DNA from: Duodenibacillus massiliensis
Lineage (GTDB): Bacteria; Pseudomonadota; Gammaproteobacteria; Burkholderiales; Burkholderiaceae_F
DNA length: 64,000 bases
Direction of reading: 5' to 3'
NCBI RefSeq assembly: GCF_900128485.1
Contig: NZ_LT635858.1
Span: 54,860 to 118,859 of the forward strand
This document shows, piece by piece, positions 1 through 64,000 of this stretch. Under the pieces are notes generated by a model. The model was not told the origin of the DNA. It saw only the letters and a list, made by a program, of their open reading frames with translations, and did no database searches. Made by a program: the position numbers and the translations under genes. Within the stretch, counting starts at the first letter, position 1, and the number at the start of each line of letters is the position of its first letter.

Positions 1-215
1 CCCGCCATATTGAAAACCACGGCGCTTGCGGCATAGGCCGCCCACGTCTGCGGGGTGTTGGTAAGGCCCAGAAAATGCAGTACCGCGCGGTCGGCGGGTT
101 CAACAACGGCGGGCGCACGCCCCTTGGCAAGCGGCGTAAGCCACAGCCCCAGGGGCTTGGTGATGAGAAAAAGCACGATCGAAAAGACCGTGAGGGCAAT
201 CAGTGCCGGCTGCAT
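1..215 (-). CDS. kdpA: Potassium-transporting ATPase subunit A, N-terminal part (cut by window edge)
   Basis: This is the first 71 codons of the K+-translocating subunit of the high-affinity Kdp P-type ATPase, an inner-membrane pump. The visible part begins MQPALIALTVFSIVLF. It shows one long hydrophobic helix, then the KPLG...PLAKG loop, and a segment reading LHFLGLTNTPQTWAAYA. That last segment matches the region of KdpA just before its second helix. The ATG at 215 has an AAGG-type ribosome site about 9 bases upstream. It lies downstream of two tiny membrane-peptide ORFs, in the order expected for a kdpF-kdpA operon; kdpB and kdpC would lie to the left of the window. The assignment rests on the N-terminus only. 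Confidence 0.8.
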   Translation of the reverse strand, partial: MQPALIALTVFSIVLFLITKPLGLWLTPLAKGRAPAVVEPADRAVLHFLGLTNTPQTWAAYAASAVVFNMA

Positions 216-257
216 GGGCGGGGACCTTTTTAGCAGGCAGAAACGTCAGAAAAAACC

Positions 258-338
258 TTACACGTTCCAGAATTTGTAGAGAACCCAGCCGATGATGAGG
301 GCACCAGCCGTGAGAAAAATTATGTCGTCAAGCGGCAT
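258..338 (-). CDS. 26-residue membrane peptide directly before kdpA (KdpF-like candidate)
   Basis: A 26-codon ORF encodes a peptide that is almost a single hydrophobic helix (MPLDDIIFLTAGALIIGW then VLYKFWNV). A strong GAAGGAGG ribosome site lies 4 bases before the ATG. Its position 42 bases ahead of kdpA and its size fit KdpF, the roughly 30-residue stabilising subunit of KdpFABC. It lacks the usual LLRPE-like C-terminal ending, so KdpF is an inference from context. Confidence 0.55.
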   Translation of the reverse strand: MPLDDIIFLTAGALIIGWVLYKFWNV

Positions 339-351
339 GCAGCCTCCTTCG

Positions 352-453
352 TCAGGATGCATCCTTATCAAGAAAGCGCCTGAAAAGCGCCAAAAGCGCA
401 AGCGTTACGCCGAAAGCGGCGGCCGCGAGAAGCGCTGCCAGCAAGTCCTGCAT
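352..453 (-). CDS. 33-residue membrane peptide between yggT and the kdp genes
   Basis: A 33-codon ORF encodes a short Asp-Leu-Leu start, an Ala/Leu-rich membrane helix and a basic tail ending RRFLDKDAS. Its AAGGA ribosome site overlaps the stop codon of yggT, only 10 bases away, so translation may be coupled to yggT. It ends 13 bases before the next small ORF. Either this peptide or the next could be the true KdpF; this one has the better helix-then-RR layout of KdpF, the other has the better position. No homolog is recognised with certainty. Confidence 0.5.
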   Translation of the reverse strand: MQDLLAALLAAAAFGVTLALLALFRRFLDKDAS

Positions 454-463
454 GAGTACATCC

Positions 464-1024
464 TTAAAACATCAGGATACCAGCGGACACCGGCGCCACA
501 AACCGCAGCACGAGGTTAAGCAGCAGGAAAAGCACGATGGGCGACAAATCAAAGCCGCCGATTCTCGGGATAAAGCGGCGGAAGGGCCGCAGAAACGGAT
601 CAATCATCGTTGCCATCAGCGCCATCGTCCCGGAATTGCGGGCACTCGTAAAACTCATGATGCAGTAAATGATCGTGCCCCAGATGAGAAGATCCACGCC
701 CCAGCGCACGAGAAGCGCGACGGGCATCGCGACAAAAGCAGCAACCGTTGCCGGCAGCCCCGTAAATTCCCGCGTAAAGACCGTGTAGGCAACGGCAAGA
801 ATAAGTGCCGCCGCAAGGCTTGAGAGATCCCAGTTACCGCGGGGCTTCACCAGATAAGCCACGGGATTGACAAGCCAGTCGGTGAGTTTCCAGGCAAAGC
901 GCACCAGAGGATCGCGGGGGCTGATCGCCAGAGACCAAAGATAGGCGCGCAAAATAAGGAGGCTTCCCAAAAGCCCCACCACAACCGCCAGAACCGTTAA
1001 AAGAAATCCCATGAAAGTACTCAC
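464..1024 (-). CDS. YggT family integral membrane protein
   Basis: A 186-residue, very hydrophobic protein with two YggT-type halves. Residues about 1-60 contain the first helix and the SPRDPLVRFAWKLTDWLVNP segment, and residues about 115-186 repeat the pattern as the PFLRPFRRFIPRIGGFDLSP motif followed by a terminal helix. The family sits in the inner membrane and has been linked to osmotic tolerance and cell-shape or division functions, with no enzymatic role established. Its stop overlaps the ribosome site of the following tiny membrane ORF, so it may be the first gene of the transcript leading into kdp. Confidence 0.85.
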   Translation of the reverse strand: MSTFMGFLLTVLAVVVGLLGSLLILRAYLWSLAISPRDPLVRFAWKLTDWLVNPVAYLVKPRGNWDLSSLAAALILAVAYTVFTREFTGLPATVAAFVAMPVALLVRWGVDLLIWGTIIYCIMSFTSARNSGTMALMATMIDPFLRPFRRFIPRIGGFDLSPIVLFLLLNLVLRFVAPVSAGILMF

Positions 1025-1089
1025 TTATGCGTCAGAAGTATCGTGCGGCTAGTTTAGCGGACTTCCGCATGCCGGACCTGCTTTTAAGG

Positions 1090-1704
1090 CTAAATATCTG
1101 AAAACCCGAGCGAATTTAAGGCCGCCGCACCGGGGAAAGCTGGGGCCCCGAACTCAGCCCTTTTAAACCACAGCCGCCGCCAGTCAAAAAACGGACCCGG
1201 ATCGGTTTTGCGGCCCGGGGCAATGTCACTGTGCGCGACAACTGCCCGCACGGGATAAGCCGCGGCCAGCGCCGCAAGAAGCTCCGTCAGGGCCGCGTAC
1301 TGGCTTTCGGTAAAGACCGTAAAGTCCGTCCCCTCGATTTCAATGCCGACGGAAAAGTCGTTGCAGCGGCTTTTGCCCTCAAACGTGCTCACGCCGGCGT
1401 GCCATGCTCTCTCAAGGCAGCTCACAAACTGAGTGACGCCGCCCCTGCGGTCAATGAAATAGTGGCTGCTTACGCGCACCCCGCGGATATCCTCAAGCCG
1501 CGGATCGATCGAAAAATCGAGCCTGTCGGTGAAAAAGTCCGCAACGCACCCGGAGAGAAACTCTCCCGGCGGCAGCGAAATGTTGTGAAGCACCACAAGA
1601 TAAGGAAGTTGCGCCCCGGACCTCGCGTCAAAGTGATCGGAAGGCTCACGCACAACGCTTTGGCTCCAGCCGCAGGCGTCAACGGCAAACTTATTTTCTG
1701 CCAT
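1090..1704 (-). CDS. ampD: 1,6-anhydro-N-acetylmuramyl-L-alanine amidase
   Basis: A cytosolic zinc amidase of peptidoglycan recycling that removes the stem peptide from anhydro-muropeptides. The 204-residue product starting MAENKFAVDACGW has the Amidase_2/PGRP fold, with zinc-ligand histidines in LVVLHNISLPPGEF and VAHSDIAPGRKTDPG and the typical SSHYFIDRRG and CNDFSVGIEIEG strands. The ATG at 1704 was chosen because the longer reading frame adds about 60 low-complexity basic residues and would cover most of the upstream gene. With this start the overlap with the upstream PP0621-type gene is 14 bases, so the two are probably cotranscribed. Confidence 0.9.
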   Translation of the reverse strand: MAENKFAVDACGWSQSVVREPSDHFDARSGAQLPYLVVLHNISLPPGEFLSGCVADFFTDRLDFSIDPRLEDIRGVRVSSHYFIDRRGGVTQFVSCLERAWHAGVSTFEGKSRCNDFSVGIEIEGTDFTVFTESQYAALTELLAALAAAYPVRAVVAHSDIAPGRKTDPGPFFDWRRLWFKRAEFGAPAFPGAAALNSLGFSDI

Positions 1705-1987
1705 GCAGGGTCTCTTCAAAGGCGCGGCGCCGCGCCTCACCGCGGCACTTTTCCGAGCAGTAGGCAACGCCGTTACCGAGCACAGCCTCTTCTTTGGGGA
1801 AATGCGTGCCGCAGACCGGGCACTGCAGCATGGGCTGCGGCGTCTGTGCGGCTGCGGCCGCCGCCTCTGCCTCGCGCCGTGCTTCACGCCTTAAGGCTTT
1901 TTCCTCCGCCGACCGGCGCTTTCTGCCGATCACGATGACGGCGTAGATGATGACGGCCAAGCCGACCCAGAAAAGAATACGACCCAT
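1691..1987 (-). CDS. PP0621-family small membrane protein with C-terminal Cys-rich motif
   Basis: A 98-residue protein with one N-terminal membrane helix (GRILFWVGLAVIIYAVIVI), a charged Ala/Glu/Arg-rich linker, and a C-terminal zinc-ribbon-like part with CPVCGTHF and YCSEKC. This arrangement is that of the PP0621 family, whose function is unknown. It overlaps ampD by 14 bases, a pairing I recall from other betaproteobacteria. The four cysteines probably bind a metal; this is inferred from spacing only. Confidence 0.75.
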   Translation of the reverse strand: MGRILFWVGLAVIIYAVIVIGRKRRSAEEKALRREARREAEAAAAAAQTPQPMLQCPVCGTHFPKEEAVLGNGVAYCSEKCRGEARRRAFEETLHGRK

Positions 1988-1993
1988 GGCGTC

Positions 1994-2827
1994 TTAACTC
2001 AGAAAGAGTTCAATCACAAAACGGTAGACGACGTAGGCGGCCACCAAAAACGCGTAACCGGCCCAGAAAAGCATCAATGCACGCTTGTTGCGCCAGCCGA
2101 AGAAGTAGCGCCCGACCATCAGCACGGCAAAGACAATCCAGGATATCCAGGTGAGAACCGTCTTGTGATCAAACACAAAGGGCTGCCCCATGTACTGCTG
2201 GGTGGCAAAGCTTCCGATAATGAGCACAAGCGTGAGGCACACAAACCCGCACAAAACAATGCGGTAAAGAATGCGCTCCATCGCCATGAGGTTGGGCATG
2301 TTAGCCACAAGCCCCGTTGTCTTATGCGCCGCGGCCGGATCCTTCAACTGCCGCTGCAGCATCCACAAAAGCACCGCCTGCAAAAAGGCGATCGTCATGA
2401 AGCTGTAGGCGCCAAGCGCAACAATCAGATGCACGCGGAAAAGTACGGTCCAGGTTTCGCTCGCAACGGCTTCACCCGGAAAGACAACCGGCATCAGGGC
2501 GCAGACGGCCGCCACAAAAAGAAGCACCCCCATCAGGCCCGAAACCCGCCGCACAAAGCTTTCCACAAGGGTAATGAAGACCGCAAACAAGAGTGCGATC
2601 GAAAGCGCCATGCCGAAACCGAAATAAACCGTGCCCGGGCCGAAAAGGTCGCAGCCCACCGCCGCCGTGTGCACGAGCGCCGCGGCAAAGGAGAGCCACC
2701 ACATGGGTTTGAGAGCCCCTGCTTCCGGCACGCCCCGGCTGCATACACGCACGATTTTGAGGCCCGCCGCAAAGTAGCCGAGCGCTGCAACGATTGCCAG
2801 AATCCAACCCGCTGTTATCTGCGTCAT
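1994..2827 (-). CDS. CcsA/YpjD-like inner-membrane protein
   Basis: A 277-residue polytopic membrane protein with about eight helices, related to the cytochrome c assembly protein (CcsA/CcmC) domain and to E. coli YpjD. The ATG at 2827 follows a GGGAAAGA ribosome site. The longer frame adds about 40 Cys/Arg/Ser-rich residues that do not look like a membrane protein N-terminus. It is divergent from ffh, the same neighbour as ypjD in E. coli, which supports the YpjD subfamily over a true cytochrome assembly role. No other cytochrome c biogenesis gene is nearby. Confidence 0.8.
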   Translation of the reverse strand: MTQITAGWILAIVAALGYFAAGLKIVRVCSRGVPEAGALKPMWWLSFAAALVHTAAVGCDLFGPGTVYFGFGMALSIALLFAVFITLVESFVRRVSGLMGVLLFVAAVCALMPVVFPGEAVASETWTVLFRVHLIVALGAYSFMTIAFLQAVLLWMLQRQLKDPAAAHKTTGLVANMPNLMAMERILYRIVLCGFVCLTLVLIIGSFATQQYMGQPFVFDHKTVLTWISWIVFAVLMVGRYFFGWRNKRALMLFWAGYAFLVAAYVVYRFVIELFLS

Positions 2828-3083
2828 ACGAAATCTTTCCCGATAGCTGTTAGAGCATCCCGGCAAAGCACTGCCCGCTCGAGCCGATGCCGTACAATAA
2901 GACGTTCGGCGCACGGCACACAAAAAGTGCCCCGGAATGCTGCGCAAAAAAGGCGATTTCCCGTCTTTGCGCGGTCCGCGTTTTGCCGACGCAGACCATT
3001 CGTTACGCCGATTTTAGTTCGAAACCGTTGACAGCACACTTAATTAGCCGGTTCTTTGCAAAAAGAAAACGGCGGCCATAACC

Positions 3084-4469
3084 ATGCTTGACACTCTGAG
3101 CTCCCGCTTATCCCGCATTCTGAAGACAATGCGCGGTCAGGCCCGTCTGACCGAAGAAAACACCCGCGACATGGTGCGCGAGATCCGCCTTGCGCTTTTA
3201 GAGGCCGACGTGGCGCTCCCGGTGGTGCGTGACCTTATTGCCCGCATCAAGGCCAAAGCCATGGGCGAAGAGGTGATCGGGAACTTAAACCCGGGACAGG
3301 CTCTAGTGGGCGTCGTGGAGCGCGAACTCACAAGCGTCATCGGCGGAGACCTTCCGCCCGAAGAGCGCACGATCCGCTTAAACGTGCAGCCTCCGGCCGT
3401 TATTTTGCTCGCCGGCCTTCAGGGTGCCGGTAAAACGACCACGGCCGGTAAGCTCGCAAAGTGGCTTAAGGAAACCCAGAACAAAAAAGTCCTCACGTTT
3501 TCAGCTGACGTCTACCGCCCCGCGGCCATTGATCAGTTAAAGACGGTAACGGAACAGGCCGGCTGTGACTTCTTTCCCTCCACGCCCGAGCAAAAGCCCC
3601 TCGATATCGCCCGGGATGCCATGGACTGGGCCCGCCGCCACTTTTACGACGTGGTGATTGCCGATACGGCCGGGCGCCTTGCTATTGACGAACAGATGAT
3701 GCAGGAGGTAAGCGACTTAAGCGCTTACCTCAAACCCGCGGAAACCCTCTTTGTGATTGACGCGATGCTGGGCCAGGACGCCGTCAACACCGCCAAGGCC
3801 TTTAACGAGCGGCTGACCCTCACGGGCATCATCCTCACCAAGGTCGACGGCGACAGCCGCGGGGGTGCAGCGCTTTCAGTGCGCATGGTCACCGGCAAAC
3901 CCATCAAATTTGTGGGCGTCGGCGAAAAGCTCACAGGTTTTGAACCGTTTAATCCCGAGCAGATGGCCGGACGCATCCTCGGCATGGGCGACATCGTGGC
4001 CCTTGTCAAGGACGTGCAGAAGTCCGTGGATATCGAGCAGGCTCAGAAACTTGCGCAAAAGATCAAGACGGGCGAGCGCTTTGACCTCAATGACTTTAAG
4101 GCCCAGATTTCTCAGATGAAGTCGATCGGCGTCTCAGGCCTCATCGACAAACTCCCCGCGCAGTTTCAGGAAGCCGCGGCCAAGGTTAAGGACAAGGACG
4201 TCAACAAGACGATCGGCCGCACCGAAGGCATCATCAATTCGATGACGCCGAAGGAGCGGCGCAATCCGGACCTCATCAAGGCAAGCCGCAAGCGCCGTAT
4301 CGCCGCGGGCGCCGGGGTCTCGGTGCAGGAAGTCAACAAGCTTCTCAAGCAGTTTGAGCAGACCCGTGAAATGATGAAGCGCATGCAAAAGGGCGGCCTT
4401 GCCAAGATGATGCGTGCGCTCGGCAATTTCGGCGGCTTCGGCGGGGGCTTCCCCGGCTTTAAGCGCTAA
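3084..4469 (+). CDS. ffh: Signal recognition particle GTPase Ffh
   Basis: The protein subunit of the bacterial SRP, which binds 4.5S RNA and signal sequences and delivers ribosomes to FtsY at the membrane. The 461-residue product has the N domain (residues about 1-90), a G domain with P-loop GLQGAGKTTTAGKLA, DTAGR and TKVDGDSRGGAA motifs, and a methionine-rich M domain (from about 300) ending GGFPGFKR. Length and motifs are those of a normal Ffh. It begins an operon: the next gene starts 12 bases after its stop. Confidence 0.97.
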   Translation: MLDTLSSRLSRILKTMRGQARLTEENTRDMVREIRLALLEADVALPVVRDLIARIKAKAMGEEVIGNLNPGQALVGVVERELTSVIGGDLPPEERTIRLNVQPPAVILLAGLQGAGKTTTAGKLAKWLKETQNKKVLTFSADVYRPAAIDQLKTVTEQAGCDFFPSTPEQKPLDIARDAMDWARRHFYDVVIADTAGRLAIDEQMMQEVSDLSAYLKPAETLFVIDAMLGQDAVNTAKAFNERLTLTGIILTKVDGDSRGGAALSVRMVTGKPIKFVGVGEKLTGFEPFNPEQMAGRILGMGDIVALVKDVQKSVDIEQAQKLAQKIKTGERFDLNDFKAQISQMKSIGVSGLIDKLPAQFQEAAAKVKDKDVNKTIGRTEGIINSMTPKERRNPDLIKASRKRRIAAGAGVSVQEVNKLLKQFEQTREMMKRMQKGGLAKMMRALGNFGGFGGGFPGFKR

Positions 4470-4481
4470 AGGCAAGAGCTG

Positions 4482-5267
4482 ATGACGCGCGGCAAAACAC
4501 TTGCCTGGCTGCAGTTTCTGGGAACGGCGCACGGCGTAACGGTGCTTAACTGGGAACGCGCCGCGTATGCGCGCTCGGTGAAAACCGTCACCGGGTCGCG
4601 GGCCGTACAGATCGGCAGGCCCGAACTCGATGCTTTGTCCGGCAGCAGCATCGGCCACCGGATTCTGGTGACGCCAGAGGTATGCCGTCTCTCTGATGAT
4701 GACTGGCGCGAGCCCGTTGCGGCGCTCCCCGAAGCTCTGCCCCTTGCGGCAGAATGCGCCGACCTCGTTGTATGGCCTCACGGACCGGACGATACCGCAA
4801 GCGAAGCAAAAGCGGTTTTAGCTGAAATCACGCGCGTTCTCGCCCCCAACGGCGTTCTCGTTCTCACATTTTTTAATGCTTCGGGCTTTTGGGCCCTGCG
4901 GCAGAAGCTCTTTTGTACTTCACCCCGTTTACCCACGGATACGCGCGCCAGCACGGTCGCAGGCGTCAAAGCGCTTCTTGCCGCCGCAGGTCTTACGGTC
5001 GAAGGCGGTTTTTACGGTGTCTACGGAACCGCGTCGCAAAAAGAGCGTACCGAAACCACGGAAAAAGCCTCAAACCTTCTGCCCACGGGGCTTGACCTCG
5101 CGGGCAACCGCTGGTGGCCCACCTTAAGTAACGTCGTGATTCTCACGGCCCGCAAAAAAGTCTCCGGCTTGACGCTTGTGGGGCGGGCGGCCTTCAGTAA
5201 AAGCGCAGTGGCCGCGTCGGTTAACCCTGCCGTGCAGCAAAATGCCTCCCGAAAAGATGTCTTATGA
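4482..5267 (+). CDS. Class I SAM-dependent methyltransferase (Methyltransf_11-like)
   Basis: A 261-residue protein with a methyltransferase-like core. A segment DLVVWPHGPDD is followed by ITRVLAPNGVLVLTFFNASGFW, which matches motifs post-I to III of class I enzymes. The N-terminal motif I is degenerate: AVQIGRPELDAL stands where E/DxGxGxG is expected. The same kind of gene sits just before rnhA and dnaQ in many betaproteobacteria. Its substrate is unknown. It starts 12 bases after ffh and its last 4 bases overlap the rnhA start, so it belongs to the ffh-rnhA-dnaQ transcript. Confidence 0.8.
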   Translation: MTRGKTLAWLQFLGTAHGVTVLNWERAAYARSVKTVTGSRAVQIGRPELDALSGSSIGHRILVTPEVCRLSDDDWREPVAALPEALPLAAECADLVVWPHGPDDTASEAKAVLAEITRVLAPNGVLVLTFFNASGFWALRQKLFCTSPRLPTDTRASTVAGVKALLAAAGLTVEGGFYGVYGTASQKERTETTEKASNLLPTGLDLAGNRWWPTLSNVVILTARKKVSGLTLVGRAAFSKSAVAASVNPAVQQNASRKDVL

Positions 5268-5767
5268 GTGAAACCGTTCTTGAAATCTGGACCGACGGCG
5301 CCTGTAAGTTCAACCCGGGCCCGGGCGGCTGGGGTGTGCTGATGGTCTACGGCGGCCACCGCCGCGAGCTTTGCGGCGGCGCGCGTGAAACCACGAATAA
5401 CCGCATGGAACTCAGGGCCGTGATTGAGGCCTTAAGGGCCGTCAAACGCGACTGTCCCATGAAAATTCACTTGGACAGCAGCTACGTCAAGGACGGCATC
5501 ACCAAGTGGATTCACGGCTGGAAGAAAAAGGGCTGGAAAAAAGAGGGGAAGACCCCGATTAAAAACATCGAGCTCTGGCAGTGCCTCGACAGAGAGCGCA
5601 ACCGCTTTACGCAGATTGAATGGTGCTGGGTGAAGGGCCACGCCGGCAACCCCGGCAACGAAAAGGCCGATGAGCTCGCCAACAAGGGCGTGGCCGGTGT
5701 TTTGGCAGGCACCATCCCCGAGGACATCCCCATTGGTTCCGCCGCCGCGGAAGGAAGTTTGTTATGA
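5264..5767 (+). CDS. rnhA: Ribonuclease HI
   Basis: Cleaves the RNA strand of RNA-DNA hybrids in the cytosol, removing primers and R-loops. The 167-residue product has all active-site residues: D11 in WTDGACKFNPGPGG, E49 in NNRMELRAVIEAL, D71 in HLDSSYV, H126 in KGHAGNPGNE and D136 in KADELA. The basic handle WKKKGWKKEGK, used to bind the hybrid, is present. The C-terminal extension of about 20 residues is unremarkable. It overlaps the preceding methyltransferase and the following dnaQ by 4 bases each (ATGA junctions), which indicates translational coupling. Confidence 0.97.
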   Translation: MSETVLEIWTDGACKFNPGPGGWGVLMVYGGHRRELCGGARETTNNRMELRAVIEALRAVKRDCPMKIHLDSSYVKDGITKWIHGWKKKGWKKEGKTPIKNIELWQCLDRERNRFTQIEWCWVKGHAGNPGNEKADELANKGVAGVLAGTIPEDIPIGSAAAEGSLL

Positions 5768-6561
5768 GCACGCGTCAGATCTGTCTGGATACGGAAACCA
5801 CCGGTATTAATGCCGAGAGCGGCGACCGCATTGTGGAAATCGGCTGCTTTGAGATTGTGGGCCGCACGCTCTCTGACGATCCGAGCCACGTTTACTGGGC
5901 TTACATCAATCCTGAGCGTGATGTGCCGGACGAAGCCGTCGCCATTCACGGCCTCACCAACGAGTTTCTCGCGGACAAACCCGTCTTTGCCGACGTGGCC
6001 GATGACTTTCTCAAATTCATCAAGGGCGCCGAACTCATCATTCATAACGCCAAGTTCGACGTGGGCTTTTTAAACGCGGAACTAAAGCGCATCGGCAAAG
6101 GCCGCGTGGAAGACTACTGCAGCAATGTAATCGACACCCTGGCGATGGCCCGTGAGATCTTTCCGGGGCTAAGAAATACCCTGGACGTTCTCTGCGGCCG
6201 CTACGGTGTGGACCGGTCGGCTCGTACGCTGCACGGAGCTTCGCTTGACGCCCGGCTTTTGGGCGAGGTGTACCTCGCGATGACGCGCCGCCAGGAAAGC
6301 CTCATCGGAGACACGGTGGAGGAAATGCTCAAGGAGGGCGGCACGATTTCGATGCCCGACAACAAGCTCTTGCTCGCGGCATCCTGTCCGGATGAAGAAA
6401 TGGCCGTGCACAAAGCCTTCATTGAAAACATGAACAAAAAGTCCAAAAAGGGCCCGTGCCTCTGGACCACAAAGCTGGGAAGTCCCGAAAGCACCGTGCC
6501 GCAGCCTGCGGGCTCTGCTGATGCGCCCGCAGCCGCCGCCGCAGCCCCGGCTCAGAAGTAA
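5764..6561 (+). CDS. dnaQ: DNA polymerase III epsilon subunit, 3'-5' proofreading exonuclease
   Basis: The proofreading subunit of the replicative polymerase. The 265-residue product has a DEDDh exonuclease domain: ICLDTETTG (D9, E11) in Exo I, the IIHNAKFDVGF Exo II motif, and HGASLDARLL (His and Asp) in Exo III. The remaining C-terminal part, after about residue 185, contains the region that binds the alpha subunit and ends in an Ala/Pro-rich tail. It overlaps rnhA by 4 bases. The rnhA-dnaQ pairing is common in proteobacteria, though the two are divergent in E. coli. An intrinsic terminator follows. Confidence 0.96.
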   Translation: MSTRQICLDTETTGINAESGDRIVEIGCFEIVGRTLSDDPSHVYWAYINPERDVPDEAVAIHGLTNEFLADKPVFADVADDFLKFIKGAELIIHNAKFDVGFLNAELKRIGKGRVEDYCSNVIDTLAMAREIFPGLRNTLDVLCGRYGVDRSARTLHGASLDARLLGEVYLAMTRRQESLIGDTVEEMLKEGGTISMPDNKLLLAASCPDEEMAVHKAFIENMNKKSKKGPCLWTTKLGSPESTVPQPAGSADAPAAAAAAPAQK

Positions 6562-6574
6562 TACCGCAAAGAAC

Positions 6575-6606
6575 CGCCGGATTTTTCGGGAAATACCGGC
6601 CTTTTC
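6575..6606 (+). terminator. Intrinsic terminator after dnaQ
   Basis: GCCGG and CCGGC arms, extended by TTT/AAA pairs, flank a short loop and are followed by TTTTC, 14 bases after the dnaQ stop. It closes the ffh-dnaQ transcript. Confidence 0.7.
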
Positions 6607-6660
6607 TCCCTCACGGGCCCAATAACCCGATAGACTCGCGGACACATTACATTGGGACGG

Positions 6661-6682
6661 GTGGGCGCACACGGTGCGCCTC
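6661..6682 (+). other. Strong hairpin in the metN leader
   Basis: A 7-base-pair GGCGCAC/GTGCGCC stem with a 3-base loop lies about 30 bases before metN, with a few further G-C pairs outside it. It has no U-tract, so it is not a simple terminator. It may be a leader structure or a protein-binding site. No known SAM riboswitch core is recognised. Confidence 0.4.
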
Positions 6683-6710
6683 CCTTCCCTACCAAAGAAA
6701 AAACTCACTT

Positions 6711-7763
6711 ATGATCGAGCTGCAACACATTACTCAGCGCTACCGCACGCCGGAAGGCCGCGACTTTTTTGCGCTCAACGATGTCTCCTTAAGCATCAAA
6801 TCGGGAGAAATCTTCGGCATCATCGGCCGCTCGGGCGCCGGCAAATCCACGCTTGTGCGCTGCATCAATTTCTTAAACCGCCCCACCGAAGGGACGGTGA
6901 CCGTGGACGGCAAGTGCCTCAACACGATGACGAACGCTGAACTGCGCGCCGCACGCCGTCAGATCGCGATGATCTTTCAGCACTTCAACATTCTCTCCTC
7001 GCGCACGGTCTACGACAATGCCGCGTTTCCGCTGGAACTTGCGGGCTGGGACAAGACCGAGATCCGCAAAAAGGTGGAGCCGCTTCTTGACCTCGTTGGC
7101 CTGGCGGATCACCGCAACAAGTACCCCTCGCAGCTCTCGGGCGGCCAAAAGCAGCGCGTGGGCATTGCCCGAGCGCTTGCCTCTGACCCCAAGGTCCTTT
7201 TAAGCGATGAGGCAACCAGTGCGCTCGACCCGGAAACCACGGTTGCGACGCTGCAGCTTCTTAAACAGATTAACCGCGACCTCGGGCTCACCATCGTGAT
7301 GATCACCCACCAGATGGACGTCGTGAAGGAAATCTGCGACCGCGTGGCTGTCATGAATAAGGGCGTTGTGGTTGAAGAAGGTCCCGTCATTGACGTCTTT
7401 CGCCGTCCGCAGAGCGAAACGGCGCGCGCCATGGTCGGTAACATCATGGGCCAGGAAATTGCGCCCGCGATGGTCGAGAGAATCCGAGCGCAGGTCAAAG
7501 CCGTCACCGACGGCATCCCCAACCACATTCTGAGGCTTACCTTTGTCGGAAGCGAAGTCACGCGTCCCATCATTTCCGAAGCCTCGCGGCTTTTTAACGT
7601 CGACTTCAACATTCTTCTCGGGCAGATTGCGGAAGTGCAGGGGAAGAGTTTCGGCACGCTCACGGTTCTCACCAAAGCTGATGCCGACACGCTCAGCAAG
7701 ACCGTTGCCTATTTCCGCGAACACAACGTCACCGTAGAGGAGAAAACAAACAATGTCCTCTGA
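6711..7763 (+). CDS. metN: Methionine ABC transporter, ATP-binding protein
   Basis: The ATPase of the MetNIQ importer for D- and L-methionine. The 350-residue product has Walker A GRSGAGKST, the Q-loop MIFQHFNIL, signature LSGGQKQRVGIARAL, Walker B VLLSDEATSALDPET and the H-loop MITHQMD. From about residue 265 there is a C-terminal NIL domain, which in MetN binds methionine and inhibits transport when the cell is replete. The 3' end overlaps metI by 11 bases. The expected substrate-binding gene metQ does not follow. Confidence 0.95.
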   Translation: MIELQHITQRYRTPEGRDFFALNDVSLSIKSGEIFGIIGRSGAGKSTLVRCINFLNRPTEGTVTVDGKCLNTMTNAELRAARRQIAMIFQHFNILSSRTVYDNAAFPLELAGWDKTEIRKKVEPLLDLVGLADHRNKYPSQLSGGQKQRVGIARALASDPKVLLSDEATSALDPETTVATLQLLKQINRDLGLTIVMITHQMDVVKEICDRVAVMNKGVVVEEGPVIDVFRRPQSETARAMVGNIMGQEIAPAMVERIRAQVKAVTDGIPNHILRLTFVGSEVTRPIISEASRLFNVDFNILLGQIAEVQGKSFGTLTVLTKADADTLSKTVAYFREHNVTVEEKTNNVL

Positions 7764-8406
7764 ACTGCTGTTAATGCTTTGGAATTCTCTGCTTGAAACC
7801 ATCACGATGGTGGGAATTTCAGGGCTTTTGGGGGCCGCAATCGGCATCCCCGTGGGTATTCTTCTTTATACGACAACGCCCACAGGCATTCATCCGATGC
7901 CTGTTGCCAACCGCCTGATCGGCTGGGTTGTAAACGCCATCCGCTCCACCCCCTTCATCATTTTGCTGGTGGCAATCATCCCCTTTACCCGTATTGTGGC
8001 CGGCACCTCGATCGGCACGACCGCAGCGATTGTGCCGCTCACAATCGCCGCGGCCCCCTTTATCGCACGTCTGGTGGAAACCAGTTTGCGTGAAGTGGAT
8101 AAGGGCCTTATTGAAGCGGCGCAGTCCATGGGCGCCACGAATCTCCAGATCGTGACGAAGGTTCTGATTCCGGAAGCGCTTCCCGGCATCATCGCGGGGC
8201 TCACAATCGCTCTGGTCGCTTTGGTCGGGTCCTCTGCCATGGCAGGCGCCATTGGCGGGGGCGGTCTGGGCGACATGGGTATCCGCTACGGCTATCAGCG
8301 CTTTATGCCTGACGTGATGCTCGCCGTTGTCGTGATTCTGATTGTCTTTGTGCAGTCGCTGCAGAGTTTCGGTGACTGGCTTGTGAAACGCATGAGTCAC
8401 AGATAA
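7753..8406 (+). CDS. metI: Methionine ABC transporter, permease
   Basis: The membrane subunit that forms the methionine channel with MetN. It has 217 residues and about five helices, with the BPD_transp_1 EAA loop seen as EAAQSMGATNLQIVTKVLIPEALPG. An ISTPF-like stretch (IRSTPFIILLVAIIPFTRI) is typical of MetI. The start overlaps the end of metN by 11 bases. A terminator follows at once, so the transcription unit here is metNI only and the lipoprotein MetQ must be supplied from elsewhere. Confidence 0.94.
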   Translation: MSSELLLMLWNSLLETITMVGISGLLGAAIGIPVGILLYTTTPTGIHPMPVANRLIGWVVNAIRSTPFIILLVAIIPFTRIVAGTSIGTTAAIVPLTIAAAPFIARLVETSLREVDKGLIEAAQSMGATNLQIVTKVLIPEALPGIIAGLTIALVALVGSSAMAGAIGGGGLGDMGIRYGYQRFMPDVMLAVVVILIVFVQSLQSFGDWLVKRMSHR

Positions 8407-8423
8407 CCGGCCCGTCATTTGAA

Positions 8424-8463
8424 GACGGCTCCGCCGGGAATTTTCCTGCGGGGCCGTTTTTTT
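8424..8463 (+). terminator. Intrinsic terminator after metI
   Basis: Arms ACGGC-CCGC and GCGG-GCCGT enclose an AATTTT loop and are followed by seven T residues. It starts 18 bases after the metI stop and separates metNI from the tRNA gene. Confidence 0.85.
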
Positions 8464-8474
8464 GCGGGTCGGCG

Positions 8475-8504
8475 TTGGAAAAAGCCCGCCGATTGCGGCA
8501 TAAT
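8475..8504 (+). promoter_or_regulatory. Probable sigma-70 promoter of tRNA-Gly
   Basis: TTGGAA (8475-8480) and CATAAT (8499-8504) are separated by 18 bases and lie about 44 bases before the tRNA. This is inferred from consensus match and position only. Confidence 0.5.
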
Positions 8505-8547
8505 CTCGTGCGCTTCGGTGGTTGCCGGAGCGAAAAACTCAAAGTGT

Positions 8548-8621
8548 GCGGGCGTAGTTCAATGGCAGAACGAAAGCTTCCCAAGCTTTATACGAGGGTT
8601 CGATTCCCTTCGCCCGCTCCA
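8548..8621 (+). tRNA. tRNA-Gly (anticodon CCC)
   Basis: A complete 74-base tRNA. The acceptor arm GCGGGCG pairs with CGCCCGC, the T loop reads GGGTTCGATTCCC, and the CCA end is encoded. The anticodon arm AAAGCTTCCCAAGCTTT places CCC in the loop. It is close to E. coli glyU. A terminator follows. Confidence 0.95.
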
Positions 8622-8634
8622 CAGAATTCCTGAT

Positions 8635-8669
8635 AACGGATCGTTTAACGAATGAAACGATCCGTTTTT
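8635..8669 (+). terminator. Intrinsic terminator after tRNA-Gly
   Basis: A 12-base-pair stem (AACGGATCGTTT against AAACGATCCGTT) with an 8-base loop is followed by T residues, 14 bases after the tRNA. Confidence 0.85.
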
Positions 8670-8695
8670 CATATGCACCGCCCGGGGACACCGCC

Positions 8696-9418
8696 ATGGC
8701 CACTGACCTCACGCCCGAACAGATTGAAGAGCTCAAGCACCGTCATATCCGCAGCTTTGTGCTGCGCCGCGGACACATCTCGGCCGCGCAGGAACGGGCC
8801 CTCGATGAGCTTTTTCCGCGTTACGCCGTTACCTACGAAACAAAGCTTTTTGACGCGGAGGCAGTTTTCGGGCGCAAAGCTCCCCTGGTGCTTGAAATCG
8901 GCTGCGGCATGGGGGAAACGACGGCAACAATTGCCGAAGCTCACCCCGAAATCAATTTCCTCGGATGCGAAGTCTTTGCGGCGGGCGTCGGAGCGCTGAG
9001 CAAACTTTTAAACGAAAAGGGGCTCACTAACGTCCGTATCTGCCGGCATGATGCGATGGAAGTTGTGCGCGACATGATTGCGGATAACTCGCTTGCCGGT
9101 ATCCACGTCTACTTTCCGGATCCCTGGCGCAAGGCGCGCCACCATAAGCGCCGTCTCATCCGTCCGGACTTTGTGAAGGTGCTTGCCGCCAAACTTGTGC
9201 CCAGGGGCTACATTCACTGCGCCACCGACTGGGAAAATTACGCCGAACAGATGCTTGAAGTGCTCTCCGCGGAGCCGCTTCTTACAAACGCCCACGGCTC
9301 GGGATTTTCACCGGTGATGGCCAACCCCTTGTGCGAGCGCCCCTGCACGAAATTTCAGGCCAGGGGCGAGCGGCTCGGGCACGGCGTGTGGGATCTGGTG
9401 TACCTCAGAAAAGCCTGA
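8696..9418 (+). CDS. trmB: tRNA (guanine-N7)-methyltransferase
   Basis: Methylates G46 in the variable loop of tRNAs using SAM. The 240-residue product has the SAM site [16 protein letters not shown], the [12 protein letters not shown] second motif and the family signature [16 protein letters not shown], followed by [11 protein letters not shown]. It has the basic N-terminal lead ([12 protein letters not shown]) usual for TrmB. The gene stands alone, 74 bases after tRNA-Gly, and ends convergently with hisI; the two stop codons lie inside one 16-base palindrome. Confidence 0.96.
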
Positions 9419-9428
9419 TGCATCAGGC
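9413..9428. repeat. Perfect 16-bp palindrome spanning the convergent trmB and hisI stop codons
   Basis: GCCTGATG followed by its exact reverse complement contains the trmB stop (9416-9418) and the hisI stop (9423-9425), so both genes end in Ala-stop on opposite strands. It has no U-tract. Transcripts from either side would end in the same hairpin. Confidence 0.8.
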
Positions 9429-9812
9429 ATGAGGCTTGGCGTACATCGATTCGGGAGCTTTAAGAACCGTTTCGGCCTCACGCCAGGCGCCGTCAGTTAA
9501 TTCACGGTAAAAGCAGCTCGCGTGCCCGGTGTGGCACGCCACGCCCCCCACCTGCTCAATTTCATAGATAACGGCGTCGCCGTCACAGTCAAGCAGGATT
9601 TTCTTCACAATCTGGACGTTGCCGGACTCTTCACCCTTGCGCCAGAGCTTGCCCCGGGAGCGGGAAAAATACACGCCCCGTCCGATGCGCGCGGTTTCTT
9701 CCAGAGCCTCACGGTTTGCCCACGCCAGCATCATGACTTTACCGTCAGAAGTACGCTGTGCAATAACCGGCACCAGACCCTTCTCATCAAACTTTACGTC
9801 GTCAAGCCACAT
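9423..9812 (-). CDS. hisI: Phosphoribosyl-AMP cyclohydrolase
   Basis: Third step of histidine synthesis: opens the adenine ring of phosphoribosyl-AMP. This is the monofunctional form (129 residues) without a fused HisE domain. The metal-binding residues are in LLDCDGDAVIYEIEQVGG and CHTGHASCFYREL, and WANREALEET is typical of the family. It is the last gene of the murA-his operon, 14 bases after hisF. hisE, which usually follows directly in betaproteobacteria, is instead at 31711-32094. Confidence 0.95.
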   Translation of the reverse strand: MWLDDVKFDEKGLVPVIAQRTSDGKVMMLAWANREALEETARIGRGVYFSRSRGKLWRKGEESGNVQIVKKILLDCDGDAVIYEIEQVGGVACHTGHASCFYRELTDGAWREAETVLKAPESMYAKPHA

Positions 9813-9826
9813 GGCGCACCCCTCTG

Positions 9827-10600
9827 TCAGAGTCTCACGGTGATTCCCTGAGACGCCATAAAGTCCTTGGCTTCCCGGATCGTGTACATCCCGTAGTGAA
9901 AGATGGATGCGGCCAGCACCGCGTCGGCGCCCCCTTTGGTGACGCCGTCAGCAAGATGCTGAAGGTTTCCGACGCCCCCGGACGCAATCACCGGCACCGA
10001 AACGGCGTCGGCCACAGCGCGGGTGAGTTCCAGGTCAAACCCTGCCTTGGTGCCGTCTGCGTCCATCGATGTGAGAAGAATTTCGCCGGTACCGAGTTCA
10101 GCCACGCGCTTAGCCCATTGAACGGCATCCAGGCCCGTTGCCTTTCTTCCGCCGTGCGTATAAACCTCCCAGCCCTTTGAAGGATCGTTTTTGTCGCGGC
10201 GTCTTGCATCCACCGCCGTCACGATGCACTGCGAGCCGTAAAGCGCGGCCGCTTCCCCGATGAGGTCGGGGTTATTGACGCCTGCGGTATTAATGGAAAT
10301 CTTGTCCGCGCCCGCGTTTAAGAGACGGCGGATATCGGCGACTGCCCGCACACCCCCGCCCACGGTAAGCGGAATAAAGACCTGGCCGGCAACGGCTTCG
10401 ATGACGTCCAAAATAATGTCGCGGTCATCGCTTGACGCGGTGATGTCAAGAAACGTGAGTTCATCGGCGCCCTGCTCGTTGTAGCGCCGGGCGACTTCGA
10501 CCGGATCCCCGGCGTCCCTCAACTCCACAAAGTTAACGCCCTTCACCACGCGGCCCGCGGTGACGTCAAGACACGGAATAATGCGTTTGGCAAGCATCAC
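9827..10600 (-). CDS. hisF: Imidazole glycerol phosphate synthase, cyclase subunit
   Basis: Forms imidazole glycerol phosphate and AICAR from PRFAR, using ammonia supplied by HisH. The 257-residue (beta-alpha)8 barrel has the two catalytic aspartates in [17 protein letters not shown] and [12 protein letters not shown], and phosphate loops [11 protein letters not shown] and [11 protein letters not shown]. It lies 9 bases downstream of hisA and 14 bases before hisI. Confidence 0.97.
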
Positions 10601-10609
10601 TGATGTCCT

Positions 10610-11353
10610 TTACTTTTGAGCCGCTTCCACGACCTTGAGTGCCTCGGCAAAATCAATCGTGCCTTCGTAGAGGCTGCGGCCCAAAACAGCGCCCGTGACG
10701 CCGTCTTTTTCAACCGCAAGGAGCGCCCGCACGTCGTCCAAGGTATGCATGCCGCCCGAAGCAATCACCGGAACCGAAACGGCACGGGCAAGTTCCGCGG
10801 TCGCCGCGGCATTAACGCCCGTCAACATCCCGTCACGGCTGATGTCGGTGTAAAGAAACGCCTCCACGCCGAAATCTTCAAAGCGCCGGGCAAGGTCTTT
10901 CACCTCGTGCCCCGTGCTCTTGACCCAGCCGTCGGTGGCGACAATACCGTCTTTGGCGTCAAGCGCCGCGATGATGTGGCCGGGAAAGGCCGCGCAGGCT
11001 TCACTTAAAAACCCCGGCTGCTTGACGGCGGCGGTGCCGATCACTACGTAGCGCACACCCTCATCGATGTACTTTTCCACCTGGTTTAGCGTGCGGATGC
11101 CGCCTCCGAGCTCGATATCGATCCCTTCGCCGATTTCCTGAATCATTTCGCCGATCAGTTTCGCGTTCACGGGTTTTCCGGTCTTGGCGCCGTCAAGATC
11201 CACGATATGGATGCGCTCGGCGCCGAGATCAGCCCAGCGCCCTGCCTGATCCACGGGATCTTCGTTATAAACCGTCACGTTGTTTTTCAGGTCACCCTGA
11301 CGTAGGCGGACGCACTGTCCGTTCTGAATATCAATGGCCGGAATCAGAAGCAT
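10610..11353 (-). CDS. hisA: ProFAR isomerase
   Basis: Catalyses the Amadori isomerisation of ProFAR to PRFAR. The 247-residue barrel has the catalytic aspartates in LIPAIDIQNGQCVRLRQGD and IAALDAKDG, and phosphate-binding GGGIRTLNQVEKY and VIASGGMHTLDDV segments. It is clearly separate from the paralogous HisF next to it. It lies 41 bases after hisH and 9 bases before hisF. Confidence 0.97.
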   Translation of the reverse strand: MLLIPAIDIQNGQCVRLRQGDLKNNVTVYNEDPVDQAGRWADLGAERIHIVDLDGAKTGKPVNAKLIGEMIQEIGEGIDIELGGGIRTLNQVEKYIDEGVRYVVIGTAAVKQPGFLSEACAAFPGHIIAALDAKDGIVATDGWVKSTGHEVKDLARRFEDFGVEAFLYTDISRDGMLTGVNAAATAELARAVSVPVIASGGMHTLDDVRALLAVEKDGVTGAVLGRSLYEGTIDFAEALKVVEAAQK

Positions 11354-11394
11354 GATGAATTGTCGGTGAGTGGTTGTCGGTTAAACGCCGGTCC

Positions 11395-12039
11395 TTACGG
11401 ATTCCAGCGCAGGAAATTGGCAAAAAGCCGGAGGCCGTCGGCAGCACTTTTTTCCGGGTGAAACTGCGTGGCAAAAATGTTGTCGTGCGCCACGGCGCAC
11501 ACGAAAGGAAGCCCGTAACTCGACGTCCCCGCCGCGATCGCGTCGTCTTCGGGACAGACAAAGTAGCTGTGGACAAAATAAAACCAGGCGCCGTTTTTAA
11601 TCCCCTGCCAGACGGGGTGATCCATGCGCTGCGTCACGGTGTTCCATCCCATCTGAGGGACCTTGAGGCGCGTGCCCTGCGCGGTCACAAGGGCCGCTTC
11701 CGGAAAGCGGATCACCTTTCCCTTAAAAAGCCCGAGCGCGGCAGAGCCGCCCCCCTCATCGCTTGCTTCAAAAAGCATCTGCATGCCGATACAGACGGCA
11801 AGCACGGGTTTATTTGCAAGCGCACGCAAAACTGCTTCCTTAAGGCCCGAGGCATTCAGGTGCACCATACAGTCGCCGATCGCGCCCTGACCGGGGAAAA
11901 TCACGCGGTCTGCGGCGTCAATGGCCGCTGCCTCGTGCGTCACGATCACGGTATCGGCCGGCGCTGCCGCGCTTTTGACGGCCTGGCTCACACTGCGTAA
12001 ATTACCGCACCCGTAGTCAACGACAGCAATCGTAGTCAC
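11395..12039 (-). CDS. hisH: Imidazole glycerol phosphate synthase, glutaminase subunit
   Basis: A class I glutamine amidotransferase that makes ammonia for HisF. The 214-residue product has the catalytic triad: a Cys at about residue 83 in [11 protein letters not shown], plus His and Glu in [14 protein letters not shown]. The N-terminal [14 protein letters not shown] motif and [13 protein letters not shown] oxyanion region are typical. Its start overlaps the hisB stop by 4 bases. Confidence 0.97.
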
Positions 12040-12623
12040 AGCGCCCCCTTGGTGCTCGGTATTGCATCAGGGCAGCGGGGATCGGGGCTCACCGCCATAC
12101 GAAGCGCCCGGCCGAAAGCCTTAAAGATCGTCTCGGCCTGATGGTGGGCGTTGTCACCCCGGAGATTGTCGATATGCAGCGTCACGGCGGCGTGGTTCAC
12201 AAAGCCCTGGAAAAATTCCCGCACGAGCTGCGTGTCAAGCTCCCCGATCATCGGTGCCGTAAAGTCCGCGGCAAACACAAGACCCGGGCGCCCCGAGAGA
12301 TCAATCACCACACGCGAAAGCGCTTCATCCAGGGGCACGTAGGCAAAGCCGTAACGGATAACGCCCTTTTTGTCTCCGAGAGCCTTTTTAAAGGCTTCCC
12401 CCAGGGCAATCCCCACGTCTTCCACGGTGTGGTGACCGTCCACGAAAAGATCGCCCTCAGCCTTAACCGTGAGGTCCACGAGGCCGTGGCGCGCAATCTG
12501 ATGCAGCATGTGGTCGAAAAAACCGATGCCGGTAGCGATGTCAGCCTCACCGGTGCCGTCGAGGTTTACCTCAACGGCAATTGCCGTTTCGGCGGTCTTT
12601 CGTTCAATACGGGCACTGCGCAT
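12036..12623 (-). CDS. hisB: Imidazoleglycerol-phosphate dehydratase (monofunctional)
   Basis: Dehydrates imidazole glycerol phosphate to imidazole acetol phosphate. The 195-residue protein has the paired manganese-binding motifs [14 protein letters not shown] and [14 protein letters not shown], repeated in the second half as [11 protein letters not shown] and [14 protein letters not shown]. There is no HAD phosphatase domain, so histidinol phosphatase must be encoded elsewhere. hisC would normally lie between hisD and hisB; here only 45 bases separate them. Confidence 0.96.
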
Positions 12624-12668
12624 GGGTGTGTCTCCCGAAAAATGTCCAAAACGATGGGCGGCGCTTAC

Positions 12669-13967
12669 TTACCTCTTCAGACGGTAACGTGCGCTCTGAG
12701 CGTGCGCGGTGAGGTGTTCGCCTTCGGCGAGAATCCCCGCAACGACCCCAAGGTGCTGCACACCGGCGTCAGAAATATGAATCATGCTCGTGCGCTTCTG
12801 GAAGTCGTAGACACCCAGGGGCGAGGAGAAACGCGCCGTGCGGCTCGTGGGAAGCACGTGGTTGGGGCCGGCACAGTAGTCACCGAGTGCTTCAGAGGAG
12901 AAGCGCCCGAGGAAGATGGCACCGGCGTGGTGGATTTTTTCCGCCCACTTTTCCGGCTCATCGGTGCTCATTTCAAGGTGTTCCGGCGCGATCTGATCGG
13001 CGACGGCACAGGCTTCGGCCAGATCCTTCGTAACGATGATCGCGCCGCGGTTGGCAAGCGACTTCTCGATGATCGCCTTTCGCGGCATGCCGGGCAGCTG
13101 CTTATCGATGGAAGCGGCAACGGCGTCGGCAAAAGCGGCGTCGGGCGTGAGAAGAATGGCCTGGGCAAGTTCATCGTGTTCAGCCTGGCTGAAAAGATCC
13201 ATCGCAATCCAGTCCGCCGGGGTCTTGCCATCACAGATGATGAGAATTTCCGAGGGGCCGGCAATCATGTCGATGCCCACGCGCCCGAAAACCTTACGTT
13301 TGGCAGCGGCCACATAAGCGTTGCCCGGCCCCACGATCTTATCGACCGAAGGAATCGTTTCCGTGCCGTAAGCAAGAGCCGCCACGGCCTGGGCGCCCCC
13401 GATCGTGAAGGCGCGCGAAACACCGGCAAGGCTTGCCGCAGCAAGCACCAGCTGATTTTTCTCGCCGCCCGGGGTGGGCACCACCATTTCAATGCGGCGC
13501 ACACCGGCCACACGCGCGGGCATCGCGTTCATCAGAACCGAGCTCGGATACGCGGCCTTGCCGCCCGGGACGTAAAGGCCCACCGAATCAATGGGCGTGA
13601 CGCGCTGGCCGAGGCGGCTGCCCATGGCGTCAGTCATCGTGAAGCTTTCAGCGAGTTCCTTTTCGTGAAACACGCGGATGCGTTCCGCGGCTTCTTCAAG
13701 GGCCTTACGCTGCTCGGAGGGAAGCGTCTCAAGGGCGTGCTTCATCTCGTCGGCCGTCACCATCAGGTCCGAGAGTTTTTCTGCGGGCAGATGGTCAAAC
13801 TTTGCCGTGTACTCAAGCACGGCGGCGTCGCCGCGTTCGCGCACGTCTTCGACAATGGCTTCCGCGCGCTGGGTGATCACCGGATCGACACTCGCGTCAC
13901 GCGCCACGAGATGATTGAACTTTTCCTGAAAGTCTGCGTCCTTAGTGGATAAACGCCGAATCGTCAT
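12669..13967 (-). CDS. hisD: Histidinol dehydrogenase
   Basis: Oxidises histidinol to histidine in two NAD-dependent steps with a zinc ion. The 432-residue product has the expected length and motifs: [19 protein letters not shown], the [12 protein letters not shown] and IAGPSEILI segments, and [16 protein letters not shown] near the C-terminus. It lies between hisG (32 bases upstream) and hisB. The long reading frame on the other strand across this gene is only a composition shadow. Confidence 0.97.
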
Positions 13968-13999
13968 ACTGTGTACTCCCGTTAATTTTGTATTTGTTC

Positions 14000-14677
14000 T
14001 CAGGATTTAAGCGCGGCTTTCTGCCGCCGCTCCTCTGCCTTTTTAAGTGCTGTTTCGCGCATTGCGGTGATAATCGGCATCAGGTCCGTGCGCTTTAACT
14101 TCATGGCGCCCTGATTGACGATGAGCCGCGAGGAAATCGGCGCCACGGTTTCGATTTCCACCATGTTGTTGGCTTTAAGCGTCGCCCCGGTGCTCACAAG
14201 GTCGACAATGGCGTCCGCGAGCCCCGCAATGGGCGCAAGTTCCATCGAACCGTAAAGTTTGATGAGATCAACGTGCACGCCGGCACGCGCAAACCAGTCC
14301 CGCGACCACTTCAGATATTTCGTCGCGATTCTGAGGCGCGCTCCGCTTCGGACGTTAGCCGCCCAGTCAAAGGTTTTGGGCGCGGCCACACACATGCGGC
14401 AGCGGGCAATCTGCAGATCCACGGGCACATACAGGCCGTTGCCGCCGTGCTCATAGAGCGTGTCCCATCCCGTTACACCCATGTCGGCCGCCCCGTACTG
14501 CACGTAGGTCGGAACGTCCGTTGCTCTTAAAACGACGATCCGCAGGTCACTGCGGTTCGTGTCGATCATGAGCTTTCGGGACTCTTCCGGATTTTCAAGC
14601 GGCCTGATGCCGGCTGCGGCCAGAAAAGGCAGCAACTCCTCAAAAATGCGGCCCTTGGAAAGTGCCAGTGTGATCAC
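14000..14677 (-). CDS. hisG: ATP phosphoribosyltransferase, short form
   Basis: First step of histidine synthesis: joins ATP and PRPP. At 225 residues this is the short HisG(S) form, without the C-terminal regulatory domain that binds histidine. Family motifs include [37 protein letters not shown] and [14 protein letters not shown], the last being the PRPP loop. Short HisG needs the HisZ partner for activity and feedback control; no hisZ is in this window. It lies 27 bases after murA, the usual betaproteobacterial junction. Confidence 0.95.
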
Positions 14678-14704
14678 AGGTTTCTCCCCTTATCCCAAAC
14701 GGCT

Positions 14705-15958
14705 TTACTTAATCCTAACAATGTCGGCGCCAAGCGCCGAGAGCTTTGTCTCCAGATGCTCGTAGCCCCGATCAAGATGATAAATACGGTCAATCACAGT
14801 TTCCCCGTGTGCGGCAAGTCCGGCAATCACAAGGCAGGCCGAAGCGCGAAGGTCGGTGGCCATCACGTTGGTGCCTGCGAGGGCCTCAACGCCTCTCACG
14901 ACCGCCGTATGGCCGTCCACCGCGATGTCAGCGCCCATGCGCTGCAGTTCCGGCACGTGCATGAAGCGGTTTTCAAAAATTGTTTCCACAATGCGGCCCG
15001 TACCGTCAGCGACCGCATCAAGCGCCATAAACTGCGCCTGCATGTCGGTGGGAAATCCCGGATGCGGCACCGTGCGGATATCCACGGCCTTGGGTCGCTC
15101 ACTGATCCTTGCGCGGATCCAGTCGCTGCCGGTTTCTACCGTAGCGCCCGCTTCTCTCAATTTGCCGATCACGGCTTCAAGCGTTGCAGGCGCCGCGTGC
15201 GTCACGAGAACGTCGCCGCGCGTCGCGAGCGCCGCACAAAGAAACGTCCCCGTTTCGATGCGGTCGGCCACCACGCGGTGCTCGGTGCCGTGCAGTTTCG
15301 CAACCCCCTCGACCTCGATCACGGGGCTGCCGGCGCCGCGGATTTTGGCGCCCATGGCGTTAAGCATCGCCGCCAGGTCCACGATTTCGGGTTCACGCGC
15401 CGCGTTTTCAATGACGGTGGTGCCTTCGGCCAAAACAGCGGCCATCAGAATATTTTCCGTACCGGTCACGGTCACCATGTCGGTGACGACCCGCGCACCC
15501 TTAAGCCTCGCGGCCCTTGCCGTCACATACCCGTGATCAATCGCGATATCTGCGCCAAGCGTCTTTAATGCCTTGATGTGCTGATCCACGGGCCGCGCGC
15601 CGATTGCGCAGCCCCCGGGCAACGACACCTTGGCCGACCCAAAGCGCGCCGTCAGGGGGCCGAGCACGAGAATGGAGGCGCGCATCGTTTTCACCAGTTC
15701 ATAGGGTGCTTCGGTGCTCGTAACGCCTGCGGCGCAGATTCGCACCGTGTCGCCGTTGATGCGCTCAAAAGCCGCCCCCATGCCCGTGAGCAGTTTTCCC
15801 ATGGTTGCGACGTCAGCCAAATCCGGGACATTGTGAAGGATCACCTCGTCCGCGGTTAAAAGCGCCGCCGCCATGATGGGAAGCGCCGCATTTTTTGCGC
15901 CCGAGGCGCTTACTTCACCCACAAGGCGCCGGCCGCCGACAATTTTGAGTTTCTGCAT
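14705..15958 (-). CDS. murA: UDP-N-acetylglucosamine 1-carboxyvinyltransferase
   Basis: Commits UDP-GlcNAc to peptidoglycan by transferring enolpyruvate from PEP; the target of fosfomycin. The 417-residue product has K22 in [13 protein letters not shown], the catalytic cysteine C117 in [20 protein letters not shown] and the [17 protein letters not shown] ending. The cysteine is retained, so classic fosfomycin sensitivity at the enzyme level is expected. It heads the murA-his operon. Confidence 0.97.
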
Positions 15959-16074
15959 GGATTCTGACTTCTTTCGGGGAAAACAACACGGGGAAAAATA
16001 CCGGTCACGCCGGCTTTTTCCGCACGGGCGGACATTGTAACGGACGGGCCAAAGCCCGCCCTATTCAAAACAGC

Positions 16075-16938
16075 TCAGGACTCACGCGGCAAAGAGGGTG
16101 TTTCTGTCTGCCAGAGACGTACAAAATGATGTACGGGGCCGTGGCCGCTGCCGACACTGAGGCTGTCGGCGGCAGCAATCGCCTCCGCGAGATAGGCTTT
16201 TGCCAAGCGTACGGCTTCGGCAGCATCGTCCGTGCGCGCAAGAAACGCCGCCAGGGCTGAAGAGAGCGTACAGCCCGTGCCGTGCGTATTTTTTGTGGCC
16301 GTGCGCGGCGCTTCAATCCAAAACGTTTCCCCGCGCGAATAAAAGAGGTCGCTTGCAGCGCTTGAGGCCTCGAGGTGCCCGCCCTTTAAAAGAACGGCGC
16401 CGCCGGCCTTCATCATCGCTGAAAGCGCTTCTGCTGCCTCAGCCATTGCGTCTTTCGTTTCAACCGTGCGCCCCAAAAGGTCGCCGGCTTCGGGCAGATT
16501 CGGCGTCACGATGTCGGCTAAAGGCAAAAGCTCGGTTTTAAGCGCCTCAAGCGCGTCTTCGCGCAAAAGGCGGTCCCCGCTTTTTGCGACCATTACCGGA
16601 TCGAGCACCACCCAGCGGGGTTTATAGCGGCGAAGCGCCCCGGCGACAACCCCGATCACCGCCGCGTCGTTCAGCATCCCGATCTTGACGGCCGCAGGCG
16701 GCACATCGGTAAAAACGGCCTCAAGCTCTTTACCCACAAAGTCCGCGGGCACGGGCATCACGCCCGTCACGCCCCGCGTATTCTGAGCAGTGAGCGCCGT
16801 CACCACGCCCATGGCGTAAACGCCGCAGGCGCTCATTGCCTTAATGTCGGCCAAAACCCCGGCGCCGCCCGAGGGATCAACGCCGGCAATGGAAAGGCAG
16901 TTCTTGACGGCGCCCTTTTTTACGCACTCTTTTTCCAC
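16075..16938 (-). CDS. thiD: Hydroxymethylpyrimidine/phosphomethylpyrimidine kinase
   Basis: Phosphorylates HMP and HMP-P for thiamine synthesis. The 287-residue ribokinase-fold protein has IAGVDPSGGAGVLADIKAM near the start, the KIGMLND motif, VVLDPVMVAKSGDRLL, and the anion-hole GTGCTLSSALAAFLA that carries the catalytic region. It overlaps the end of waaA by 19 bases; a start a few codons later would remove most of this overlap but lose little. No other thi gene is adjacent. Confidence 0.93.
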   Translation of the reverse strand: MEKECVKKGAVKNCLSIAGVDPSGGAGVLADIKAMSACGVYAMGVVTALTAQNTRGVTGVMPVPADFVGKELEAVFTDVPPAAVKIGMLNDAAVIGVVAGALRRYKPRWVVLDPVMVAKSGDRLLREDALEALKTELLPLADIVTPNLPEAGDLLGRTVETKDAMAEAAEALSAMMKAGGAVLLKGGHLEASSAASDLFYSRGETFWIEAPRTATKNTHGTGCTLSSALAAFLARTDDAAEAVRLAKAYLAEAIAAADSLSVGSGHGPVHHFVRLWQTETPSLPRES

Positions 16939-18203
16939 AGCTCCTCCGCCTTATCAGCCATCTTGCCCACGGCACCCGTGTAGGTCTTGGCAAAGATGAG
17001 CGCCCTTTGCGAAGCCAGACTGCGCAGTGCGGCATTGTCCACAAGTTCCAGGGCCCGGGTGACGCCCTCTCGGGCATCCTTTACGGCAAAAGCCGCGCCC
17101 ATACGCAGCGCATCCACGGCAATCTGCGCGAAGTTATAGGTTGAGGGGCCAAGAATCACAGGGGAACCGGCCGCAGCCGGTTCAATAAGGTTCTGACAGC
17201 CCGTGTTGCCGAAACTGCCGCCCATGAGGCACACGTCCGCAGCCGCGCAGTAAAAACTCATCTCCCCCATGCTGTCGCCCAGAATCACATCGTGCCGGGC
17301 GTCAAGCGCCTCAAGCGACGGGCAAGCGCTGCGGCGGACAACGTCAAGCCCTGCGGCCTCCAAAAGCTGCGCCACTTCGTTAAAGCGCTGCGGATGGCGC
17401 GGCACCAAAAGCACCGTGGCCTTGCCGGCAAAACACCTTAAAAGCGGCGCAAACATCGCTTCTTCGCCTTCGCGGGTGCTCGCTATCAGAACAACGGGCC
17501 GGCCGGCTTTTGCCTTAAAGTCCCGCGCAAGACGCATCTGTCCGGGATCCTCACGCACCTCAAACTTAAGCGAACCGCAGACCGTGATGTTTTTGGCGCC
17601 GAGCGCCTCAAAGCGCGCCGCATCGGCTTTACTTTGCGCAAGCACTGCATCAAACGCGGCAAAGGCCGGACGCATGACGGCCTCAAACTGAAGCGCCTTT
17701 TTCAGGCTTTTTTCCGACTCACGGGCGTTCGCCAGCACCACAGGAATCCCGCGGCGGTGAATTTCGGCGAGCATATTGGGCCAGACCTCGGTTTCCATGA
17801 AGACCGCAAGCCGCGGACGCGTCTCATCCAAAAACCGCCGGGCATACGCAGGCACGTCGTACGGGAGATAACACTGCGTAACGCGCCCGGCAAAGCGTTT
17901 GGCAAGTTTCAGGCCGGCATCCCGCCCCGTCGGCGTCATGCAGGTAAGAAGCACTTCAATATCCCCGAAGCGCTTGACGAGTTCTTCAATCAGGGGCGCC
18001 GCCGCATTGGTTTCACCGACACTGACCGCATGCACCCAAAGGCGGGGCTTTACGGGGGAGGGAAAAGGCTTTCGGGCAAAACGCTCATCCCAGTTAAGCA
18101 GATAGTCGGGCTGCTTTTTGGCACGTTTTTTCAGGTAGAGCTTTGCCAGCGGCACGCAAAGCGACGTGAGCAAGCCGTAGATGCGCGGCGTCACGAGCGT
18201 CAT
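16920..18203 (-). CDS. waaA: 3-deoxy-D-manno-octulosonic acid transferase
   Basis: Adds Kdo residues to lipid A precursor at the inner face of the inner membrane. The 427-residue product has the N-terminal membrane anchor and the KdtA N-domain motifs WVHAVSVGETNAA, LLTCMTPTGRD and VFMETEVWPNML. The C-terminal GT-B half shows LIASTREGEE, LVPRHPQRF and GGSFGNTGCQNLIEP AAAGSPV. It is coupled to waaC by a 4-base overlap and forms a core-LPS operon with it. Confidence 0.95.
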   Translation of the reverse strand: MTLVTPRIYGLLTSLCVPLAKLYLKKRAKKQPDYLLNWDERFARKPFPSPVKPRLWVHAVSVGETNAAAPLIEELVKRFGDIEVLLTCMTPTGRDAGLKLAKRFAGRVTQCYLPYDVPAYARRFLDETRPRLAVFMETEVWPNMLAEIHRRGIPVVLANARESEKSLKKALQFEAVMRPAFAAFDAVLAQSKADAARFEALGAKNITVCGSLKFEVREDPGQMRLARDFKAKAGRPVVLIASTREGEEAMFAPLLRCFAGKATVLLVPRHPQRFNEVAQLLEAAGLDVVRRSACPSLEALDARHDVILGDSMGEMSFYCAAADVCLMGGSFGNTGCQNLIEPAAAGSPVILGPSTYNFAQIAVDALRMGAAFAVKDAREGVTRALELVDNAALRSLASQRALIFAKTYTGAVGKMADKAEELWKKSA

Positions 18204-19177
18204 ACCGCGACCTTTCGGCCGGTAACGGCGTCAAAGGCGTCAAGCACTTCGCTCACGCCCGGAACAACCCCCTTATCACCCACCGTCACGGCTTTACCTT
18301 CGCTCACAAGCGAGAAAAGTTGCGCCGAGGTGCCGACAATGATGCCCACGGCCGGCACGGCAAGCGCGGCTGCGAGGTGCGAAAGCCCCGTATCCACGCC
18401 GATCACACCCACTGAGTCCTTCATGACGGAGGCAATTTCGGGAATCCGCATATGAGGCGCCACAACGGCTCCGCGCACCTGCGCGGCAATGTCTTCCACG
18501 CGGCTTTTTTCTTTCTGGTTACCCCAGACAAAAAGAGGTGTGATGCCGCTTTTAACGAGCGCATCGGCAGCCTCCGCCCACCGCTCGCGCGCCCAGAGCT
18601 TTTCCTCGCGGCTTGTGTTGACCGCAAGAACCGCAAAGGGTTCCGCGCAGGGGGCTTCTGTCAGGGGCTTGGCCTTAAGGCCGAACTGAGGGTGTTCCTC
18701 ATCAATCGTGTAACCGAGGCACCGGGCCGCCATCACACGGTAGCGCCGAACGGGCGTGAGGCTTTCCGGCACCTCTTCGGTTTCGGAATAAAAGTAGCTT
18801 GCCAGAGGCTCACGGATCGTGTTTTTGGAGTACCCCACGGACTTCACGCCGCACCAGCGGGCAATAAGCGCCGTTCGGATCAGTCCCTGCAGGTCAATCA
18901 CGATGTCGTAGTGATTTTCTCTGAGAAGGTGTCTGAGATCCGACACCTCCCTGCGGGTGACCGCAGAAAGCGGATGCTTTCTCCAGCGCCTGAAGGCCGT
19001 GACAATCGTGTTGTCGATAAAGGGACTTAAGTCGGTGACGTCCCGGAAACTTTCCTCAATCACCCAGTCAAGCTGCGCCTCGGGCAGCGCCTGTTTGATG
19101 TCAAAGGCTGCCGGGAGCGCGTGAATCACGTCGCCCATGGAGCTTGAGCGGATCACTAGAATCTTTTTTACTGTCAT
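18200..19177 (-). CDS. waaC: Lipopolysaccharide heptosyltransferase I
   Basis: Transfers the first L-glycero-D-manno-heptose to Kdo. The 325-residue GT9-family product begins ILVIRSSSMGDVIHALPAAFD, a segment that is diagnostic for WaaC, followed by DLQGLIRTALIARW and the NTSREEKLWARERWAE and GVDTGLSHLAAALAVP motifs. Its start codon overlaps the pgi stop by one base (TGATG) and its end overlaps waaA, so pgi-waaC-waaA-thiD read as one minus-strand unit. Confidence 0.95.
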   Translation of the reverse strand: MTVKKILVIRSSSMGDVIHALPAAFDIKQALPEAQLDWVIEESFRDVTDLSPFIDNTIVTAFRRWRKHPLSAVTRREVSDLRHLLRENHYDIVIDLQGLIRTALIARWCGVKSVGYSKNTIREPLASYFYSETEEVPESLTPVRRYRVMAARCLGYTIDEEHPQFGLKAKPLTEAPCAEPFAVLAVNTSREEKLWARERWAEAADALVKSGITPLFVWGNQKEKSRVEDIAAQVRGAVVAPHMRIPEIASVMKDSVGVIGVDTGLSHLAAALAVPAVGIIVGTSAQLFSLVSEGKAVTVGDKGVVPGVSEVLDAFDAVTGRKVAV

Positions 19178-20589
19178 CAGAGAATGTCGGCTTCAGCCGA
19201 GCGGCTCAGTTTCTTACCGAGCTCCACCCCCGGCTGATCAAAGGGATTGATGCCGAAGAGTGTACCGAGCATTGTGGTCTTGTGTTCGTAAAGCGCCATC
19301 AGAGCGCCCAGGCGCCCGGCGTTTAATTCGTCCACGGCGAGGGTGCTCACGGCATTAAAGTACGGTTCTGCCGGATCGCGCGTCACAAGCGCTTCGGCCT
19401 GGGCCTTGGCGTTTGCGATCAGCACGCGGTGCAGATCCGCATGACGGTGCCCGGGCTTCTCGCACCAGCACAGATCAATCGAAGAGCACGACGTCCCCTC
19501 GCGCAGCCACTGATAGAAGGAGTGCTGCGACTCGTTGCCGTGACCGCCCCAGATCCCCTGCCCCGTGCGGCCTTTAATGCGGCTGCCGTCAGGCGCCCGG
19601 TTCTTGCCGAGGCTTTCCATCTCAAGCTGCTGAATCCAGGAAACAAGCACCCGCAGCCTTTCGTCGTAGGGAAGGAAGCAGTGCGTGGGAATAGCCTGCG
19701 TGACGGCGTTGTAGTAGGTCATCAGGGCCATTAAAAGCGCCATATTGTCTTCGGCCGGGGTGTCCGCGACGTGTTCGTCCATAGCGTGAGCGCCCGCGAG
19801 AAGCTGCCGGAAAACCTCCGGCCCCAGGGCAATCGCGCAGGGCAGTCCCACGGCACTCCAGACGGAAAAGCGCCCGCCCACCCAGTCCCAGATCGGGAAG
19901 AAGTTTTCTTCGGGCAGGTTCATCGACTGCGGGGCCTTGGAATTGGCGGACACGACAACCATATGGTGCGTTCTGTCCTTGCCGGAAATACCTGCGTCCA
20001 GAAGCCACTGATCCAGCGCCGCGGCGTTAACCGCCGTCTCACGCGTTCTGAAACTTTTGGAAGAAACAACGACGAGCGTCTTAAAGGGGTTTAAGCCGCT
20101 CACGACCCGGTCAAAAAGCACGCCGTCAGCCGAACTCATAAAGTGCAGGCGGATTGAAGGCTGCACATAACGCAGCGCGTGGTAAACGGCGCGCGGCCCC
20201 ATTTCCGAGCCCCCGATACCAACATTGATCACGTCGGTGATCGCGTCACCGCGGCAGCCGCAGAAAAGACCGCTTCTGACGTCTTCGGCAAAGCGGCAGA
20301 CCTGGTTTAACGCCTTCATCACTTCGGTGTGAAAAGGCGCCGAGACCGAGGGGTCTCTTAAAGCCGTATGCAGTGCCGGACGGTTTTCGCTCGGATTCAC
20401 GATTTCGCCGCTTCGCATCGCGGCGTTGGCGGCAAGAACCCCTTTTTCTTCGGCAAGGTCGAGAAGCCCCTTTAAGTCCCGTCCCGTGAGGCGCTGCCTT
20501 CCGATGTCCAGTGTGATGCCGCAGGCGGTTTTGACGCACCGGCCGGCCAGGGTGTCGCGAAGGAAAGGATGCTGAAGCGTATCGGGCAT
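19177..20589 (-). CDS. pgi: Glucose-6-phosphate isomerase
   Basis: Interconverts glucose-6-P and fructose-6-P; in this setting it also feeds sedoheptulose/heptose supply. The product of about 470 residues has VINVGIGGSEMGPRAVYHAL, VVVSSKSFRTRETAVNA, the SVWSAVGLPCAIALG segment and RIKGRTGQGIWGGHGNESQHSFYQ. It is shorter than the 550-residue E. coli enzyme. The ATG at 20589 was chosen; a TTG at 20622 would add 11 residues. Neither has a clear ribosome site, so the start is uncertain. Confidence 0.9.
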   Translation of the reverse strand: MPDTLQHPFLRDTLAGRCVKTACGITLDIGRQRLTGRDLKGLLDLAEEKGVLAANAAMRSGEIVNPSENRPALHTALRDPSVSAPFHTEVMKALNQVCRFAEDVRSGLFCGCRGDAITDVINVGIGGSEMGPRAVYHALRYVQPSIRLHFMSSADGVLFDRVVSGLNPFKTLVVVSSKSFRTRETAVNAAALDQWLLDAGISGKDRTHHMVVVSANSKAPQSMNLPEENFFPIWDWVGGRFSVWSAVGLPCAIALGPEVFRQLLAGAHAMDEHVADTPAEDNMALLMALMTYYNAVTQAIPTHCFLPYDERLRVLVSWIQQLEMESLGKNRAPDGSRIKGRTGQGIWGGHGNESQHSFYQWLREGTSCSSIDLCWCEKPGHRHADLHRVLIANAKAQAEALVTRDPAEPYFNAVSTLAVDELNAGRLGALMALYEHKTTMLGTLFGINPFDQPGVELGKKLSRSAEADIL

Positions 20590-20846
20590 GACAAAGACGG
20601 ATTTGTGGTCCAGGCAGGGCAAAAACAGCCGCCGGGAACGTGTTGCAGATAACCTGAAAGTTTATCAGGGTACTTCCCTGAGCCCGCCGCCCTATTCGTT
20701 ACCCGCCGTTTCCGCGGAAACACTGTTTTGCAGATTGCGCAGCGGCCGCGGACAAAATGCGCAGAAAGCCGCCGTTTTCCCACGTTGCCTCGGCTAAAAT
20801 CAGCAAAATCGAGCGGCACCTCCCTTATGCCGCGAAAGCTCTGCGA

Positions 20847-21782
20847 ATGATTACAAAAGAAGAACTCTCCGCCAAACGCCTTTTAGTGGTCGGCGACTCA
20901 ATGCTTGACCGCTACTGGTTCGGCGACACCAACCGTATTTCCCCCGAAGCGCCCGTTCCCGTGGTGCGTATCGTCAAAGAGGAAAACCGGCTCGGGGGAG
21001 CGGCCAACGTGGCGCTAAACATCGCCTGCCTCGGAGCCCGCGTGTCTCTGATGAGCGTGATCGGGCGCGACGATGCCGGGCACGCCCTGCGTGACCTTCT
21101 CGATAAAGCCGGTATTGAAGGCTTGCTGCAGGAAGACACCTCAGTGCGCACCACCGTGAAACTCAGGGTGCTCGCACGGCGCCAGCAACTTGTGCGCGTG
21201 GACTTTGAAGACCACCCCGCCGGCGAAGTGCTTGCCGCACTCACCGAAGAATTTTCCGCCAAGATTGCCGGTTACGACGCACTTGTGCTCTCGGACTACG
21301 GCAAAGGCGGGCTCGAACATATCCGCCGCATCATTGCAACGGCCCGCGAATGCTGCATTCCGGTGCTTGTTGACCCGAAGGGCGACGACTACAGCCGCTA
21401 TCACGGCGCCACCGTCATCACCCCGAACCGCTCAGAACTCGCGCAGGTGATCGGCCAGTGGAAAACCGAAGAAGAACTGCACACCAAGGCGCAGAACTTA
21501 AGAAAGGAGCTTGCCCTCAAGGCGCTTCTTTTAACGCGCAGCGAAGAAGGCATGACCTTATTTACCGATGCGGGTGCTCTCACCGTACCCGCACAGGCGC
21601 GTGAAGTGTTTGATGTTTCAGGCGCCGGTGACACCGTGATTGCCGTCACCGCCGCCATGCTTGCCGCAGGGCTCAGTGAAGAAGAAGCCGTGCGCATTGC
21701 CAACAGAGCCGGAGGCATCGTTGTCGGAAAACTCGGCACGGCTTCTGTGAGTTTTGAAGAACTTTTCTGTCAGGATCATTAA
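20847..21782 (+). CDS. hldA: D-glycero-beta-D-manno-heptose-7-phosphate kinase (kinase-only HldE)
   Basis: Phosphorylates heptose-7-P at C1 in the ADP-heptose pathway. The 311-residue PfkB-family protein has VVGDSMLDRYWFGDTNRISPEAPVP near the N-terminus, ENRLGGAANVALNIA, and the anion-hole motif VFDVSGAGDTVIAVTAAMLA. It lacks the C-terminal cytidylyltransferase-like domain of E. coli HldE, so the adenylyltransferase (HldC) must be a separate gene outside the window. The ATG at 20847 is preferred: the longer frame adds 30 residues not seen in the family. hldD begins directly after the stop. Confidence 0.92.
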   Translation: MITKEELSAKRLLVVGDSMLDRYWFGDTNRISPEAPVPVVRIVKEENRLGGAANVALNIACLGARVSLMSVIGRDDAGHALRDLLDKAGIEGLLQEDTSVRTTVKLRVLARRQQLVRVDFEDHPAGEVLAALTEEFSAKIAGYDALVLSDYGKGGLEHIRRIIATARECCIPVLVDPKGDDYSRYHGATVITPNRSELAQVIGQWKTEEELHTKAQNLRKELALKALLLTRSEEGMTLFTDAGALTVPAQAREVFDVSGAGDTVIAVTAAMLAAGLSEEEAVRIANRAGGIVVGKLGTASVSFEELFCQDH

Positions 21783-22775
21783 ATGTCGATTCTTGTGACC
21801 GGAGCCGCGGGTTTTATCGGCTGCAACTGTGTGCTTGCCTTAAACAAAGCGGGCTTTAACGACATCATTGCCGTGGACAACCTCACCCGTGCCGAGAAGT
21901 TTTTAAACCTCGCACAGGGACACATCACGGACTACTTCGATAAAAACGACTTTATTGAACGCGTGCGTAAGGGCACGGCTCCGATTCCAGAGGCCGTGGT
22001 TCACATGGGCGCCTGTTCCGACACGATGGAAACGGACGGACGCTACATCATGGAGAACAACTACCGCTATACGCTTGACCTTTTTGCCTGGGCCCAGAAG
22101 CTCAAGATCCCCTTTGTAAACGCAAGTTCGGCCGCCACCTACGGCGCAAGCACCGTCTTTACCGAAGACCTCAAAAACGAGGGGCCCCTGAACTGCTACG
22201 GCTACTCGAAGTTCCTGTTTGACCAGGTGCTCCGAGCCCGCATGGCAAACCTCTCCGCCCCCACCGTGAACCTGCGCTTTTTCAATGTCTACGGCCCGCA
22301 CGAGCAGCACAAGGGCCGCATGGCCTCCGTCGCGTTTCACCAGTATTTCCAGTTCAAAAAGGACGGAAAGGTGAAGCTCTTTGAAGGGTGCCTCGGTTAC
22401 GGCAACGGCTGCCAGATGCGCGACTTCGTGTATGTGGAGGATGTCGTCAGCGTCGTGCGGTACTTCCTCACCGCGGGCGTTTCCGGCATCTTTAACTGCG
22501 GCACAGGCCGTGCGCAGCCCTTTAACGACATTGCCCTTACCGTCGTGAATTCCCTCACGGGCGTAAACCGCACACTTGAAGAAGCGGTGTCTGCGGGCCT
22601 TATCGAATACATCCCCTTCCCCGAAGCGCTCAAGGGAAAATATCAGGCCTACACGCAGGCTGATCTTTCGGCACTGCGAAACGCCGGCTGCAACGTCAAG
22701 TTCCGCAGCGTCCAGGAAGGTACGGCCGAATACATGAATTACCTCGCCAAGACCTATCCCGATGGCAACCGGTAA
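21783..22775 (+). CDS. hldD: ADP-L-glycero-D-manno-heptose 6-epimerase
   Basis: Converts ADP-D,D-heptose to ADP-L,D-heptose, the donor for WaaC. The 330-residue SDR protein has the NADP-binding [18 protein letters not shown], the catalytic Ser/Tyr/Lys in [11 protein letters not shown] and [12 protein letters not shown], and [17 protein letters not shown] typical of HldD. It starts at the base after the hldA stop and its 3' end overlaps gmhB by 14 bases. Confidence 0.96.
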
Positions 22776-23325
22776 TTTGCGCCGCGCGGTTTTCTTAGAC
22801 AGAGACGGTGTCATCAACGTCGACACCGCCTACTGCTCCCGGATCGAAGACTTCCGGTTTGTGGACGGCGTGCTTGAAGCCGCTAAAGCCCTTTACGCTG
22901 CGGGCTGGCTTCTGGTGGTGGTCACCAACCAGTCCGGCATCGGCCGCGGCTACTACACCGAGGTGGATTTCAGGCGGCTTACGGGCTGGATGAAGGATGT
23001 CTTTGAAAAGGCGGGAGCACCCTTGGCGGACGTCCGTTTTTGTCCGCACCACCCGGACGCTGCCGTCCCCGAATACCGCTGCCGCTGCAACTGCCGCAAA
23101 CCCGCGCCCGGGATGATCCTTGAGGCTGCCGAAACACTCGGTATCGATCTCACGCAAAGCGTGATGGTCGGTGACAAACAAGGCGACATGCAGGCCGCCA
23201 AAGCCGCCGGGATCCCCCACCGGATTTTGGTCGGTACCGACGGCAAAGCCGTGCCCGAAACCGTCCCCGAAGCCACCGATACGGCCCGATCGCTCACCGA
23301 AGCCGCGGCGCTCATTCTCGGGTAG
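22762..23325 (+). CDS. gmhB: D-glycero-beta-D-manno-heptose-1,7-bisphosphate 7-phosphatase
   Basis: Removes the 7-phosphate between the HldA and HldC steps. The 187-residue HAD protein has the nucleophile motif [30 protein letters not shown], the zinc-binding CPHHPDA...[14 protein letters not shown] loop, and [16 protein letters not shown]. The cysteine/histidine zinc loop separates it from histidinol phosphatase only partly; the heptose operon context decides. Confidence 0.93.
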
Positions 23326-23883
23326 TCAGACTTTTCCGGCCAGCGGCGCAAGAACAAACGCGCACCAGACAGAAAGCGTCACCATCGAAACCAACGTCTG
23401 GGCAGTGGTGACGTTTGCCACCGCCGCGGCATTTCCCCGCATCGACGCCGTCATGACGTAACAGGACTGTGCCATCGGAAGCGCCGCAAAGAGAATAAGC
23501 ACACCGCTTTCGACCGCCCCCAACCCACCAGCGGTACGGCAACAAGCCGCTGCACGGACGAAGCCGCCATCAGCGAAAGCTCTTCCTTAAAGGCCTTCCA
23601 CTGCAGGCCCGCACCGATGCAAAGCAAACCCATCGCAAGTGAAGCGCTCCCGAGGTGTTGTAAAAAAGACTCCGCGGGCACGGGCAGTTTCAGACCCGCA
23701 CAATTCACGGCAAGACCCAAAAGCGTTGCGATGATAAGGGGATTTTTAAGAACGGTTTTAATGACCGATGTACGAGGCCGTCCGGACACGGCAAGAAGCC
23801 GCAGGAAACCAGGGGGAGGCCGCCAGAACAGCTCTTAGCAAAATGATCAGAAAGTCCGGCAGGACAAGAAACACACTGTCCAT
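23326..23883 (-). pseudogene. AEC (auxin efflux carrier) family transporter, deleted and frameshifted
   Basis: The ATG at 23883 opens with MDSVFLVLPDFLIILL, a plausible first helix of an AEC-family permease. After about 20 codons the reading frame jumps to material from the C-terminal half: KNPLIIATLLGLAVNCAGL and ASLAMGLLCIGAGLQW. A second frame change near 23510-23530, at a GGGGGC run, leads to LILFAALPMAQSCYVMTASM and the natural stop at 23326. The family is about 300 residues long, so most of the first half is gone. Gene fragments stay in the right order and strand, which marks a decaying gene. Confidence 0.85.
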
Positions 23884-23988
23884 CTTTTCTCCCGAGAACC
23901 TCGGCCGATACCGCAAGGCTACCGAACTTTCGGCAATCGCGGAGCACCCGCGCCTGAGCGCTCGCTCAAAGACAGGATACAGGCAGCA

Positions 23989-24030
23989 AAAAGGCCGGGT
24001 ATCTGCTTTTGATATCCCGGCCTTTTTCTT
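23989..24030. terminator. Bidirectional terminator between the AEC pseudogene and the TerC gene
   Basis: AAGGCCGGG-AT against GATATCCCGGCCTT forms a long stem with A residues before and T residues after it, so it can work on both strands. It mainly serves the minus-strand TerC gene, whose stop is at 24046. Confidence 0.85.
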
Positions 24031-24045
24031 ACCGCTTAACGTGCA

Positions 24046-24792
24046 TTACGGCTTTTTCACCACAACGCCTGCCGCGGGCTTTAATTTGGCCCTGGCCTTT
24101 GCGCGCTGCACGCAGATCGCGCCCACAACCACCACGATCGCCGCACCGACAGCGGCGCCGAGGTAATGCCATTCAGGCAGCGTCGGCCAGTACTTCACAA
24201 GGAAACCGTCGCTTGTGAACATGCCGCCCGCGATCCACCCGAGAAGACCGCCGCCGAACCACACAATCACCGGGAAGCGGTCAATCAGGCGCAGAATCAC
24301 CTGGCTGCCGAACACAATAAAGGGCACGGAAACCACAAGGCCGAAGATCACGAGCAGTGTCTGATGGTCTTCATGCGCCTGCTGCGCAGCGCCCGCGATG
24401 GCGATCACGTTATCCAGACTCATCACAAAGTCCGCAACGATGATGGTCTTGATCGCACCGAGGAGCTTGGAAGATCCGGCAATGTTTTCATGCGAATCCT
24501 CAGGCTCAGGCAGCACAAGCTTCACGCCGATCCACAACAAAAGCGCCCCGCCCACAACTTTCAGGAACGGCAGATCCAGCAGCAGCACGGCAAACGTGAT
24601 GAGAATCACGCGCAGGATGATGGCGCCGGCGGTACCCCAGAAAACGCCCTTAAAGCGCTGTTCGTGCGGCAGGTTGCGGCACGCAAGCGCAATCACGACG
24701 GCGTTGTCGCCGCCTAGAAGAATATCAATCATGATGATCTGGCCCACCGCACCCCAGTGCAGGTTGACCAGAAGATCCCAAAGCCACTCCAC
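24046..24792 (-). CDS. TerC family integral membrane protein (YjbE/YceF type)
   Basis: A 248-residue protein with seven or eight helices. It has the two family motifs with acidic residues in the membrane: ILLGGDNAVVIALACRNLP in the first helix and ADFVMSLDNVIAIAGAA in the middle. TerC relatives have been tied to metal (manganese) efflux and to metalation of exported proteins; the original tellurite link is historical. The C-terminal helix ends in a Lys-rich tail. No yybP-ykoY-like leader is possible in the short gap to the sucD terminator. The exact ion is not determined by the sequence. Confidence 0.9.
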   Translation of the reverse strand: MEWLWDLLVNLHWGAVGQIIMIDILLGGDNAVVIALACRNLPHEQRFKGVFWGTAGAIILRVILITFAVLLLDLPFLKVVGGALLLWIGVKLVLPEPEDSHENIAGSSKLLGAIKTIIVADFVMSLDNVIAIAGAAQQAHEDHQTLLVIFGLVVSVPFIVFGSQVILRLIDRFPVIVWFGGGLLGWIAGGMFTSDGFLVKYWPTLPEWHYLGAAVGAAIVVVVGAICVQRAKARAKLKPAAGVVVKKP

Positions 24793-24812
24793 TTTTTACG
24801 CCCCCAAAACTG

Positions 24813-24846
24813 TCTCAAAAAATAAGCGGTGCATTATGGCACCGCT
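24813..24846 (-). terminator. Intrinsic terminator after sucD
   Basis: On the minus strand a GCGGTGC/GCACCGC stem with a 6-base loop is followed by TTATTTTTT. It ends the sucCD transcript about 20 bases before the TerC start. Confidence 0.75.
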
Positions 24847-24860
24847 GCATGACAATAAAT

Positions 24861-25739
24861 TTACAAAACCGATGCAAGAAGCTCACCGATAGCGGCCGGA
24901 TCCCGCGTGGTACGGATGCCGCAGGCGTTCATCACCGAGAGTTTCTCTTCGGCCGTGCCGCGCCCCGCGGCGATGATGGCGCCGGCGTGCCCCATACGAC
25001 GCCCTTCCGGAGCCGTCAGTCCCGCGATAAAGCCCACCACGGGTTTAACCATATTGTCCCGGGCCCAGCGCGCGGCAATTTCTTCGTCTTCGCCCCCGAT
25101 CTCACCGATCATCACCACGGCGTCCGTATCGGGATCTTCGTTAAAGAGCTTCAAAACGTCAATATGCTTTAGTCCGTTCACAGGATCCCCGCCGATACCG
25201 ACGGCAGTGGACTGCCCGAGCCCCAGGGCCGTCAACTGCGCCACCGCTTCGTAGGTAAGGGTGCCGGAGCGCGAGACCACGCCGATGCGGCCCTTCCTGC
25301 AGATGTGTCCCGGCATGATGCCGATCTTCATCTCATCAGGCGTAATGATCCCGGGGCAGTTGGGTCCCAGAAGCAGCGTACGGCTTCCCATGTCGCGCAT
25401 GGTATTTTTCACGCGCAGCATATCCATCACGGGGATGCCCTCGGTGATGCAGACCACAAAACGCAGTTCCGCCTTCACCGCTTCAAGAATTGCGTCCGCG
25501 GCAAACGCGGGCGGCACGTAGATGACGGACGCGTCCGCGCCGGTTGCCTCTTTGGCTTCCGCCACCGTCGCATAAATCGGAATATCGTCAAAAAGCTGTC
25601 CGGCCTTACGGGGATTGACGCCAGCGACAAAGTTGGCGGCATTGGCGTATTCCCGGCAGGCTCTCGTATGAAAAGCTGCCGTCTTGCCGGTAATGCCCTG
25701 GGTGATGACGCGCGTGGCGCCGTTAACCAAAATACTCAT
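24861..25739 (-). CDS. sucD: Succinyl-CoA ligase (ADP-forming), alpha subunit
   Basis: Forms the CoA- and phosphohistidine-carrying subunit of the TCA-cycle enzyme that makes ATP from succinyl-CoA. The 292-residue product has the CoA-binding Rossmann part ([13 protein letters not shown]), the [12 protein letters not shown] loop, and the active histidine in [20 protein letters not shown]. It overlaps sucC by 4 bases. Confidence 0.97.
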
Positions 25740-26926
25740 GACGCCTCCGAACTGTTGACGGGTTTGCCGGCCGCACAGGCAACGGCTTTTTCCGCGGCCT
25801 CGGCCATGGTGACCGCCGTAATCACGGGCAGGCCGCTTTCGGCGAGAATTCTGCAGCCGAGCTCTTCATTGGTGCCGTGCATGCGCACCACCAGCGGGAC
25901 CTTAAGCTGCACCGCGCGGCAGGCTTCGGTCACCCCTTGGGCAATCGTGTCGCAGTGCATGATGCCCCCGAAGATATTCACGAGAACCGCTTTTACCTTC
26001 GGATTGGCCAGCATCAGCTCAAACGCGGTTTTGACGCGCTCGGCATCGGCGCTCCCCCCGACGTCAAGAAAATTCGCGGGCTCGCCGCCGTAAAGCTTGA
26101 TGGAGTCCATGGTGGCCATCGCAAGCCCCGCACCGTTCACCATACAGGCAATGTTGCCGTCAAGGTTCACAAAGCTCAGATGACTTTCCTGGGCCTTCAC
26201 TTCGGTCGGGTCTTCCTGTGTGACGTCACGCAACGCTGCAATGTCCGGATGCCGGAAAAGCGCGTTGTCGTCAAAAATCATCTTGGCGTCCAAGGCGCAG
26301 ACCGTGCCGTCAGCCAGGACCGCCAGCGGATTGATTTCAATGAGTGAGGCGTCCTTGTCTTCAAAAAGCCGGCACAGTCCCTCAAAGTACGCGGCAGCGA
26401 GTTCGGCCGTCTTGCCTTCAAGCCCCACCGCGCGGGCAACTTCAAGAAATGCGCCGGGCTCAGCGCCCTTTACAGGGTCAATAAGAAGGCGCTTGACGGC
26501 ATCAGGGGCCTTCTGCGCCACCTCTTCAATATCCATACCGCCCGAAGCGCAGGCAATGAGGCAGAGCTTTTGCGCGGCTCTGTCAACCAAAACCGAGGCA
26601 TAAAGCTCACGGGCAATCTCTGCGCCCGACTCAATGTAAAGCCGGGAGACCGTCTGACCTTCGGGGCCGGTCTGTTTGGTGACAAGGCATTTACCGAGCA
26701 TGCCGGCCGCCAGTGTTTCCACTTCGTCCGCGGAGTGCGCGATTTTGACGCCGCCCGCTTTGCCGCGGCCGCCCGCATGAATCTGCGCCTTGACGGCATA
26801 AACGGGACCGGCAAGACGCTCTGCGGCTTCTTTAGCCTGGGCTGCACTGAAGGCAGGAAGTCCGGCGAGCACCGCAAGGTCCGCGGCCTTCAGAAGCTCT
26901 TTTGCCTGATATTCGTGAATTTTCAT
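25736..26926 (-). CDS. sucC: Succinyl-CoA ligase (ADP-forming), beta subunit
   Basis: The nucleotide-binding subunit of succinyl-CoA synthetase. The 396-residue product starts [19 protein letters not shown], has the ATP-grasp segment [19 protein letters not shown], and ends with [13 protein letters not shown] and [13 protein letters not shown]. Its length is slightly above the usual 386-388. It is the promoter-proximal gene of sucCD. A run of 13 C residues on its coding strand lies 43 bases before the ATG. Confidence 0.97.
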
Positions 26927-26969
26927 TTTGCGGTGTCGGCCGCTCAGGCCGCATCAGTCAAATCGAAAC

Positions 26970-26982
26970 GGGGGGGGGGGGG
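26970..26982. repeat. Run of 13 guanines in the sucC leader
   Basis: An uninterrupted run of 13 G on the plus strand (C on the sucC coding strand), 44-56 bases upstream of the sucC start and 72 bases past the recX stop. It is by far the longest G run in the window. Such tracts slip during replication and sequencing. Confidence 0.9.
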
Positions 26983-27053
26983 TTAATTGGGCAGACTTTC
27001 CGCGCCCAGTGCCTCAGCAATCAGACTTAGAAATTCCCTTCCGGCCGCGGCCT

Positions 27054-27539
27054 TTAGGAAAAATCATCCTCGTCGGCGCTGCTGCCGGCTTCCGAGAGAA
27101 TTTTGGAAATCACGTCAAAGGAAAAGCCGCGGGCCGCCAGAAACCGGATCTGCCGTGCTTTTTCCTTGTAGTCGGCAGGCGCCTCGCCGAACTTACGCTG
27201 CCAGACAGCGCGCGCCCTGTCGATTTCGGGTTCGGTCTGCTCCATGGCGGCTGTGATTGCGTCGGCATCCACCCCCTGCTGCCGCAGCTCCTGCGCCACA
27301 CGGCGGTTGCCGTAGCGCATGCTTCTTACGCGTACCCGCCCCTCAGCGTAACGTTCGTCGGAGAGGTAGCCCTTTGCCTGCAGATCGTCCAAAACCGCAA
27401 TCACGTCGTCTGCGGTCTCCCCTTCTGTGAGGGTACGCATGAGCTTACGGTAAAGCTCCAGCCGGCTGTACTCACGTCTGGAGAGGGCATCAATGCCCCG
27501 CATCATGAGCGAGCGGGGCTTTTTCTCACGTCCGGGCAA
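27054..27539 (-). CDS. recX: RecA regulatory protein RecX
   Basis: Binds RecA filaments and limits their activity. The 161-residue, helix-rich basic product has three tandem three-helix repeats; recognisable are ALSRREYSRLELYRKL, DLQAKGYLSDERYAEG, YGNRRVAQELRQQGV and ARQIRFLAARGFSFDVISKIL. It lies 6 bases after recA, the usual recA-recX operon. Confidence 0.93.
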   Translation of the reverse strand: MPGREKKPRSLMMRGIDALSRREYSRLELYRKLMRTLTEGETADDVIAVLDDLQAKGYLSDERYAEGRVRVRSMRYGNRRVAQELRQQGVDADAITAAMEQTEPEIDRARAVWQRKFGEAPADYKEKARQIRFLAARGFSFDVISKILSEAGSSADEDDFS

Positions 27540-27545
27540 CTTCGC

Positions 27546-28760
27546 TTACTCGTAAAGTTCTGCCGGATCAATCACGGTTTCGGCAACCGGATCGACGGTC
27601 TTGGCCTTAGCAGGGACCGGGTCCTTCGCTTCCGCCTTCTTGGTGGGCTTGTCGGCCTTAGCGGCCTCAGCTTCGACGGCCGGAGCGGGCTTGGCGTCCA
27701 GAGACACCGTCTTATTCTTCATGCCCTTTAACGCACGGATCTTGTTTTCAATCTCAAGGGCCATCTCCGGATGTTCCTTAAGGTAGTTGCGGGCGTTGTC
27801 CTTACCCTGACCGATACGGGTGCCTTCGTAGCTGTACCAGGCGCCGCTCTTATCGACGACGTTAAGGTCCGAACCGATGTCAAGGAGTTCGCCTTCGTAG
27901 GAGATGCCTTCCCCGTAAAGGATGTCAAAACCGGCTTCCTTAAAGGGAGGCGCCACCTTATTTTTCACAACCTTCACGCGGGTTTCGGAACCGTAGACTT
28001 CTTCGCCCTTTTTCAGCGCGTTCTTGCGGCGGATATCGATACGCACGGAGCTGTAGAACTTCAGGGCATTGCCGCCCGTCGTGACTTCGGGGCTGCCGTA
28101 AGTGACGCCGATCTTCATACGGATCTGGTTAATGAAGATCACAAGGGTCTTTGTCTTCGTGATCGAAGCGGTGAGCTTACGCAGAGCCTGACTCATCAGA
28201 CGGGCCTGCAGGCCGGGAAGCGCTTCACCCATATCGCCTTCGATTTCGCTTCTCGGCGTTAAAGCCGCCACCGAGTCAATGACGATGAGGTCAACGGAAC
28301 CCGAACGCACGAGCGCATCTGTGATTTCCAGTGCTTGTTCACCGGTATCGGGCTGCGACATGTAAAGCTCATCAAGATTCACTCCGAGCTTGGCGGCGTA
28401 CTGCGCGTCAAGCGCATGTTCGGCATCGATAAAGGCGCAGGTGCCGCCGATTTTCTGCATCTCGGCAATGACGTGCAGCGTAAGCGTCGTCTTACCGGAA
28501 CTTTCAGGCCCGTAGATTTCAACCACACGGCCGCGGGGAAGTCCGCCCACGCCGAGCGCGATATCAAGACCCAAGGAGCCCGTACTCACCACATCAACGT
28601 CTTCGACCTTTTCAGTGCCGGACATACGCATGATGGAGCCCTTGCCGAACTCCTTTTCAATGAAGGAGACGGCGGCGGCCAGCGCCTTCTTGCGTTCTTC
28701 CTTGTCGCTGATGCGCTCAACCTTCGGCAGTTCCTTGTCCTTTTTCTTGTCAGCAGCCAT
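27546..28760 (-). CDS. recA: Recombinase RecA
   Basis: ATP-dependent strand-exchange protein and SOS co-protease. The 404-residue product has Walker [18 protein letters not shown], the [21 protein letters not shown] segment, the L2 region and the MAW-like [30 protein letters not shown] motif. The C-terminus carries a long Lys/Ala/Pro-rich tail of about 50 residues, richer in basic residues than the short acidic E. coli tail. No canonical LexA box was found upstream. Confidence 0.98.
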
Positions 28761-29161
28761 GATGCAACTCTTTTCTCTGAAAATATATAATAGAAATAAA
28801 CTATTTTGCAGTTTTCCACTCCGAAAGCAGCTGAATCAGAAGATCATCAATTGCTACTTTTAGAATATTCAGATTGTTTATTCCTTTATTTAAAAGGGAT
28901 CAGAACAAACATCCGTCATCTGCTTAATCGGAATCTTGCCTGAAGAAAATGAGAAAAGCGAGAAAATCCGAGTCATTTTTGTTAGAGTTAACCCTAAACA
29001 TTGAGACACTGTTAACAAAAATTTGAAAAATTCTCTCTATTGATCCTCTGCTCCGGGCGCTCTTTCCCGCAAAAAAATTTGACAAGAGAAAAAAACTCGT
29101 GTTTAATTCGCGTCCTCGGTTGATTGTTCCTCTGCGAACTGGACAGATCGCCAGGTTCTGG
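28761..29161. other. AT-rich intergenic region between recA and the tRNA-Lys genes
   Basis: About 400 bases with much lower GC than the flanks and no ORF that looks coding. It holds the recA promoter region (a TATTAT/TATATT-like -10 on the minus strand around 28780-28795 is plausible) and the promoter of the tRNA pair. No CTG-N10-CAG type SOS operator is visible. Nothing else is recognised. Confidence 0.6.
29079..29107 (+). promoter_or_regulatory. Sigma-70 promoter of the tRNA-Lys pair
   Basis: A perfect TTGACA (29079-29084) and a TTTAAT (29102-29107) are separated by 17 bases and followed by a GC-rich TCGCG discriminator, as in stringently controlled stable-RNA promoters. It lies 54 bases upstream of the first tRNA. 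Confidence 0.8.
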
Positions 29162-29237
29162 GGGTCGTTAGCTCAGTCGGTAGAGCAGCGGACTTTTAAT
29201 CCGTTGGTCGTGAGTTCGAATCTCGCACGACCCACCA
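29162..29237 (+). tRNA. tRNA-Lys (anticodon TTT)
   Basis: A complete 76-base tRNA with encoded CCA. Acceptor arms GGGTCGT and ACGACCC pair, and the anticodon loop CTTTTAA places TTT for AAA/AAG codons. The T loop is GAGTTCGAATCTC. Confidence 0.96.
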
Positions 29238-29251
29238 ACAATTAATCGATC

Positions 29252-29327
29252 GGGAGCGTAGCTCAGTTGGTAGAGCAGCGGACTCTTAATCCGTCGGTCC
29301 AGAGTTCGAGTCTCTGCGCTCCCACCA
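29252..29327 (+). tRNA. tRNA-Lys (anticodon CTT)
   Basis: A complete 76-base tRNA 14 bases after the first, with encoded CCA. Acceptor arms GGGAGCG and CGCTCCC pair, and the loop CTCTTAA places CTT, which reads AAG only. The D and anticodon stems are nearly identical to the preceding tRNA-Lys, but the acceptor and T stems differ, so it is not a simple recent duplicate. Confidence 0.95.
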
Positions 29328-29335
29328 CAATTCAG

Positions 29336-29370
29336 AAAGCCTGACAATCTCACGGTTGTCAGGCTTTCGT
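29336..29370. terminator. Terminator after the tRNA-Lys pair
   Basis: AAAGCCTGACAA and TTGTCAGGCTTT form a 12-base-pair stem with an 8-base loop, followed by TCGTCTTTT. It ends the tRNA transcript and could also work for minus-strand transcripts arriving from tatC. Confidence 0.8.
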
Positions 29371-29486
29371 CTTTTCCGCCCCTTCTCCCCGACAAAGAAA
29401 ACGTCCCGCCAGACGCAAAAAAACCGGCAAAACACAGTGCGCGTCCTGCCGGTTCGGTTCGTTTCGCTTCGCTTCAAAGAGAAGCG

Positions 29487-30284
29487 TCAGCTTTCTTCCT
29501 CGTCGTCATCGTCGTTTCCCTCGTCCCTGCGCCCGAACATACGCACGCAGAGAAGCCCCACTTCAAAGAGAACAACAAGAGGAATCGCAAGCAGCAGCTG
29601 CGAGAGCACATCGGGCGGCGTAAAGATCGCCGCCAGCACGAAAGCGCCCACAATGATGAAGGGCCGGGCTTTAACGAGCTTTTCATAGGAAGCCACGCCC
29701 ACGCGGTTTAACACCACCACAAGTATCGGCACTTCAAAGGTAATGCCGAAAGCAAAAAACATCGTGAGCACGAAGCTGAAGTAGCTGTCAATGTCAGGCG
29801 CAAAGTTCACGGAATCCGGCGAAAACCCGGCAATGAACTTAAAGACCATCCCGAAGACGATGAAGTAGCAGTAGGCCATGCCGACGGCAAACATCACAAC
29901 GCTTGAGATAATCACCGGCAGCGCCAGGCGCTTTTCCCTGCGGTAAAGCGCAGGCGCAATATAGGCCCAGAGCTGATAGAGCACATAAGGCAGAGCCACC
30001 ACAAAGGCCGCAAAAAGCGTGACCTTTAAGGGCACCATAAAGGGCGCCACAACGCCCGTGGCAAGAAGTTTTACGCCCTGCGGCAGCGCCACCATCAGAG
30101 GTCTCGACAGGTAGTCAAAGATCTGCTTCATGAAGGGCGACATGCACGCAAAGACGATCAGAATCGAAATCGCCGCCTTGACGATGCGGTTTCTCAGTTC
30201 AATGAGGTGCGAGACAAGCGGCTGCTCGTTGGCCGGATCGTCCGGCGCCTCAAGCTGTTCAGGTTCGTTTTTGATGTCAGCCAT
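29487..30284 (-). CDS. tatC: Sec-independent protein translocase TatC
   Basis: The six-helix core receptor of the twin-arginine export system, which recognises the RR signal peptide with TatB. The 265-residue product has the N-terminal HLIELRNRIVKAA motif, AFVVALPYVLYQLWAYIAPALYRREK and the GITFEVPILVVVLNRVGV segment. It ends with an acidic, Asp/Glu-rich tail. It follows tatB by 12 bases. Confidence 0.97.
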   Translation of the reverse strand: MADIKNEPEQLEAPDDPANEQPLVSHLIELRNRIVKAAISILIVFACMSPFMKQIFDYLSRPLMVALPQGVKLLATGVVAPFMVPLKVTLFAAFVVALPYVLYQLWAYIAPALYRREKRLALPVIISSVVMFAVGMAYCYFIVFGMVFKFIAGFSPDSVNFAPDIDSYFSFVLTMFFAFGITFEVPILVVVLNRVGVASYEKLVKARPFIIVGAFVLAAIFTPPDVLSQLLLAIPLVVLFEVGLLCVRMFGRRDEGNDDDDEEES

Positions 30285-30296
30285 AGTGCTCAGTCA

Positions 30297-30947
30297 TCAA
30301 CGGTAAATACGGACCCGGTTGGAACGGGCACGGGACGCAAAACGGCGGTTGTTGCCGCCCAACTGAGGTGAGCGGTCGCCGAGCTCAGCCTTGAGTTTTT
30401 CGATCTGCTCGGCGAGTTCGTCAATGCTCGGCCCCGCCTTATAGCGCTTCTCAAAGACGTGCGAGGTGTCGTTGGCGGACGGATCTTCCCCGTACCAGCT
30501 GTAAAAGTCATCCGTGGCACTGGCCGTATTGTCAACGGCCGGCACTTCCTTGTACTTGGGCTCAGGATCGCTTTCAACGGCACCCGTCGTGTTTTCGGTG
30601 AGTTCCTTATAGCTGTCGGCAACGTCCTTGGCGGAAGCGTTGATGTCGTTTTCCACGCCCTTGACGTCATTTTCAAGTTGCTTGACTTCCGACTGCAGGC
30701 TGTCGGTTTCACCCTTAATGGTCTTGGTGAGGTTGTCTGCGGCGCTTTTGGCTTCTTCCTGAATCTTTTTGAGTTCAGCCAGTTCGGCCTCGCGCTCAAT
30801 ATCACCTTTGACCTGCGCCACCATGCGCTGCGCCTTGCCGATCCACTCGCCGGCGGTGCGCGCCACGACGGGCAGTTTTTCCGGGCCGAGCACGACAAGC
30901 GCCACAGCGCCGATCACGACAAGCTCTGAAAAACCGAAATCAAACAT
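30297..30947 (-). CDS. tatB: Sec-independent protein translocase TatB
   Basis: The partner of TatC in signal peptide recognition. The 216-residue product begins MFDFGFSELVVIGAVALVV, with the Glu in the first helix typical of TatB and the LGPEKLPVVARTAG hinge, then an amphipathic helix and a long charged coil. At 216 residues it is longer than E. coli TatB (171). Its start is 104 bases after the tatA stop, with a terminator-like hairpin in the gap. Confidence 0.94.
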   Translation of the reverse strand: MFDFGFSELVVIGAVALVVLGPEKLPVVARTAGEWIGKAQRMVAQVKGDIEREAELAELKKIQEEAKSAADNLTKTIKGETDSLQSEVKQLENDVKGVENDINASAKDVADSYKELTENTTGAVESDPEPKYKEVPAVDNTASATDDFYSWYGEDPSANDTSHVFEKRYKAGPSIDELAEQIEKLKAELGDRSPQLGGNNRRFASRARSNRVRIYR

Positions 30948-30984
30948 TTGGATGTTTCCGTAGGCTTACAAACACGCGAAAAAG

Positions 30985-31022
30985 GGGATGCCTGCCGAAA
31001 AACACGTTCCGGCAGCATCCCG
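30985..31022 (-). terminator. Terminator/attenuator hairpin between tatA and tatB
   Basis: On the minus strand, GGGATG-CTGCCG and CGGCAG-CATCCC form a stem of about 12 pairs with one bulge, followed by CTTTTT. It sits in the 104-base gap after tatA and would lower transcription into tatBC. Confidence 0.75.
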
Positions 31023-31051
31023 CTTACATCAGTATCAGACCGAAGAAAGAA

Positions 31052-31315
31052 TCAAGCGTCTTTCTTTTCGGTGGCCTTGCCTTCGACCACGTCGGCAGCG
31101 GCGGTCTTGGCGGCTTCGGTCTTTTCTTCAGCGACCTGCTTGGGGGCTTCGGCGGTCTTTGCCGCAGCGCCCTTGTCGCCTTCGTTCATGCCTTCCTTAA
31201 AGCCCTTGATGGCGCCGCCCAGGTCCTTACCCATGTTCTTGAGCTTGCCGGTACCGAAAACGAGCACAACAATCGCCAGAACGATGAGCCAGTGCCAGAT
31301 AGAAAGGGAACCCAT
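31052..31315 (-). CDS. tatA: Sec-independent protein translocase TatA
   Basis: The pore-forming subunit of the Tat system. The 87-residue product begins [20 protein letters not shown], followed by the [20 protein letters not shown] amphipathic helix and a Lys/Glu/Ala tail. The IWHWLI start and lack of an acidic residue in the helix separate it from TatB. It lies 35 bases after hinT. Confidence 0.95.
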
Positions 31316-31350
31316 TTTTTTACTCCTTGGCTTTAAGCCGCTGAATCGAT

Positions 31351-31695
31351 TTACTTATCCCAGGGCTGAGGTCCGCCCAAGACATGAATATGCAGGTGAG
31401 GAACTTCCTGACCGCCGTCGCGGCCGGTGTTGATCACCGTTCTGAAACCGTTTTTGCAGCCGGCCTTTTTTGCAAGAACCGGCACAAGATTGATCATTTT
31501 ACCCAACAATGCCGCATCTTCGGGAGCGGCGTCGGCCAAAGACTGAATGTGCTTTTTGGGAATGATCAGAAAATGCACGGGGGCCTTGGGGTGAATGTCA
31601 TTGAAGGCGACGACGTCATCGTCTTCGTAAATCTTGCCGGCGGGAATATCGCCGCGTGAAATTTTGCAGAAAATACAGTCATCGAGCTGATGCAT
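31351..31695 (-). CDS. hinT: HIT-family purine nucleoside phosphoramidase
   Basis: A small cytosolic hydrolase of nucleoside phosphoramidates and aminoacyl-AMPs. The 114-residue product has [20 protein letters not shown] at the start and the histidine triad HLHIHVLGG at the end. Its place between hisE and tatA is the standard betaproteobacterial order. Confidence 0.95.
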
Positions 31696-31710
31696 GCTTT
31701 CTCTCCCGGG

Positions 31711-32094
31711 TTATTTCTCAACAGTAGTTTGTGTCTGGTTTCTGCGGCGCTTTTCCTCAAGGCCGCTTAGACCCTCGCGGCGGTGAAGTTCCGCGAGAAC
31801 CGTCTCAGGCCGCAGCCCGTAGTGCGAAAGCATCACGAGTGTGTGAAACCACAGGTCGGCCGTCTCGTAAATGATGTCTTTGGGGCTCTTATCCTTAGCC
31901 GCCATCACCACTTCGCAGGACTCCTCCCCGATCTTTTTCAAAATGCCGTCAGGCGCCTTGGAAAAAAGCTTGGCCACATAGCTCTTATCGGGATCGGCTC
32001 CCTTGCGGCTCTCAATCACATCGGCAATTTCCGTGAGCGTACGGCTCACATCAAAGTCCGGCGGTTCAATACGTACCTGATCGTGTTCCGACAT
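31711..32094 (-). CDS. hisE: Phosphoribosyl-ATP pyrophosphatase
   Basis: Second step of histidine synthesis: hydrolyses PR-ATP to PR-AMP. The 127-residue all-alpha MazG-like protein has [20 protein letters not shown] and [19 protein letters not shown], which carry the acidic metal ligands. It is the first gene of hisE-hinT-tatABC. The other his genes end at 9423, about 22 kb away, so the usual continuous his-tat cluster is split here. Confidence 0.95.
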
Positions 32095-32376
32095 AAAAAC
32101 AAAAGTTCCTTACGCAAAGGATTCGTTGTCCGAGAAGGATACCAGCAAAGATTACGTGCGGCATTATCCCGAAGGCGGTATGCGCGCCGTCCTGAATACT
32201 CTGACGAGGGTTTCAGCCTTGGTTCGAAATACCCAGATTCCTCTGTACAAGCATTTGATTTATCAGGGCTATCAGAAAATTCAAAAGCAGAGAAACTCGG
32301 CTTCCCCGATGCCAAAAATCAGAACTATCCGTCTGCTTTCCCTTCCGGACAGCAGTGCTTAGTCTGAATTTTGCAT

Positions 32377-32404
32377 GAGCGCTGAAAAAACAGCGCTCTT
32401 TTCA
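32377..32404 (+). terminator. Intrinsic terminator upstream of the IS1380-like remnant
   Basis: GAGCGCTG and CAGCGCTC pair perfectly across a 6-A loop, followed by TTTT. It lies 10 bases after the stop of the possible gene tail. Confidence 0.75.
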
Positions 32405-32432
32405 TGGGTTAAATTCTGATTTTAATAAAGAA

Positions 32433-32488
32433 AAAAGGTCTTTTTGTTAATGTTTTTCTACCACAAAAAACAAAACAAAAGACCTTTT
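32433..32488 (+). repeat. Inverted repeat in the transposase leader
   Basis: AAAAGGTCTTTTTGTT is repeated inverted, with one mismatch, at 32473-32488, ending 1 base before the transposase ATG. As RNA it would fold the start region into a hairpin, a common device to block translation of transposase from outside transcripts. Confidence 0.7.
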
Positions 32489-32489
32489 C

Positions 32490-33518
32490 ATGAATTCTAC
32501 TCAAACAGCAACAACTGATGGGTTCGGCCGCAGCGTGCAGATCACCAACGGGCGGTTTGTCGCCACCATGATGACGGGCCTGCTGCCCGTCGCCGATATG
32601 GTCTCCCGGATTCAGCTTTTGGCCCCCTTTGAGCAGGCGTTGGAGCAGACACACAAGCCGAAAGACCGCAGTCTGTATTCCGCCGGAGCCATGTTTCGGC
32701 AGCGTGTTTTCGCACATATCTGCGGATTTGAGGATTTGGCTGACCACGACGTCATCACAGAAGACGAAGGCTTTCTTTCCGCACTCGGGGTTAATGATGC
32801 TGCAGGCAGCTCAACTCTCTGCAGATTTGAAAACTCAATAACCCGACACGATCTTGATCGCCTCAACTGCTGTTTTTGGACGCACTGCTTCGGGCCAACC
32901 GAAAGCATCGCATCTTTTCCAGGGCCGGGGCCAGGAAGACTCCGGTACTCACCACGACCGGCATGGCTCACCGCGCCATCGGTGAACTCGTTAATTACAA
33001 AGCTAAGTCCTGGAAGCAGGAACGTCGGCTCATCGCCCGACGACAGCATGACGCTCGTACCAACCAAATGGATCTGCGCCTGATTCAGACCAACATCAAA
33101 CATGTCAAAAAAGGGGGAAGACGGCTGGTACGGAAAGTATTCCGAGTACGGCGCTGCCAAGCTGTATGAAGACCTTTACTGCGGTCGGGCGGCTGACTGC
33201 GAACTCAATATCGCAGATTTTAAAACGGATTGCTTTGGCGGCAGAGCTAGTTCAACGCGCTTCTGCACCAACGGCTACCGCATGATATTGGGCATGGTGA
33301 CATTGCTGGTGCTCAAGTTGGCCCGGCACTATCTCTTTGGTGTTGTGAAGGAAAGCGCGAAAAAAGCTGTACGTGTTTCCATTGCCCGGCTCAGAGCCAC
33401 TGTCATCCTGGTGACTGCTAAATGGAGCTCAATGATAAACACCGTCCGACTGACGCTGCCCTCTGTTTTGCCGGGAGCCCGCGAGCTGGGAGCGCTTTTC
33501 AAGATACCGATACTCTGA
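32490..33518 (+). pseudogene. IS1380-family transposase, internally deleted and frameshifted
   Basis: The N-terminus (MNSTQTATTDGFGRSVQITN then GRFVATMMTGLLPVADMV) runs through DLADHDVITEDEGFLSALG to about 32900, a good match to IS1380-type N-termini. The frame then changes twice: residues LTTTGMAHRAIGELVNYKAK in one frame, then EYGAAKLYEDLYCGRAADCE and NGYRMILGMVTLLVLKLAR in a third. The C-terminal part with the glutamate-containing region is recognisable, but the central DDE catalytic portion is largely missing. Full-length relatives are about 430-460 residues. It cannot encode an active enzyme. Confidence 0.8.
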
Positions 33519-33640
33519 CGCCTGAGCGTCCCCGACTCACAAAGCGTGCCATCGGGGGTTGGGGGGGGGCAATGCACCCAAAATCGGGCTCCGCGTGAAT
33601 TTTTGCCATGATGTCCCCAGAATTTTCTCGATTTTTGATC

Positions 33641-33680
33641 TTGCACCAGCCTGCTTTTCTGAAAAATCAAGCTGGTGCAA
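33641..33680. repeat. 40-bp inverted repeat next to a solitary IS end
   Basis: TTGCACCAGC (33641-33650) and GCTGGTGCAA (33671-33680) are exact reverse complements around a 20-base AT-rich loop. The unit interrupts a stretch that otherwise resembles the right end of the IS at 35691-36700. Confidence 0.75.
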
Positions 33681-33688
33681 AATGCAGG

Positions 33689-33709
33689 CTAGTGCTCCGG
33701 GAGATCAGG
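33689..33709 (+). repeat. Solitary IS4/IS1634-type right terminal repeat
   Basis: CTAGTGCTCCGGGAG-A-TCAGG matches the right end of the IS at 36678-36698 with one difference. No transposase of that type remains to its left. It marks a former second copy of the IS on the other side of the exporter-regulator pair. Confidence 0.75.
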
Positions 33710-33748
33710 GGGAGGGCGCGCGCTCGATGCGGCGCCCTGCCGCAAGCA

Positions 33749-34783
33749 TCAGCCCGCGCTCTTTTCGGGCTTGGGAATGATGGTGCCGGCCACAAGGCCG
33801 CGCACGGTGCCGATGGCCGCGGCGAGCCACACGAGCATCAGGAGCCCAAAGAACGCCTGCGCGAGATGGCTCAAAAGCAGGAGGTTGGCGAGGTTGCTCA
33901 GGCGCACGGCGAGCACCGTCAGGGCGCCCACCGGGAAGACGAAGGCCCACCACGACAGCGCAAAGGGCAGTTCGCCGCGCACGTAGTTGCGCACGGTCAT
34001 GGCGATGCACAGCAGCAGCCACCAGATCGAGGCGCCCATGAAGCCCGTCGAGACAAGGATGCCGTAGGTGAGGGCGCCCTCATTGCCGATGGCGTGCAGC
34101 AGCGAGAGGAGGCTCAGCGGAATGACCCCCAGAGGCGCCAGATGCACCCAGAGCGTGGGGGTCATCTTGCCGGTGATGCCCGGGCGCAGGAAGTGTCGCA
34201 GCATCGACATGGCGAGCAGCCCGATGTACATGAAGCAGCCCGCACCCAGGCCGAGCATGTTGATGCCGAAGTAGACCTCGCGCATCAGGCCCTCGGCGTG
34301 GGCCGCCAAGCCTGCGCCCGCCACCGGAATCACCACCAGGCCCACGGCCGGGATGAAGTGCGCGGGCGTGACCATCTCGAGCTTGAGCTTGTCGAGCGTG
34401 AAGAGCCGAAAGAGGATGATGTAGCTCGCAAGGAACGTCCCCGCGGTGCCCGTCCACCACAGCGCGCCCACGCAGACAGGGTCGATGCCGCGAATGCTCC
34501 ACTGGCCCGCCATCACCAGCATAGCGATGGGGAAGGTGGCGTAAAAGCTCCCTTCGACGGGGTGCGACATCGTCTCAAACACGCGCCGCGGGAACATGAG
34601 GATGCGCGCCAGGCCCGCCAGGCCCAGCACGACCATCATGACGATGGCCAGATAGTGCAAAACGTCGGCAACGATCTGCCAGGGGGTGCCGGCAAAAAGA
34701 AGCCATGCGGCCAGACTGGCCACCGAGGTGCCCATGACGGAGGCAAACCAGCCCGGCGCCATGGTTTGGATGAAGTGCTTCAT
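33749..34783 (-). CDS. TDT/SLAC1-family anion transporter (TehA/Ssu1-like)
   Basis: A 344-residue protein with ten predicted helices, with no signal peptide. Motifs typical of the voltage-dependent anion channel/TDT superfamily are APGWFASVMGTSVASLA at the start, FYATFPIAMLVMAGQWS in the middle and LPFALSWWAFVFPVGALTVL late. Family members include TehA, plant SLAC1, dicarboxylate carriers and fungal sulfite exporter Ssu1; the substrate cannot be read from the sequence. The ArsR-rhodanese gene lies 59 bases upstream on the same strand, which suggests a sulfur anion or thiol-related compound. Codon use (GCG, CTG, CTC rich) differs from the neighbouring chromosomal genes. Confidence 0.85.
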   Translation of the reverse strand: MKHFIQTMAPGWFASVMGTSVASLAAWLLFAGTPWQIVADVLHYLAIVMMVVLGLAGLARILMFPRRVFETMSHPVEGSFYATFPIAMLVMAGQWSIRGIDPVCVGALWWTGTAGTFLASYIILFRLFTLDKLKLEMVTPAHFIPAVGLVVIPVAGAGLAAHAEGLMREVYFGINMLGLGAGCFMYIGLLAMSMLRHFLRPGITGKMTPTLWVHLAPLGVIPLSLLSLLHAIGNEGALTYGILVSTGFMGASIWWLLLCIAMTVRNYVRGELPFALSWWAFVFPVGALTVLAVRLSNLANLLLLSHLAQAFFGLLMLVWLAAAIGTVRGLVAGTIIPKPEKSAG

Positions 34784-34842
34784 GATGAACGTGATGTTTC
34801 AATGAATGAGAGAAATCGAAGTGACGGGCGGCGCGGCTTGCC

Positions 34843-35571
34843 TCAAGCCGGCTGCTCTTCTTTTTCAAGCAGTTCGTCCCTGCCATCACCGCGCCAGTCC
34901 ATGACGCCCTCGCGGATCACCAGCAGCTCCCGGCCGTACTCGGCAAAGACGCGCGCCGCGCGCTGCGCAAGAAAGCAGTAGGAGCCCCGGCAGTAGGCCG
35001 CGCACAGCTTGTCGGCGGGCAGATCCGGGAGCATGCGCTCGATGCATTCAAGCGGCATGCTCTTGGCGTTGGGCAGATGCCCCGCGTCGAACTCCTCGCG
35101 CGGGCGCACGTCGATGAGCACCAGATCACCCGCGTCGGCAAGCTTTAAGGCCGACTCGAGATCCACGCCCGCGTCCTCCCGCGCCTGGGGCTCCTCGTGC
35201 TCGCCGCCTTGCGCGTTGCTCGCCGCGGCGACTTCTGTGACGCGCGCCGTCTGCTGCAGGACCACCACCAGATGCAACACCTCAGTCGAGGAGATGGCAT
35301 ACTGGCGGAAGCGCCCGAAGCGGCGCACCGACACAAGGCCCGCCTGCAGCAGCACCTTCAGATGCGCGCTCACGTTCTTGTAGTCGATCTGCAGAAGGTC
35401 CGTGAGCGTCTCGACCGTGCGCGGGCACTGCGCGAGAAACTCCAGAATCTCCAGGCGCACGGGCTGGCTGCACGCCTTGCCCACGCGGGCGACCTGCTCG
35501 TACAGGGCGCGCTTGTGCTCGCGGGGGTCTTCAGGCAGAGGGTACACAAGAGGTGAATCGGTCTGCGGCAT
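34843..35571 (-). CDS. ArsR-family repressor fused to a rhodanese domain
   Basis: A 242-residue two-domain protein. Residues about 25-95 form an ArsR/SmtB winged helix (ACSQPVRLEILEFLAQCPRT, then NVSAHLKVLLQAGLVSVRR). Residues about 135-235 form a rhodanese with LIDVRPREEFDAGHLPNAKS and the active loop CRGSYC (C194, C199). The classic ArsR metal site ELCVCDL is absent. Two cysteines in a CxxxxC loop suggest sensing of persulfide, thiosulfate or another reactive sulfur species, by analogy with BigR/SqrR; this is inference. It probably represses itself and the downstream exporter through the palindrome at 35616-35635. GC-rich codon use suggests acquisition. Confidence 0.88.
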   Translation of the reverse strand: MPQTDSPLVYPLPEDPREHKRALYEQVARVGKACSQPVRLEILEFLAQCPRTVETLTDLLQIDYKNVSAHLKVLLQAGLVSVRRFGRFRQYAISSTEVLHLVVVLQQTARVTEVAAASNAQGGEHEEPQAREDAGVDLESALKLADAGDLVLIDVRPREEFDAGHLPNAKSMPLECIERMLPDLPADKLCAAYCRGSYCFLAQRAARVFAEYGRELLVIREGVMDWRGDGRDELLEKEEQPA

Positions 35572-35615
35572 GGGTGAACGGGTCCGGGGAAAAGAGAAAA
35601 ACGTGCTTTGCTGAT

Positions 35616-35635
35616 ATTCTAATAAATTTTAGAAT
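35616..35635. promoter_or_regulatory. Palindromic operator upstream of the ArsR-rhodanese gene
   Basis: ATTCTAA and TTAGAAT are perfect inverted arms around a 6-base TAAATT centre, 45 bases before the regulator start. AT-rich palindromes of this kind are typical ArsR-family binding sites, so autoregulation is likely. Confidence 0.7.
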
Positions 35636-35768
35636 GAAGTGAAACCCCCGGTTGAACCCGAATTTCAAGGCAAAAAAGGGGCCCGTCTCCACCCAAACTC
35701 CCGGCCTGCTAGATCAGATCCGGCTTGACCTTTGTCAACACGCTGATTAATAAAGTTTTTTGCCTTTG

Positions 35769-35810
35769 AAAATCCTGCATTTTTCGGTCGCCCGGAATGC
35801 AGGATTTTTA
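35769..35810. terminator. Hairpin at the left end of the IS
   Basis: AAAATCCTGCATT and AATGCAGGATTTT form a 13-pair stem flanked by A and T tracts. Such hairpins shield transposases from outside transcription and stop readthrough. Confidence 0.75.
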
Positions 35811-35894
35811 TTTTTGCTATAATAGATCATACTTTAATTAATTTGATCTATCACGCCGCGAATCACAGATAAAGACGGGAAGCTCTGGTCGTTA

Positions 35895-36676
35895 ATGTCC
35901 TACAAATCTGGTATCGGCCGCGTTTACATCCGCGCCTATCGCAATGACTGGGATCGTCAGAAGAAGCGCTCATTTCCGGAGGCGCGCATGCAGGTCGGTC
36001 CCTTGCAGCCCGACGGCATGGTCAGGCTCTCAGCAGAGTTTCGGGAGCACTTTCCCGCTTACGCTGAGGGTGATTGGTTCTGGTCGGATCATGAGCTTGT
36101 CAGCGAGGAGCAGTTCAGAGAGGAGTTCCCGACAACCCCTCAGCCCAAAGACATCAGCTGGAGCGATGAAACGATCCGCGTGGGTCTGACTTTTGCGGCC
36201 TGGACGACTGCTCAGAGAATGGGAATCCTCGAAGATTTGACGAGGATTTTTGGCAGAGAGGGATGGGCTGCTGGGCCATTCGCACCAATGCCATTGACGA
36301 TCCCTTTGAGACCAACAGCATCTATCGTCAGCGCGACATTATTGAAAAGGGCTTCAACCAACTCAAGAACGAGGTGGATGGCTCAAGGCTGGAGGCCACG
36401 GAAAGCGCCTACAGAGGCAAGCTCTTCATCTACACGCTGGCTCAGTCCTTGCGCATGAACATGCTGGTGACGGCGCGCGAGGCGCAGAGGGCTAATAAAG
36501 ACCTCAAAGTACCCGAGGAGTCCTTGAGCAAGCTCATCGGTCAGTTGGGGAGTATTCAGGCCCGAAAGCACCGCTCGACAGATACGTTTGTAACGGGAGC
36601 GGTGGCGAAGAAGCGCCGGGACCTGCTCGCGCTTCTTCGCATTGAAAAACTCCCGAAGTACTTCGATCGTTTTTGA
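35895..36676 (+). pseudogene. IS4/IS1634-type transposase, frameshifted and internally deleted
   Basis: The N-terminal part (MSYKSGIGRVYIRAYRNDWD, then RFFGxW-like WSDETIRVGLTFA) runs in one frame to about 36260. The C-terminal part, in another frame from 36263, contains IYRQRDIIEKGFNQLKNEVD. In it Y21, R24, E28 and K35 have exactly the Y-2-R-3-E-6-K spacing of the IS4 superfamily, and the glutamate is the last catalytic DDE residue. The DD portion between them is missing; family members are about 500-570 residues and only about 250 remain. Upstream in-frame codons from 35847 resemble protein sequence but lack a start. Confidence 0.8.
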
Positions 36677-36735
36677 TCTAGTGCTCCGGGAGTTCAGGTC
36701 TTAACGACAGGAACCAAAGAATATCTGCCGGCAAG

Positions 36736-36777
36736 AAAAAAGCCGCAAACCTTTCATTTTCGAGGCTTTGCGGCTTG
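36736..36777. terminator. Terminator downstream of tRNA-Met
   Basis: AAGCCGCAAA-CCT pairs with AGG-TTTGCGGCTT. On the minus strand the stem is followed by TTTTTTC, 38 bases after the 3' end of tRNA-Met. A smaller GCAGTTT/AAACTGC hairpin lies at 36784-36801. Confidence 0.8.
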
Positions 36778-36814
36778 ATACGGCAGTTTCCTGAAAAACT
36801 GCGGTATTTTGAAT

Positions 36815-36891
36815 TGGTGGCGCATCACGGATTCGAACCGCGGACACAAGGATTATGATTCCTCTGCTCTAACCGACTGAGCTAATGCGCC
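36815..36891 (-). tRNA. tRNA-Met (anticodon CAT), elongator type
   Basis: A complete 77-base tRNA with encoded CCA. Acceptor arms GGCGCAT and ATGCGCC pair and the T loop is CGGTTCGAATCCG. The loop ATCATAA gives CAT. The first acceptor pair is G-C, so it is not initiator tRNA; elongator Met is preferred over lysidine-modified Ile2 by overall similarity to other betaproteobacterial tRNA-Met, but the two are hard to separate by eye. Confidence 0.85.
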
Positions 36892-36967
36892 GTCAGCGAA
36901 ACGCTGAGCTGTGCATTATGAAGAAGCCTTCGGATTTTGTCAAATGCAGCGTAAACCGAAGATTTCC

Positions 36968-37261
36968 TCATTTAGCCGCTGTCTCTGACGCACGCTGCGA
37001 GCAGAATCCCTTTAAAAGATCCCACACCCCGTAAAGACGCATCAGCGAAACCATTTTCGCCGGAACGTTTAAGACCTGCGGCGTGCCGCCCTTAGCCTGC
37101 ACGGCACGCACCCAGGAAAGCGTGAGCGCCACGGCCGAGGAATCGGCTTCGGCTACAGCGGCAAAGTCCAGCACGGTTTCGCCCCCGGCAGCAGCCTGCA
37201 TCAGCGTCTCTTTAAGCGCCCGGGCATTGCCGCGCGTCACCTTATCCGCGGTGATTTTCAT
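36968..37261 (-). CDS. mlaB: Mla system STAS-domain protein MlaB
   Basis: A cytosolic STAS-domain subunit that binds the ATPase MlaF and stabilises the MlaFEDB complex. The 97-residue product has the STAS layout with ETVLDFAAVAEADSSAVALT, where the conserved DSSA motif lies. It is the last gene of mlaFEDACB, 9 bases after mlaC. Confidence 0.9.
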   Translation of the reverse strand: MKITADKVTRGNARALKETLMQAAAGGETVLDFAAVAEADSSAVALTLSWVRAVQAKGGTPQVLNVPAKMVSLMRLYGVWDLLKGFCSQRASETAAK

Positions 37262-37270
37262 ACACGTTCC

Positions 37271-37903
37271 TTACTTTGCGGCGCTCTGCCCGACCTTTTC
37301 GCGCAGGCTCTTGATGAGCCCGTCGATGCCGGAGGAGTTCACAACCGAGGCAAACTGACTGCGGTAGTTGTCCACGAGCCAGATACCTTCCACATCAACG
37401 TCAATGATGCGCCACTCGCCCCTCACCTTCTTTAAGCGGTAGTTGATGCGCATATCGGGCTTACCCGGCGCCACCAGAAGCGTACGGACAATGGCGTCCG
37501 TTTCCGTGGGCTTGACGCGGTTGGGCGCAAGCTTCACCGTCTGATCCTTCACGGTCGCAAGAGCCCCGGAGTAGACGTTGGTGAGCTGAGCGCGGAAAAG
37601 GCTCTGCAGTTCGGTGCGCTGCTCTGGCGTTGCCGTACGCCACTTCGGGCCCACGGCCATACGGGTCATGCGCACGAAGTCCACAACCGGCATCACCATT
37701 TCGTCCACGAACTTGCGGACCTGCTGGGGATCGGCCTGCGCGAGCTTGGCATCGCCCTTGATGCGCGAAAGGATGTTGTTGCTGATTTCAACGACCCAGG
37801 TCTCAGGATCGCCCTTGGCGTCAGCGGCGGCCAAAACGGCCGGAATCTGCGTTAAAAGTCCGAGTGCGGCAGCTGCTGCCGCAAGCGTGCGTCTTGTAAT
37901 CAT
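37271..37903 (-). CDS. mlaC: Periplasmic phospholipid-binding protein MlaC
   Basis: Shuttles phospholipids across the periplasm between MlaA and MlaFEDB. The 210-residue product starts MITRRTLAAAAAALGLLTQI, an export signal with adjacent arginines, and has KFVDEMVMPVVDFVRMTRMA and GVWLVDNYRSQFASVV-like segments of the Tol-Ttg2 family (here GIWLVDNYRSQFASVV). Its start overlaps the mlaA stop by 4 bases. The twin Arg may simply be the n-region of a Sec signal. Confidence 0.94.
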   Translation of the reverse strand: MITRRTLAAAAAALGLLTQIPAVLAAADAKGDPETWVVEISNNILSRIKGDAKLAQADPQQVRKFVDEMVMPVVDFVRMTRMAVGPKWRTATPEQRTELQSLFRAQLTNVYSGALATVKDQTVKLAPNRVKPTETDAIVRTLLVAPGKPDMRINYRLKKVRGEWRIIDVDVEGIWLVDNYRSQFASVVNSSGIDGLIKSLREKVGQSAAK

Positions 37904-38691
37904 TTGGCTTTCTCCGCGGACGCGGCCTCTGAAGCAGTCTGTGCCTCAGCCTTCTCGTCCTCATCTTCAAATTCATCGGGCGTAAGTTCCAGCGGGGGAT
38001 TACCGTCGTAAACGGCGTTTCTGCGCGTAGAGAAATACGCTTCCCGCGCCATCACATAAGGATCAATCGAATCACGCAGAAGGTCCGTAGCAGGGAGCAT
38101 CCGCGCTCTCAGATCCACCGCGTACACGCCCCATGAACCCCAGCTCACCAAGTCGTTTTCAACATAGGTCATGGGTTCGCCGAAACAGTCGACAACGTCA
38201 CCTGCGGCATCCGTCACGGTCGAGGGCCCTAGGAAAGGAATCACGAAGTACGGTCCCCTGGGGACACCCCAGACCTGCAGCGTCTGGCCGAAGTCCTCAC
38301 GGCGCTCGGGCTGATTGCCCACCGTTCCCGCCACATCAAAAATACCGCCTAGACCGAAGGTGGTGTTGATCAGGAAGCGAAACACCGAGGCAAGCGTATC
38401 CTCGCCCTTACCCTGCAGCGCGTTATTGACAACGTTGGAGGGTTCGCCGAGGTTAACAAAAACGTTGGTGACACCGGTGCGCACGGGCTCAGGCACCACG
38501 TTGACGTAGCCCTTGGCGATCGGACGCATCACGAATTCGTCCAGAACCGTATTCATCATGAAGGTCTGGCGGTTCATTTTCTCCCAGGGGTCTTCGGGAT
38601 TGGTACCGGCATCGGGCGGCACCGAAGCGCAGCCCGCAAGCACGAGTGCCGAGGCAAAGCCCGCCGCCAGAGACAATTTATTGAAACGCAT
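37900..38691 (-). CDS. mlaA: Outer-membrane lipoprotein MlaA (VacJ)
   Basis: Removes mislocalised phospholipids from the outer leaflet of the outer membrane. The 263-residue product has a lipoprotein signal with lipobox LAGC (C21), followed by NPEDPWEKMNRQTF and the VacJ motifs NVFVNLGEPSNVVNNALQG and GPYFVIPFLGPSTVTDAAGD. A charged Glu/Ala/Lys tail follows. As in other betaproteobacteria it is inside the mla operon, between mlaD and mlaC. Confidence 0.95.
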   Translation of the reverse strand: MRFNKLSLAAGFASALVLAGCASVPPDAGTNPEDPWEKMNRQTFMMNTVLDEFVMRPIAKGYVNVVPEPVRTGVTNVFVNLGEPSNVVNNALQGKGEDTLASVFRFLINTTFGLGGIFDVAGTVGNQPERREDFGQTLQVWGVPRGPYFVIPFLGPSTVTDAAGDVVDCFGEPMTYVENDLVSWGSWGVYAVDLRARMLPATDLLRDSIDPYVMAREAYFSTRRNAVYDGNPPLELTPDEFEDEDEKAEAQTASEAASAEKAK

Positions 38692-38712
38692 CTTCTTATT
38701 CCTGCGCGCGTT

Positions 38713-39189
38713 TTATTTTTTGTCGTCGCCGCCCTTTTCAGCCATCTGGAAAAGGAACTGACTGATCAGGTTTTCCAATACGAGCGCCGACTGTGTCTGT
38801 TCGATTTTGCTGCCCTCTTTGAGATCACCGTCGTCGCCCCCGGCCTGCAGCCCGATGTACTGCTCGCCCAGCAGGCCCGAGGTGAGAATCTTTGCGGAGG
38901 TGTCGGCCGGGAACTTGTAGCCGCTGTCAAGGTCCATCTTCACCGTGGCCTGAAAAGTCGACTGGTCAAAGGTGATGTCCCTCACGCGCCCCACAACAAC
39001 GCCGGCGCTTTTGACCGGCGCACGGGCTTTGAGTCCGCCGATGTTGTCGAAGTTTGCCGTCACTTCGTAGGTTTTGGCACTGAAGGAGAAGTTTCCGAGG
39101 TTAGCCGCCTGCAGTGAGACAAAAAGCAAAGCGACAAAGCCGGCCAGAACGAAAAGGCCGACCATAAATTCCATGCTTCTGCGTTCCAT
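38713..39189 (-). CDS. mlaD: Mla system MCE-domain protein MlaD
   Basis: The membrane-anchored hexameric MCE protein that forms the periplasmic ring of the transporter. The 158-residue product has one N-terminal helix (EFMVGLFVLAGFVALLFVSL) and an MCE domain with YEVTANFDNIGGLKARAPVK and SGLLGEQYIGLQAGG. A helical C-terminus follows. It lies between mlaE and mlaA. Confidence 0.95.
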   Translation of the reverse strand: MERRSMEFMVGLFVLAGFVALLFVSLQAANLGNFSFSAKTYEVTANFDNIGGLKARAPVKSAGVVVGRVRDITFDQSTFQATVKMDLDSGYKFPADTSAKILTSGLLGEQYIGLQAGGDDGDLKEGSKIEQTQSALVLENLISQFLFQMAEKGGDDKK

Positions 39190-39213
39190 AGTCTGTCTGT
39201 CAACTCAAAAAAG

Positions 39214-40008
39214 TTAAATTCCGGAAAACATGAGGGCGGTCATCATGAAGTCAACGCCCAGCACCAAAAGCGAACTGATCACAACCGTACGGGTCGTGGC
39301 GCGCGAAACGCCGTCAGGGGTCGGGCGCGAGCTGTAACCCTGAAAAAGAGCCACCAGCCCTACAATCACGCCGAACACAAAGGACTTGATGACGCTGTTT
39401 ACAACGTCAATGTAAAGGTCCACGCCGTTTTGCATCTGCGACCAGAAGGCGCCGTTATCCGTGCCGATTAACTGCACGCCCACAAACCACGAACCGATGA
39501 TGCCGATGGCGGAGAAAATAATTGCCAGAACCGGCATTGAAATGACGGCCCCCAAAAAGCGCGGCACAATGATGCGCCGCAGGGGATCCACCCCCATCAT
39601 TTCCATGGCGGCAAGCTGTTCGCCCGCGCGCATCAAACCGATTTCAGCGGTAAGCGAGGTGCCGGCGCGGCCCGCAAACAAAAGTGCCGTCACCACCGGG
39701 CCGAGTTCACGCAGCAGTGACACGGCAACCAGAACGCCCAGCGCCTGTTCGCTGCCGTAGCGCACCAAAATGTAGTAGCCCTGCAGCCCCAGCACAAAGC
39801 CCACAAAAAGCCCCGAAACCGAAATGATCACCAGGGAATAGTTCCCGATAAAGTGAATCTGCTGGACAACCAGCCCGAAGCGCGAAAACCCCGCACCCAG
39901 ACGCAGGAAAACCTGCCAGGAAAAAAGCGCGAGCTTGCCGATGCCTCTGACCTGACTGATGACGTAGTGCCCGAGCGCGGCAATCACCTGATAAAGCCAC
40001 TGACTCAT
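39214..40008 (-). CDS. mlaE: Mla system permease MlaE
   Basis: The membrane subunit of the MlaFEDB phospholipid ABC transporter. The 264-residue product has the MlaE-family LLRELGPVVTALLFAGRAGT segment, SLTAEIGLMRAGEQLAAMEM, and GVSRATTRTVVISSLLVLGV at the C-terminus. Its start overlaps mlaF by 4 bases. Confidence 0.96.
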   Translation of the reverse strand: MSQWLYQVIAALGHYVISQVRGIGKLALFSWQVFLRLGAGFSRFGLVVQQIHFIGNYSLVIISVSGLFVGFVLGLQGYYILVRYGSEQALGVLVAVSLLRELGPVVTALLFAGRAGTSLTAEIGLMRAGEQLAAMEMMGVDPLRRIIVPRFLGAVISMPVLAIIFSAIGIIGSWFVGVQLIGTDNGAFWSQMQNGVDLYIDVVNSVIKSFVFGVIVGLVALFQGYSSRPTPDGVSRATTRTVVISSLLVLGVDFMMTALMFSGI

Positions 40009-40814
40009 AAGGGCCTCACTGAAAAATCCGCCGCACGGTCGGCTGCCGGATAATGAAAACGCACGGGACCGTCCGGGGCTCCGTCCAGAAACTGCCGCAC
40101 ATAGGGATCCTTGGAAGCCGAAAGCACCTCGGGTGTGCCTTCCGCAGCAATGCGGCCCGCGTTAATCATGTAAACGTAGTCGGCAATCGCAAAGGTTTCC
40201 GCAACGTCGTGCGTCACGATAAGGCTTGAGGCGTTTAAGGCATCGGTAAGCCTGCGGATCAACTGCGCGGTAATGCCCATCGAAATGGGATCAAGCCCCG
40301 CAAAGGGTTCGTCATACATGATGAGGGCCGGGTCCAGGGCAATCGCGCGCGCGAGCGCCACGCGCCGCGCCATGCCGCCCGAGATTGCCGAAGGCATCAG
40401 AGCGGCGGCGCCTCTTAACCCTACGGCATCAAGCTTCATGAGCACCAGATCCCGGATTGTTTCTTCATCCAGATCCGTCTGCTCCCTCAAAGGGAAGGCG
40501 ACATTGTCAAAAACGGAGAGATCGGTAAAAAGCGCACCGAACTGAAAAAGCATCCCCATCTTGCGCCTGAGCCGGTAAAGCTCTTTCTGATCCGCGGCGT
40601 CAAGCGTCTCACCGTCTAGAATAATGCGGCCTTTCTGCGGCTTTAACAGTCCGCCGATGAGCTTTAAGAGCGTCGTCTTACCCATGCCCGAGCCGCCCAT
40701 GATCGCCACGACCTGCCCGCGGCCGAAACTCAGGCTCACGTCATCCAAAATAACGCGGCTTGAGTAACCGAAGGTCACATCGTCGATCTGAAGATAAGGA
40801 TCCGTCAGGGACAT
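40005..40814 (-). CDS. mlaF: Mla system ATP-binding protein MlaF
   Basis: The ATPase of the phospholipid transporter. Motifs: Walker A IMGGSGMGKTTLLKLIGG, signature SGGMARRVALARAIAL, Walker B LIMYDEPFAGLDPISMG and VTHDVAETFAIADYV. The SGGMARR form is typical of MlaF. The ATG at 40814 (269 residues) was chosen because a CATAAT -10 element at about 40874-40879 would place the RNA start almost on the alternative ATG at 40862. It is the first gene of the mla operon. Confidence 0.95.
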   Translation of the reverse strand: MSLTDPYLQIDDVTFGYSSRVILDDVSLSFGRGQVVAIMGGSGMGKTTLLKLIGGLLKPQKGRIILDGETLDAADQKELYRLRRKMGMLFQFGALFTDLSVFDNVAFPLREQTDLDEETIRDLVLMKLDAVGLRGAAALMPSAISGGMARRVALARAIALDPALIMYDEPFAGLDPISMGITAQLIRRLTDALNASSLIVTHDVAETFAIADYVYMINAGRIAAEGTPEVLSASKDPYVRQFLDGAPDGPVRFHYPAADRAADFSVRPL

Positions 40815-40976
40815 CGTATTAATGCGTCTGTGAGAATAAAAAGCTGAACGGATGTTCAGCATGGTTCATTCGATTATGGCACGTCAGGCTTACGGCTGCA
40901 TACCGCAAAGCCCGCTGAAACTGCAACAATTTTTGAGCCCGCCTTAAGAGGCCGCCCGTTTTTGCACCCGACTCCG

Positions 40977-41819
40977 TCAGAGTGCCGGCTCTTTCAATGG
41001 CGCCTTTATGGCCTCAGGCTGCAGCACAGCTTCAGCTTTTACCGCGAGGGGATCGGCCACGCCGATCGCCGCGCTCATCACGGCACTGGCGCGGCGGCAC
41101 AGGCTGTGACGGTCTTCACCGGCCATCGGCCGGATGGGTTCGCCGATTTTGATCAGAATTGTCAGATCCGGCGTATTCACAACCTTCCAGAGGCACTCAA
41201 AAAGTCCGACCTTACCGACGTAGGCGGGCGCTGTTGTAATTTCGCCGCGGCTTTTGTAGCGCAGCACCACCGGAATCACTTCGGCACCGGTTTTGGCGGC
41301 CGCATCAAACAAATTGGCATGAAGCTTTAAAAGGCCCGTACCGTCAGAGGTTGTGCCTTCCGGAAACATCAGAAGGGTTTTGCCTTCTTCCAGGGCCTTT
41401 TGCATGTTGGAGCCGATTCCGAGCAAAGCCTTGCGGTTGCCGCGCTCAATAAAGATTGTGTTCACGGCCTTGGCGATACCGCCGAAGACCGGCCACTTGG
41501 CAATTTCAGCCTTGGCAACAAAAGCCGAGGGCACAACGCTGTCCAGGGAAAAGATATCCAGAAACGACACGTGGTTGGAGACGACCAGCCGCCCCATCGC
41601 CCCGGGTGTAATGCCGCAGTCGTGCACTGCTTCTTCGGCAATTCTGCCCTCCACTTCAACGCGAATGCCGAGCCAGCGGGGAAGTTTTCCGGCCCAGCGC
41701 CGGATAATGCGCCCCTTTTTCTCATCCGTTGACCGCGGAAAAACAAACGCAATCAGAAAAAGGCAGCAGACGGTGTAGACAAACACCGAGAGAAAACGGG
41801 CACAGGCACCGATACGCAT
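40977..41819 (-). CDS. 1-acyl-sn-glycerol-3-phosphate acyltransferase (PlsC-type)
   Basis: A membrane-bound lysophosphatidic acid (or related) acyltransferase. The 280-residue product has an N-terminal helix and the PlsC motifs NHVSFLDIF (the HX4D catalytic pair), IFIERGNRKALL and FPEGTTSDGTGLLKLH. The start at 41819 fits the N-terminal helix; the longer frame adds residues that overlap ruvX. It could acylate phospholipid precursors or ornithine lipids. Being near mla, a membrane lipid role is consistent but not specific. Confidence 0.88.
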   Translation of the reverse strand: MRIGACARFLSVFVYTVCCLFLIAFVFPRSTDEKKGRIIRRWAGKLPRWLGIRVEVEGRIAEEAVHDCGITPGAMGRLVVSNHVSFLDIFSLDSVVPSAFVAKAEIAKWPVFGGIAKAVNTIFIERGNRKALLGIGSNMQKALEEGKTLLMFPEGTTSDGTGLLKLHANLFDAAAKTGAEVIPVVLRYKSRGEITTAPAYVGKVGLFECLWKVVNTPDLTILIKIGEPIRPMAGEDRHSLCRRASAVMSAAIGVADPLAVKAEAVLQPEAIKAPLKEPAL

Positions 41820-41823
41820 TGCT

Positions 41824-42240
41824 TTAAACCTCCGGATGCCGCTCGGGGCACCCTTCATCAAACCATTGCTGCAGGATAACGGCGGCCGCGGCATCGTCAA
41901 TCACCTCGGCCCCGGGATTGTCCCGTTCGGCTTCAACCGACGAGTAGCGCTCATCCACCGTGAAAACGGGCAGATGAAAGCGCCCTGCGAGCTGCCTGGC
42001 AAAGCGCGAAGCCCGCACGGTCACTTCGTGCGCCGCGCCGTCGGGGTGCCGCGGAATACCGCAGACCAAAACCAGCGGCTGCCACTCACCGATGAGCTTT
42101 TCAATGGCGTCCCACCGGCGTTTTGTGGTGCCGTCGATCACGCAGTGAGCGTGCGCTGAGGCCGTGAGTGTGTTTCCGAGCGCCACGCCGATGCGCTTAA
42201 CACCGAAATCAAAGCCCAAAACGGTTCCCTGCGGCACCAT
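41824..42240 (-). CDS. ruvX: Holliday junction resolvase-like protein YqgF (RuvX)
   Basis: An RNase H-fold nuclease needed for 16S rRNA maturation in many bacteria. The 138-residue product has LGFDFGVKRIGVALGN, the LVCGIPRHPDG loop and VDERYSSVEAE, which carry the acidic residues. The ATG at 42240 is preferred over 42249 because the AGGG ribosome site would abut the earlier one. It pairs with algH (yqgE) as in most proteobacteria. Confidence 0.93.
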   Translation of the reverse strand: MVPQGTVLGFDFGVKRIGVALGNTLTASAHAHCVIDGTTKRRWDAIEKLIGEWQPLVLVCGIPRHPDGAAHEVTVRASRFARQLAGRFHLPVFTVDERYSSVEAERDNPGAEVIDDAAAAVILQQWFDEGCPERHPEV

Positions 42241-42281
42241 GCCCGTCATCCCTGCTGTTGTTTTAGTACGTCGGGCGCATT

Positions 42282-42863
42282 TTACGCGTGCCCCGGGCCC
42301 GGCATCCGGAAAACCGAGGGGGTGTCGGTGGGCTCAGGCGGCTCGTCTCCGACGGCCGCGAGGGCCGCCTCATAGCGCTCCTCAACAGGCATATCAAAGA
42401 CAATCCGGTTGTCCGCGGGCGCAATCAGCCAGGCGCCGCTTTCGATCTCCCCTTCGAGCTGCCCGGGTTCCCAACCGGCGCAACCCAAAACGATGTAGGA
42501 CTTTGCGGGGCCCTTACCTTCGGCAATGGCCTTTAACAGATTGGCCGAAGCCCCGAGCGCAAGTTCCCCGTCCGTGAAAATCAGGGGCTCACCGTCAGCG
42601 GCCGGCGCATGCACGATAAAGCCCCGGGTATTGGCAACCGGCCCGCCCCAGCCCAGGCGGGCCGAGGGATCAGCCGTGCATTCAAACCCAAGTTGCCGGC
42701 AGGCTTCCTCCATCGTCACCGACGACTCACGGTTAAGCACCAAGCCCAAAGCCCCGGTCCCAGCGTTATGCCCCACAAGCAGAATCACGGTTTTGGAAAA
42801 GAACGGATCCTTCATGGAGGGGGTGGCCACCAGAAAGCGTCCGGCCAATGTTTTTTCTGTCAC
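42282..42863 (-). CDS. YqgE/AlgH family protein (DUF179)
   Basis: A 193-residue protein with the DUF179 features: LAGRFLVATPSMKDPFFSKT at the start, VILLVGHNAGTGALGLVLNR, LGWGGPVANTRGFIVH and VLGCAGWEPGQLEGEI. AlgH was first found as an alginate regulator in Pseudomonas; the molecular function is unknown. It is upstream of ruvX, the usual pair. Confidence 0.94.
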   Translation of the reverse strand: MTEKTLAGRFLVATPSMKDPFFSKTVILLVGHNAGTGALGLVLNRESSVTMEEACRQLGFECTADPSARLGWGGPVANTRGFIVHAPAADGEPLIFTDGELALGASANLLKAIAEGKGPAKSYIVLGCAGWEPGQLEGEIESGAWLIAPADNRIVFDMPVEERYEAALAAVGDEPPEPTDTPSVFRMPGPGHA

Positions 42864-42951
42864 GATTCAATGCCTCCAGGGACTAAAATACGCTCCTAGC
42901 CCGCCATACGGGTTCACACCTCCCATATGCGGACGAGAATAAATATATCAA

Positions 42952-42985
42952 GACCGGCGAAGAAACTATCCGCCGGTTTTCTTTT
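42952..42985 (+). terminator. Terminator-like hairpin in the leader of the YbaK-type gene
   Basis: ACCGGCG and CGCCGGT form a 7-pair GC-rich stem with a 12-base loop, followed by TTTCTTTT, 28 bases before the next ATG. No gene ends upstream on this strand, so it may act as an attenuator. Confidence 0.6.
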
Positions 42986-43012
42986 CCGCGTAAAGCGGAT
43001 CCGGAAAACGCC

Positions 43013-43510
43013 ATGGTTGAACAGGTTCTTGAAAAACTCTGCACACTTTTTGATGAAGGCAAAGCCCGCTACCGCGTCATGCACCACCCCGCAGGTGAAC
43101 GCTCAAGTGCGTCGGTGGCTGAACTTCGCGGCACCGAGCTCGGTCAGGGCGCCAAGGCCCTCGTGTGCATGGTGAAGGGTAACGGCGTCAAGCAGTACGT
43201 CCTTGCGGTGCTCCCCGCAGACTGCCAGGCCGATCTCGTAAAGATTGCGCACGCTTTCGGCGGCACGCGCTGCGGACTGTGCAGCGCCTCGGAAGTCATG
43301 GACCTCACGGGCTGCATCTTCGGAGCCGTCCCGCCCGTCTCCTTTCACGAGAAGCTTCTTAACATCGCAGACCCCACGCTTTTTACGCGCTATGAGAAAC
43401 TCGCCTTTAACGCGGGCTCGCGCGACACCTCAATCATCATCAATACCGAAGACTTTCACCGCATCGTGCACCCGAAGGAAATCGATTTTCTGAAATCCGC
43501 TGAAAACTGA
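43013..43510 (+). CDS. YbaK/EbsC-family aminoacyl-tRNA deacylase
   Basis: A 165-residue protein of the YbaK/ProX editing-domain family, which hydrolyses misacylated tRNAs (typically Cys- or Ala-tRNA-Pro, or others in the YeaK group). Features are the YRVMHHPAGERSSASVAELR start, GAKALVCMVKGN with the catalytic-type lysine, and GCIFGAVPPVSF. The specificity cannot be assigned from the motifs alone. It is transcribed divergently from algH. Confidence 0.85.
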   Translation: MVEQVLEKLCTLFDEGKARYRVMHHPAGERSSASVAELRGTELGQGAKALVCMVKGNGVKQYVLAVLPADCQADLVKIAHAFGGTRCGLCSASEVMDLTGCIFGAVPPVSFHEKLLNIADPTLFTRYEKLAFNAGSRDTSIIINTEDFHRIVHPKEIDFLKSAEN

Positions 43511-43517
43511 TAAAAAA

Positions 43518-43946
43518 ATGAACCATATTGATTTTGCGCAGGTTTTAAGTGCTGCGCTCACACCCATTACGCTCATTTCGGGCGTGGGTCTACTGCTTCT
43601 TACCATGTCGGCCCGGTACGCGCACACCACCGGGCGCGTACGGCAGCTGCTGCGCACACGCAACCTGATCGGCAACAACGATCCGAAGCTCAATCACGCC
43701 ATTGAACTCATCTTCATGCGTGCGGCACTTCTGAAAAAAGCGATTCTGCTTGTGGTGCTCTCAGCGGCCTGCTCGGGGCTTCTCGTGTTGGCAAGCGTTG
43801 TTGAAGCGATGTTCGGCACGCCCCTTGAAACCCTCAAAGGCATTCTTCTTTTGGGCGCTGTGGGTCTTATCGTGATTTCAACGATTTTCTTTTCGTTTGA
43901 AGTCAACATCTCGCTTAAAGCGCTCGGCATGAGCGTGCATCACTGA
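43518..43946 (+). CDS. DUF2721 membrane protein, first copy
   Basis: A 142-residue protein with three helices. It has the DUF2721 signature LTPITLISGVG, followed by the TTGRVRQLL loop, AALLKKAILLVVLSAACSG and a final helix with VNISLKALGMSVHH. Its function is unknown. It begins 7 bases after the YbaK-type gene and is a close paralog of the following gene. Confidence 0.85.
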   Translation: MNHIDFAQVLSAALTPITLISGVGLLLLTMSARYAHTTGRVRQLLRTRNLIGNNDPKLNHAIELIFMRAALLKKAILLVVLSAACSGLLVLASVVEAMFGTPLETLKGILLLGAVGLIVISTIFFSFEVNISLKALGMSVHH

Positions 43947-43959
43947 CGGGGAAAGAAAA

Positions 43960-44406
43960 ATGGAATACATTGACTTTGCCTACGTTTTAAGCACGTCGCT
44001 CACCCCCATTACGCTCATTTCGGGCGCGGGGTTTCTGCTGATGACGATGTCGGGGCGCTATGAGCACACCACAGGCCGCGTAAGAGAACTGCTTCAGGCC
44101 AAGGATCTCGCAGGCTACGAAAACCCCGAGCTTGATGAAGAGATCGAACTTATTTTCCGGCGCGCGACGCTGCTGAAAAAGGCGATTCTTCTGGTGACGC
44201 TTTCGGCGACGTTTTCCGGTCTTCTGGTGCTTTCCAGCGTCGTGGAATCGATGTTTAACGTGCCGCTTGAGATCGTCAAAAGCATTCTGCTTTTAATCTC
44301 CGTGGGGCTTATTGTTCTCGCGGCCTTTACCTTTGCCCTGGAGGTCTCAATTTCGGTGCGGGCTCTGGGGATGAGCGTACACCACACGGACAACACGCAC
44401 GGCTAA
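43960..44406 (+). CDS. DUF2721 membrane protein, second copy
   Basis: A 148-residue paralog of the gene 13 bases upstream. It shares the DFAYVLSTSLTPITLISGAG start, TTGRVRELL, RATLLKKAILLVTLSATFSG and the ISVRALGMSVHH end. The two copies have diverged to roughly 60% identity by eye, so this is an old tandem duplication. A strong terminator follows. Confidence 0.85.
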   Translation: MEYIDFAYVLSTSLTPITLISGAGFLLMTMSGRYEHTTGRVRELLQAKDLAGYENPELDEEIELIFRRATLLKKAILLVTLSATFSGLLVLSSVVESMFNVPLEIVKSILLLISVGLIVLAAFTFALEVSISVRALGMSVHHTDNTHG

Positions 44407-44417
44407 ACGCACTGCAC

Positions 44418-44462
44418 AAAAAAAATGCCGGAACTCTTTTGTCGGAGCCCGGCATTTTTTTG
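44418..44462. terminator. Bidirectional terminator after the DUF2721 pair
   Basis: AAAAATGCCGG and CCGGCATTTTT form an 11-pair stem around a GC-poor loop, with T runs on both strands. It serves both the DUF2721 genes and the minus-strand gene ending at 44469. Confidence 0.9.
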
Positions 44463-44468
44463 TTGCCT

Positions 44469-44717
44469 TCAGCTTTCCTCAGCCAAGGCTTTAAGCGCCT
44501 CTTCGTTTTGCCGCAGAAACTGCACCATGGCGGTTTTGCGCTTCACCGCAGCAATCTCGGGATAGCGGTCTTTGAGCCGCGCGACGATTTCCTTCACGGA
44601 ACTTGCCGCCACAAGTTCGGCCGCAGCCGCGGTCTTAAGGGCTGCGGCCGCAAGGCGCTCAGTGCTTGCGGCCTGGGCACCGGCGGGATAAATCACCCGC
44701 TTCGGACGTCCTGCCAT
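44469..44717 (-). CDS. Small conserved-looking cytosolic protein, function unknown
   Basis: An 82-residue basic, helix-rich protein: GRPKRVIYPAGAQAASTERL, an Ala-rich helix, then DRYPEIAAVKRKTAMVQFLR and NEEALKALAEES. It lies 14 bases after the histone-H1-like gene and ends at a good terminator, so it is probably translated. No known domain is recognised; the basic N-terminal GRPKR is AT-hook-like, which hints at DNA binding next to the H1-like protein. Confidence 0.6.
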   Translation of the reverse strand: MAGRPKRVIYPAGAQAASTERLAAAALKTAAAAELVAASSVKEIVARLKDRYPEIAAVKRKTAMVQFLRQNEEALKALAEES

Positions 44718-44731
44718 CGCCGGAGCAATCC

Positions 44732-45535
44732 TTAAGAAGCCTTTGCCTGAGGCGCTGCTTCAGGGGCCTTCACCTCTGCAGCAGGCGCGCTCTTAACGGT
44801 CTCAGCGGGCTTTTCGGCGGGCGCCGTCTTTTTCACGGACTTTTCGGCGGCGGGTTTGGCCGCTGCCGCTTTCCTGACCGTTGTCTTGCGGGCCGCGGGC
44901 TTTTTAGCTGTCGTTTTCTTCGCGGGCACCTTCGTTTCAGCTGCAGTTTCCGCAGCGGGCGCAGCAGCCGGTTTCTCAGCCTCCGCCTTCACGGTCTTTT
45001 TTGCGGTTGCACGGGGCTTTTTCGCGGCAGCTGCGGCTGTTTCAGCCTTGGTTTTAGCCGTCCGGGGTTTGCGTGCAGCGGGTTTGGCGGCAGGCTTAGC
45101 CTCCGCCTTCTCTTCCGGCGCCGCGGCCGTTACCTTTTCCGGTTCGGCCGTCTTGGCTGTCTTGGTCGTCTTGCGGGCGGCGGGCTTTTTGGCTGCCGGC
45201 TTTTTAGCCGCCGTCTTTTTCACAACGGGTTTCTTGGCGGCCGCCTTTTTCGCGGCCGGCTTTTTTCCCTCTCCGGACTCAGCGTCCTTGGCGGCTTCAG
45301 CGGGCTTCGTGCGCATATGGCGCTTATCGGGCACAAGGCGCGGTTCGCCGGAATCCTTCGGGGCCTTCACAGCGGCTTCAAGCGTATCAACCGGATCTCC
45401 CCCCGTGCGGCTCGGCTCATGACGCCGGACGTCGGTGCCTTCCTGATTGGTCCACTCATAGTCGATTGCCTTGGGGCAATGGCCGGGCTTTGGTTCGTAG
45501 AGCTTCCGGATGAAATTGAGAATAGCCTTGAACAT
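44732..45535 (-). CDS. Histone H1-like Lys/Ala/Pro-rich protein
   Basis: A 267-residue protein with a short ordered N-terminal part (MFKAILNFIRKLYEPKPGHC, about 70 residues) and a long low-complexity tail made of AAKKP, AARKTT and AEKPA-type repeats. The tail resembles the C-terminal domain of histone H1 and of bacterial AlgP/HC1-like nucleoid proteins. A strong AAGGAGG site lies before the ATG at 45535, and the longer frame upstream looks non-coding. It is likely a DNA- or RNA-binding protein. Ala/Glu-rich stretches dilute the basic charge, unlike AlgP. Confidence 0.75.
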   Translation of the reverse strand: MFKAILNFIRKLYEPKPGHCPKAIDYEWTNQEGTDVRRHEPSRTGGDPVDTLEAAVKAPKDSGEPRLVPDKRHMRTKPAEAAKDAESGEGKKPAAKKAAAKKPVVKKTAAKKPAAKKPAARKTTKTAKTAEPEKVTAAAPEEKAEAKPAAKPAARKPRTAKTKAETAAAAAKKPRATAKKTVKAEAEKPAAAPAAETAAETKVPAKKTTAKKPAARKTTVRKAAAAKPAAEKSVKKTAPAEKPAETVKSAPAAEVKAPEAAPQAKAS

Positions 45536-45682
45536 CGATTCTGCCTCCTTGCCTGATCCACACATGAGAGTTGTATCAACACACACCGCTCCCATCATAG
45601 TCAAGCCATTGACGGAAAAGCCAAACCAACCCCCCGTTTTTCTGCCGTTCGTTGTCGAAAGCACACAAAAAAGACCCGCCGT

Positions 45683-46687
45683 TTACACGGAATTTGCATT
45701 AAAGCCCGGTTTTGACCCGCGGTTTTTGCTGTTGAGCACATCAAGCCAGTCCTCTCCCACGGCGTCCGGCACCTTCACTTCAACGGTGAGTCCGGAAAGA
45801 CTCAGGCGCCTTGCAAGCTCGAAGGCCGCCGCCTGTCCAGCGAAATTGGCATCGTTATCGGAAAAGACCACCACTTTTTTCACGCCCGCGGGCACCGCCT
45901 CAAAAGCGGCAAGATTTGAGGCTCCGAGCGCCGCCCAGACGGGAAAGCCGAAAAGCGCAGAGGCGGCCAGTGCCGTTTCAACGCCCTCCGCGACCCCGAG
46001 CACAGCTCCGGGGTTACCGAGTTCAACGGCGGCGCCCCGGATTTTTCCGGGCGTCACGCGTTTGGGCGACTCAATCGGGGCCTTCATGCCCTCCTCGGTG
46101 AGATAGGTTCGGTGCAGTGCCGTCACGATGCCTTCGGCGTCCGTCACGCGGGAGAGCATCGCCGGGAAAACGGTCTCAGTCTCTTCCTCACTGTCGCTCA
46201 CAAAAAGCGCGGGGTGGCAGCGGATTTCGCTCCCGGCGTTTGCCGGGTCAAGTCCGCGGTTTACAAGGTACTTCCATACGGGATCAGCGGGCGCCACGGG
46301 ACGCGCCTGCGCCCAGAGTTTCAGATGAAAGGCGACCGGTAAAGAGGCATCTTCCTGCGCTTCTCTCACGGACTTTACGGGCTCGACCGGGACGTCAATC
46401 CCGCAGAAAGATTCCACTTGTGCCAAAGCCGCCGTGCGCGAAATGCCGTTAACGCGCGCTATAAGTTCAAACCCGTCTCCGGGGCCGCAGCCGCGGCAGA
46501 AGAAGTTGCCGGCGCCGAACTTGTCGTCAAAAATAAACCGGTCGCGGCCGCCGCAGTTGGGGCACGGCCCCGCCCGGCGCGATAAAAACGCTTCGTCAAT
46601 GCCGCAGGCAATAAAGATTTCGCGCCAACGCCCCTGCGCCGCACGCCGGGCCCTCTCAAAGCGCTCCGACAGTACCGTGCTCTGCAT
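45683..46687 (-). CDS. P4-type primase-like protein (zinc ribbon plus TOPRIM)
   Basis: A 334-residue protein with an N-terminal zinc ribbon (CPNCGGRDRF...FFCRGCG, residues about 45-72) and a C-terminal TOPRIM domain: LGVAEGVETALAAS with the glutamate and VVVFSDNDANFAGQAAA with the DxD-type acids. This is the layout of primases from P4-like satellites and plasmids, which lack the helicase here. A strong AAGGAGG site supports the ATG at 46687. No integrase, capsid or att site is near, so it may be a relic or a domesticated gene. Confidence 0.82.
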   Translation of the reverse strand: MQSTVLSERFERARRAAQGRWREIFIACGIDEAFLSRRAGPCPNCGGRDRFIFDDKFGAGNFFCRGCGPGDGFELIARVNGISRTAALAQVESFCGIDVPVEPVKSVREAQEDASLPVAFHLKLWAQARPVAPADPVWKYLVNRGLDPANAGSEIRCHPALFVSDSEEETETVFPAMLSRVTDAEGIVTALHRTYLTEEGMKAPIESPKRVTPGKIRGAAVELGNPGAVLGVAEGVETALAASALFGFPVWAALGASNLAAFEAVPAGVKKVVVFSDNDANFAGQAAAFELARRLSLSGLTVEVKVPDAVGEDWLDVLNSKNRGSKPGFNANSV

Positions 46688-46723
46688 GATGAGCCTCCTT
46701 ATGCAAAAAAGGCCGGCCAAAAA

Positions 46724-46765
46724 CGAAAATCCCCCGCGGATTCAGTTTTAATCGTGGGGGATTTT
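46724..46765. terminator. Terminator after the lipoprotein gene
   Basis: AAAATCCCCC-CG and CG-GGGGGATTTT form a long stem around a 16-base loop, with T or A tracts on both sides. It lies 46 bases past the stop of the minus-strand lipoprotein gene. A second GCCGGCT-type inverted repeat lies at 46768-46786. Confidence 0.8.
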
Positions 46766-46810
46766 CAGCCGGCTGTCAAGCCGGCTTCATGCGGAGGCAA
46801 TGCATGACGG

Positions 46811-47320
46811 TTACGGGAAGGCCATCCAGTCGGAATCACGGTCCTTCCAGGGGTCCGTGGTCACATCAAGGCTTCTCACGATCCCCTTGGTGTCAAACTG
46901 CGGCCACACGGCCATATCAAATCCGCCGTGATCCTTAAAGCGGTACATCCAGGCGTGTTCGTTCACCAGGTGAAACTCGTACTTCTGCGCGCACCGTCCC
47001 CAAAGTTTCCAGACATCGGCTTCGGTGGATTCGCCGATTTTGATGAGCGGAAAATATTTTTCCTGCAGCCCCTGCTCACGCCCAACGACGCGTCCGGTCT
47101 TATCCATGAAAAGCCACCAGACTTCCTGGCCGAAAGGCTGCATGGAATAGGTCCAGCGTTCCGTGCCGTCAGGCATCGGTGTTTTGGCCATGGGCTCTCC
47201 GAGCTCCTGCGCCACAACCGCTGAGGACTCACCCATATCGATTAACTGCGGATGAGCGCACCCGGCAAGAAAAACCACCGCGGCCGCGGCCGCACAGAAA
47301 AGACGAAAACCACCCTTCAT
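46811..47320 (-). CDS. Outer-membrane-type lipoprotein, SmpA/OmlA-like repeats
   Basis: A 169-residue protein with a lipoprotein signal (FLAGC, C21) and two copies of a short module, seen as ELGEPMAKTPMPDGTERWTY and IKIGESTEADVWKLWGRCAQ. These resemble SmpA/BamE- and OmlA-type folds, in which G-x-s/t-x-x-e-V followed by G-p is characteristic. It is a single gene with its own terminator. A role in the outer membrane is inferred from the lipobox and fold. Confidence 0.75.
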   Translation of the reverse strand: MKGGFRLFCAAAAAVVFLAGCAHPQLIDMGESSAVVAQELGEPMAKTPMPDGTERWTYSMQPFGQEVWWLFMDKTGRVVGREQGLQEKYFPLIKIGESTEADVWKLWGRCAQKYEFHLVNEHAWMYRFKDHGGFDMAVWPQFDTKGIVRSLDVTTDPWKDRDSDWMAFP

Positions 47321-47346
47321 AACGCAACCTCAACGGGCAAAGAAAA

Positions 47347-47384
47347 CCCCGTACGCCTTCGATTGTAGGAAGGCCGCACGGGGG
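47347..47384 (-). terminator. Hairpin between the response regulator and lipoprotein genes
   Basis: CCCCGT-GCCTTC and GAAGGC-ACGGGG form a stem of 12 pairs with small bulges and a 7-base loop. On the minus strand it is followed by TTTTC, 30 bases after the response regulator stop. Confidence 0.7.
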
Positions 47385-47413
47385 CGCACAAAAACAGACC
47401 GCCAAAAGTCGTT

Positions 47414-48109
47414 TCAGAGTTTGTCGAGGTGGTGTTCCACGGCAAAGACGGCCGCCTGCACACGGCTCTTGATGTTGAGCTTACGCAACACGCTCTGCAC
47501 ATGCACCTTCACGGTGGATTCCGCGAGGTCAAGCGCACGGGCGATTTCCTTATTGGAAACGCCGCGGGCCAGCCACGCCAAAATCTGACGTTCACGGGGC
47601 GTAAGCGACTCCACGTCAGGAGCCGGGGCCGCGAGGTAAGAGTCGCGCCGCAGTTTCATTACGAGCTTACTGGTCATCTCTGGAGAAATGACCGAGTCAC
47701 CCGCCACGGCGTGGCGCACGCTCTGCAGCAGAAAGTCCGCGTCAATCTTCTTTAAAAGATAACCGCGGGCACCAAGCCGCATGCATTCGGCCAGATCATC
47801 ACCGTCTTCGCTCACGGTGAGCATCAGCACTGCCATGTTGGGATCGGCTTCCAGAATCTGCTCAAGCGCCTCATGCCCGTTCATGGTGGGCATATCAAGG
47901 TCAAGCAGAACCAAGTCGGGCTTAACCTGCTCCACGAGCTTGACGCCCTCAAGACCATCGGCGGCTTCGCCCACGATCTCAAAGTCGTTCTGACGCGTCA
48001 GAAGCGCCTTCAGACCGCTGCGGAAAAGCGTGTGATCGTCAATGAGCGCAATCCGGATTTTTTTGACTGCCTCAGTGTTATCGGCGGCTTCCATGCTTTT
48101 GACTCCCAA
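47414..48109 (-). CDS. NarL/FixJ-family response regulator
   Basis: A two-domain regulator of 231 residues. The receiver domain has RIALIDDHTLFRSGLKALL and the phospho-acceptor D70 in LVLLDLDMPTMNGHEAL. The LuxR-type helix-turn-helix reads LTPRERQILAWLARGVSNKE then IARALDLAESTVKVHVQSVL. The ATG five codons later (48094) is also possible. It has the same layout as NarL of nitrate/nitrite sensing, but no histidine kinase is adjacent, so it is an orphan here. Its own operon is monocistronic. Confidence 0.9.
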   Translation of the reverse strand: MGVKSMEAADNTEAVKKIRIALIDDHTLFRSGLKALLTRQNDFEIVGEAADGLEGVKLVEQVKPDLVLLDLDMPTMNGHEALEQILEADPNMAVLMLTVSEDGDDLAECMRLGARGYLLKKIDADFLLQSVRHAVAGDSVISPEMTSKLVMKLRRDSYLAAPAPDVESLTPRERQILAWLARGVSNKEIARALDLAESTVKVHVQSVLRKLNIKSRVQAAVFAVEHHLDKL

Positions 48110-48169
48110 AAGTCCTCAAAAACTGCGCAAACAGAAACAGCTGCACAGTCTCTGACGGTTAAATGTGTT

Positions 48170-48712
48170 TTACGCGTGCGCGGCGCCTTCATCGGCAGCA
48201 GCCGGGGCCGCACCGCTTTCCTGGGCCTTGGCCTGCGCCTGTGCGAGACGCTGCTGATAAAGCGCTTCAAAGTTCACTTCCGGCAGATGCACCGGGGGCA
48301 GTCCTGTACGGGTCACGATGTCGGCGAGGTTAGCACGCAGATAGGGGTAAACGATCGTCGGACACATGACGTTGGTGAGGTGCGCCACGGCTTCGTCGGG
48401 AATGTTGCGGATATCAAAGATACCGGCCTGCTTGCCTTCCACGAGGAACATCGTCTGATCCTTCACGGTCACGGTGATCGTGCCGCGCACAACCACTTCC
48501 CAGGCGCCTTCCATCGGAAGCCGGCGCTGAGAGACCTCAAACTGAATGTCCACATTGGGCTGCTCGGCGGGCGCCGTGAGGAAAATCTCCGGGGCGTGCG
48601 GCATTTCAAGCGAGGCGTCCTTTAAATAGCAGCGCACGAGCTGGAAGCTGGGCTGCTGCGCCGCTTCTTCGTTGGCAGGCTGGGCATTGTTGGTGGTGTT
48701 TTCTTCGGCCAT
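48170..48712 (-). CDS. secB: Protein-export chaperone SecB
   Basis: A tetrameric cytosolic chaperone that keeps preproteins unfolded and hands them to SecA. The 180-residue product has the SecB motifs QRCYLKD-like FQLVRCYLKDASLEMPHAP, EVVVRGTITVTVKDQTMFLV and LTNVMCPTIVYPYLRANLAD with LPPVHLPEVNFEALY. A C-terminal Ala-rich tail ends in AAHA. It lies near the YibN-like gene; the grxC gene common between them is missing. Confidence 0.96.
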   Translation of the reverse strand: MAEENTTNNAQPANEEAAQQPSFQLVRCYLKDASLEMPHAPEIFLTAPAEQPNVDIQFEVSQRRLPMEGAWEVVVRGTITVTVKDQTMFLVEGKQAGIFDIRNIPDEAVAHLTNVMCPTIVYPYLRANLADIVTRTGLPPVHLPEVNFEALYQQRLAQAQAKAQESGAAPAAADEGAAHA

Positions 48713-48808
48713 GGATAAACTCTGTCAAAAAAAATTCGGACTGAAAACAAACGGTCTGCCGGCTTTATCCGAAGCAGCCGGCAGACGCCGAAAAACCGGG
48801 GGAAAAAA

Positions 48809-49213
48809 TCAGCGCGAGAAGGGAAGCTTAGCGGTACGCCAGGCGTTTAAGCCGCCCGCGAGAATAAAGACTTCCTTAAAGCCCGTGCCTCTTAAAAGGG
48901 GCGAAGCCATCCGGGAGCGCCGGCCGTCGTCATCGACGAGAAGCACCGGGCGCGTCTTATCGAGCTTACCGAGTTCGTTCTGAATACGGTCGGCGGGAAT
49001 ATTAACCGAGCGGGCGATGCATTCCTTTTTAAAGTCCGCCGGGTCTCTGAGATCCACAATCTGGGCGTTTTTATGGTTGATGAGTTCGGTGGCTGAGCGG
49101 TTGTCGACTTCCGGCCCCCAGCGGCGCTTGGCAACGTAAGGCCACGCAAGCGAAACCACGCACACGCAGATAATGGCAATCAGCAGAATATTGTCCAGCA
49201 AAAAGGCGTTCAC
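48809..49213 (-). CDS. YibN-like rhodanese-fold membrane protein, catalytic Cys absent
   Basis: A 134-residue protein with an N-terminal membrane helix (ILLIAIICVCVVSLAWPYVA) and a C-terminal rhodanese domain: IVDLRDPADFKKECIARSVN and the active loop position in LLVDDDGRRSRMA. Where rhodaneses carry the catalytic cysteine, this protein has Asp (about residue 94). It is therefore probably not a sulfurtransferase and may be a scaffold. Its position next to secB and gpmA matches E. coli yibN. Confidence 0.88.
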   Translation of the reverse strand: MNAFLLDNILLIAIICVCVVSLAWPYVAKRRWGPEVDNRSATELINHKNAQIVDLRDPADFKKECIARSVNIPADRIQNELGKLDKTRPVLLVDDDGRRSRMASPLLRGTGFKEVFILAGGLNAWRTAKLPFSR

Positions 49214-49288
49214 GATTGACTACTTTCACTTAAAGGAAAAATCCTTTCGCCGACTGCATCAGCACAGTCTTTTTGGAAAGGGCGCAGT

Positions 49289-49308
49289 CCGTCATTATAG
49301 AATGACGG
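49289..49308. repeat. Perfect inverted repeat in the gpmA promoter region
   Basis: CCGTCATT and AATGACGG flank a 4-base ATAG centre between the divergent rhodanese-like and gpmA genes. It overlaps a plausible CATTAT/TATAGA -10 region, so it could be an operator or a leader hairpin. Confidence 0.6.
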
Positions 49309-49347
49309 AATAGGCTTCTTTTTTCCTGATCTAGGGCAGTCAATACC

Positions 49348-50094
49348 ATGCATAAACTCGTTCTGATGCGCCACGGACAAAGTCAGTGGAACCTTGAAAA
49401 CCGCTTTACCGGCTGGACCGATGTGGACCTCACCGAACAGGGCCGCGCCGAAGCCAAAAAAGCGGGCGAACTTCTCAAAAGCGAAGGCTACGGGTTTGAT
49501 ATTGCCTTTACGAGCGTCTTAAAGCGCGCGATCCGCACGCTCTGGATTACGCTTGACACACTGGACGAAATGTGGATCCCGGTGAAAAACTCCTGGCGCT
49601 TAAACGAACGCCACTACGGGGCGCTGCAGGGGTTAAACAAAGCCGAAACCGCCGCCAAGTACGGGGAAAAGCAGGTGCTTATCTGGCGCCGTGCCTACGC
49701 CACGGCCCCCAATCCGCTGCCCGAGGGGGATCCCCGCAGTGCGCTCACAGATCCCCGGTATGCTGACGTCGATCCGAAACTCATTCCCGCAACCGAATGC
49801 CTCAAAGACACGGTCGCCCGCGTCGTTCCCTACTGGGAAGAAGTGATTAAGCCCACGGTTGCCTCGGGTCAGCGCGTCATCATTGCCGCTCACGGCAATT
49901 CCCTGCGTGCGCTCATCAAGCATATTGATAAGGTGAGCGATGATGACATCGTCTCGCTTAATATCCCCACGGCGCAGCCCCTCGTCTACGAGTTTGACGA
50001 TGCGATGAACCCGATCCGCCACTACTACCTCGGTAACGCCGAGGAGATTGCGGCGGCGGTGGCTGCCGTCGCCGCCCAGGGTAAGGCAAAGTAA
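49348..50094 (+). CDS. gpmA: 2,3-bisphosphoglycerate-dependent phosphoglycerate mutase
   Basis: Interconverts 3- and 2-phosphoglycerate in glycolysis. The 248-residue product has the phosphohistidine H9 in [35 protein letters not shown] with the acid catalyst, and the second histidine in [15 protein letters not shown]. Length and motifs are standard. It heads the plus-strand gpmA-envC-ctpA-moeB group. Confidence 0.97.
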
Positions 50095-50155
50095 GCCCGA
50101 TCGGAGAAAAACCGGCCCGCCGGAGGTTTACCGGGCCGGCCGGATTATTTCTGCC

Positions 50156-51439
50156 ATGCAGCAGCGCTTTATCCCGCGGGTGTTGGGCCCGCTTGCCGTG
50201 TGTGCCGCCCTTTTGGGCGCGGCATCAGCGGTGTTGCCTGCCTGGAGCAAACCATCGCCCGACGCAGACCGCAAAACACTCACCCGTGAGCGCGACTCCC
50301 TTAAGGGGCAGATTTCCGACATCCGCCGCGACATCAACCGCAAGGAAGCGCGGCTTGACGCGATCAACACCGATCTCAGAAAAAGCGAACAGGCGATCAG
50401 CCGCAGCAGCCGGACCCTTAAAGAGTTGAGCGAACAGAAAAAAGGCGTTGAAAACCAGCTCTCCGACTTAAGGCGAGAAGCCGCGATCGTCGGCGAACAC
50501 GTTAAGGACGCCGAGGGGACGGTCGCTTTGATCAGCCGGGCGCAGTACATGAACACGCTACGGCATCCCTGGCAGACAGTTTTGATGGGCGGCAACCCCA
50601 ACGACATCTCCCGCATGACCGGGATGCTCCGATACATGGCGCGCGAACAGGACCGCACGATTGACCGCCTGGAAAACCGGCAGAAAAACATTGCCGAGGT
50701 GACGCGCAAAACCAACGCCAAACGCACGGAACTCGCCAAAATCGAAAAAGCCGAGCAGGATAACCGCCGGCAGCTTGAGCGTGAGAAAAAAAGCCGCGAG
50801 ACGGCGTTAACCGACCTCAAAAAAGCGCTGGACAGCCAGCGGGCCCGCTACGAGCAGCTCGTCAAAAACGACCGCGAACTCAGTAACCTCATCGCAGGGA
50901 TCGACAAGCGCATTGCCGAGGCCGCCAAAAAGGAAGCCGCCCGGCAGCTTGCGCTTAAAAAAGAGGCGGAAAAGCGCCGCCGCGAACAAAAAGCCACGGC
51001 CCGCACCGAGCCCCCTGCAATTGCCTCACCGTCGCTTAATTTCAGGTCACTTCGCGGGAAACTTCTCATGCCCACGCGAGGCACGGTTGCGGCGCGCTTC
51101 GGCCAGAAACGCGCGGGCGCTGCGGCAAGCCTTCCCTGGCGGGGTCTTTTAATCCGCGCAAAACCGGGGCAAAGCGTGGTGGCCACGGCCCCGGGCACCG
51201 TTGTCTTCAGCGACTGGATGCGCGGCTTCGGCAACCTCCTCATTCTCGATCACGGCTCCAACTACCTTTCCGTCTACGCCAACAACGAGTCGCTTTATAA
51301 GTCTGTGGGCGACAAGGTGCGCCAGGGCGAAACCATTGCGAGCGTCGGTAGCTCCGGAGGCGAAGACGAGCCCGGCCTATACTTTGAACTCCGTTACAAA
51401 GGAAAACCCTTTGACCCGAGCCGATGGCTTGCCCGGTAA
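50156..51439 (+). CDS. Murein hydrolase activator, EnvC-like (M23/LytM family)
   Basis: A 427-residue periplasmic protein: signal peptide (residues 1-30), a long coiled coil (about 45-280) and a C-terminal LytM domain (about 300-427). The zinc ligands of true M23 peptidases are absent; the HxG-D position reads RGTVAARFG and the HxH position reads YANNES. This degenerate site is what is known from EnvC, which activates AmiA/B amidases at the septum instead of cutting peptidoglycan itself. The ATG at 50156 was chosen since it begins the signal peptide; upstream codons overlap gpmA. Confidence 0.93.
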   Translation: MQQRFIPRVLGPLAVCAALLGAASAVLPAWSKPSPDADRKTLTRERDSLKGQISDIRRDINRKEARLDAINTDLRKSEQAISRSSRTLKELSEQKKGVENQLSDLRREAAIVGEHVKDAEGTVALISRAQYMNTLRHPWQTVLMGGNPNDISRMTGMLRYMAREQDRTIDRLENRQKNIAEVTRKTNAKRTELAKIEKAEQDNRRQLEREKKSRETALTDLKKALDSQRARYEQLVKNDRELSNLIAGIDKRIAEAAKKEAARQLALKKEAEKRRREQKATARTEPPAIASPSLNFRSLRGKLLMPTRGTVAARFGQKRAGAAASLPWRGLLIRAKPGQSVVATAPGTVVFSDWMRGFGNLLILDHGSNYLSVYANNESLYKSVGDKVRQGETIASVGSSGGEDEPGLYFELRYKGKPFDPSRWLAR

Positions 51440-51574
51440 GCCCGCGCTTCGGTATTCTTGACGTCTTTGGTATACGTGTGCACCGCTTTTACTGCGCTTT
51501 GCTGCGGCAAAATTTCCGGTGCTCAACCGGCGTACCCTCAACAAACATAAAAAACTGACTCTCCCCTCGAGATC

Positions 51575-53104
51575 ATGACCATTCGTACATTCATGCGCTC
51601 AGCGGCACTCGCTGCCGCGGGCGTTGCCTGCGGCGCAGCGCTTACCGTGAGTCTCACGGCTTTTGCCGAAAAATCCCGTACGGTGCAGCTGCCGGTCGAA
51701 GACATCCGGCTCTTTGCCGACGTCTTCGGCTCCGTCAAAAACTATTACGTGGATGAGATTTCGGACAAAAAGCTCCTGGAAAACGCCGTCAAAGGCATGG
51801 TTGAAGGGCTCGATCCCCATTCGACGTTTCTTGACGCGAAAGCCTACGCGGACATGGAAGAAAGCACGATGGGCGAATTCGGGGGCCTGGGGCTTGAGGT
51901 CACAAAAGATCCTTCGGGCGTCAGGGTTGTCTCCCCGATTGACGACACGCCGGCGGCCCGCGCAGGCGTCATGGCGGGCGACCTCATCATCAAGATTGAT
52001 GACAAAGCCACGGCCGATCTGAGTCTGAACGAGAACGTCAAGCTCATGCGCGGCAAACCCAAAACAAGCATTGTTCTGACGATTGCCCGCAAGGGGTCGG
52101 CAAAACCCATCGTCATTAAGCTTGAGCGCGCGATCATCAAGATTCAGTCGGTAAAAAGCAAGCTTCTCACCGATAACGTGGGCTACATCCGCATCTCGCA
52201 GTTTCAGGAGCGAACGGCCGATGATGTGGCGCTTGCCTACACAAAACTTGCCGATCAGGCGCCCCTTAAAGGCGTGGTGCTTGATCTGAGAAACAACCCC
52301 GGGGGACTTCTGCAGGCCGCCATCGGCGTCTCCGCTGTGTTTCTGCCGGAACACAGCCTCGTTGTTTCCACCCGCGGGCGCACCCCTGAAAACGAGAAAA
52401 AGTACCTCGCTGTGCTGCGTGACTACGCCGTCGGAAACGAGTCGCCGGACCATATCGCACAGGTTCCGGAATCCGCCAAGAGCGTGCCGCTCGTGGTTCT
52501 CGTCAATCCCGCCTCGGCTTCGGCCTCTGAAATCGTCGCGGGCGCCCTGCAGGACCACAAACGCGCCACGATCATGGGCACGCGCTCCTTCGGCAAGGGC
52601 AGCGTTCAGACCATCATCCCGCTGCGCGTCAAAAACGGTGAGACAACGGGCGTGAAATTTACGACCGCACGCTACTACACCCCCTCGGGCCGCACGATTC
52701 AGGCCAAGGGCATCACCCCCAACATCGCCGTAGACGATACGCCGGAAGGCAACTACCCGTCCTTTAACCTCAGAGAGTCCGACCTCGCGCACCACATTGA
52801 GGTGACGGACGGCAAGGATGAGGACGCAAAGGCGGCGAAAAAGGAAACGGACGACGCCGGTGAGGAGGCCTTTGACGAAGAAAACGCCAAAGTACCGACC
52901 CTTCGCTACATGTTCGGAGACGACAAGGACTTTCCGCTTGAACAAGCCAAAAACCAGCTTCTCGGCAAGAAAGTGATCACGCACGCCGAAACGCAGGCAA
53001 AGCTTAAGGCTGAAGCCAAGACCGCCAAGGAAAAAGCCGCCAAGGAAGCCGCTCAGAAAGAAAAAGCCAAGGCAAAAACCGACGCCAAGGGGGAGAGCAA
53101 ATGA
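51575..53104 (+). CDS. ctpA: Carboxy-terminal processing protease (S41 family)
   Basis: A periplasmic serine protease of 509 residues: signal peptide (about 1-30), a PDZ domain (about 95-180), and the catalytic Ser/Lys dyad in NPASASASEIVAGALQ and TRSFGKGSVQTIIPL. The C-terminal 100 residues are a charged Ala/Lys/Glu tail. The family is known to trim periplasmic and envelope proteins, including peptidoglycan hydrolases. The envC-ctpA order is common in proteobacteria. Its last 4 bases overlap moeB. Confidence 0.95.
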   Translation: MTIRTFMRSAALAAAGVACGAALTVSLTAFAEKSRTVQLPVEDIRLFADVFGSVKNYYVDEISDKKLLENAVKGMVEGLDPHSTFLDAKAYADMEESTMGEFGGLGLEVTKDPSGVRVVSPIDDTPAARAGVMAGDLIIKIDDKATADLSLNENVKLMRGKPKTSIVLTIARKGSAKPIVIKLERAIIKIQSVKSKLLTDNVGYIRISQFQERTADDVALAYTKLADQAPLKGVVLDLRNNPGGLLQAAIGVSAVFLPEHSLVVSTRGRTPENEKKYLAVLRDYAVGNESPDHIAQVPESAKSVPLVVLVNPASASASEIVAGALQDHKRATIMGTRSFGKGSVQTIIPLRVKNGETTGVKFTTARYYTPSGRTIQAKGITPNIAVDDTPEGNYPSFNLRESDLAHHIEVTDGKDEDAKAAKKETDDAGEEAFDEENAKVPTLRYMFGDDKDFPLEQAKNQLLGKKVITHAETQAKLKAEAKTAKEKAAKEAAQKEKAKAKTDAKGESK

Positions 53105-53841
53105 CAAATCCCGCAGCTGAACGCTACAGCCGGCAGGTGCTTCTGAAAGAATGGGGCGAAGCAGGTCAAAGAGTGCTTTCTGAAGCACACTTTGTGGTGA
53201 TCGGCGCCGGCGGCATCGGCTGCCCCGCACTTTTGGCGCTCGCGGAAGCCGGCGCCGGCCGCATCACGGTGATTGACTCCGACACGGTGGATGAAACCAA
53301 CCTGCCGCGTCAGATTCTGCACATTCCGGCGCGCATCGGCATGAATAAGGCTGAAAGCGCGAAGCGGATGCTCTCCGACATCACGCCCGACGTGCCGGTG
53401 ACCGCGGTCGCGGAGCGCGCAGACGATGCGCTTCTGGCCCGGCTTCTCGACGAAAAAAGCATTCTTCTTGACTGCTCGGACAACTTCAAAACGCGCCACA
53501 CCGCAAACCGTGCGGCGCACGCCGCACGCAGACCGCTTGTGACGGCCTGCGCCGTGCGCTTCAGCTTTCAGATCGCGGTCTTTGACTTCAGCCGGCACCC
53601 CTCGCCCTGCTACCAGTGCACGTTCCCCGAAGACGAAGAAAAGGATGTAAAGGCCGCGCAGACCGGGGTTTCCGGGCCCGTCACCGCGATTGCCGGGATG
53701 TTTGCCGCGCAGGAAGCGATCAAACTCGTTTTGGGCGTAAAAGGCCTTGACGGGAAACTGTTGATCGGCGACACGCTCACCATGAAGTTTGACGTCATGG
53801 GCCTCTCCGCAGATCCGGCCTGCTCCGTCTGCGCAAAATAA
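53101..53841 (+). CDS. moeB: ThiF/MoeB-family adenylyltransferase
   Basis: Activates the C-terminal Gly of a ubiquitin-like sulfur carrier (MoaD or ThiS) by adenylation. The 246-residue product has the Rossmann motif VIGAGGIGCPALLALAEAG, DSDTVDETNLPRQIL, LLDCSDNFKTRHTANRAA and the two CxxC zinc pairs (CYQC and CSVC). MoeB is preferred by its place after ctpA, but ThiF-like roles are hard to exclude. No moaD or thiS gene is adjacent. Confidence 0.88.
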   Translation: MTNPAAERYSRQVLLKEWGEAGQRVLSEAHFVVIGAGGIGCPALLALAEAGAGRITVIDSDTVDETNLPRQILHIPARIGMNKAESAKRMLSDITPDVPVTAVAERADDALLARLLDEKSILLDCSDNFKTRHTANRAAHAARRPLVTACAVRFSFQIAVFDFSRHPSPCYQCTFPEDEEKDVKAAQTGVSGPVTAIAGMFAAQEAIKLVLGVKGLDGKLLIGDTLTMKFDVMGLSADPACSVCAK

Positions 53842-53858
53842 TTCCGGCGGCGTCCGTA

Positions 53859-53898
53859 AAAAAAGCGGCACGGGTTTTTAAGCCTCTGCCGCTTTTTC
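53859..53898. terminator. Bidirectional terminator between moeB and the patatin gene
   Basis: AAAAAGCGGCA-GGG pairs with CCT-TGCCGCTTTTT, with A and T tracts on both sides. It separates the convergent moeB and patatin transcripts. Confidence 0.9.
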
Positions 53899-53902
53899 CA
53901 CA

Positions 53903-56137
53903 TCAGTGCAGCCGCCCCCAGTAGAAGGTAAGCGCCGTACTGCGACCGAAGGTTTGCCCGAGCACCATGTACATGGGCCCGATCCAGGTGTCCGCTCCCA
54001 AAAACACAGACCCCGCCAGCTTCCACTCGCGGCTTTCTTTCGCGTAAAACGCCGTGTCGTTATAGGCGCGCCCCACCTCGTAACTCATGCCGGCGTAAAG
54101 CGCGATGCCCTTTTCTTTTAAGGGCGTGGCAATCGAGCGCATGAGCATCACGCGGCCCAGGGCCATATGGTCGCCGGAAAACCGTCCGTAAGGCGACCCC
54201 GAGAGGTTGAAAACGCCGCCGAGCGTAAAGATCCCGGGAAGCGTTGATACGCCGTAGCGCCCGGAAAGAATCATGCTCCAGTCGTCGTTTAACACCACGG
54301 GCAGCACACCTTCCACCGTGTAGACCGTATCGTTTGTGCTGCGGCTGACGCCGTCGTTGACGTCCGGATTAAAAAGCCGGTGCACCTGCGCGTTTAACAA
54401 AAACCCGGAGCGCGGGAAGTTGACGTTATCCAAGGTATCGAAATTCACCTCGGCCCCGGCAAAAGGGGCGTTCGCCCGGTATTTAAGCCCCGGCGCGCCG
54501 ATGTCGCGGTCGGCGTAAAGCCGCATGTAGCCTGCGGAAACCGATGCAGTACCGAGCCGGCCGAATTCGTAGCCAAGAGAGACGTCTGCCGTCACCTGCG
54601 TGTTGTTGTAGCGGGCATACGGAATGTCGTCCCCGTCGTTATCAGCATAGAGATCCACCCCGGTGCGCTCGGCTTCAATGCGCGGCAGCACATACCAGGG
54701 AGAGGCTGCCCCCAGAGGCTGATACCACTCGGTTTTGGCTCGCCGCGTCTCACCGAACTGCAGTTCGGTTCTCCACTCGGCTCCCCAGTCATTTAACCAC
54801 CCCCAGGTGTGCGCAAGAATCACGTTGAAGCTGTGGGTGCGGTCGGCGTCAAACTGGACGTTGCCGCCGAAGCGCAGCACGGAATAACCCCAGCTTTTTT
54901 CATCGGGCTCAAAAACGAGAACCTCCGTATTGCGCGGCCCCGGCTCAAAGCGGTAGGGAACGCTTCTGAAGTCACCGTCAGCCCAGACGCGGCGCGCAGA
55001 GCGCGCCACATCTTCGTCGGTCACGGGTTTTGAGATATCGAGGTCAGCGTCACGAAGCACCGTTTCGGGATTAACGGTCTTAAGCCCCTCTACCCGCACT
55101 TCGGCGACATGATGCACGGCGTTGTCAGTGAGCCCCGCGAGCACCCGGGAGCGCCACTTTTGGTACTGTCCGGGAGACACCCGAAAGCGCTCAAGTTCAG
55201 CTCTGTGCTTCATCACGGCCTCATAGCCCGCGCGTTCAATCGCGTCAAAGGCATTGAAGTCGCCCGCCGTAAAGTTCGATAAGTCAGGCGTAATGAGAAT
55301 GTCGCGGTCGGTGAGCGACGCAATCGACGCCCGTACGTTTTGCTCGGTGAGAATATTGACCATCTGCCCCATGATCCCGAAAACACTCTCGAGCTTCTCA
55401 CGCCCGAATAAAGGAGTGCCGACATTGACGGCAATCACGCGCTCAGCGCCCATGGCACGGGCTTGATCCACGGGGAGGTTATCCGTGAGTCCCCCGTCCA
55501 CCAAAAGCGCCTTACCGTAGGGAACCGGCGCAAAAGCGCCCGGAATCGACATCGAGGCACGCATGGCTTTGGAAAGCGTCACGCCCTCCTGTAAAACCAC
55601 TTTGGCCCCCGTGACAAGGTCCGTTGCTACGCCCGCGAAGGGAATGGAAAGATCTGAGAGGTTATTGATGCGGCTCACGGGCTGCGTCACGCGCGCAAGG
55701 AATATATCGAGTTCCTGCGTGGGCATGACTTCTGCGGGAAACGAGACGCCATTTGCCGACACCCCGACCTCACCCGCACCGATTCCCGCAAGGTCATCGG
55801 CTTTTCTGCGCCAGGTAAGGCTCGGACGGTCGGCCCGGGGAGCAAACATCTTCGCCCAGTCCACTGCCTTTGTGACGCGCGCGATTTCCTCAGGCGTATA
55901 GCCCGCGGCAAAGCCGCCTCCGACCATCGCGCCCATGCTCGTTGCCGCCACCACGTCAATCTGGATACCGAGTTCCTCAAGCGCCCTTAATACGCCGATA
56001 TGCGCAAAGCCACGGGCACCGCCCCCGGAGAGCACAAGCGCCGTTTTCGGAGGCTCCTCCCCGTCCGCGGCATAAGCCGCCTGCGCGGCACCTGCCGCAG
56101 CAAGCGTTAGTAGCAAAGTAAAAAACAGTCGGCGCAT
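53903..56137 (-). CDS. Patatin-like phospholipase with outer-membrane beta-barrel (PlpD-like)
   Basis: A 744-residue protein. Residues 1-23 are a signal peptide, and residues about 30-330 a patatin domain with oxyanion SGGGARG (37-43), the nucleophile S67 in AATSMGAM and the DGG dyad at 214-216. A POTRA-like domain follows, and from about 450 a barrel of the BamA/TamA type that ends in FYWGRLH. This is the type Vd autotransporter arrangement of Pseudomonas PlpD. The usual GxSxG is AxSxG here, because the first Gly is Ala. It is probably exported to or across the outer membrane as a lipolytic enzyme. Confidence 0.9.
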   Translation of the reverse strand: MRRLFFTLLLTLAAAGAAQAAYAADGEEPPKTALVLSGGGARGFAHIGVLRALEELGIQIDVVAATSMGAMVGGGFAAGYTPEEIARVTKAVDWAKMFAPRADRPSLTWRRKADDLAGIGAGEVGVSANGVSFPAEVMPTQELDIFLARVTQPVSRINNLSDLSIPFAGVATDLVTGAKVVLQEGVTLSKAMRASMSIPGAFAPVPYGKALLVDGGLTDNLPVDQARAMGAERVIAVNVGTPLFGREKLESVFGIMGQMVNILTEQNVRASIASLTDRDILITPDLSNFTAGDFNAFDAIERAGYEAVMKHRAELERFRVSPGQYQKWRSRVLAGLTDNAVHHVAEVRVEGLKTVNPETVLRDADLDISKPVTDEDVARSARRVWADGDFRSVPYRFEPGPRNTEVLVFEPDEKSWGYSVLRFGGNVQFDADRTHSFNVILAHTWGWLNDWGAEWRTELQFGETRRAKTEWYQPLGAASPWYVLPRIEAERTGVDLYADNDGDDIPYARYNNTQVTADVSLGYEFGRLGTASVSAGYMRLYADRDIGAPGLKYRANAPFAGAEVNFDTLDNVNFPRSGFLLNAQVHRLFNPDVNDGVSRSTNDTVYTVEGVLPVVLNDDWSMILSGRYGVSTLPGIFTLGGVFNLSGSPYGRFSGDHMALGRVMLMRSIATPLKEKGIALYAGMSYEVGRAYNDTAFYAKESREWKLAGSVFLGADTWIGPMYMVLGQTFGRSTALTFYWGRLH

Positions 56138-56391
56138 AACGGCAGAACAAAAAACGGACTCCAGGAAAGCGCATGATACCTCGGCACTGCCTCTTTTCTC
56201 AGAAAATCAAGGTGTTGACACCAAAAAGCGGGGTTATCGGCAACGATTCCTGTCCGTAAGCGCCGCCGCACGCGGAATTTGTGCGGGCGTGCTCTACAAT
56301 GGCACTTTGAACGAGTGCCGCAGAAGACATTTCTTTTGTCGGCCCTTTTATGATGTTTTTTCGCTTCTGACGGGAAAAGGACTCTGCGCCC

Positions 56392-57126
<735 letters not shown>

Positions 57127-57149
57127 AAGAACCGCTGTTTCCTTCGTGC

Positions 57150-57176
57150 AAAAGCCCGCAGCCGCGGGCTTTTTTG
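57150..57176 (+). terminator. Intrinsic terminator after the ABC ATPase gene
   Basis: AAGCCCGC and GCGGGCTT flank a short AGCC loop, followed by TTTTTG. It lies 25 bases after the stop. Confidence 0.85.
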
Positions 57177-57252
57177 TTGCCCGCGCTTTCTGTTTGTCTT
57201 TCTCATCAAGGAATCTACCTTCCCGCGGAAGTGCCCGTTGACATTGTCCAAA

Positions 57253-57264
57253 TGTCCCGGGACA
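57253..57264. repeat. Perfect 12-bp palindrome upstream of the flavoprotein pseudogene
   Basis: TGTCCC followed by GGGACA lies 117 bases before the pseudogene start. A regulator operator is possible; no regulator gene is adjacent. Confidence 0.5.
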
Positions 57265-57380
57265 CCCCGCACATAGACTCCCCGGCAAGAGATCTGAAGC
57301 AATGCAGGCTTTTTAAACCCTCTGCAACGCAACTCTCTCGGAAGATTTCATTCCAAGCAACAACCGCCAAGGAGAACTTT

Positions 57381-57965
57381 ATGCCTAACATCTCGCGCCG
57401 CAGCATACTGGGAACAGCAGCCGCACTTATGGGGACCGCAGGCCTCGGAGCCGCGCAGGCCAAACCGGTCAGCGCTCCCGCAAAATATGATGAAACCACC
57501 GACGTAATCGTGATCGGTTCCGGATTTGCAGGCTTGCCGCCGCTTACGAGGCCGCCAATGCCGGCAAAAAGGTCATCGTGCTCGAAAAGATGCCGACCTT
57601 CGGCGGAAACTCCGTCATCAACGGCGGCGAAATGACAGCTGTCGGCGCACCCCAGCAGAAAGCCGCAGGAATCAAGGACAGCCTTGATCTTTGGTTGAAA
57701 GATACCGTTACTGCCGGCCTGGGGCTCAACCACATGGACAAGGCGAAGGAGCTTGCCGACAACATGATGGTCTGCTACGAGTGGCTGAAAAACGAAATGG
57801 GCGTCAAATTTAAACCCGTGATTACCCAGGACGGCGGCCATTCCGTCCCCCGTTCAGTGGTTGCGGATAACGGCTCCGGTTCCGGCTTTATCAACCCGAT
57901 GCTTCAAAAGTGTGAACAAGCGGGCGTATCCCTGCTTGCGGCAGAACTGGCCGAAGGCAGTCTCG
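57381..57965 (+). pseudogene. Tat-exported flavocytochrome/fumarate reductase-type flavoprotein, frameshifted and truncated
   Basis: The start reads MPNISRRSILGTAAALMGTA, a twin-arginine signal peptide. The FAD-binding VIVIGSGFAGL follows and then frame is lost near 57535: restoring one base would give AAAYEAANAGKKVIVLEKMP then FGGNSVINGGEMTAVG, the FAD motif of flavocytochrome c/fumarate reductase (FrdA-like) subunits. The second frame runs to about 57965 (NPMLQKCEQAGVSLLAAEL), where homology stops because a transposase fragment on the other strand takes over. Full-length family members are about 500-600 residues; roughly 190 remain. Sutterellaceae carry many copies of this family as respiratory reductases. 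Confidence 0.85.
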
Positions 57966-58149
57966 CTCATGATTTCCCTGGCAACAACTGCGCTGTGGGC
58001 TTGAAGGTAGGTCACTCCTTTAGGGAGCTTGAGGCTGGTCATGAGCTTGGGATTTCCTTTCTTGGGCAGCATGCCGCAACCTGCTTGCTCTCTGGCAATC
58101 CTGAGCCAGTACGAGATCGTTGATTTGCCGATCGAGTACTGCTCCACGG
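57966..58149 (-). pseudogene. Transposase OrfA-type fragment joined to the flavoprotein pseudogene
   Basis: On the minus strand a frame reads AVEQYSIGKSTISYWLRIAR then EQAGCGMLPKKGNPKLMTSL and REIMSETAFGQFCRKQGY before it runs into the flavoprotein remnant. The first part has a helix-turn-helix (SIGKSTISYWLRIAR) like that of transposase N-termini. It has a stop just upstream and no transposase C-terminus, so only about 60 codons remain. The exact IS family is not certain. Confidence 0.55.
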
Positions 58150-58174
58150 CTTCAGAGATACTGTTTTTCCAAAG

Positions 58175-58591
58175 TTACGGCTTCACCGCAAAATGCACCG
58201 GCGTGTTCCCGCTCTTTCTGACCACTTCAAGCGCTTCTTCAGAGAGTTTTCCGAGCGGCACCAAATCCGGGGAGTGCCGGAAAGGCCCCGTAAACACCGC
58301 AAGGTTTCCCCACGGGATGTAGTACGTAAGATCCCCTGCCGCAGGCGTTGTTTCCCGCGGCGCGGAGCCGAGGTTAAGCGCTTTTTTGAGATACGCAATA
58401 CGCTCGACGGCGCCGAAGTTTTCAAACGTGACTTCCAGCGGAAGCCTGCGCATCAGGTCCCGGGCCGCATCGTTTTCAAGAAGTTCGACGGCGTAGCTTT
58501 TTTCGCCGACCGTCATTTCAATGACGGCGGCATCGGCCGCCGCTGCACCGGCCGTCACTGCGGCAACGAGTCCCATAACCGCTTTTTTCAT
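58175..58591 (-). CDS. Secreted cyclophilin-like-fold protein
   Basis: A 138-residue protein with a signal peptide (MKKAVMGLVAAVTAGAAAAD) and a small beta-barrel domain of the Cyclophil_like2 family: GEKSYAVELLENDAARDLMR, the LPLEVTFENFG strand, and AAGDLTYYIPWGNLAVFTG with SPDLVPLGKL. Family members have the cyclophilin fold but no known prolyl isomerase activity. A GGGAGAG ribosome site supports the ATG at 58591. Such genes often lie beside flavodoxin- or flavocytochrome-type redox genes, so it may belonged with the pseudogene next to it. Confidence 0.8.
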   Translation of the reverse strand: MKKAVMGLVAAVTAGAAAADAAVIEMTVGEKSYAVELLENDAARDLMRRLPLEVTFENFGAVERIAYLKKALNLGSAPRETTPAAGDLTYYIPWGNLAVFTGPFRHSPDLVPLGKLSEEALEVVRKSGNTPVHFAVKP

Positions 58592-58697
58592 TTTTTCTCT
58601 CCCGAAGGGCGTCATCCGGGAGAACGTTAACGGGAAAAAGCGGCCGATGACTGACAAGGCCCGTCAAAGTATTGCCCGAAACTCTTTTCAGGCGTTT

Positions 58698-59837
58698 CTA
58701 ACGTTTTTCCACCCACCACATGACGGTCGCAGCCGCAATGAGCATGATTAAGGGCGGCAGCACCGCCATCGCCACCGGTGACCAGGTGTTGATCACCCCG
58801 AGGAAGGAAAAGATGTTGTTAAGCGCGTAAAACGTGATACCGATCATGAGACCCGCGAAGATCTTGATCGAAATGCCGCCCGAGCGGGCATTAAGGTAGG
58901 CAAAGGGCATCGAAACCGCGAGCATCACAAAAATGGCGAGCGGATAGAAAATACGCTTCCACATCGCCGTTTCATAGCGCTCGGTGGTCTGTCCGTTTTC
59001 CCGGAGGTAACCGATGTACTGCCAGAGAGCGCCGATCCCCATACGCTCAGGACGAATCGTGAGTACCCCCAGAAGGTCTGGCCGCATCTGCGTGGCAAGC
59101 AGAAAGTCCGCATGCCGGCGGATCCCGGCCTTTTCAATCATGGGGCTCTCGTCTTTGGCAAGTTTGGGCAGCGTCTCCACCGTCGCGTTTTTCAGATGCC
59201 ACCCTTCACCGGTAATGTAATTGGCGCCTTCGGCGTGAATCACGCGCGTTAACGCGTTGTCCGGCGTAAATTCAAAAATACGCCAGGCACCGGTGCGCGA
59301 GCCCTTGCCTTCGGCAAGCAGGTTTCTCACGTTCACAAAGCGGGTCAGAAGGGGAGAACCCTGCGCGTCCTTCACGACGTCACGCACCCAGATACCCGAA
59401 TCGTAGTCGTGGGACGACAAGGTGCTGCCGGAAACCTCCGAGCGCATTTCGTCTCTGAGCTTATAAGTCTCAGGCGCCACGAATTCGCCGATACCGTAGG
59501 TGACGACCGAAAGAATGATGCCGGAAACGGAGAGCATTGCCGCAAGGCGCACGGGCGAAAGGCCCGACACGCGCAGAATCGTGAATTCACTCGTTGCGGC
59601 CCAGCGGCTCAACGTGTAGACCGCGCCCACAAGTGCTGCCACGGGCATCACTTCGTAGATGCGGGTCGGGAGGTTTAACGCCGTAAAAATCAGGCCGTGA
59701 ATAAGGTCGTAGCGGGTGCCGATGCGGCCCAGCTGGCGCACAAACTCAAAAAAGGCAAAAAGCGCCGTGAGCGCAAAAAGCACAAAAAGCGACGCAATCA
59801 GAACTTCTTTTGTCAGATGCCGGGCGATGACGCTCAC
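58698..59837 (-). CDS. lptG: LPS export ABC transporter permease LptG
   Basis: One of the two membrane subunits of LptB2FG, which extracts LPS from the inner membrane. The 379-residue product begins SVIARHLTKEVLIASLFVLF, has the YptQ/YjgP domain with a large periplasmic jellyroll (about 130-270), and three C-terminal helices. Its start overlaps the lptF stop by 4 bases. Together with the waa and hld genes upstream it completes the LPS theme of the window. Confidence 0.94.
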   Translation of the reverse strand: MSVIARHLTKEVLIASLFVLFALTALFAFFEFVRQLGRIGTRYDLIHGLIFTALNLPTRIYEVMPVAALVGAVYTLSRWAATSEFTILRVSGLSPVRLAAMLSVSGIILSVVTYGIGEFVAPETYKLRDEMRSEVSGSTLSSHDYDSGIWVRDVVKDAQGSPLLTRFVNVRNLLAEGKGSRTGAWRIFEFTPDNALTRVIHAEGANYITGEGWHLKNATVETLPKLAKDESPMIEKAGIRRHADFLLATQMRPDLLGVLTIRPERMGIGALWQYIGYLRENGQTTERYETAMWKRIFYPLAIFVMLAVSMPFAYLNARSGGISIKIFAGLMIGITFYALNNIFSFLGVINTWSPVAMAVLPPLIMLIAAATVMWWVEKR

Positions 59838-60961
59838 TTTTCATCCCTCCCGATCCATTTGTAAGGAAGCTCCGTGAGCTTCAGAGGCAGCCACCGCACA
59901 AGCCACACGCGCCGTACAAAGAGCAGTGCCGTGAGCAGAAAGACGCCGCCGTTTAACGCAATCAGTCCCGTCACCCAGCTGATCTTGCCGCCTCTCACCC
60001 AGGTCTCCGCAATCGAAATACCGTTTAAGTAGAGAATAAAGATCAAAACGGCAATCACCATCGAAAGGCTTCGTCCGGCTCTGGGGTTCGTGTAGGAAAG
60101 CGGAATCGCGAGAAGCACGAGGTTTAATGCCGCCAGAGGCCAGCAGAGACGCCAGAGCAGTTCAGCGTTGGCGGCATTGGTGTTGATCGCCGTGAGCATC
60201 GCCACCGGCATCATGTCCACGCTCATGCTCGTAAGCGCCGTATCAGCCTTGACGCGGATCAGCATGTCGTAGCGCGCAAAATCCAAAACCTTCCAGGAGG
60301 CCCCTTTATCCGGATCCGTTTCATAGCGGCGGCCGTCAGAAAGCGCAATGTAGCGGTCACCGGCGTCGTTGGTGCGCACCGCGCCTTCGCCTGCGTGCAC
60401 AATGATTTCCGCGCCGTCCTTGCGCTCACTCATGAAGACGTTGTGAATGCGCGAGCCGTCTTCGGCCGCGTCTTCAATGAAAAAGACGCGCTGTCCGCCC
60501 GCGGTTTCAATAAAGCGCCCGGGGGCGATGCGGTTGACGTCTTCTTTCTGCTGAAAGGCTTCGGTCGTGCGTTCAATCTGGCTTTTGGCCCAGGGAGTGA
60601 GCGCAATGGAGAGAATCCCCACAACGAGAATCATTGGAAGCGCAAAGCGCAGCACCGGGCGGATCCAGGAAAGAAGGCTCAGGCCCGCGGAGCTGAACCA
60701 CACCACCATTTCGCTGTCCTGCCAGCTTCGCATGAGCACCATCAGTACGGCCATAAAAAGCGACAGGGCCACCAAAGGCGGGAGATTTACCAGGCTTGAA
60801 TAGGCCACCAGTTCAAAAACGGTCGCCGAATCGACGCTGCCGTCAGCGGCCTCCCCCAGAATTTGGACGAGTCCGACCGTCAGTACGATGGAAAACAACA
60901 CCGTAAAGACGCCGCCCGCGCTGTTGGCGAGCTCATTAACGAGTGAACGTCGGAAAATCAT
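59834..60961 (-). CDS. lptF: LPS export ABC transporter permease LptF
   Basis: The second membrane subunit of the LPS exporter. The 375-residue product begins MIFRRSLVNELANSAGGVFT, typical of LptF, with GLVQILGEAADGSVDSATVF, the NLPPLVALSLFMAVLMVLMRSW segment and the periplasmic jellyroll. It starts just after a 145-base gap from the NhaC gene; pepA, which commonly precedes lptF divergently, is not here. Confidence 0.94.
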   Translation of the reverse strand: MIFRRSLVNELANSAGGVFTVLFSIVLTVGLVQILGEAADGSVDSATVFELVAYSSLVNLPPLVALSLFMAVLMVLMRSWQDSEMVVWFSSAGLSLLSWIRPVLRFALPMILVVGILSIALTPWAKSQIERTTEAFQQKEDVNRIAPGRFIETAGGQRVFFIEDAAEDGSRIHNVFMSERKDGAEIIVHAGEGAVRTNDAGDRYIALSDGRRYETDPDKGASWKVLDFARYDMLIRVKADTALTSMSVDMMPVAMLTAINTNAANAELLWRLCWPLAALNLVLLAIPLSYTNPRAGRSLSMVIAVLIFILYLNGISIAETWVRGGKISWVTGLIALNGGVFLLTALLFVRRVWLVRWLPLKLTELPYKWIGRDEK

Positions 60962-61105
60962 GAGTGGACCCGGTCCGGGGGCAAATGAAAGTTAAGCCTG
61001 ATTCGACCGATTTTAGTTTAAGAACCCGACAAACTGCAGCGGCAAAACACAGAAAAAGCGTTGCTGCTTTTGTCCGTATTCTGCCGCCCGTGTCTGTCGC
61101 GCCGA

Positions 61106-62656
61106 TTAAGCGGGAATCTCTTCCGGATCCTTTTTCTGATACCAGAAATGAAGCACCGCGGTTGCAACCAAAAGGCACAGAAGCGCCGCGGAGAAGCTCC
61201 AGAGAAGGCTGCCCCCGGAAATGCCGGCCACAAGGTACCCTATACCGGCACACACGGCAACAAGGATTGAGTACGGCAGTTGCGTTGCCACATGCGAAAT
61301 ATGCGTGCAGCGGCTGCCCGCTGAGGACAGAATCGTGGTATCGGAAATGGGCGAACAGTGATCACCGAAGACCGAGCCCGCAAGCGTGGCGGAAAGCACC
61401 ACCACCGTGAGGTTGGGATCAAGAGCCTGCACAATCGGCACTACGATGGGGATGAGGATACCGAAGGTACCCCAAGCCGTGCCCATTGAGAAGGAAAGAA
61501 ACGCCGCAATCGCAAAGACAATCACCGGCAGGAACATCGCGCTCATGCCGGAACTTGTGACGATGGACTGCATGAACTGCGGGGTGCTCAAAAGTTCACG
61601 GCACACACCCGAAAGGGTCCAGGCAAGAATCAGGATGATGTTGGCAGGCAACATGATCTTCATGCCTTCAACGCTGCCGTTAAAGAAGTCGGCAAAGGAA
61701 AGAAGCCGGCGCGGCACGAAAAGAAGCAGTGCCACGACCATGGCGCCGAAGGAAGCCCACACAAGCGACATCGAGGCCGAGGAATTGCCGATTGCCGCCA
61801 TAAAGGTGTGGTACTTCGCGTCTTCACCCCAGTAGCCGCCGGAATACATAAGCGACAGGACGGAGAAAACAATGAGGGCAACCAGCGGGATAAGCATGTC
61901 CCAGACCGTGCCGCGGGGGTTGCTTTTCACCTCACGGTCGACTTCCTGCACGCCTTCTTCGGAGAGTTCCTGATCCCTCTGAGCATTGATTTCAGCTCGG
62001 CGCATGGGCCCAAAGTCGTAACTTGTGAGGCAGATAAAGACCACGAGAATAAGGCACAGCAGCGCATAGAAGTTCCACGGAATAGTGGCGACAAACGCGC
62101 CCAGTTCGCTTTCAAACGCACCGGTGTCTTTCAAAGACGACCCCACGGCCGCCGCCCACGAGGAAATGGGCGCAATGATGCAGATGGGGGCCGCCGTACT
62201 GTCGATGATGTACGCAAGCTTTTCGCGGCTGATGCGGTAAAGGTCCGTCAAGGGCCGCATGACGGTACCGACCGTGAGGCAGTTAAAGTAGTCGTCGATA
62301 AAGATCGTAAGGCCCAGACCACCCGTTGCGAGCAACGTTGAGCGGCGGCCCTTGATGAGCTTAACCGCCGCCTTACCGTAGGCTTTGGTGCCGCCCGCCA
62401 TCGTGATCACGTAAACGAGCGCCCCCAGAAGCGAACAGAAGATGATGATGTTGAAGTCGAGCTTCTGGGCCATCATCTTGAAGGCGACTTCCGTTGTCCC
62501 CATCACGATGTTGCCACCCGTACCCACCGCGTAGATGAGCGTACCGGTAAAGATACCCACAAGGAGCGAAGAAAACACTTCCTTCGTCATGAGCGCCAAG
62601 CCGATAGCGACGATCGGCGGGATGATGGAAAGCCATTCAGCGGCATAGGGTTGCAT
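61106..62656 (-). CDS. NhaC-family Na+/H+ antiporter
   Basis: A 516-residue membrane protein with 11-12 helices. Features of the NhaC/ArsB-like family are PPIVAIGLALMTKEVFSSLL at the start, FIDDYFNCLTVGTVMRPLTD in the first half, STAAPICIIAPISSWAAAVG and, late, VFGDHCSPISDTTILSSAGS. The aspartates in FIDDYFN and SDTT are typical ion-coupling positions. A charged cytosolic loop (about 215-235) is present. It may exchange Na+ for H+ or take up lysine/malate, as in some members; the ion is not set by the sequence. Confidence 0.88.
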   Translation of the reverse strand: MQPYAAEWLSIIPPIVAIGLALMTKEVFSSLLVGIFTGTLIYAVGTGGNIVMGTTEVAFKMMAQKLDFNIIIFCSLLGALVYVITMAGGTKAYGKAAVKLIKGRRSTLLATGGLGLTIFIDDYFNCLTVGTVMRPLTDLYRISREKLAYIIDSTAAPICIIAPISSWAAAVGSSLKDTGAFESELGAFVATIPWNFYALLCLILVVFICLTSYDFGPMRRAEINAQRDQELSEEGVQEVDREVKSNPRGTVWDMLIPLVALIVFSVLSLMYSGGYWGEDAKYHTFMAAIGNSSASMSLVWASFGAMVVALLLFVPRRLLSFADFFNGSVEGMKIMLPANIILILAWTLSGVCRELLSTPQFMQSIVTSSGMSAMFLPVIVFAIAAFLSFSMGTAWGTFGILIPIVVPIVQALDPNLTVVVLSATLAGSVFGDHCSPISDTTILSSAGSRCTHISHVATQLPYSILVAVCAGIGYLVAGISGGSLLWSFSAALLCLLVATAVLHFWYQKKDPEEIPA

Positions 62657-62698
62657 AGTGTTGTTTCCCGTGTGTTACTGTGGAGAAACGCGGCCGTG

Positions 62699-62992
62699 TC
62701 ATGCCGCTTCTTCTTTGGTTTTATCGAATTCTTCAAAAAGCCGGCGCAGTTTAAAGGACGCGGCTTTACGCAGAAGCGCTTCACGCGTTTCCGTGCGCCG
62801 GGGGTTGGTGACGATCACCTCGGGCATCGGGCAGAGCCTTCTGCAGTGCGGCCCTTCGGAGTCCTCGGCGCATTCCGTACAGCGCCCCGCGCGGATCCAG
62901 AAGTTGCCGTCCTCTTCGCAGATTGCCTGATGCGGGCATTCGGGCAGGCATACGCCGCAGCCGATGCATTCGTCGGTGATCATCAGAGCCAT
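62699..62992 (-). CDS. YfhL-family 4Fe-4S dicluster ferredoxin
   Basis: A 97-residue cytosolic ferredoxin. Two cluster motifs are visible: CIGCGVCLPECP and CTECAEDSEGPHCRRLCP, the second with the long loop that marks the YfhL/Fdx-type family. The C-terminal 30 residues form a charged helix. Its start overlaps the coaD stop by one base (TGATG), the standard neighbour in betaproteobacteria (rsmD-coaD-ferredoxin). Confidence 0.93.
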   Translation of the reverse strand: MALMITDECIGCGVCLPECPHQAICEEDGNFWIRAGRCTECAEDSEGPHCRRLCPMPEVIVTNPRRTETREALLRKAASFKLRRLFEEFDKTKEEAA

Positions 62993-63495
62993 CAGTGTGC
63001 ACCCCGCAGATGAGCTGCCTTACGCGCGAGCGCCTCGGCAACAGCCGGTACCACGCACTCCGTGACGTCGCCCCCTAATAGCGCGATTTCACGCACGAGC
63101 GTGCCGCTCACGTACTGCAGCTCGGCGCTCGGCGTCAGAAACACCGTTTCAGCTTCAGGCACGAGGTGCCGGTTCATCATCGCCATCTGCAGCTCGTACT
63201 CAAAGTCCGTCGCCGCCCGGGAGCTTCTCACGATGACCTGCGCGCTTTTGCGCGCCACAAACCGGCAGAGCAGATCATCAAACCCTTCGACCGCCACGTT
63301 GGCGAGGTCCGCGCACTGAAGCCGCGCGAGTTCCACCCGCTCCTCAAGCGTAAAAAGCGGTTTTTTCTTGGGACTGGCGGCCACAGCCACCGTCACAAAA
63401 TCAAATAGCCGTGCAGCCCGGCGCACCATATCGAGGTGCCCGAGCGTCATCGGATCAAACGTTCCCGGATAAACGGCCTGGATCATCACGGACAA
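62992..63495 (-). CDS. coaD: Phosphopantetheine adenylyltransferase
   Basis: Fourth step of coenzyme A synthesis: joins ATP and 4'-phosphopantetheine. The 167-residue product has AVYPGTFDPMTLGHLDMVRR with the TxGH nucleotide motif, EERVELARLQCADL, and the signature RSSRAATDFEYELQMAMMNR. It lies 25 bases after rsmD and is coupled to the ferredoxin gene. Confidence 0.97.
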   Translation of the reverse strand: MSVMIQAVYPGTFDPMTLGHLDMVRRAARLFDFVTVAVAASPKKKPLFTLEERVELARLQCADLANVAVEGFDDLLCRFVARKSAQVIVRSSRAATDFEYELQMAMMNRHLVPEAETVFLTPSAELQYVSGTLVREIALLGGDVTECVVPAVAEALARKAAHLRGAH

Positions 63496-63520
63496 AAATC
63501 AAAAGACAAGATTATGAATT

Positions 63521-64000
63521 TTAACGGAAATTTTGCTGTGCAAGCAAATAAAAGACAGCCCCCGCACGGCCCCGGCGCACCGAGGCAAATCCTTGATCCT
63601 GAAGCTTTTCTTCACTAATCTCCCGGTCGCTTTCCACGTAGACAACCGCCTTGTCCGTGAGTCTGGGCTTGACTGCCGAGAGCGCCTCAGCCTGCAGGCT
63701 CTCGGCAAACGGAGGATCGATAAAGACAATGTCAAAAGTCTCATTTGTACTTCCGACATAGGAAAAAACGTCCCCGCAGACGACGTTAACCGTCCCGGTT
63801 GCGCCGAGTTTTTCCACGACCGCGCGGATCTGCGCCGCGCTTTTGCGGTTTAATTCCGTGCAGACAACACGCCGTGCGCCGCGGCTTGCGGCTTCAAGAC
63901 CCATGGCGCCGCTTCCCGCAAACATATCGAGCACCGTGAGGTCTTCGATCGTGCCCCCTGAAAGGTGCATGAGCCAGTCAAAGACGGTTTCTCTCACGCG
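63521..64000 (-). CDS. rsmD: 16S rRNA (guanine(966)-N2)-methyltransferase, N-terminus cut by window edge
   Basis: Methylates G966 of 16S rRNA. The visible 160 codons begin RVRETVFDWL, which corresponds to the RPTpdRvRETlFNWL motif about 30 residues from the normal start, so only the very N-terminus is outside the window. The SAM site DMFAGSGAMGLEAASRGA and the catalytic FIDPPFAE are present. It heads the rsmD-coaD-ferredoxin group. Confidence 0.95.
   Translation of the reverse strand, partial: RVRETVFDWLMHLSGGTIEDLTVLDMFAGSGAMGLEAASRGARRVVCTELNRKSAAQIRAVVEKLGATGTVNVVCGDVFSYVGSTNETFDIVFIDPPFAESLQAEALSAVKPRLTDKAVVYVESDREISEEKLQDQGFASVRRGRAGAVFYLLAQQNFR

Follow-up and report, generated by a model that had tools for sequence, protein, structure and literature searches.

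The two-gene locus studied here raises the question of why an ArsR-type regulator fused to a rhodanese domain should lie beside a putative anion channel, and what such a pair would sense and transport. Both genes are located on the minus strand of the 64,000-nt stretch of Duodenibacillus massiliensis DNA that was analyzed (the window), with the regulator gene at 34843..35571 (242 aa) and the SLAC1/TDT anion channel gene, second in the proposed operon, at 33749..34783 (344 aa). They are separated by 59 bp, and both reading frames are intact. The strands and Pfam assignments agree with the initial annotation, which had described a TDT/SLAC1 transporter and an ArsR-rhodanese regulator as two same-strand genes. 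The reading preferred here, with a probability of roughly 0.58, is that the pair forms a self-repressed two-gene stress operon, in which a sulfane-sulfur-sensing autorepressor would control a SLAC1/TDT channel standing in for TauE in the absence of the dioxygenase; release by sulfur and the cargo of the channel are the putative parts of this reading.

The regulator consists of a winged helix (approximately residues 16-120; PF01022, ArsR HTH, 42.3 bits), as found in the SqrR/BigR repressors, and a rhodanese domain (residues 139-227; PF00581, 45.6 bits). Its score against the BigR model (27.9 bits) falls below the cut-off of 155. The closest solved fold to its AF2 model (mean pLDDT 75.8, four sequences) is 3gw2, a fragment of an M. 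bovis regulator, and SqrR (6o8o) is among the Foldseek matches. The CRGSYC loop that had been noted earlier was found at residues 194-199 (codons at 34975..34992, minus strand), and an ArsR HTH with a C-terminal rhodanese carrying a CRxxxC loop places the protein among the ArsR-rhodanese regulators. C194 and C199 are proposed as the sulfane-sulfur sensing pair. Conservation was assessed in a set of 73 loci with a usable regulator (13 regions retrieved earlier and 60 picked by hand from the order search), which includes three Duodenibacillus loci; the window was added only for the cysteine count. Both columns hold Cys in 74 of 74 aligned regulators. Only one other column contains four or more Cys, at residue 47 (24/74; Ala in the window), and it has no partner column, so that a SqrR-type Cys pair inside the ArsR fold was rejected for this family.

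The regulator had been credited with a palindromic operator of its own, and the predicted site, ATTCTAA-N6-TTAGAAT (35616..35635, strand-neutral), is indeed a perfect 7-6-7 repeat. No other site in the window comes within two mismatches of it (0.04 expected), and it has only one exact copy in the 2.35-Mb assembly. A single promoter-like site was detected on either strand between 33500 and 35800 (shuffles give 0.1 expected), namely TTCACT-16-TAGAAT at 35616..35643 on the minus strand, and its -10 box together with 14 of its 16 spacer bases lies under the predicted operator. A larger regulon controlled through this operator was considered and rejected: the assembly holds one exact site and one at two mismatches, and the total at up to three mismatches is 19, compared with 32 for the reversed control.

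The shorter form ATTC-N12-GAAT recurs upstream of the regulators of the family, with 27 exact and 23 one-mismatch occurrences at the 73 loci. Block shuffles yielded 0.15 exact and 4.8 one-mismatch occurrences, and for segments drawn at random from these loci the figures were 0.24 and 1.94. When half-site spacers from 4 to 19 were scanned, 12 alone stood out strongly. The SqrR-type arrangement, ATTC-N8-GAAT, gave no exact and two one-mismatch occurrences among the 73 loci, and a SqrR-type spacing was discarded for the family, spacer 12 rather than 8 being enriched. The loci with this footprint are kin: a 60% identity ceiling leaves only 12, of which 5 have an exact site, 3 a site with one mismatch, and 3 a site with two mismatches. 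The half-sites are exact at the three other Duodenibacillus pairs.

The neighborhoods of the regulator family suggest what signal may be sensed. Within 4 kb of the 73 regulator loci, genes were found for persulfide-dioxygenase-like proteins (43), MFS proteins (40), DsrE (37), TauE (16), and SLAC1/TDT channels (3), all of which are lower bounds because 19 of the loci have less than 4 kb on one side. The search used nine reference proteins, so other shared neighbors would be missed. A dioxygenase, DsrE, or TauE is present at 60 of the 73 loci; three of the 13 loci that carry none of them are those of Duodenibacillus. At seven of the 16 TauE loci, TauE lies no more than 1.5 kb away and no dioxygenase was detected, with DsrE also present in three of the seven and a fatty-acid-hydroxylase gene in one. 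The dioxygenase-like protein matched PDB entries 3tp9 (E 2e-40), 3r2u, and mitochondrial ETHE1 (4chl, 3e-26), with glyoxalase-II entries ranking below. No relative of the dioxygenase query was detected at E <= 0.001 in the four pair-bearing Duodenibacillus genomes. An independently annotated Janthinobacterium plasmid also places ArsR next to DsrE, MBL, and MFS genes. A bd-like neighbor protein gave no PDB match and no Pfam family above the cut-off.

Judged from sequence, the invariant Cys pair, the dioxygenase-like, DsrE, and TauE neighbors, and the family-wide operator suggest that the regulator senses sulfur. A different thiol-reactive signal, such as arsenite or another metal, peroxide, or electrophiles acting through the CX4C motif, is distinctly improbable. 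Metal sensing is common among ArsR proteins, and the regulator does pass the NF033788 metalloregulator model (63.2 versus 55 bits). However, the rhodanese domain is kept throughout the family with the Cys pair at its active loop, and genes of the sulfur-related kinds named above are frequent neighbors. Since the relatives so often adjoin sulfide-detoxifying genes, the Duodenibacillus unit would seem to vary a known type of sulfide-stress circuit.

In the proposed sulfane-sulfur circuit, a dimer of the regulator would bind the palindrome over its own -10 box, and would thereby block transcription of itself and of the channel gene. As sulfane sulfur accumulates in the form of persulfide or polysulfide, C194 in the rhodanese loop would take up a sulfur, and a di- to tetrasulfide bridge between C194 and C199 would alter the dimer and cause it to leave the operator. 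We infer this release step from the conserved Cys pair and from the analogy with SqrR and CstR. Production of the channel would follow, and a toxic oxyanion of sulfur, with sulfite and thiosulfate the likeliest candidates, would exit down the membrane potential. In the wider family, genes for a persulfide dioxygenase, DsrE, and TauE often adjoin the regulator and its putative operator; in the present pair, the channel would replace TauE.

The channel protein is of the SLAC1/TehA type. It passes PF03595 (SLAC1; 166.7 bits versus a cut-off of 27.9), and its AF2 model (pLDDT 94.6, pTM 0.93) most closely resembles TehA (TM-score 0.86 by target, 20% identity) and plant SLAC1 in Foldseek. A PDB sequence search with the channel as single query returned zero matches, and one with a six-sequence profile gave a weak match to SLAH3. 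The channel motif SWWAFVFP aligns with SWWAYTFP of SLAH3, residues W278-P284 are invariant across 40 sequences, and the second Phe of the motif is presumably the gate residue. The scores fall under the cut-offs for TIGR00816 tdt (180.1 versus 237.25 bits) and far under that for the TehA equivalog model (45.5 versus 342). The NCBIfam name of the TIGR00816 family refers to tellurite resistance and dicarboxylates, and the sequence does not fix the substrate.

These features bear on the cargo. A channel under the same sensor might export chloride, nitrate, formate, a C4-dicarboxylate, or a tellurite/selenite-type oxyanion, for pH or charge balance in sulfide stress; this is rather unlikely, though its family name and its closest solved folds, both anion channels, speak for it. 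Some distant relatives of the channel also adjoin sulfur-unrelated genes (glycolysis and fluoride genes, a LysR gene, and hydrogenase genes, judged by eye). Another has TusA and rhodanese genes at a distance of approximately 3-4 kb. Against such a cargo stands the link of the regulator family to sulfur genes, including the seven loci with TauE and no dioxygenase, although this tie to the cargo is indirect. Among the literature titles listed for SLAC1/TehA and sulfite, none dealt with bacterial TDT proteins as sulfite exporters.

The initial annotation had made conservation of the pair elsewhere a check on its proposal. The regulator and channel genes are adjacent in 4 of 10 Duodenibacillus genomes, and order, phylum, contig, and plasmid searches revealed adjacency only in this genus, so that the pair is conserved within Duodenibacillus and wide conservation was rejected. 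In an order sample of 399 genomes, SLAC1 was present in 107 (E 1e-15), the regulator in 94 (E 1e-25), and both in 32, a weak co-occurrence (25.2 expected, P 0.049). The two genes share a contig in 7 of these 32 and are adjacent in three, all Duodenibacillus; the other 25 carry them on separate contigs, and it is unlikely that a contig break parts adjacent genes there. A phylum sample of 398 genomes held the channel in 76 (E 1e-15), the regulator in 47 (E 1e-40), and both in 6, with adjacency, judged by coordinates, in the genome of the window only. Among the best 80 of 102 confirmed channel relatives, a full regulator stood alongside at three loci (L060-L062), while L069 has a short ArsR-like ORF only and L110 a weak partial match only. 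On plasmids, the regulator was found in 172 of 72,556 records (E 1e-20). Ten organism names each, taken from the matches listed, gave host sets for regulator and channel that do not overlap, and no gene annotated ArsR was found within 5-6 kb of three plasmid channel matches (H16, H17, and H19). One genome (G002) carries the channel but lacks the regulator, and in a S. wadsworthensis-like genome (G019) the two genes lie on separate contigs, the best operator match there being a poor one with three mismatches.

The composition of the pair points to its origin. GC3 is 0.898 for the transporter and 0.842 for the regulator, compared with a mean of 0.700 (sd 0.029, maximum 0.756) for 33 window genes picked by hand. 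An excess of GCG, CTG, and CTC codons had been reported for both genes; the foreign GC3 holds for both, but GCG is raised in the regulator only (fraction 0.59, versus 0.40 in the transporter and at most 0.52 in the comparison genes), and CTG+CTC in the transporter only (0.84, versus 0.71 in the regulator and at most 0.71 in the comparison genes). At the G008 locus, G+C is 65.5%, two neighboring genes have GC3 values of 0.78 and 0.94, and the pair 0.82 and 0.89; the G004 pair is not raised (0.57 and 0.66). The pair probably reached the genome of the window from a higher-G+C relative. With foreign GC3 and a predicted operator over the promoter, the description of the locus as a compact acquired sensor-plus-exporter unit is supported at the level of sequence, acquisition being probable.

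The flanks of the pair carry insertion-sequence remnants. An IS-end-like repeat is present at 33689..33709 (plus strand), where a solitary IS right end had been annotated, and is a direct repeat of 36678-36698 (20/21 bases, 95%). Even with three mismatches allowed, the 21-base pattern has no further occurrence in the assembly. The case for an IS end rests on two exact copies of the 14-base core; at three mismatches, this core shows no excess (5 in the window versus 4.35 by chance). The right-hand element (35691..36699, plus strand), previously described as a complete IS with both ends, proved to be a decayed IS1634-family relic, with imperfect 26-nt terminal inverted repeats (77% complementary) and a match to positions 358-482 only of the 483-position transposase profile. 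The matching ORF is in another frame than the preceding ORF, which matched no family. An IS1380-family transposase relic (32490..33518, plus strand) consists of two ORFs, with NF033539 matching the N and C parts; PF13701 also matches, the second ORF just under the cut-off. An intact composite transposon, with two intact IS copies of the same kind, was rejected, as the locus has one solitary end and one relic. With remnants as flanking elements, the locus gives no evidence of a composite transposon in working order.

IS relics on both flanks and genus-restricted adjacency in the genome samples would fit a mobile fragment that dropped in without a regulatory tie, its genes neighbors by shared descent and now decaying. 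This is very improbable, as both frames are intact, and four genomes have retained the pair together with the operator half-sites, although regulator identity there is 45-59% and the flanking genes differ. The channel, at 74-85% identity, diverges more slowly than the regulator. Spacing between the genes varies as well, from approximately 32 bp in G004 and 12 bp in G008 to a 4-bp overlap in G009.

ArsR-rhodanese regulators are common, as the order and plasmid counts indicate, and the Duodenibacillus pair is a very simple form, with one sensor, one channel, and one operator. The conserved Cys pair, the operator, and the dioxygenase/DsrE/TauE neighborhoods make the question of the sensed signal directly testable. 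Among the matches listed in a search of literature titles and abstract openings, which covered few subscription journals, none dealt with what an ArsR-rhodanese fusion senses. A broader reading, offered tentatively and with some doubt, is that these proteins may constitute a widespread class of their own among sulfane-sulfur repressors, with the dithiol moved from the ArsR fold to a fused rhodanese that takes sulfur enzymatically, and with their own 20-bp operator, ATTC-N12-GAAT. In gut Duodenibacillus, assumed to live in an oxygen-poor habitat, control by this class would have shifted from a persulfide dioxygenase, which needs oxygen, to a channel of the SLAC1 type; that channel, if so, would give bacteria an efflux route for sulfite or thiosulfate.

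Among solved structures, the best match of the regulator is the HTH fragment of mycobacterial Mb0332 (3gw2, 2kko), which we take to be orthologous to Rv0324 and to share the two-domain layout. The consulted part of the Rv0324 report describes over-expression effects, and names neither a sulfur signal nor a TDT partner there (PMC4916473). SqrR and YgaV combine, in the accounts drawn on here, an ArsR fold, dithiol sensing, and ATTC/GAAT half-sites, with YgaV controlling itself (PMC9774250, PMC9774590, PMC10451225). The present system resembles SqrR, BigR, SoxR, and YgaV, all ArsR repressors that respond to sulfide and persulfide, in its ArsR fold and its proposed dithiol; it resembles SqrR and YgaV in its half-sites, and YgaV in its likely self-control. 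The Cys pairs of SqrR (C41/C107) and BigR (C42/C108) belong to the ArsR fold in the section consulted (PMC9774590), and sites of this type are placed in helix 2 and in helix 5 or a C-terminal extension in the portion of another source (PMC8960804); the SqrR-type operator is given as ATTC-N8-GAAT in the relevant extract (PMC9774250). In contrast, the conserved pair of the Duodenibacillus regulator lies in the added rhodanese domain, and its half-sites are spaced by 12. The FisR/BigR operons of A. baumannii (PDO, SQR, TauE, YeeE) are described, in the excerpt used, as coupling a sulfide-induced dioxygenase with a putative sulfite/thiosulfate exporter (PMC7315123); the regulators differ, and in Duodenibacillus a SLAC1-type channel stands beside the regulator in a pair found without a dioxygenase. 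With TehA and SLAC1 the channel shares its fold, at an identity and at model scores that set it apart from TehA itself, and the pair could point to a physiological substrate of bacterial SLAC1/TDT channels.

The 33.7-36.7 kb segment of the window was found to contain two minus-strand genes. The first to be transcribed (34843-35571) encodes a 242-aa regulator in which an ArsR helix-turn-helix is combined with a rhodanese domain, and the second, 59 bp downstream (33749-34783), encodes a 344-aa SLAC1-family channel. An IS1634-family relic lies to the right of this pair, and a solitary copy of the end of that relic, together with an IS1380-family relic, to the left; the 21-base IS end pattern occurs at only two places in the whole assembly, both flanking the pair. 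The flanking genes, encoding TatC, a PRA-PH protein and MlaC, are ordinary chromosomal genes. The GC3 of the pair is 0.84-0.90, compared with a mean of 0.70 (sd 0.03) for 33 hand-picked genes of the window, and because it lies so far above that mean, the proposal of the initial annotation that the pair was acquired was upheld. The best relative of the pair, in another Duodenibacillus genome (G008), resides in a locus of 65.5% G+C, whose two measured neighbours have GC3 values of 0.78 and 0.94, suggesting that the donor may have been a higher-G+C relative. In the pair-bearing genome G004, the GC3 of the pair is not raised. A tRNA-Met gene (36815-36891) immediately adjoins the IS1634 relic, and is a possible insertion hot spot. 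Antisense to the channel, a 457-codon open frame (33608-34981, plus strand) is probably a by-product of the channel's G+C-rich third positions.

Regulator and channel adjoin in four of ten Duodenibacillus genomes (G000, G008, G004 and G009), with differing flanking genes; one further genome (G002) has the channel without the regulator, and neither gene was detected in the remaining five at the cut-offs used. A second, different SLAC1 protein is encoded elsewhere in G004, G006 and G008. Among 399 genomes of the order, SLAC1 was found in 107, the regulator in 94, and both in 32; the two genes occupy separate contigs in 25 of these 32 and the same contig in seven, being adjacent in three, all Duodenibacillus. 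Both occur in six of 398 genomes of the phylum, adjacent by coordinates in the window's genome only. The adjacency that the initial annotation proposed to search for was seen within the genus and, in these samples, not beyond it. Because adjacency in both samples was confined to Duodenibacillus, the pair resembles an invention or cassette of this genus, rather than a general circuit. A S. wadsworthensis-like genome (G019) carries the two genes on separate contigs. Plasmids carry ArsR-rhodanese-like genes too: of 72,556 records, 172 have them, including 45 from Lactiplantibacillus, 23 from Leuconostoc and more from further lactic acid bacteria. A second regulator copy, broken by stop codons, lies at G047:C26:52319-52986.

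Homologues of nine reference proteins were sought at 73 fetched regulator loci (60 hand-chosen from the order search and 13 from another search). Within 4 kb of the regulator, dioxygenase-like genes were found at 43 loci, MFS at 40, DsrE at 37, TauE at 16, fatty-acid hydroxylase at 11 and the window-type channel at three, all of them minimum counts, as 19 loci extend less than 4 kb on one side. Pfam matches backed the labels DsrE (PF02635), MFS (PF07690), TauE (PF01925) and FA_hydroxylase (PF04116). In a PDB search with the MBL reference protein, the matches 3tp9, 3r2u and mitochondrial ETHE1 outranked glyoxalase-II entries; the protein is a putative dioxygenase, by homology only. An independently annotated Janthinobacterium plasmid record shows the same neighbour set. 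Dioxygenase and window-type channel co-occurred at none of the 73 loci, and the dioxygenase query at E 0.001 had no match in the four pair-bearing Duodenibacillus genomes, with partial matches in two others of the genus. At seven of the 73 loci, TauE lies within 1.5 kb without a detected dioxygenase (DsrE in three of them, a hydroxylase gene in one); these are the nearest parallel to the window's regulator and channel, where the channel would replace TauE. The fatty-acid-hydroxylase-family gene adjoins the regulator at 11 of the 73 loci (L056, L057, L059, L201, L204, L209, L225, L226, L231, L237 and L239), divergently in ten, and several of these have an ATTCAA-type site upstream.

The channel model (pLDDT 94.6) shares the TehA fold (TM-score 0.86) at 20% sequence identity, and nothing in the channel sequence indicates a substrate. 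Some neighbourhoods hint at sulfur: TusA and rhodanese genes lie ~3-4 kb from a distant relative encoded on a Chlorohelix plasmid and, judged by eye alone, a Thermococcus relative has a TauE-like gene next to it and a Thermosyntropha one a TusA/YedF-like gene nearby. Others hint away from it: relatives adjoin glycolytic and fluoride genes, a LysR gene and, by eye, hydrogenase genes. The cargo would be sulfite or thiosulfate, tentatively in this specific form. In Anaerolinea (L069:4296-5887), a 131-codon single-domain ArsR-like frame lies on the same strand two genes upstream of a distant channel relative, with a possible thioredoxin-like gene between them, and is perhaps an independent ArsR-channel pairing. 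A membrane protein with weak likeness to cytochrome bd subunit I (L046:5571-8656; L048:10576-12021) is encoded divergently next to the pair in G009, where genes for a second membrane protein and a small CxxCH-motif protein follow it, and next to the channel in G019. It matched no Pfam family above cut-off; the L048 protein had an additional weak cytochrome c match and no PDB match.

A 20-bp palindrome, an exact repeat, occurs once in the assembly as an exact site. Between window positions 33500 and 35800 a single promoter-like site was detected, and the palindrome, a putative operator, spans its -10 box and the greater part of its spacer. ATTC-N12-GAAT was found within 120 bp upstream of 27 of 73 family regulators exactly and of 23 with one mismatch, against 0.15 and 4.8 in 10-bp-block shuffles and 0.24 and 1.94 in random same-locus segments. 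Among spacers of 4-19, a strong excess was seen at 12 only, with a smaller one at 4 (5 exact, 20 near); after thinning to <60% regulator identity (n=12), five exact and three near sites remained. We know of no report of ATTC/GAAT half-sites at spacing 12. The regulator would bind the palindrome. The positions of C194 and C199, the cysteines of the CRGSYC loop, are Cys in 74 of 74 regulators (next-ranked Cys column, 24 of 74). In the AF2 model, of moderate confidence (pLDDT 75.8, 4 sequences) and not informative on the dimer, C194 has a strand on one side and a helix on the other, the arrangement found in rhodaneses. Sulfane sulfur would release the regulator, and this sensing step, taken alone, is likely. 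We place at about 0.58 the probability of the whole chain, in which a sulfane-sulfur-sensing autorepressor would control an anion channel standing in for TauE, any sulfur oxyanion being counted as the right cargo.

The half-site is familiar, because the SqrR/YgaV and RexT sites share its ATTC/GAAT core. The SqrR/YgaV site is given as ATTC-N8-GAAT in an excerpt of PMC9774250, and the RexT site as ATTCG-N15-CGAAT in an excerpt of PMC8960804, whereas the spacing of 12 belongs to the window family. Excerpts of PMC9774590 and PMC8960804 describe SqrR and BigR as sensing with a pair of cysteines located in the ArsR fold. Because the window's regulator family lacks such a pair and C194/C199 are invariant, the simplest inference is that the sensing dithiol has moved into the rhodanese loop.
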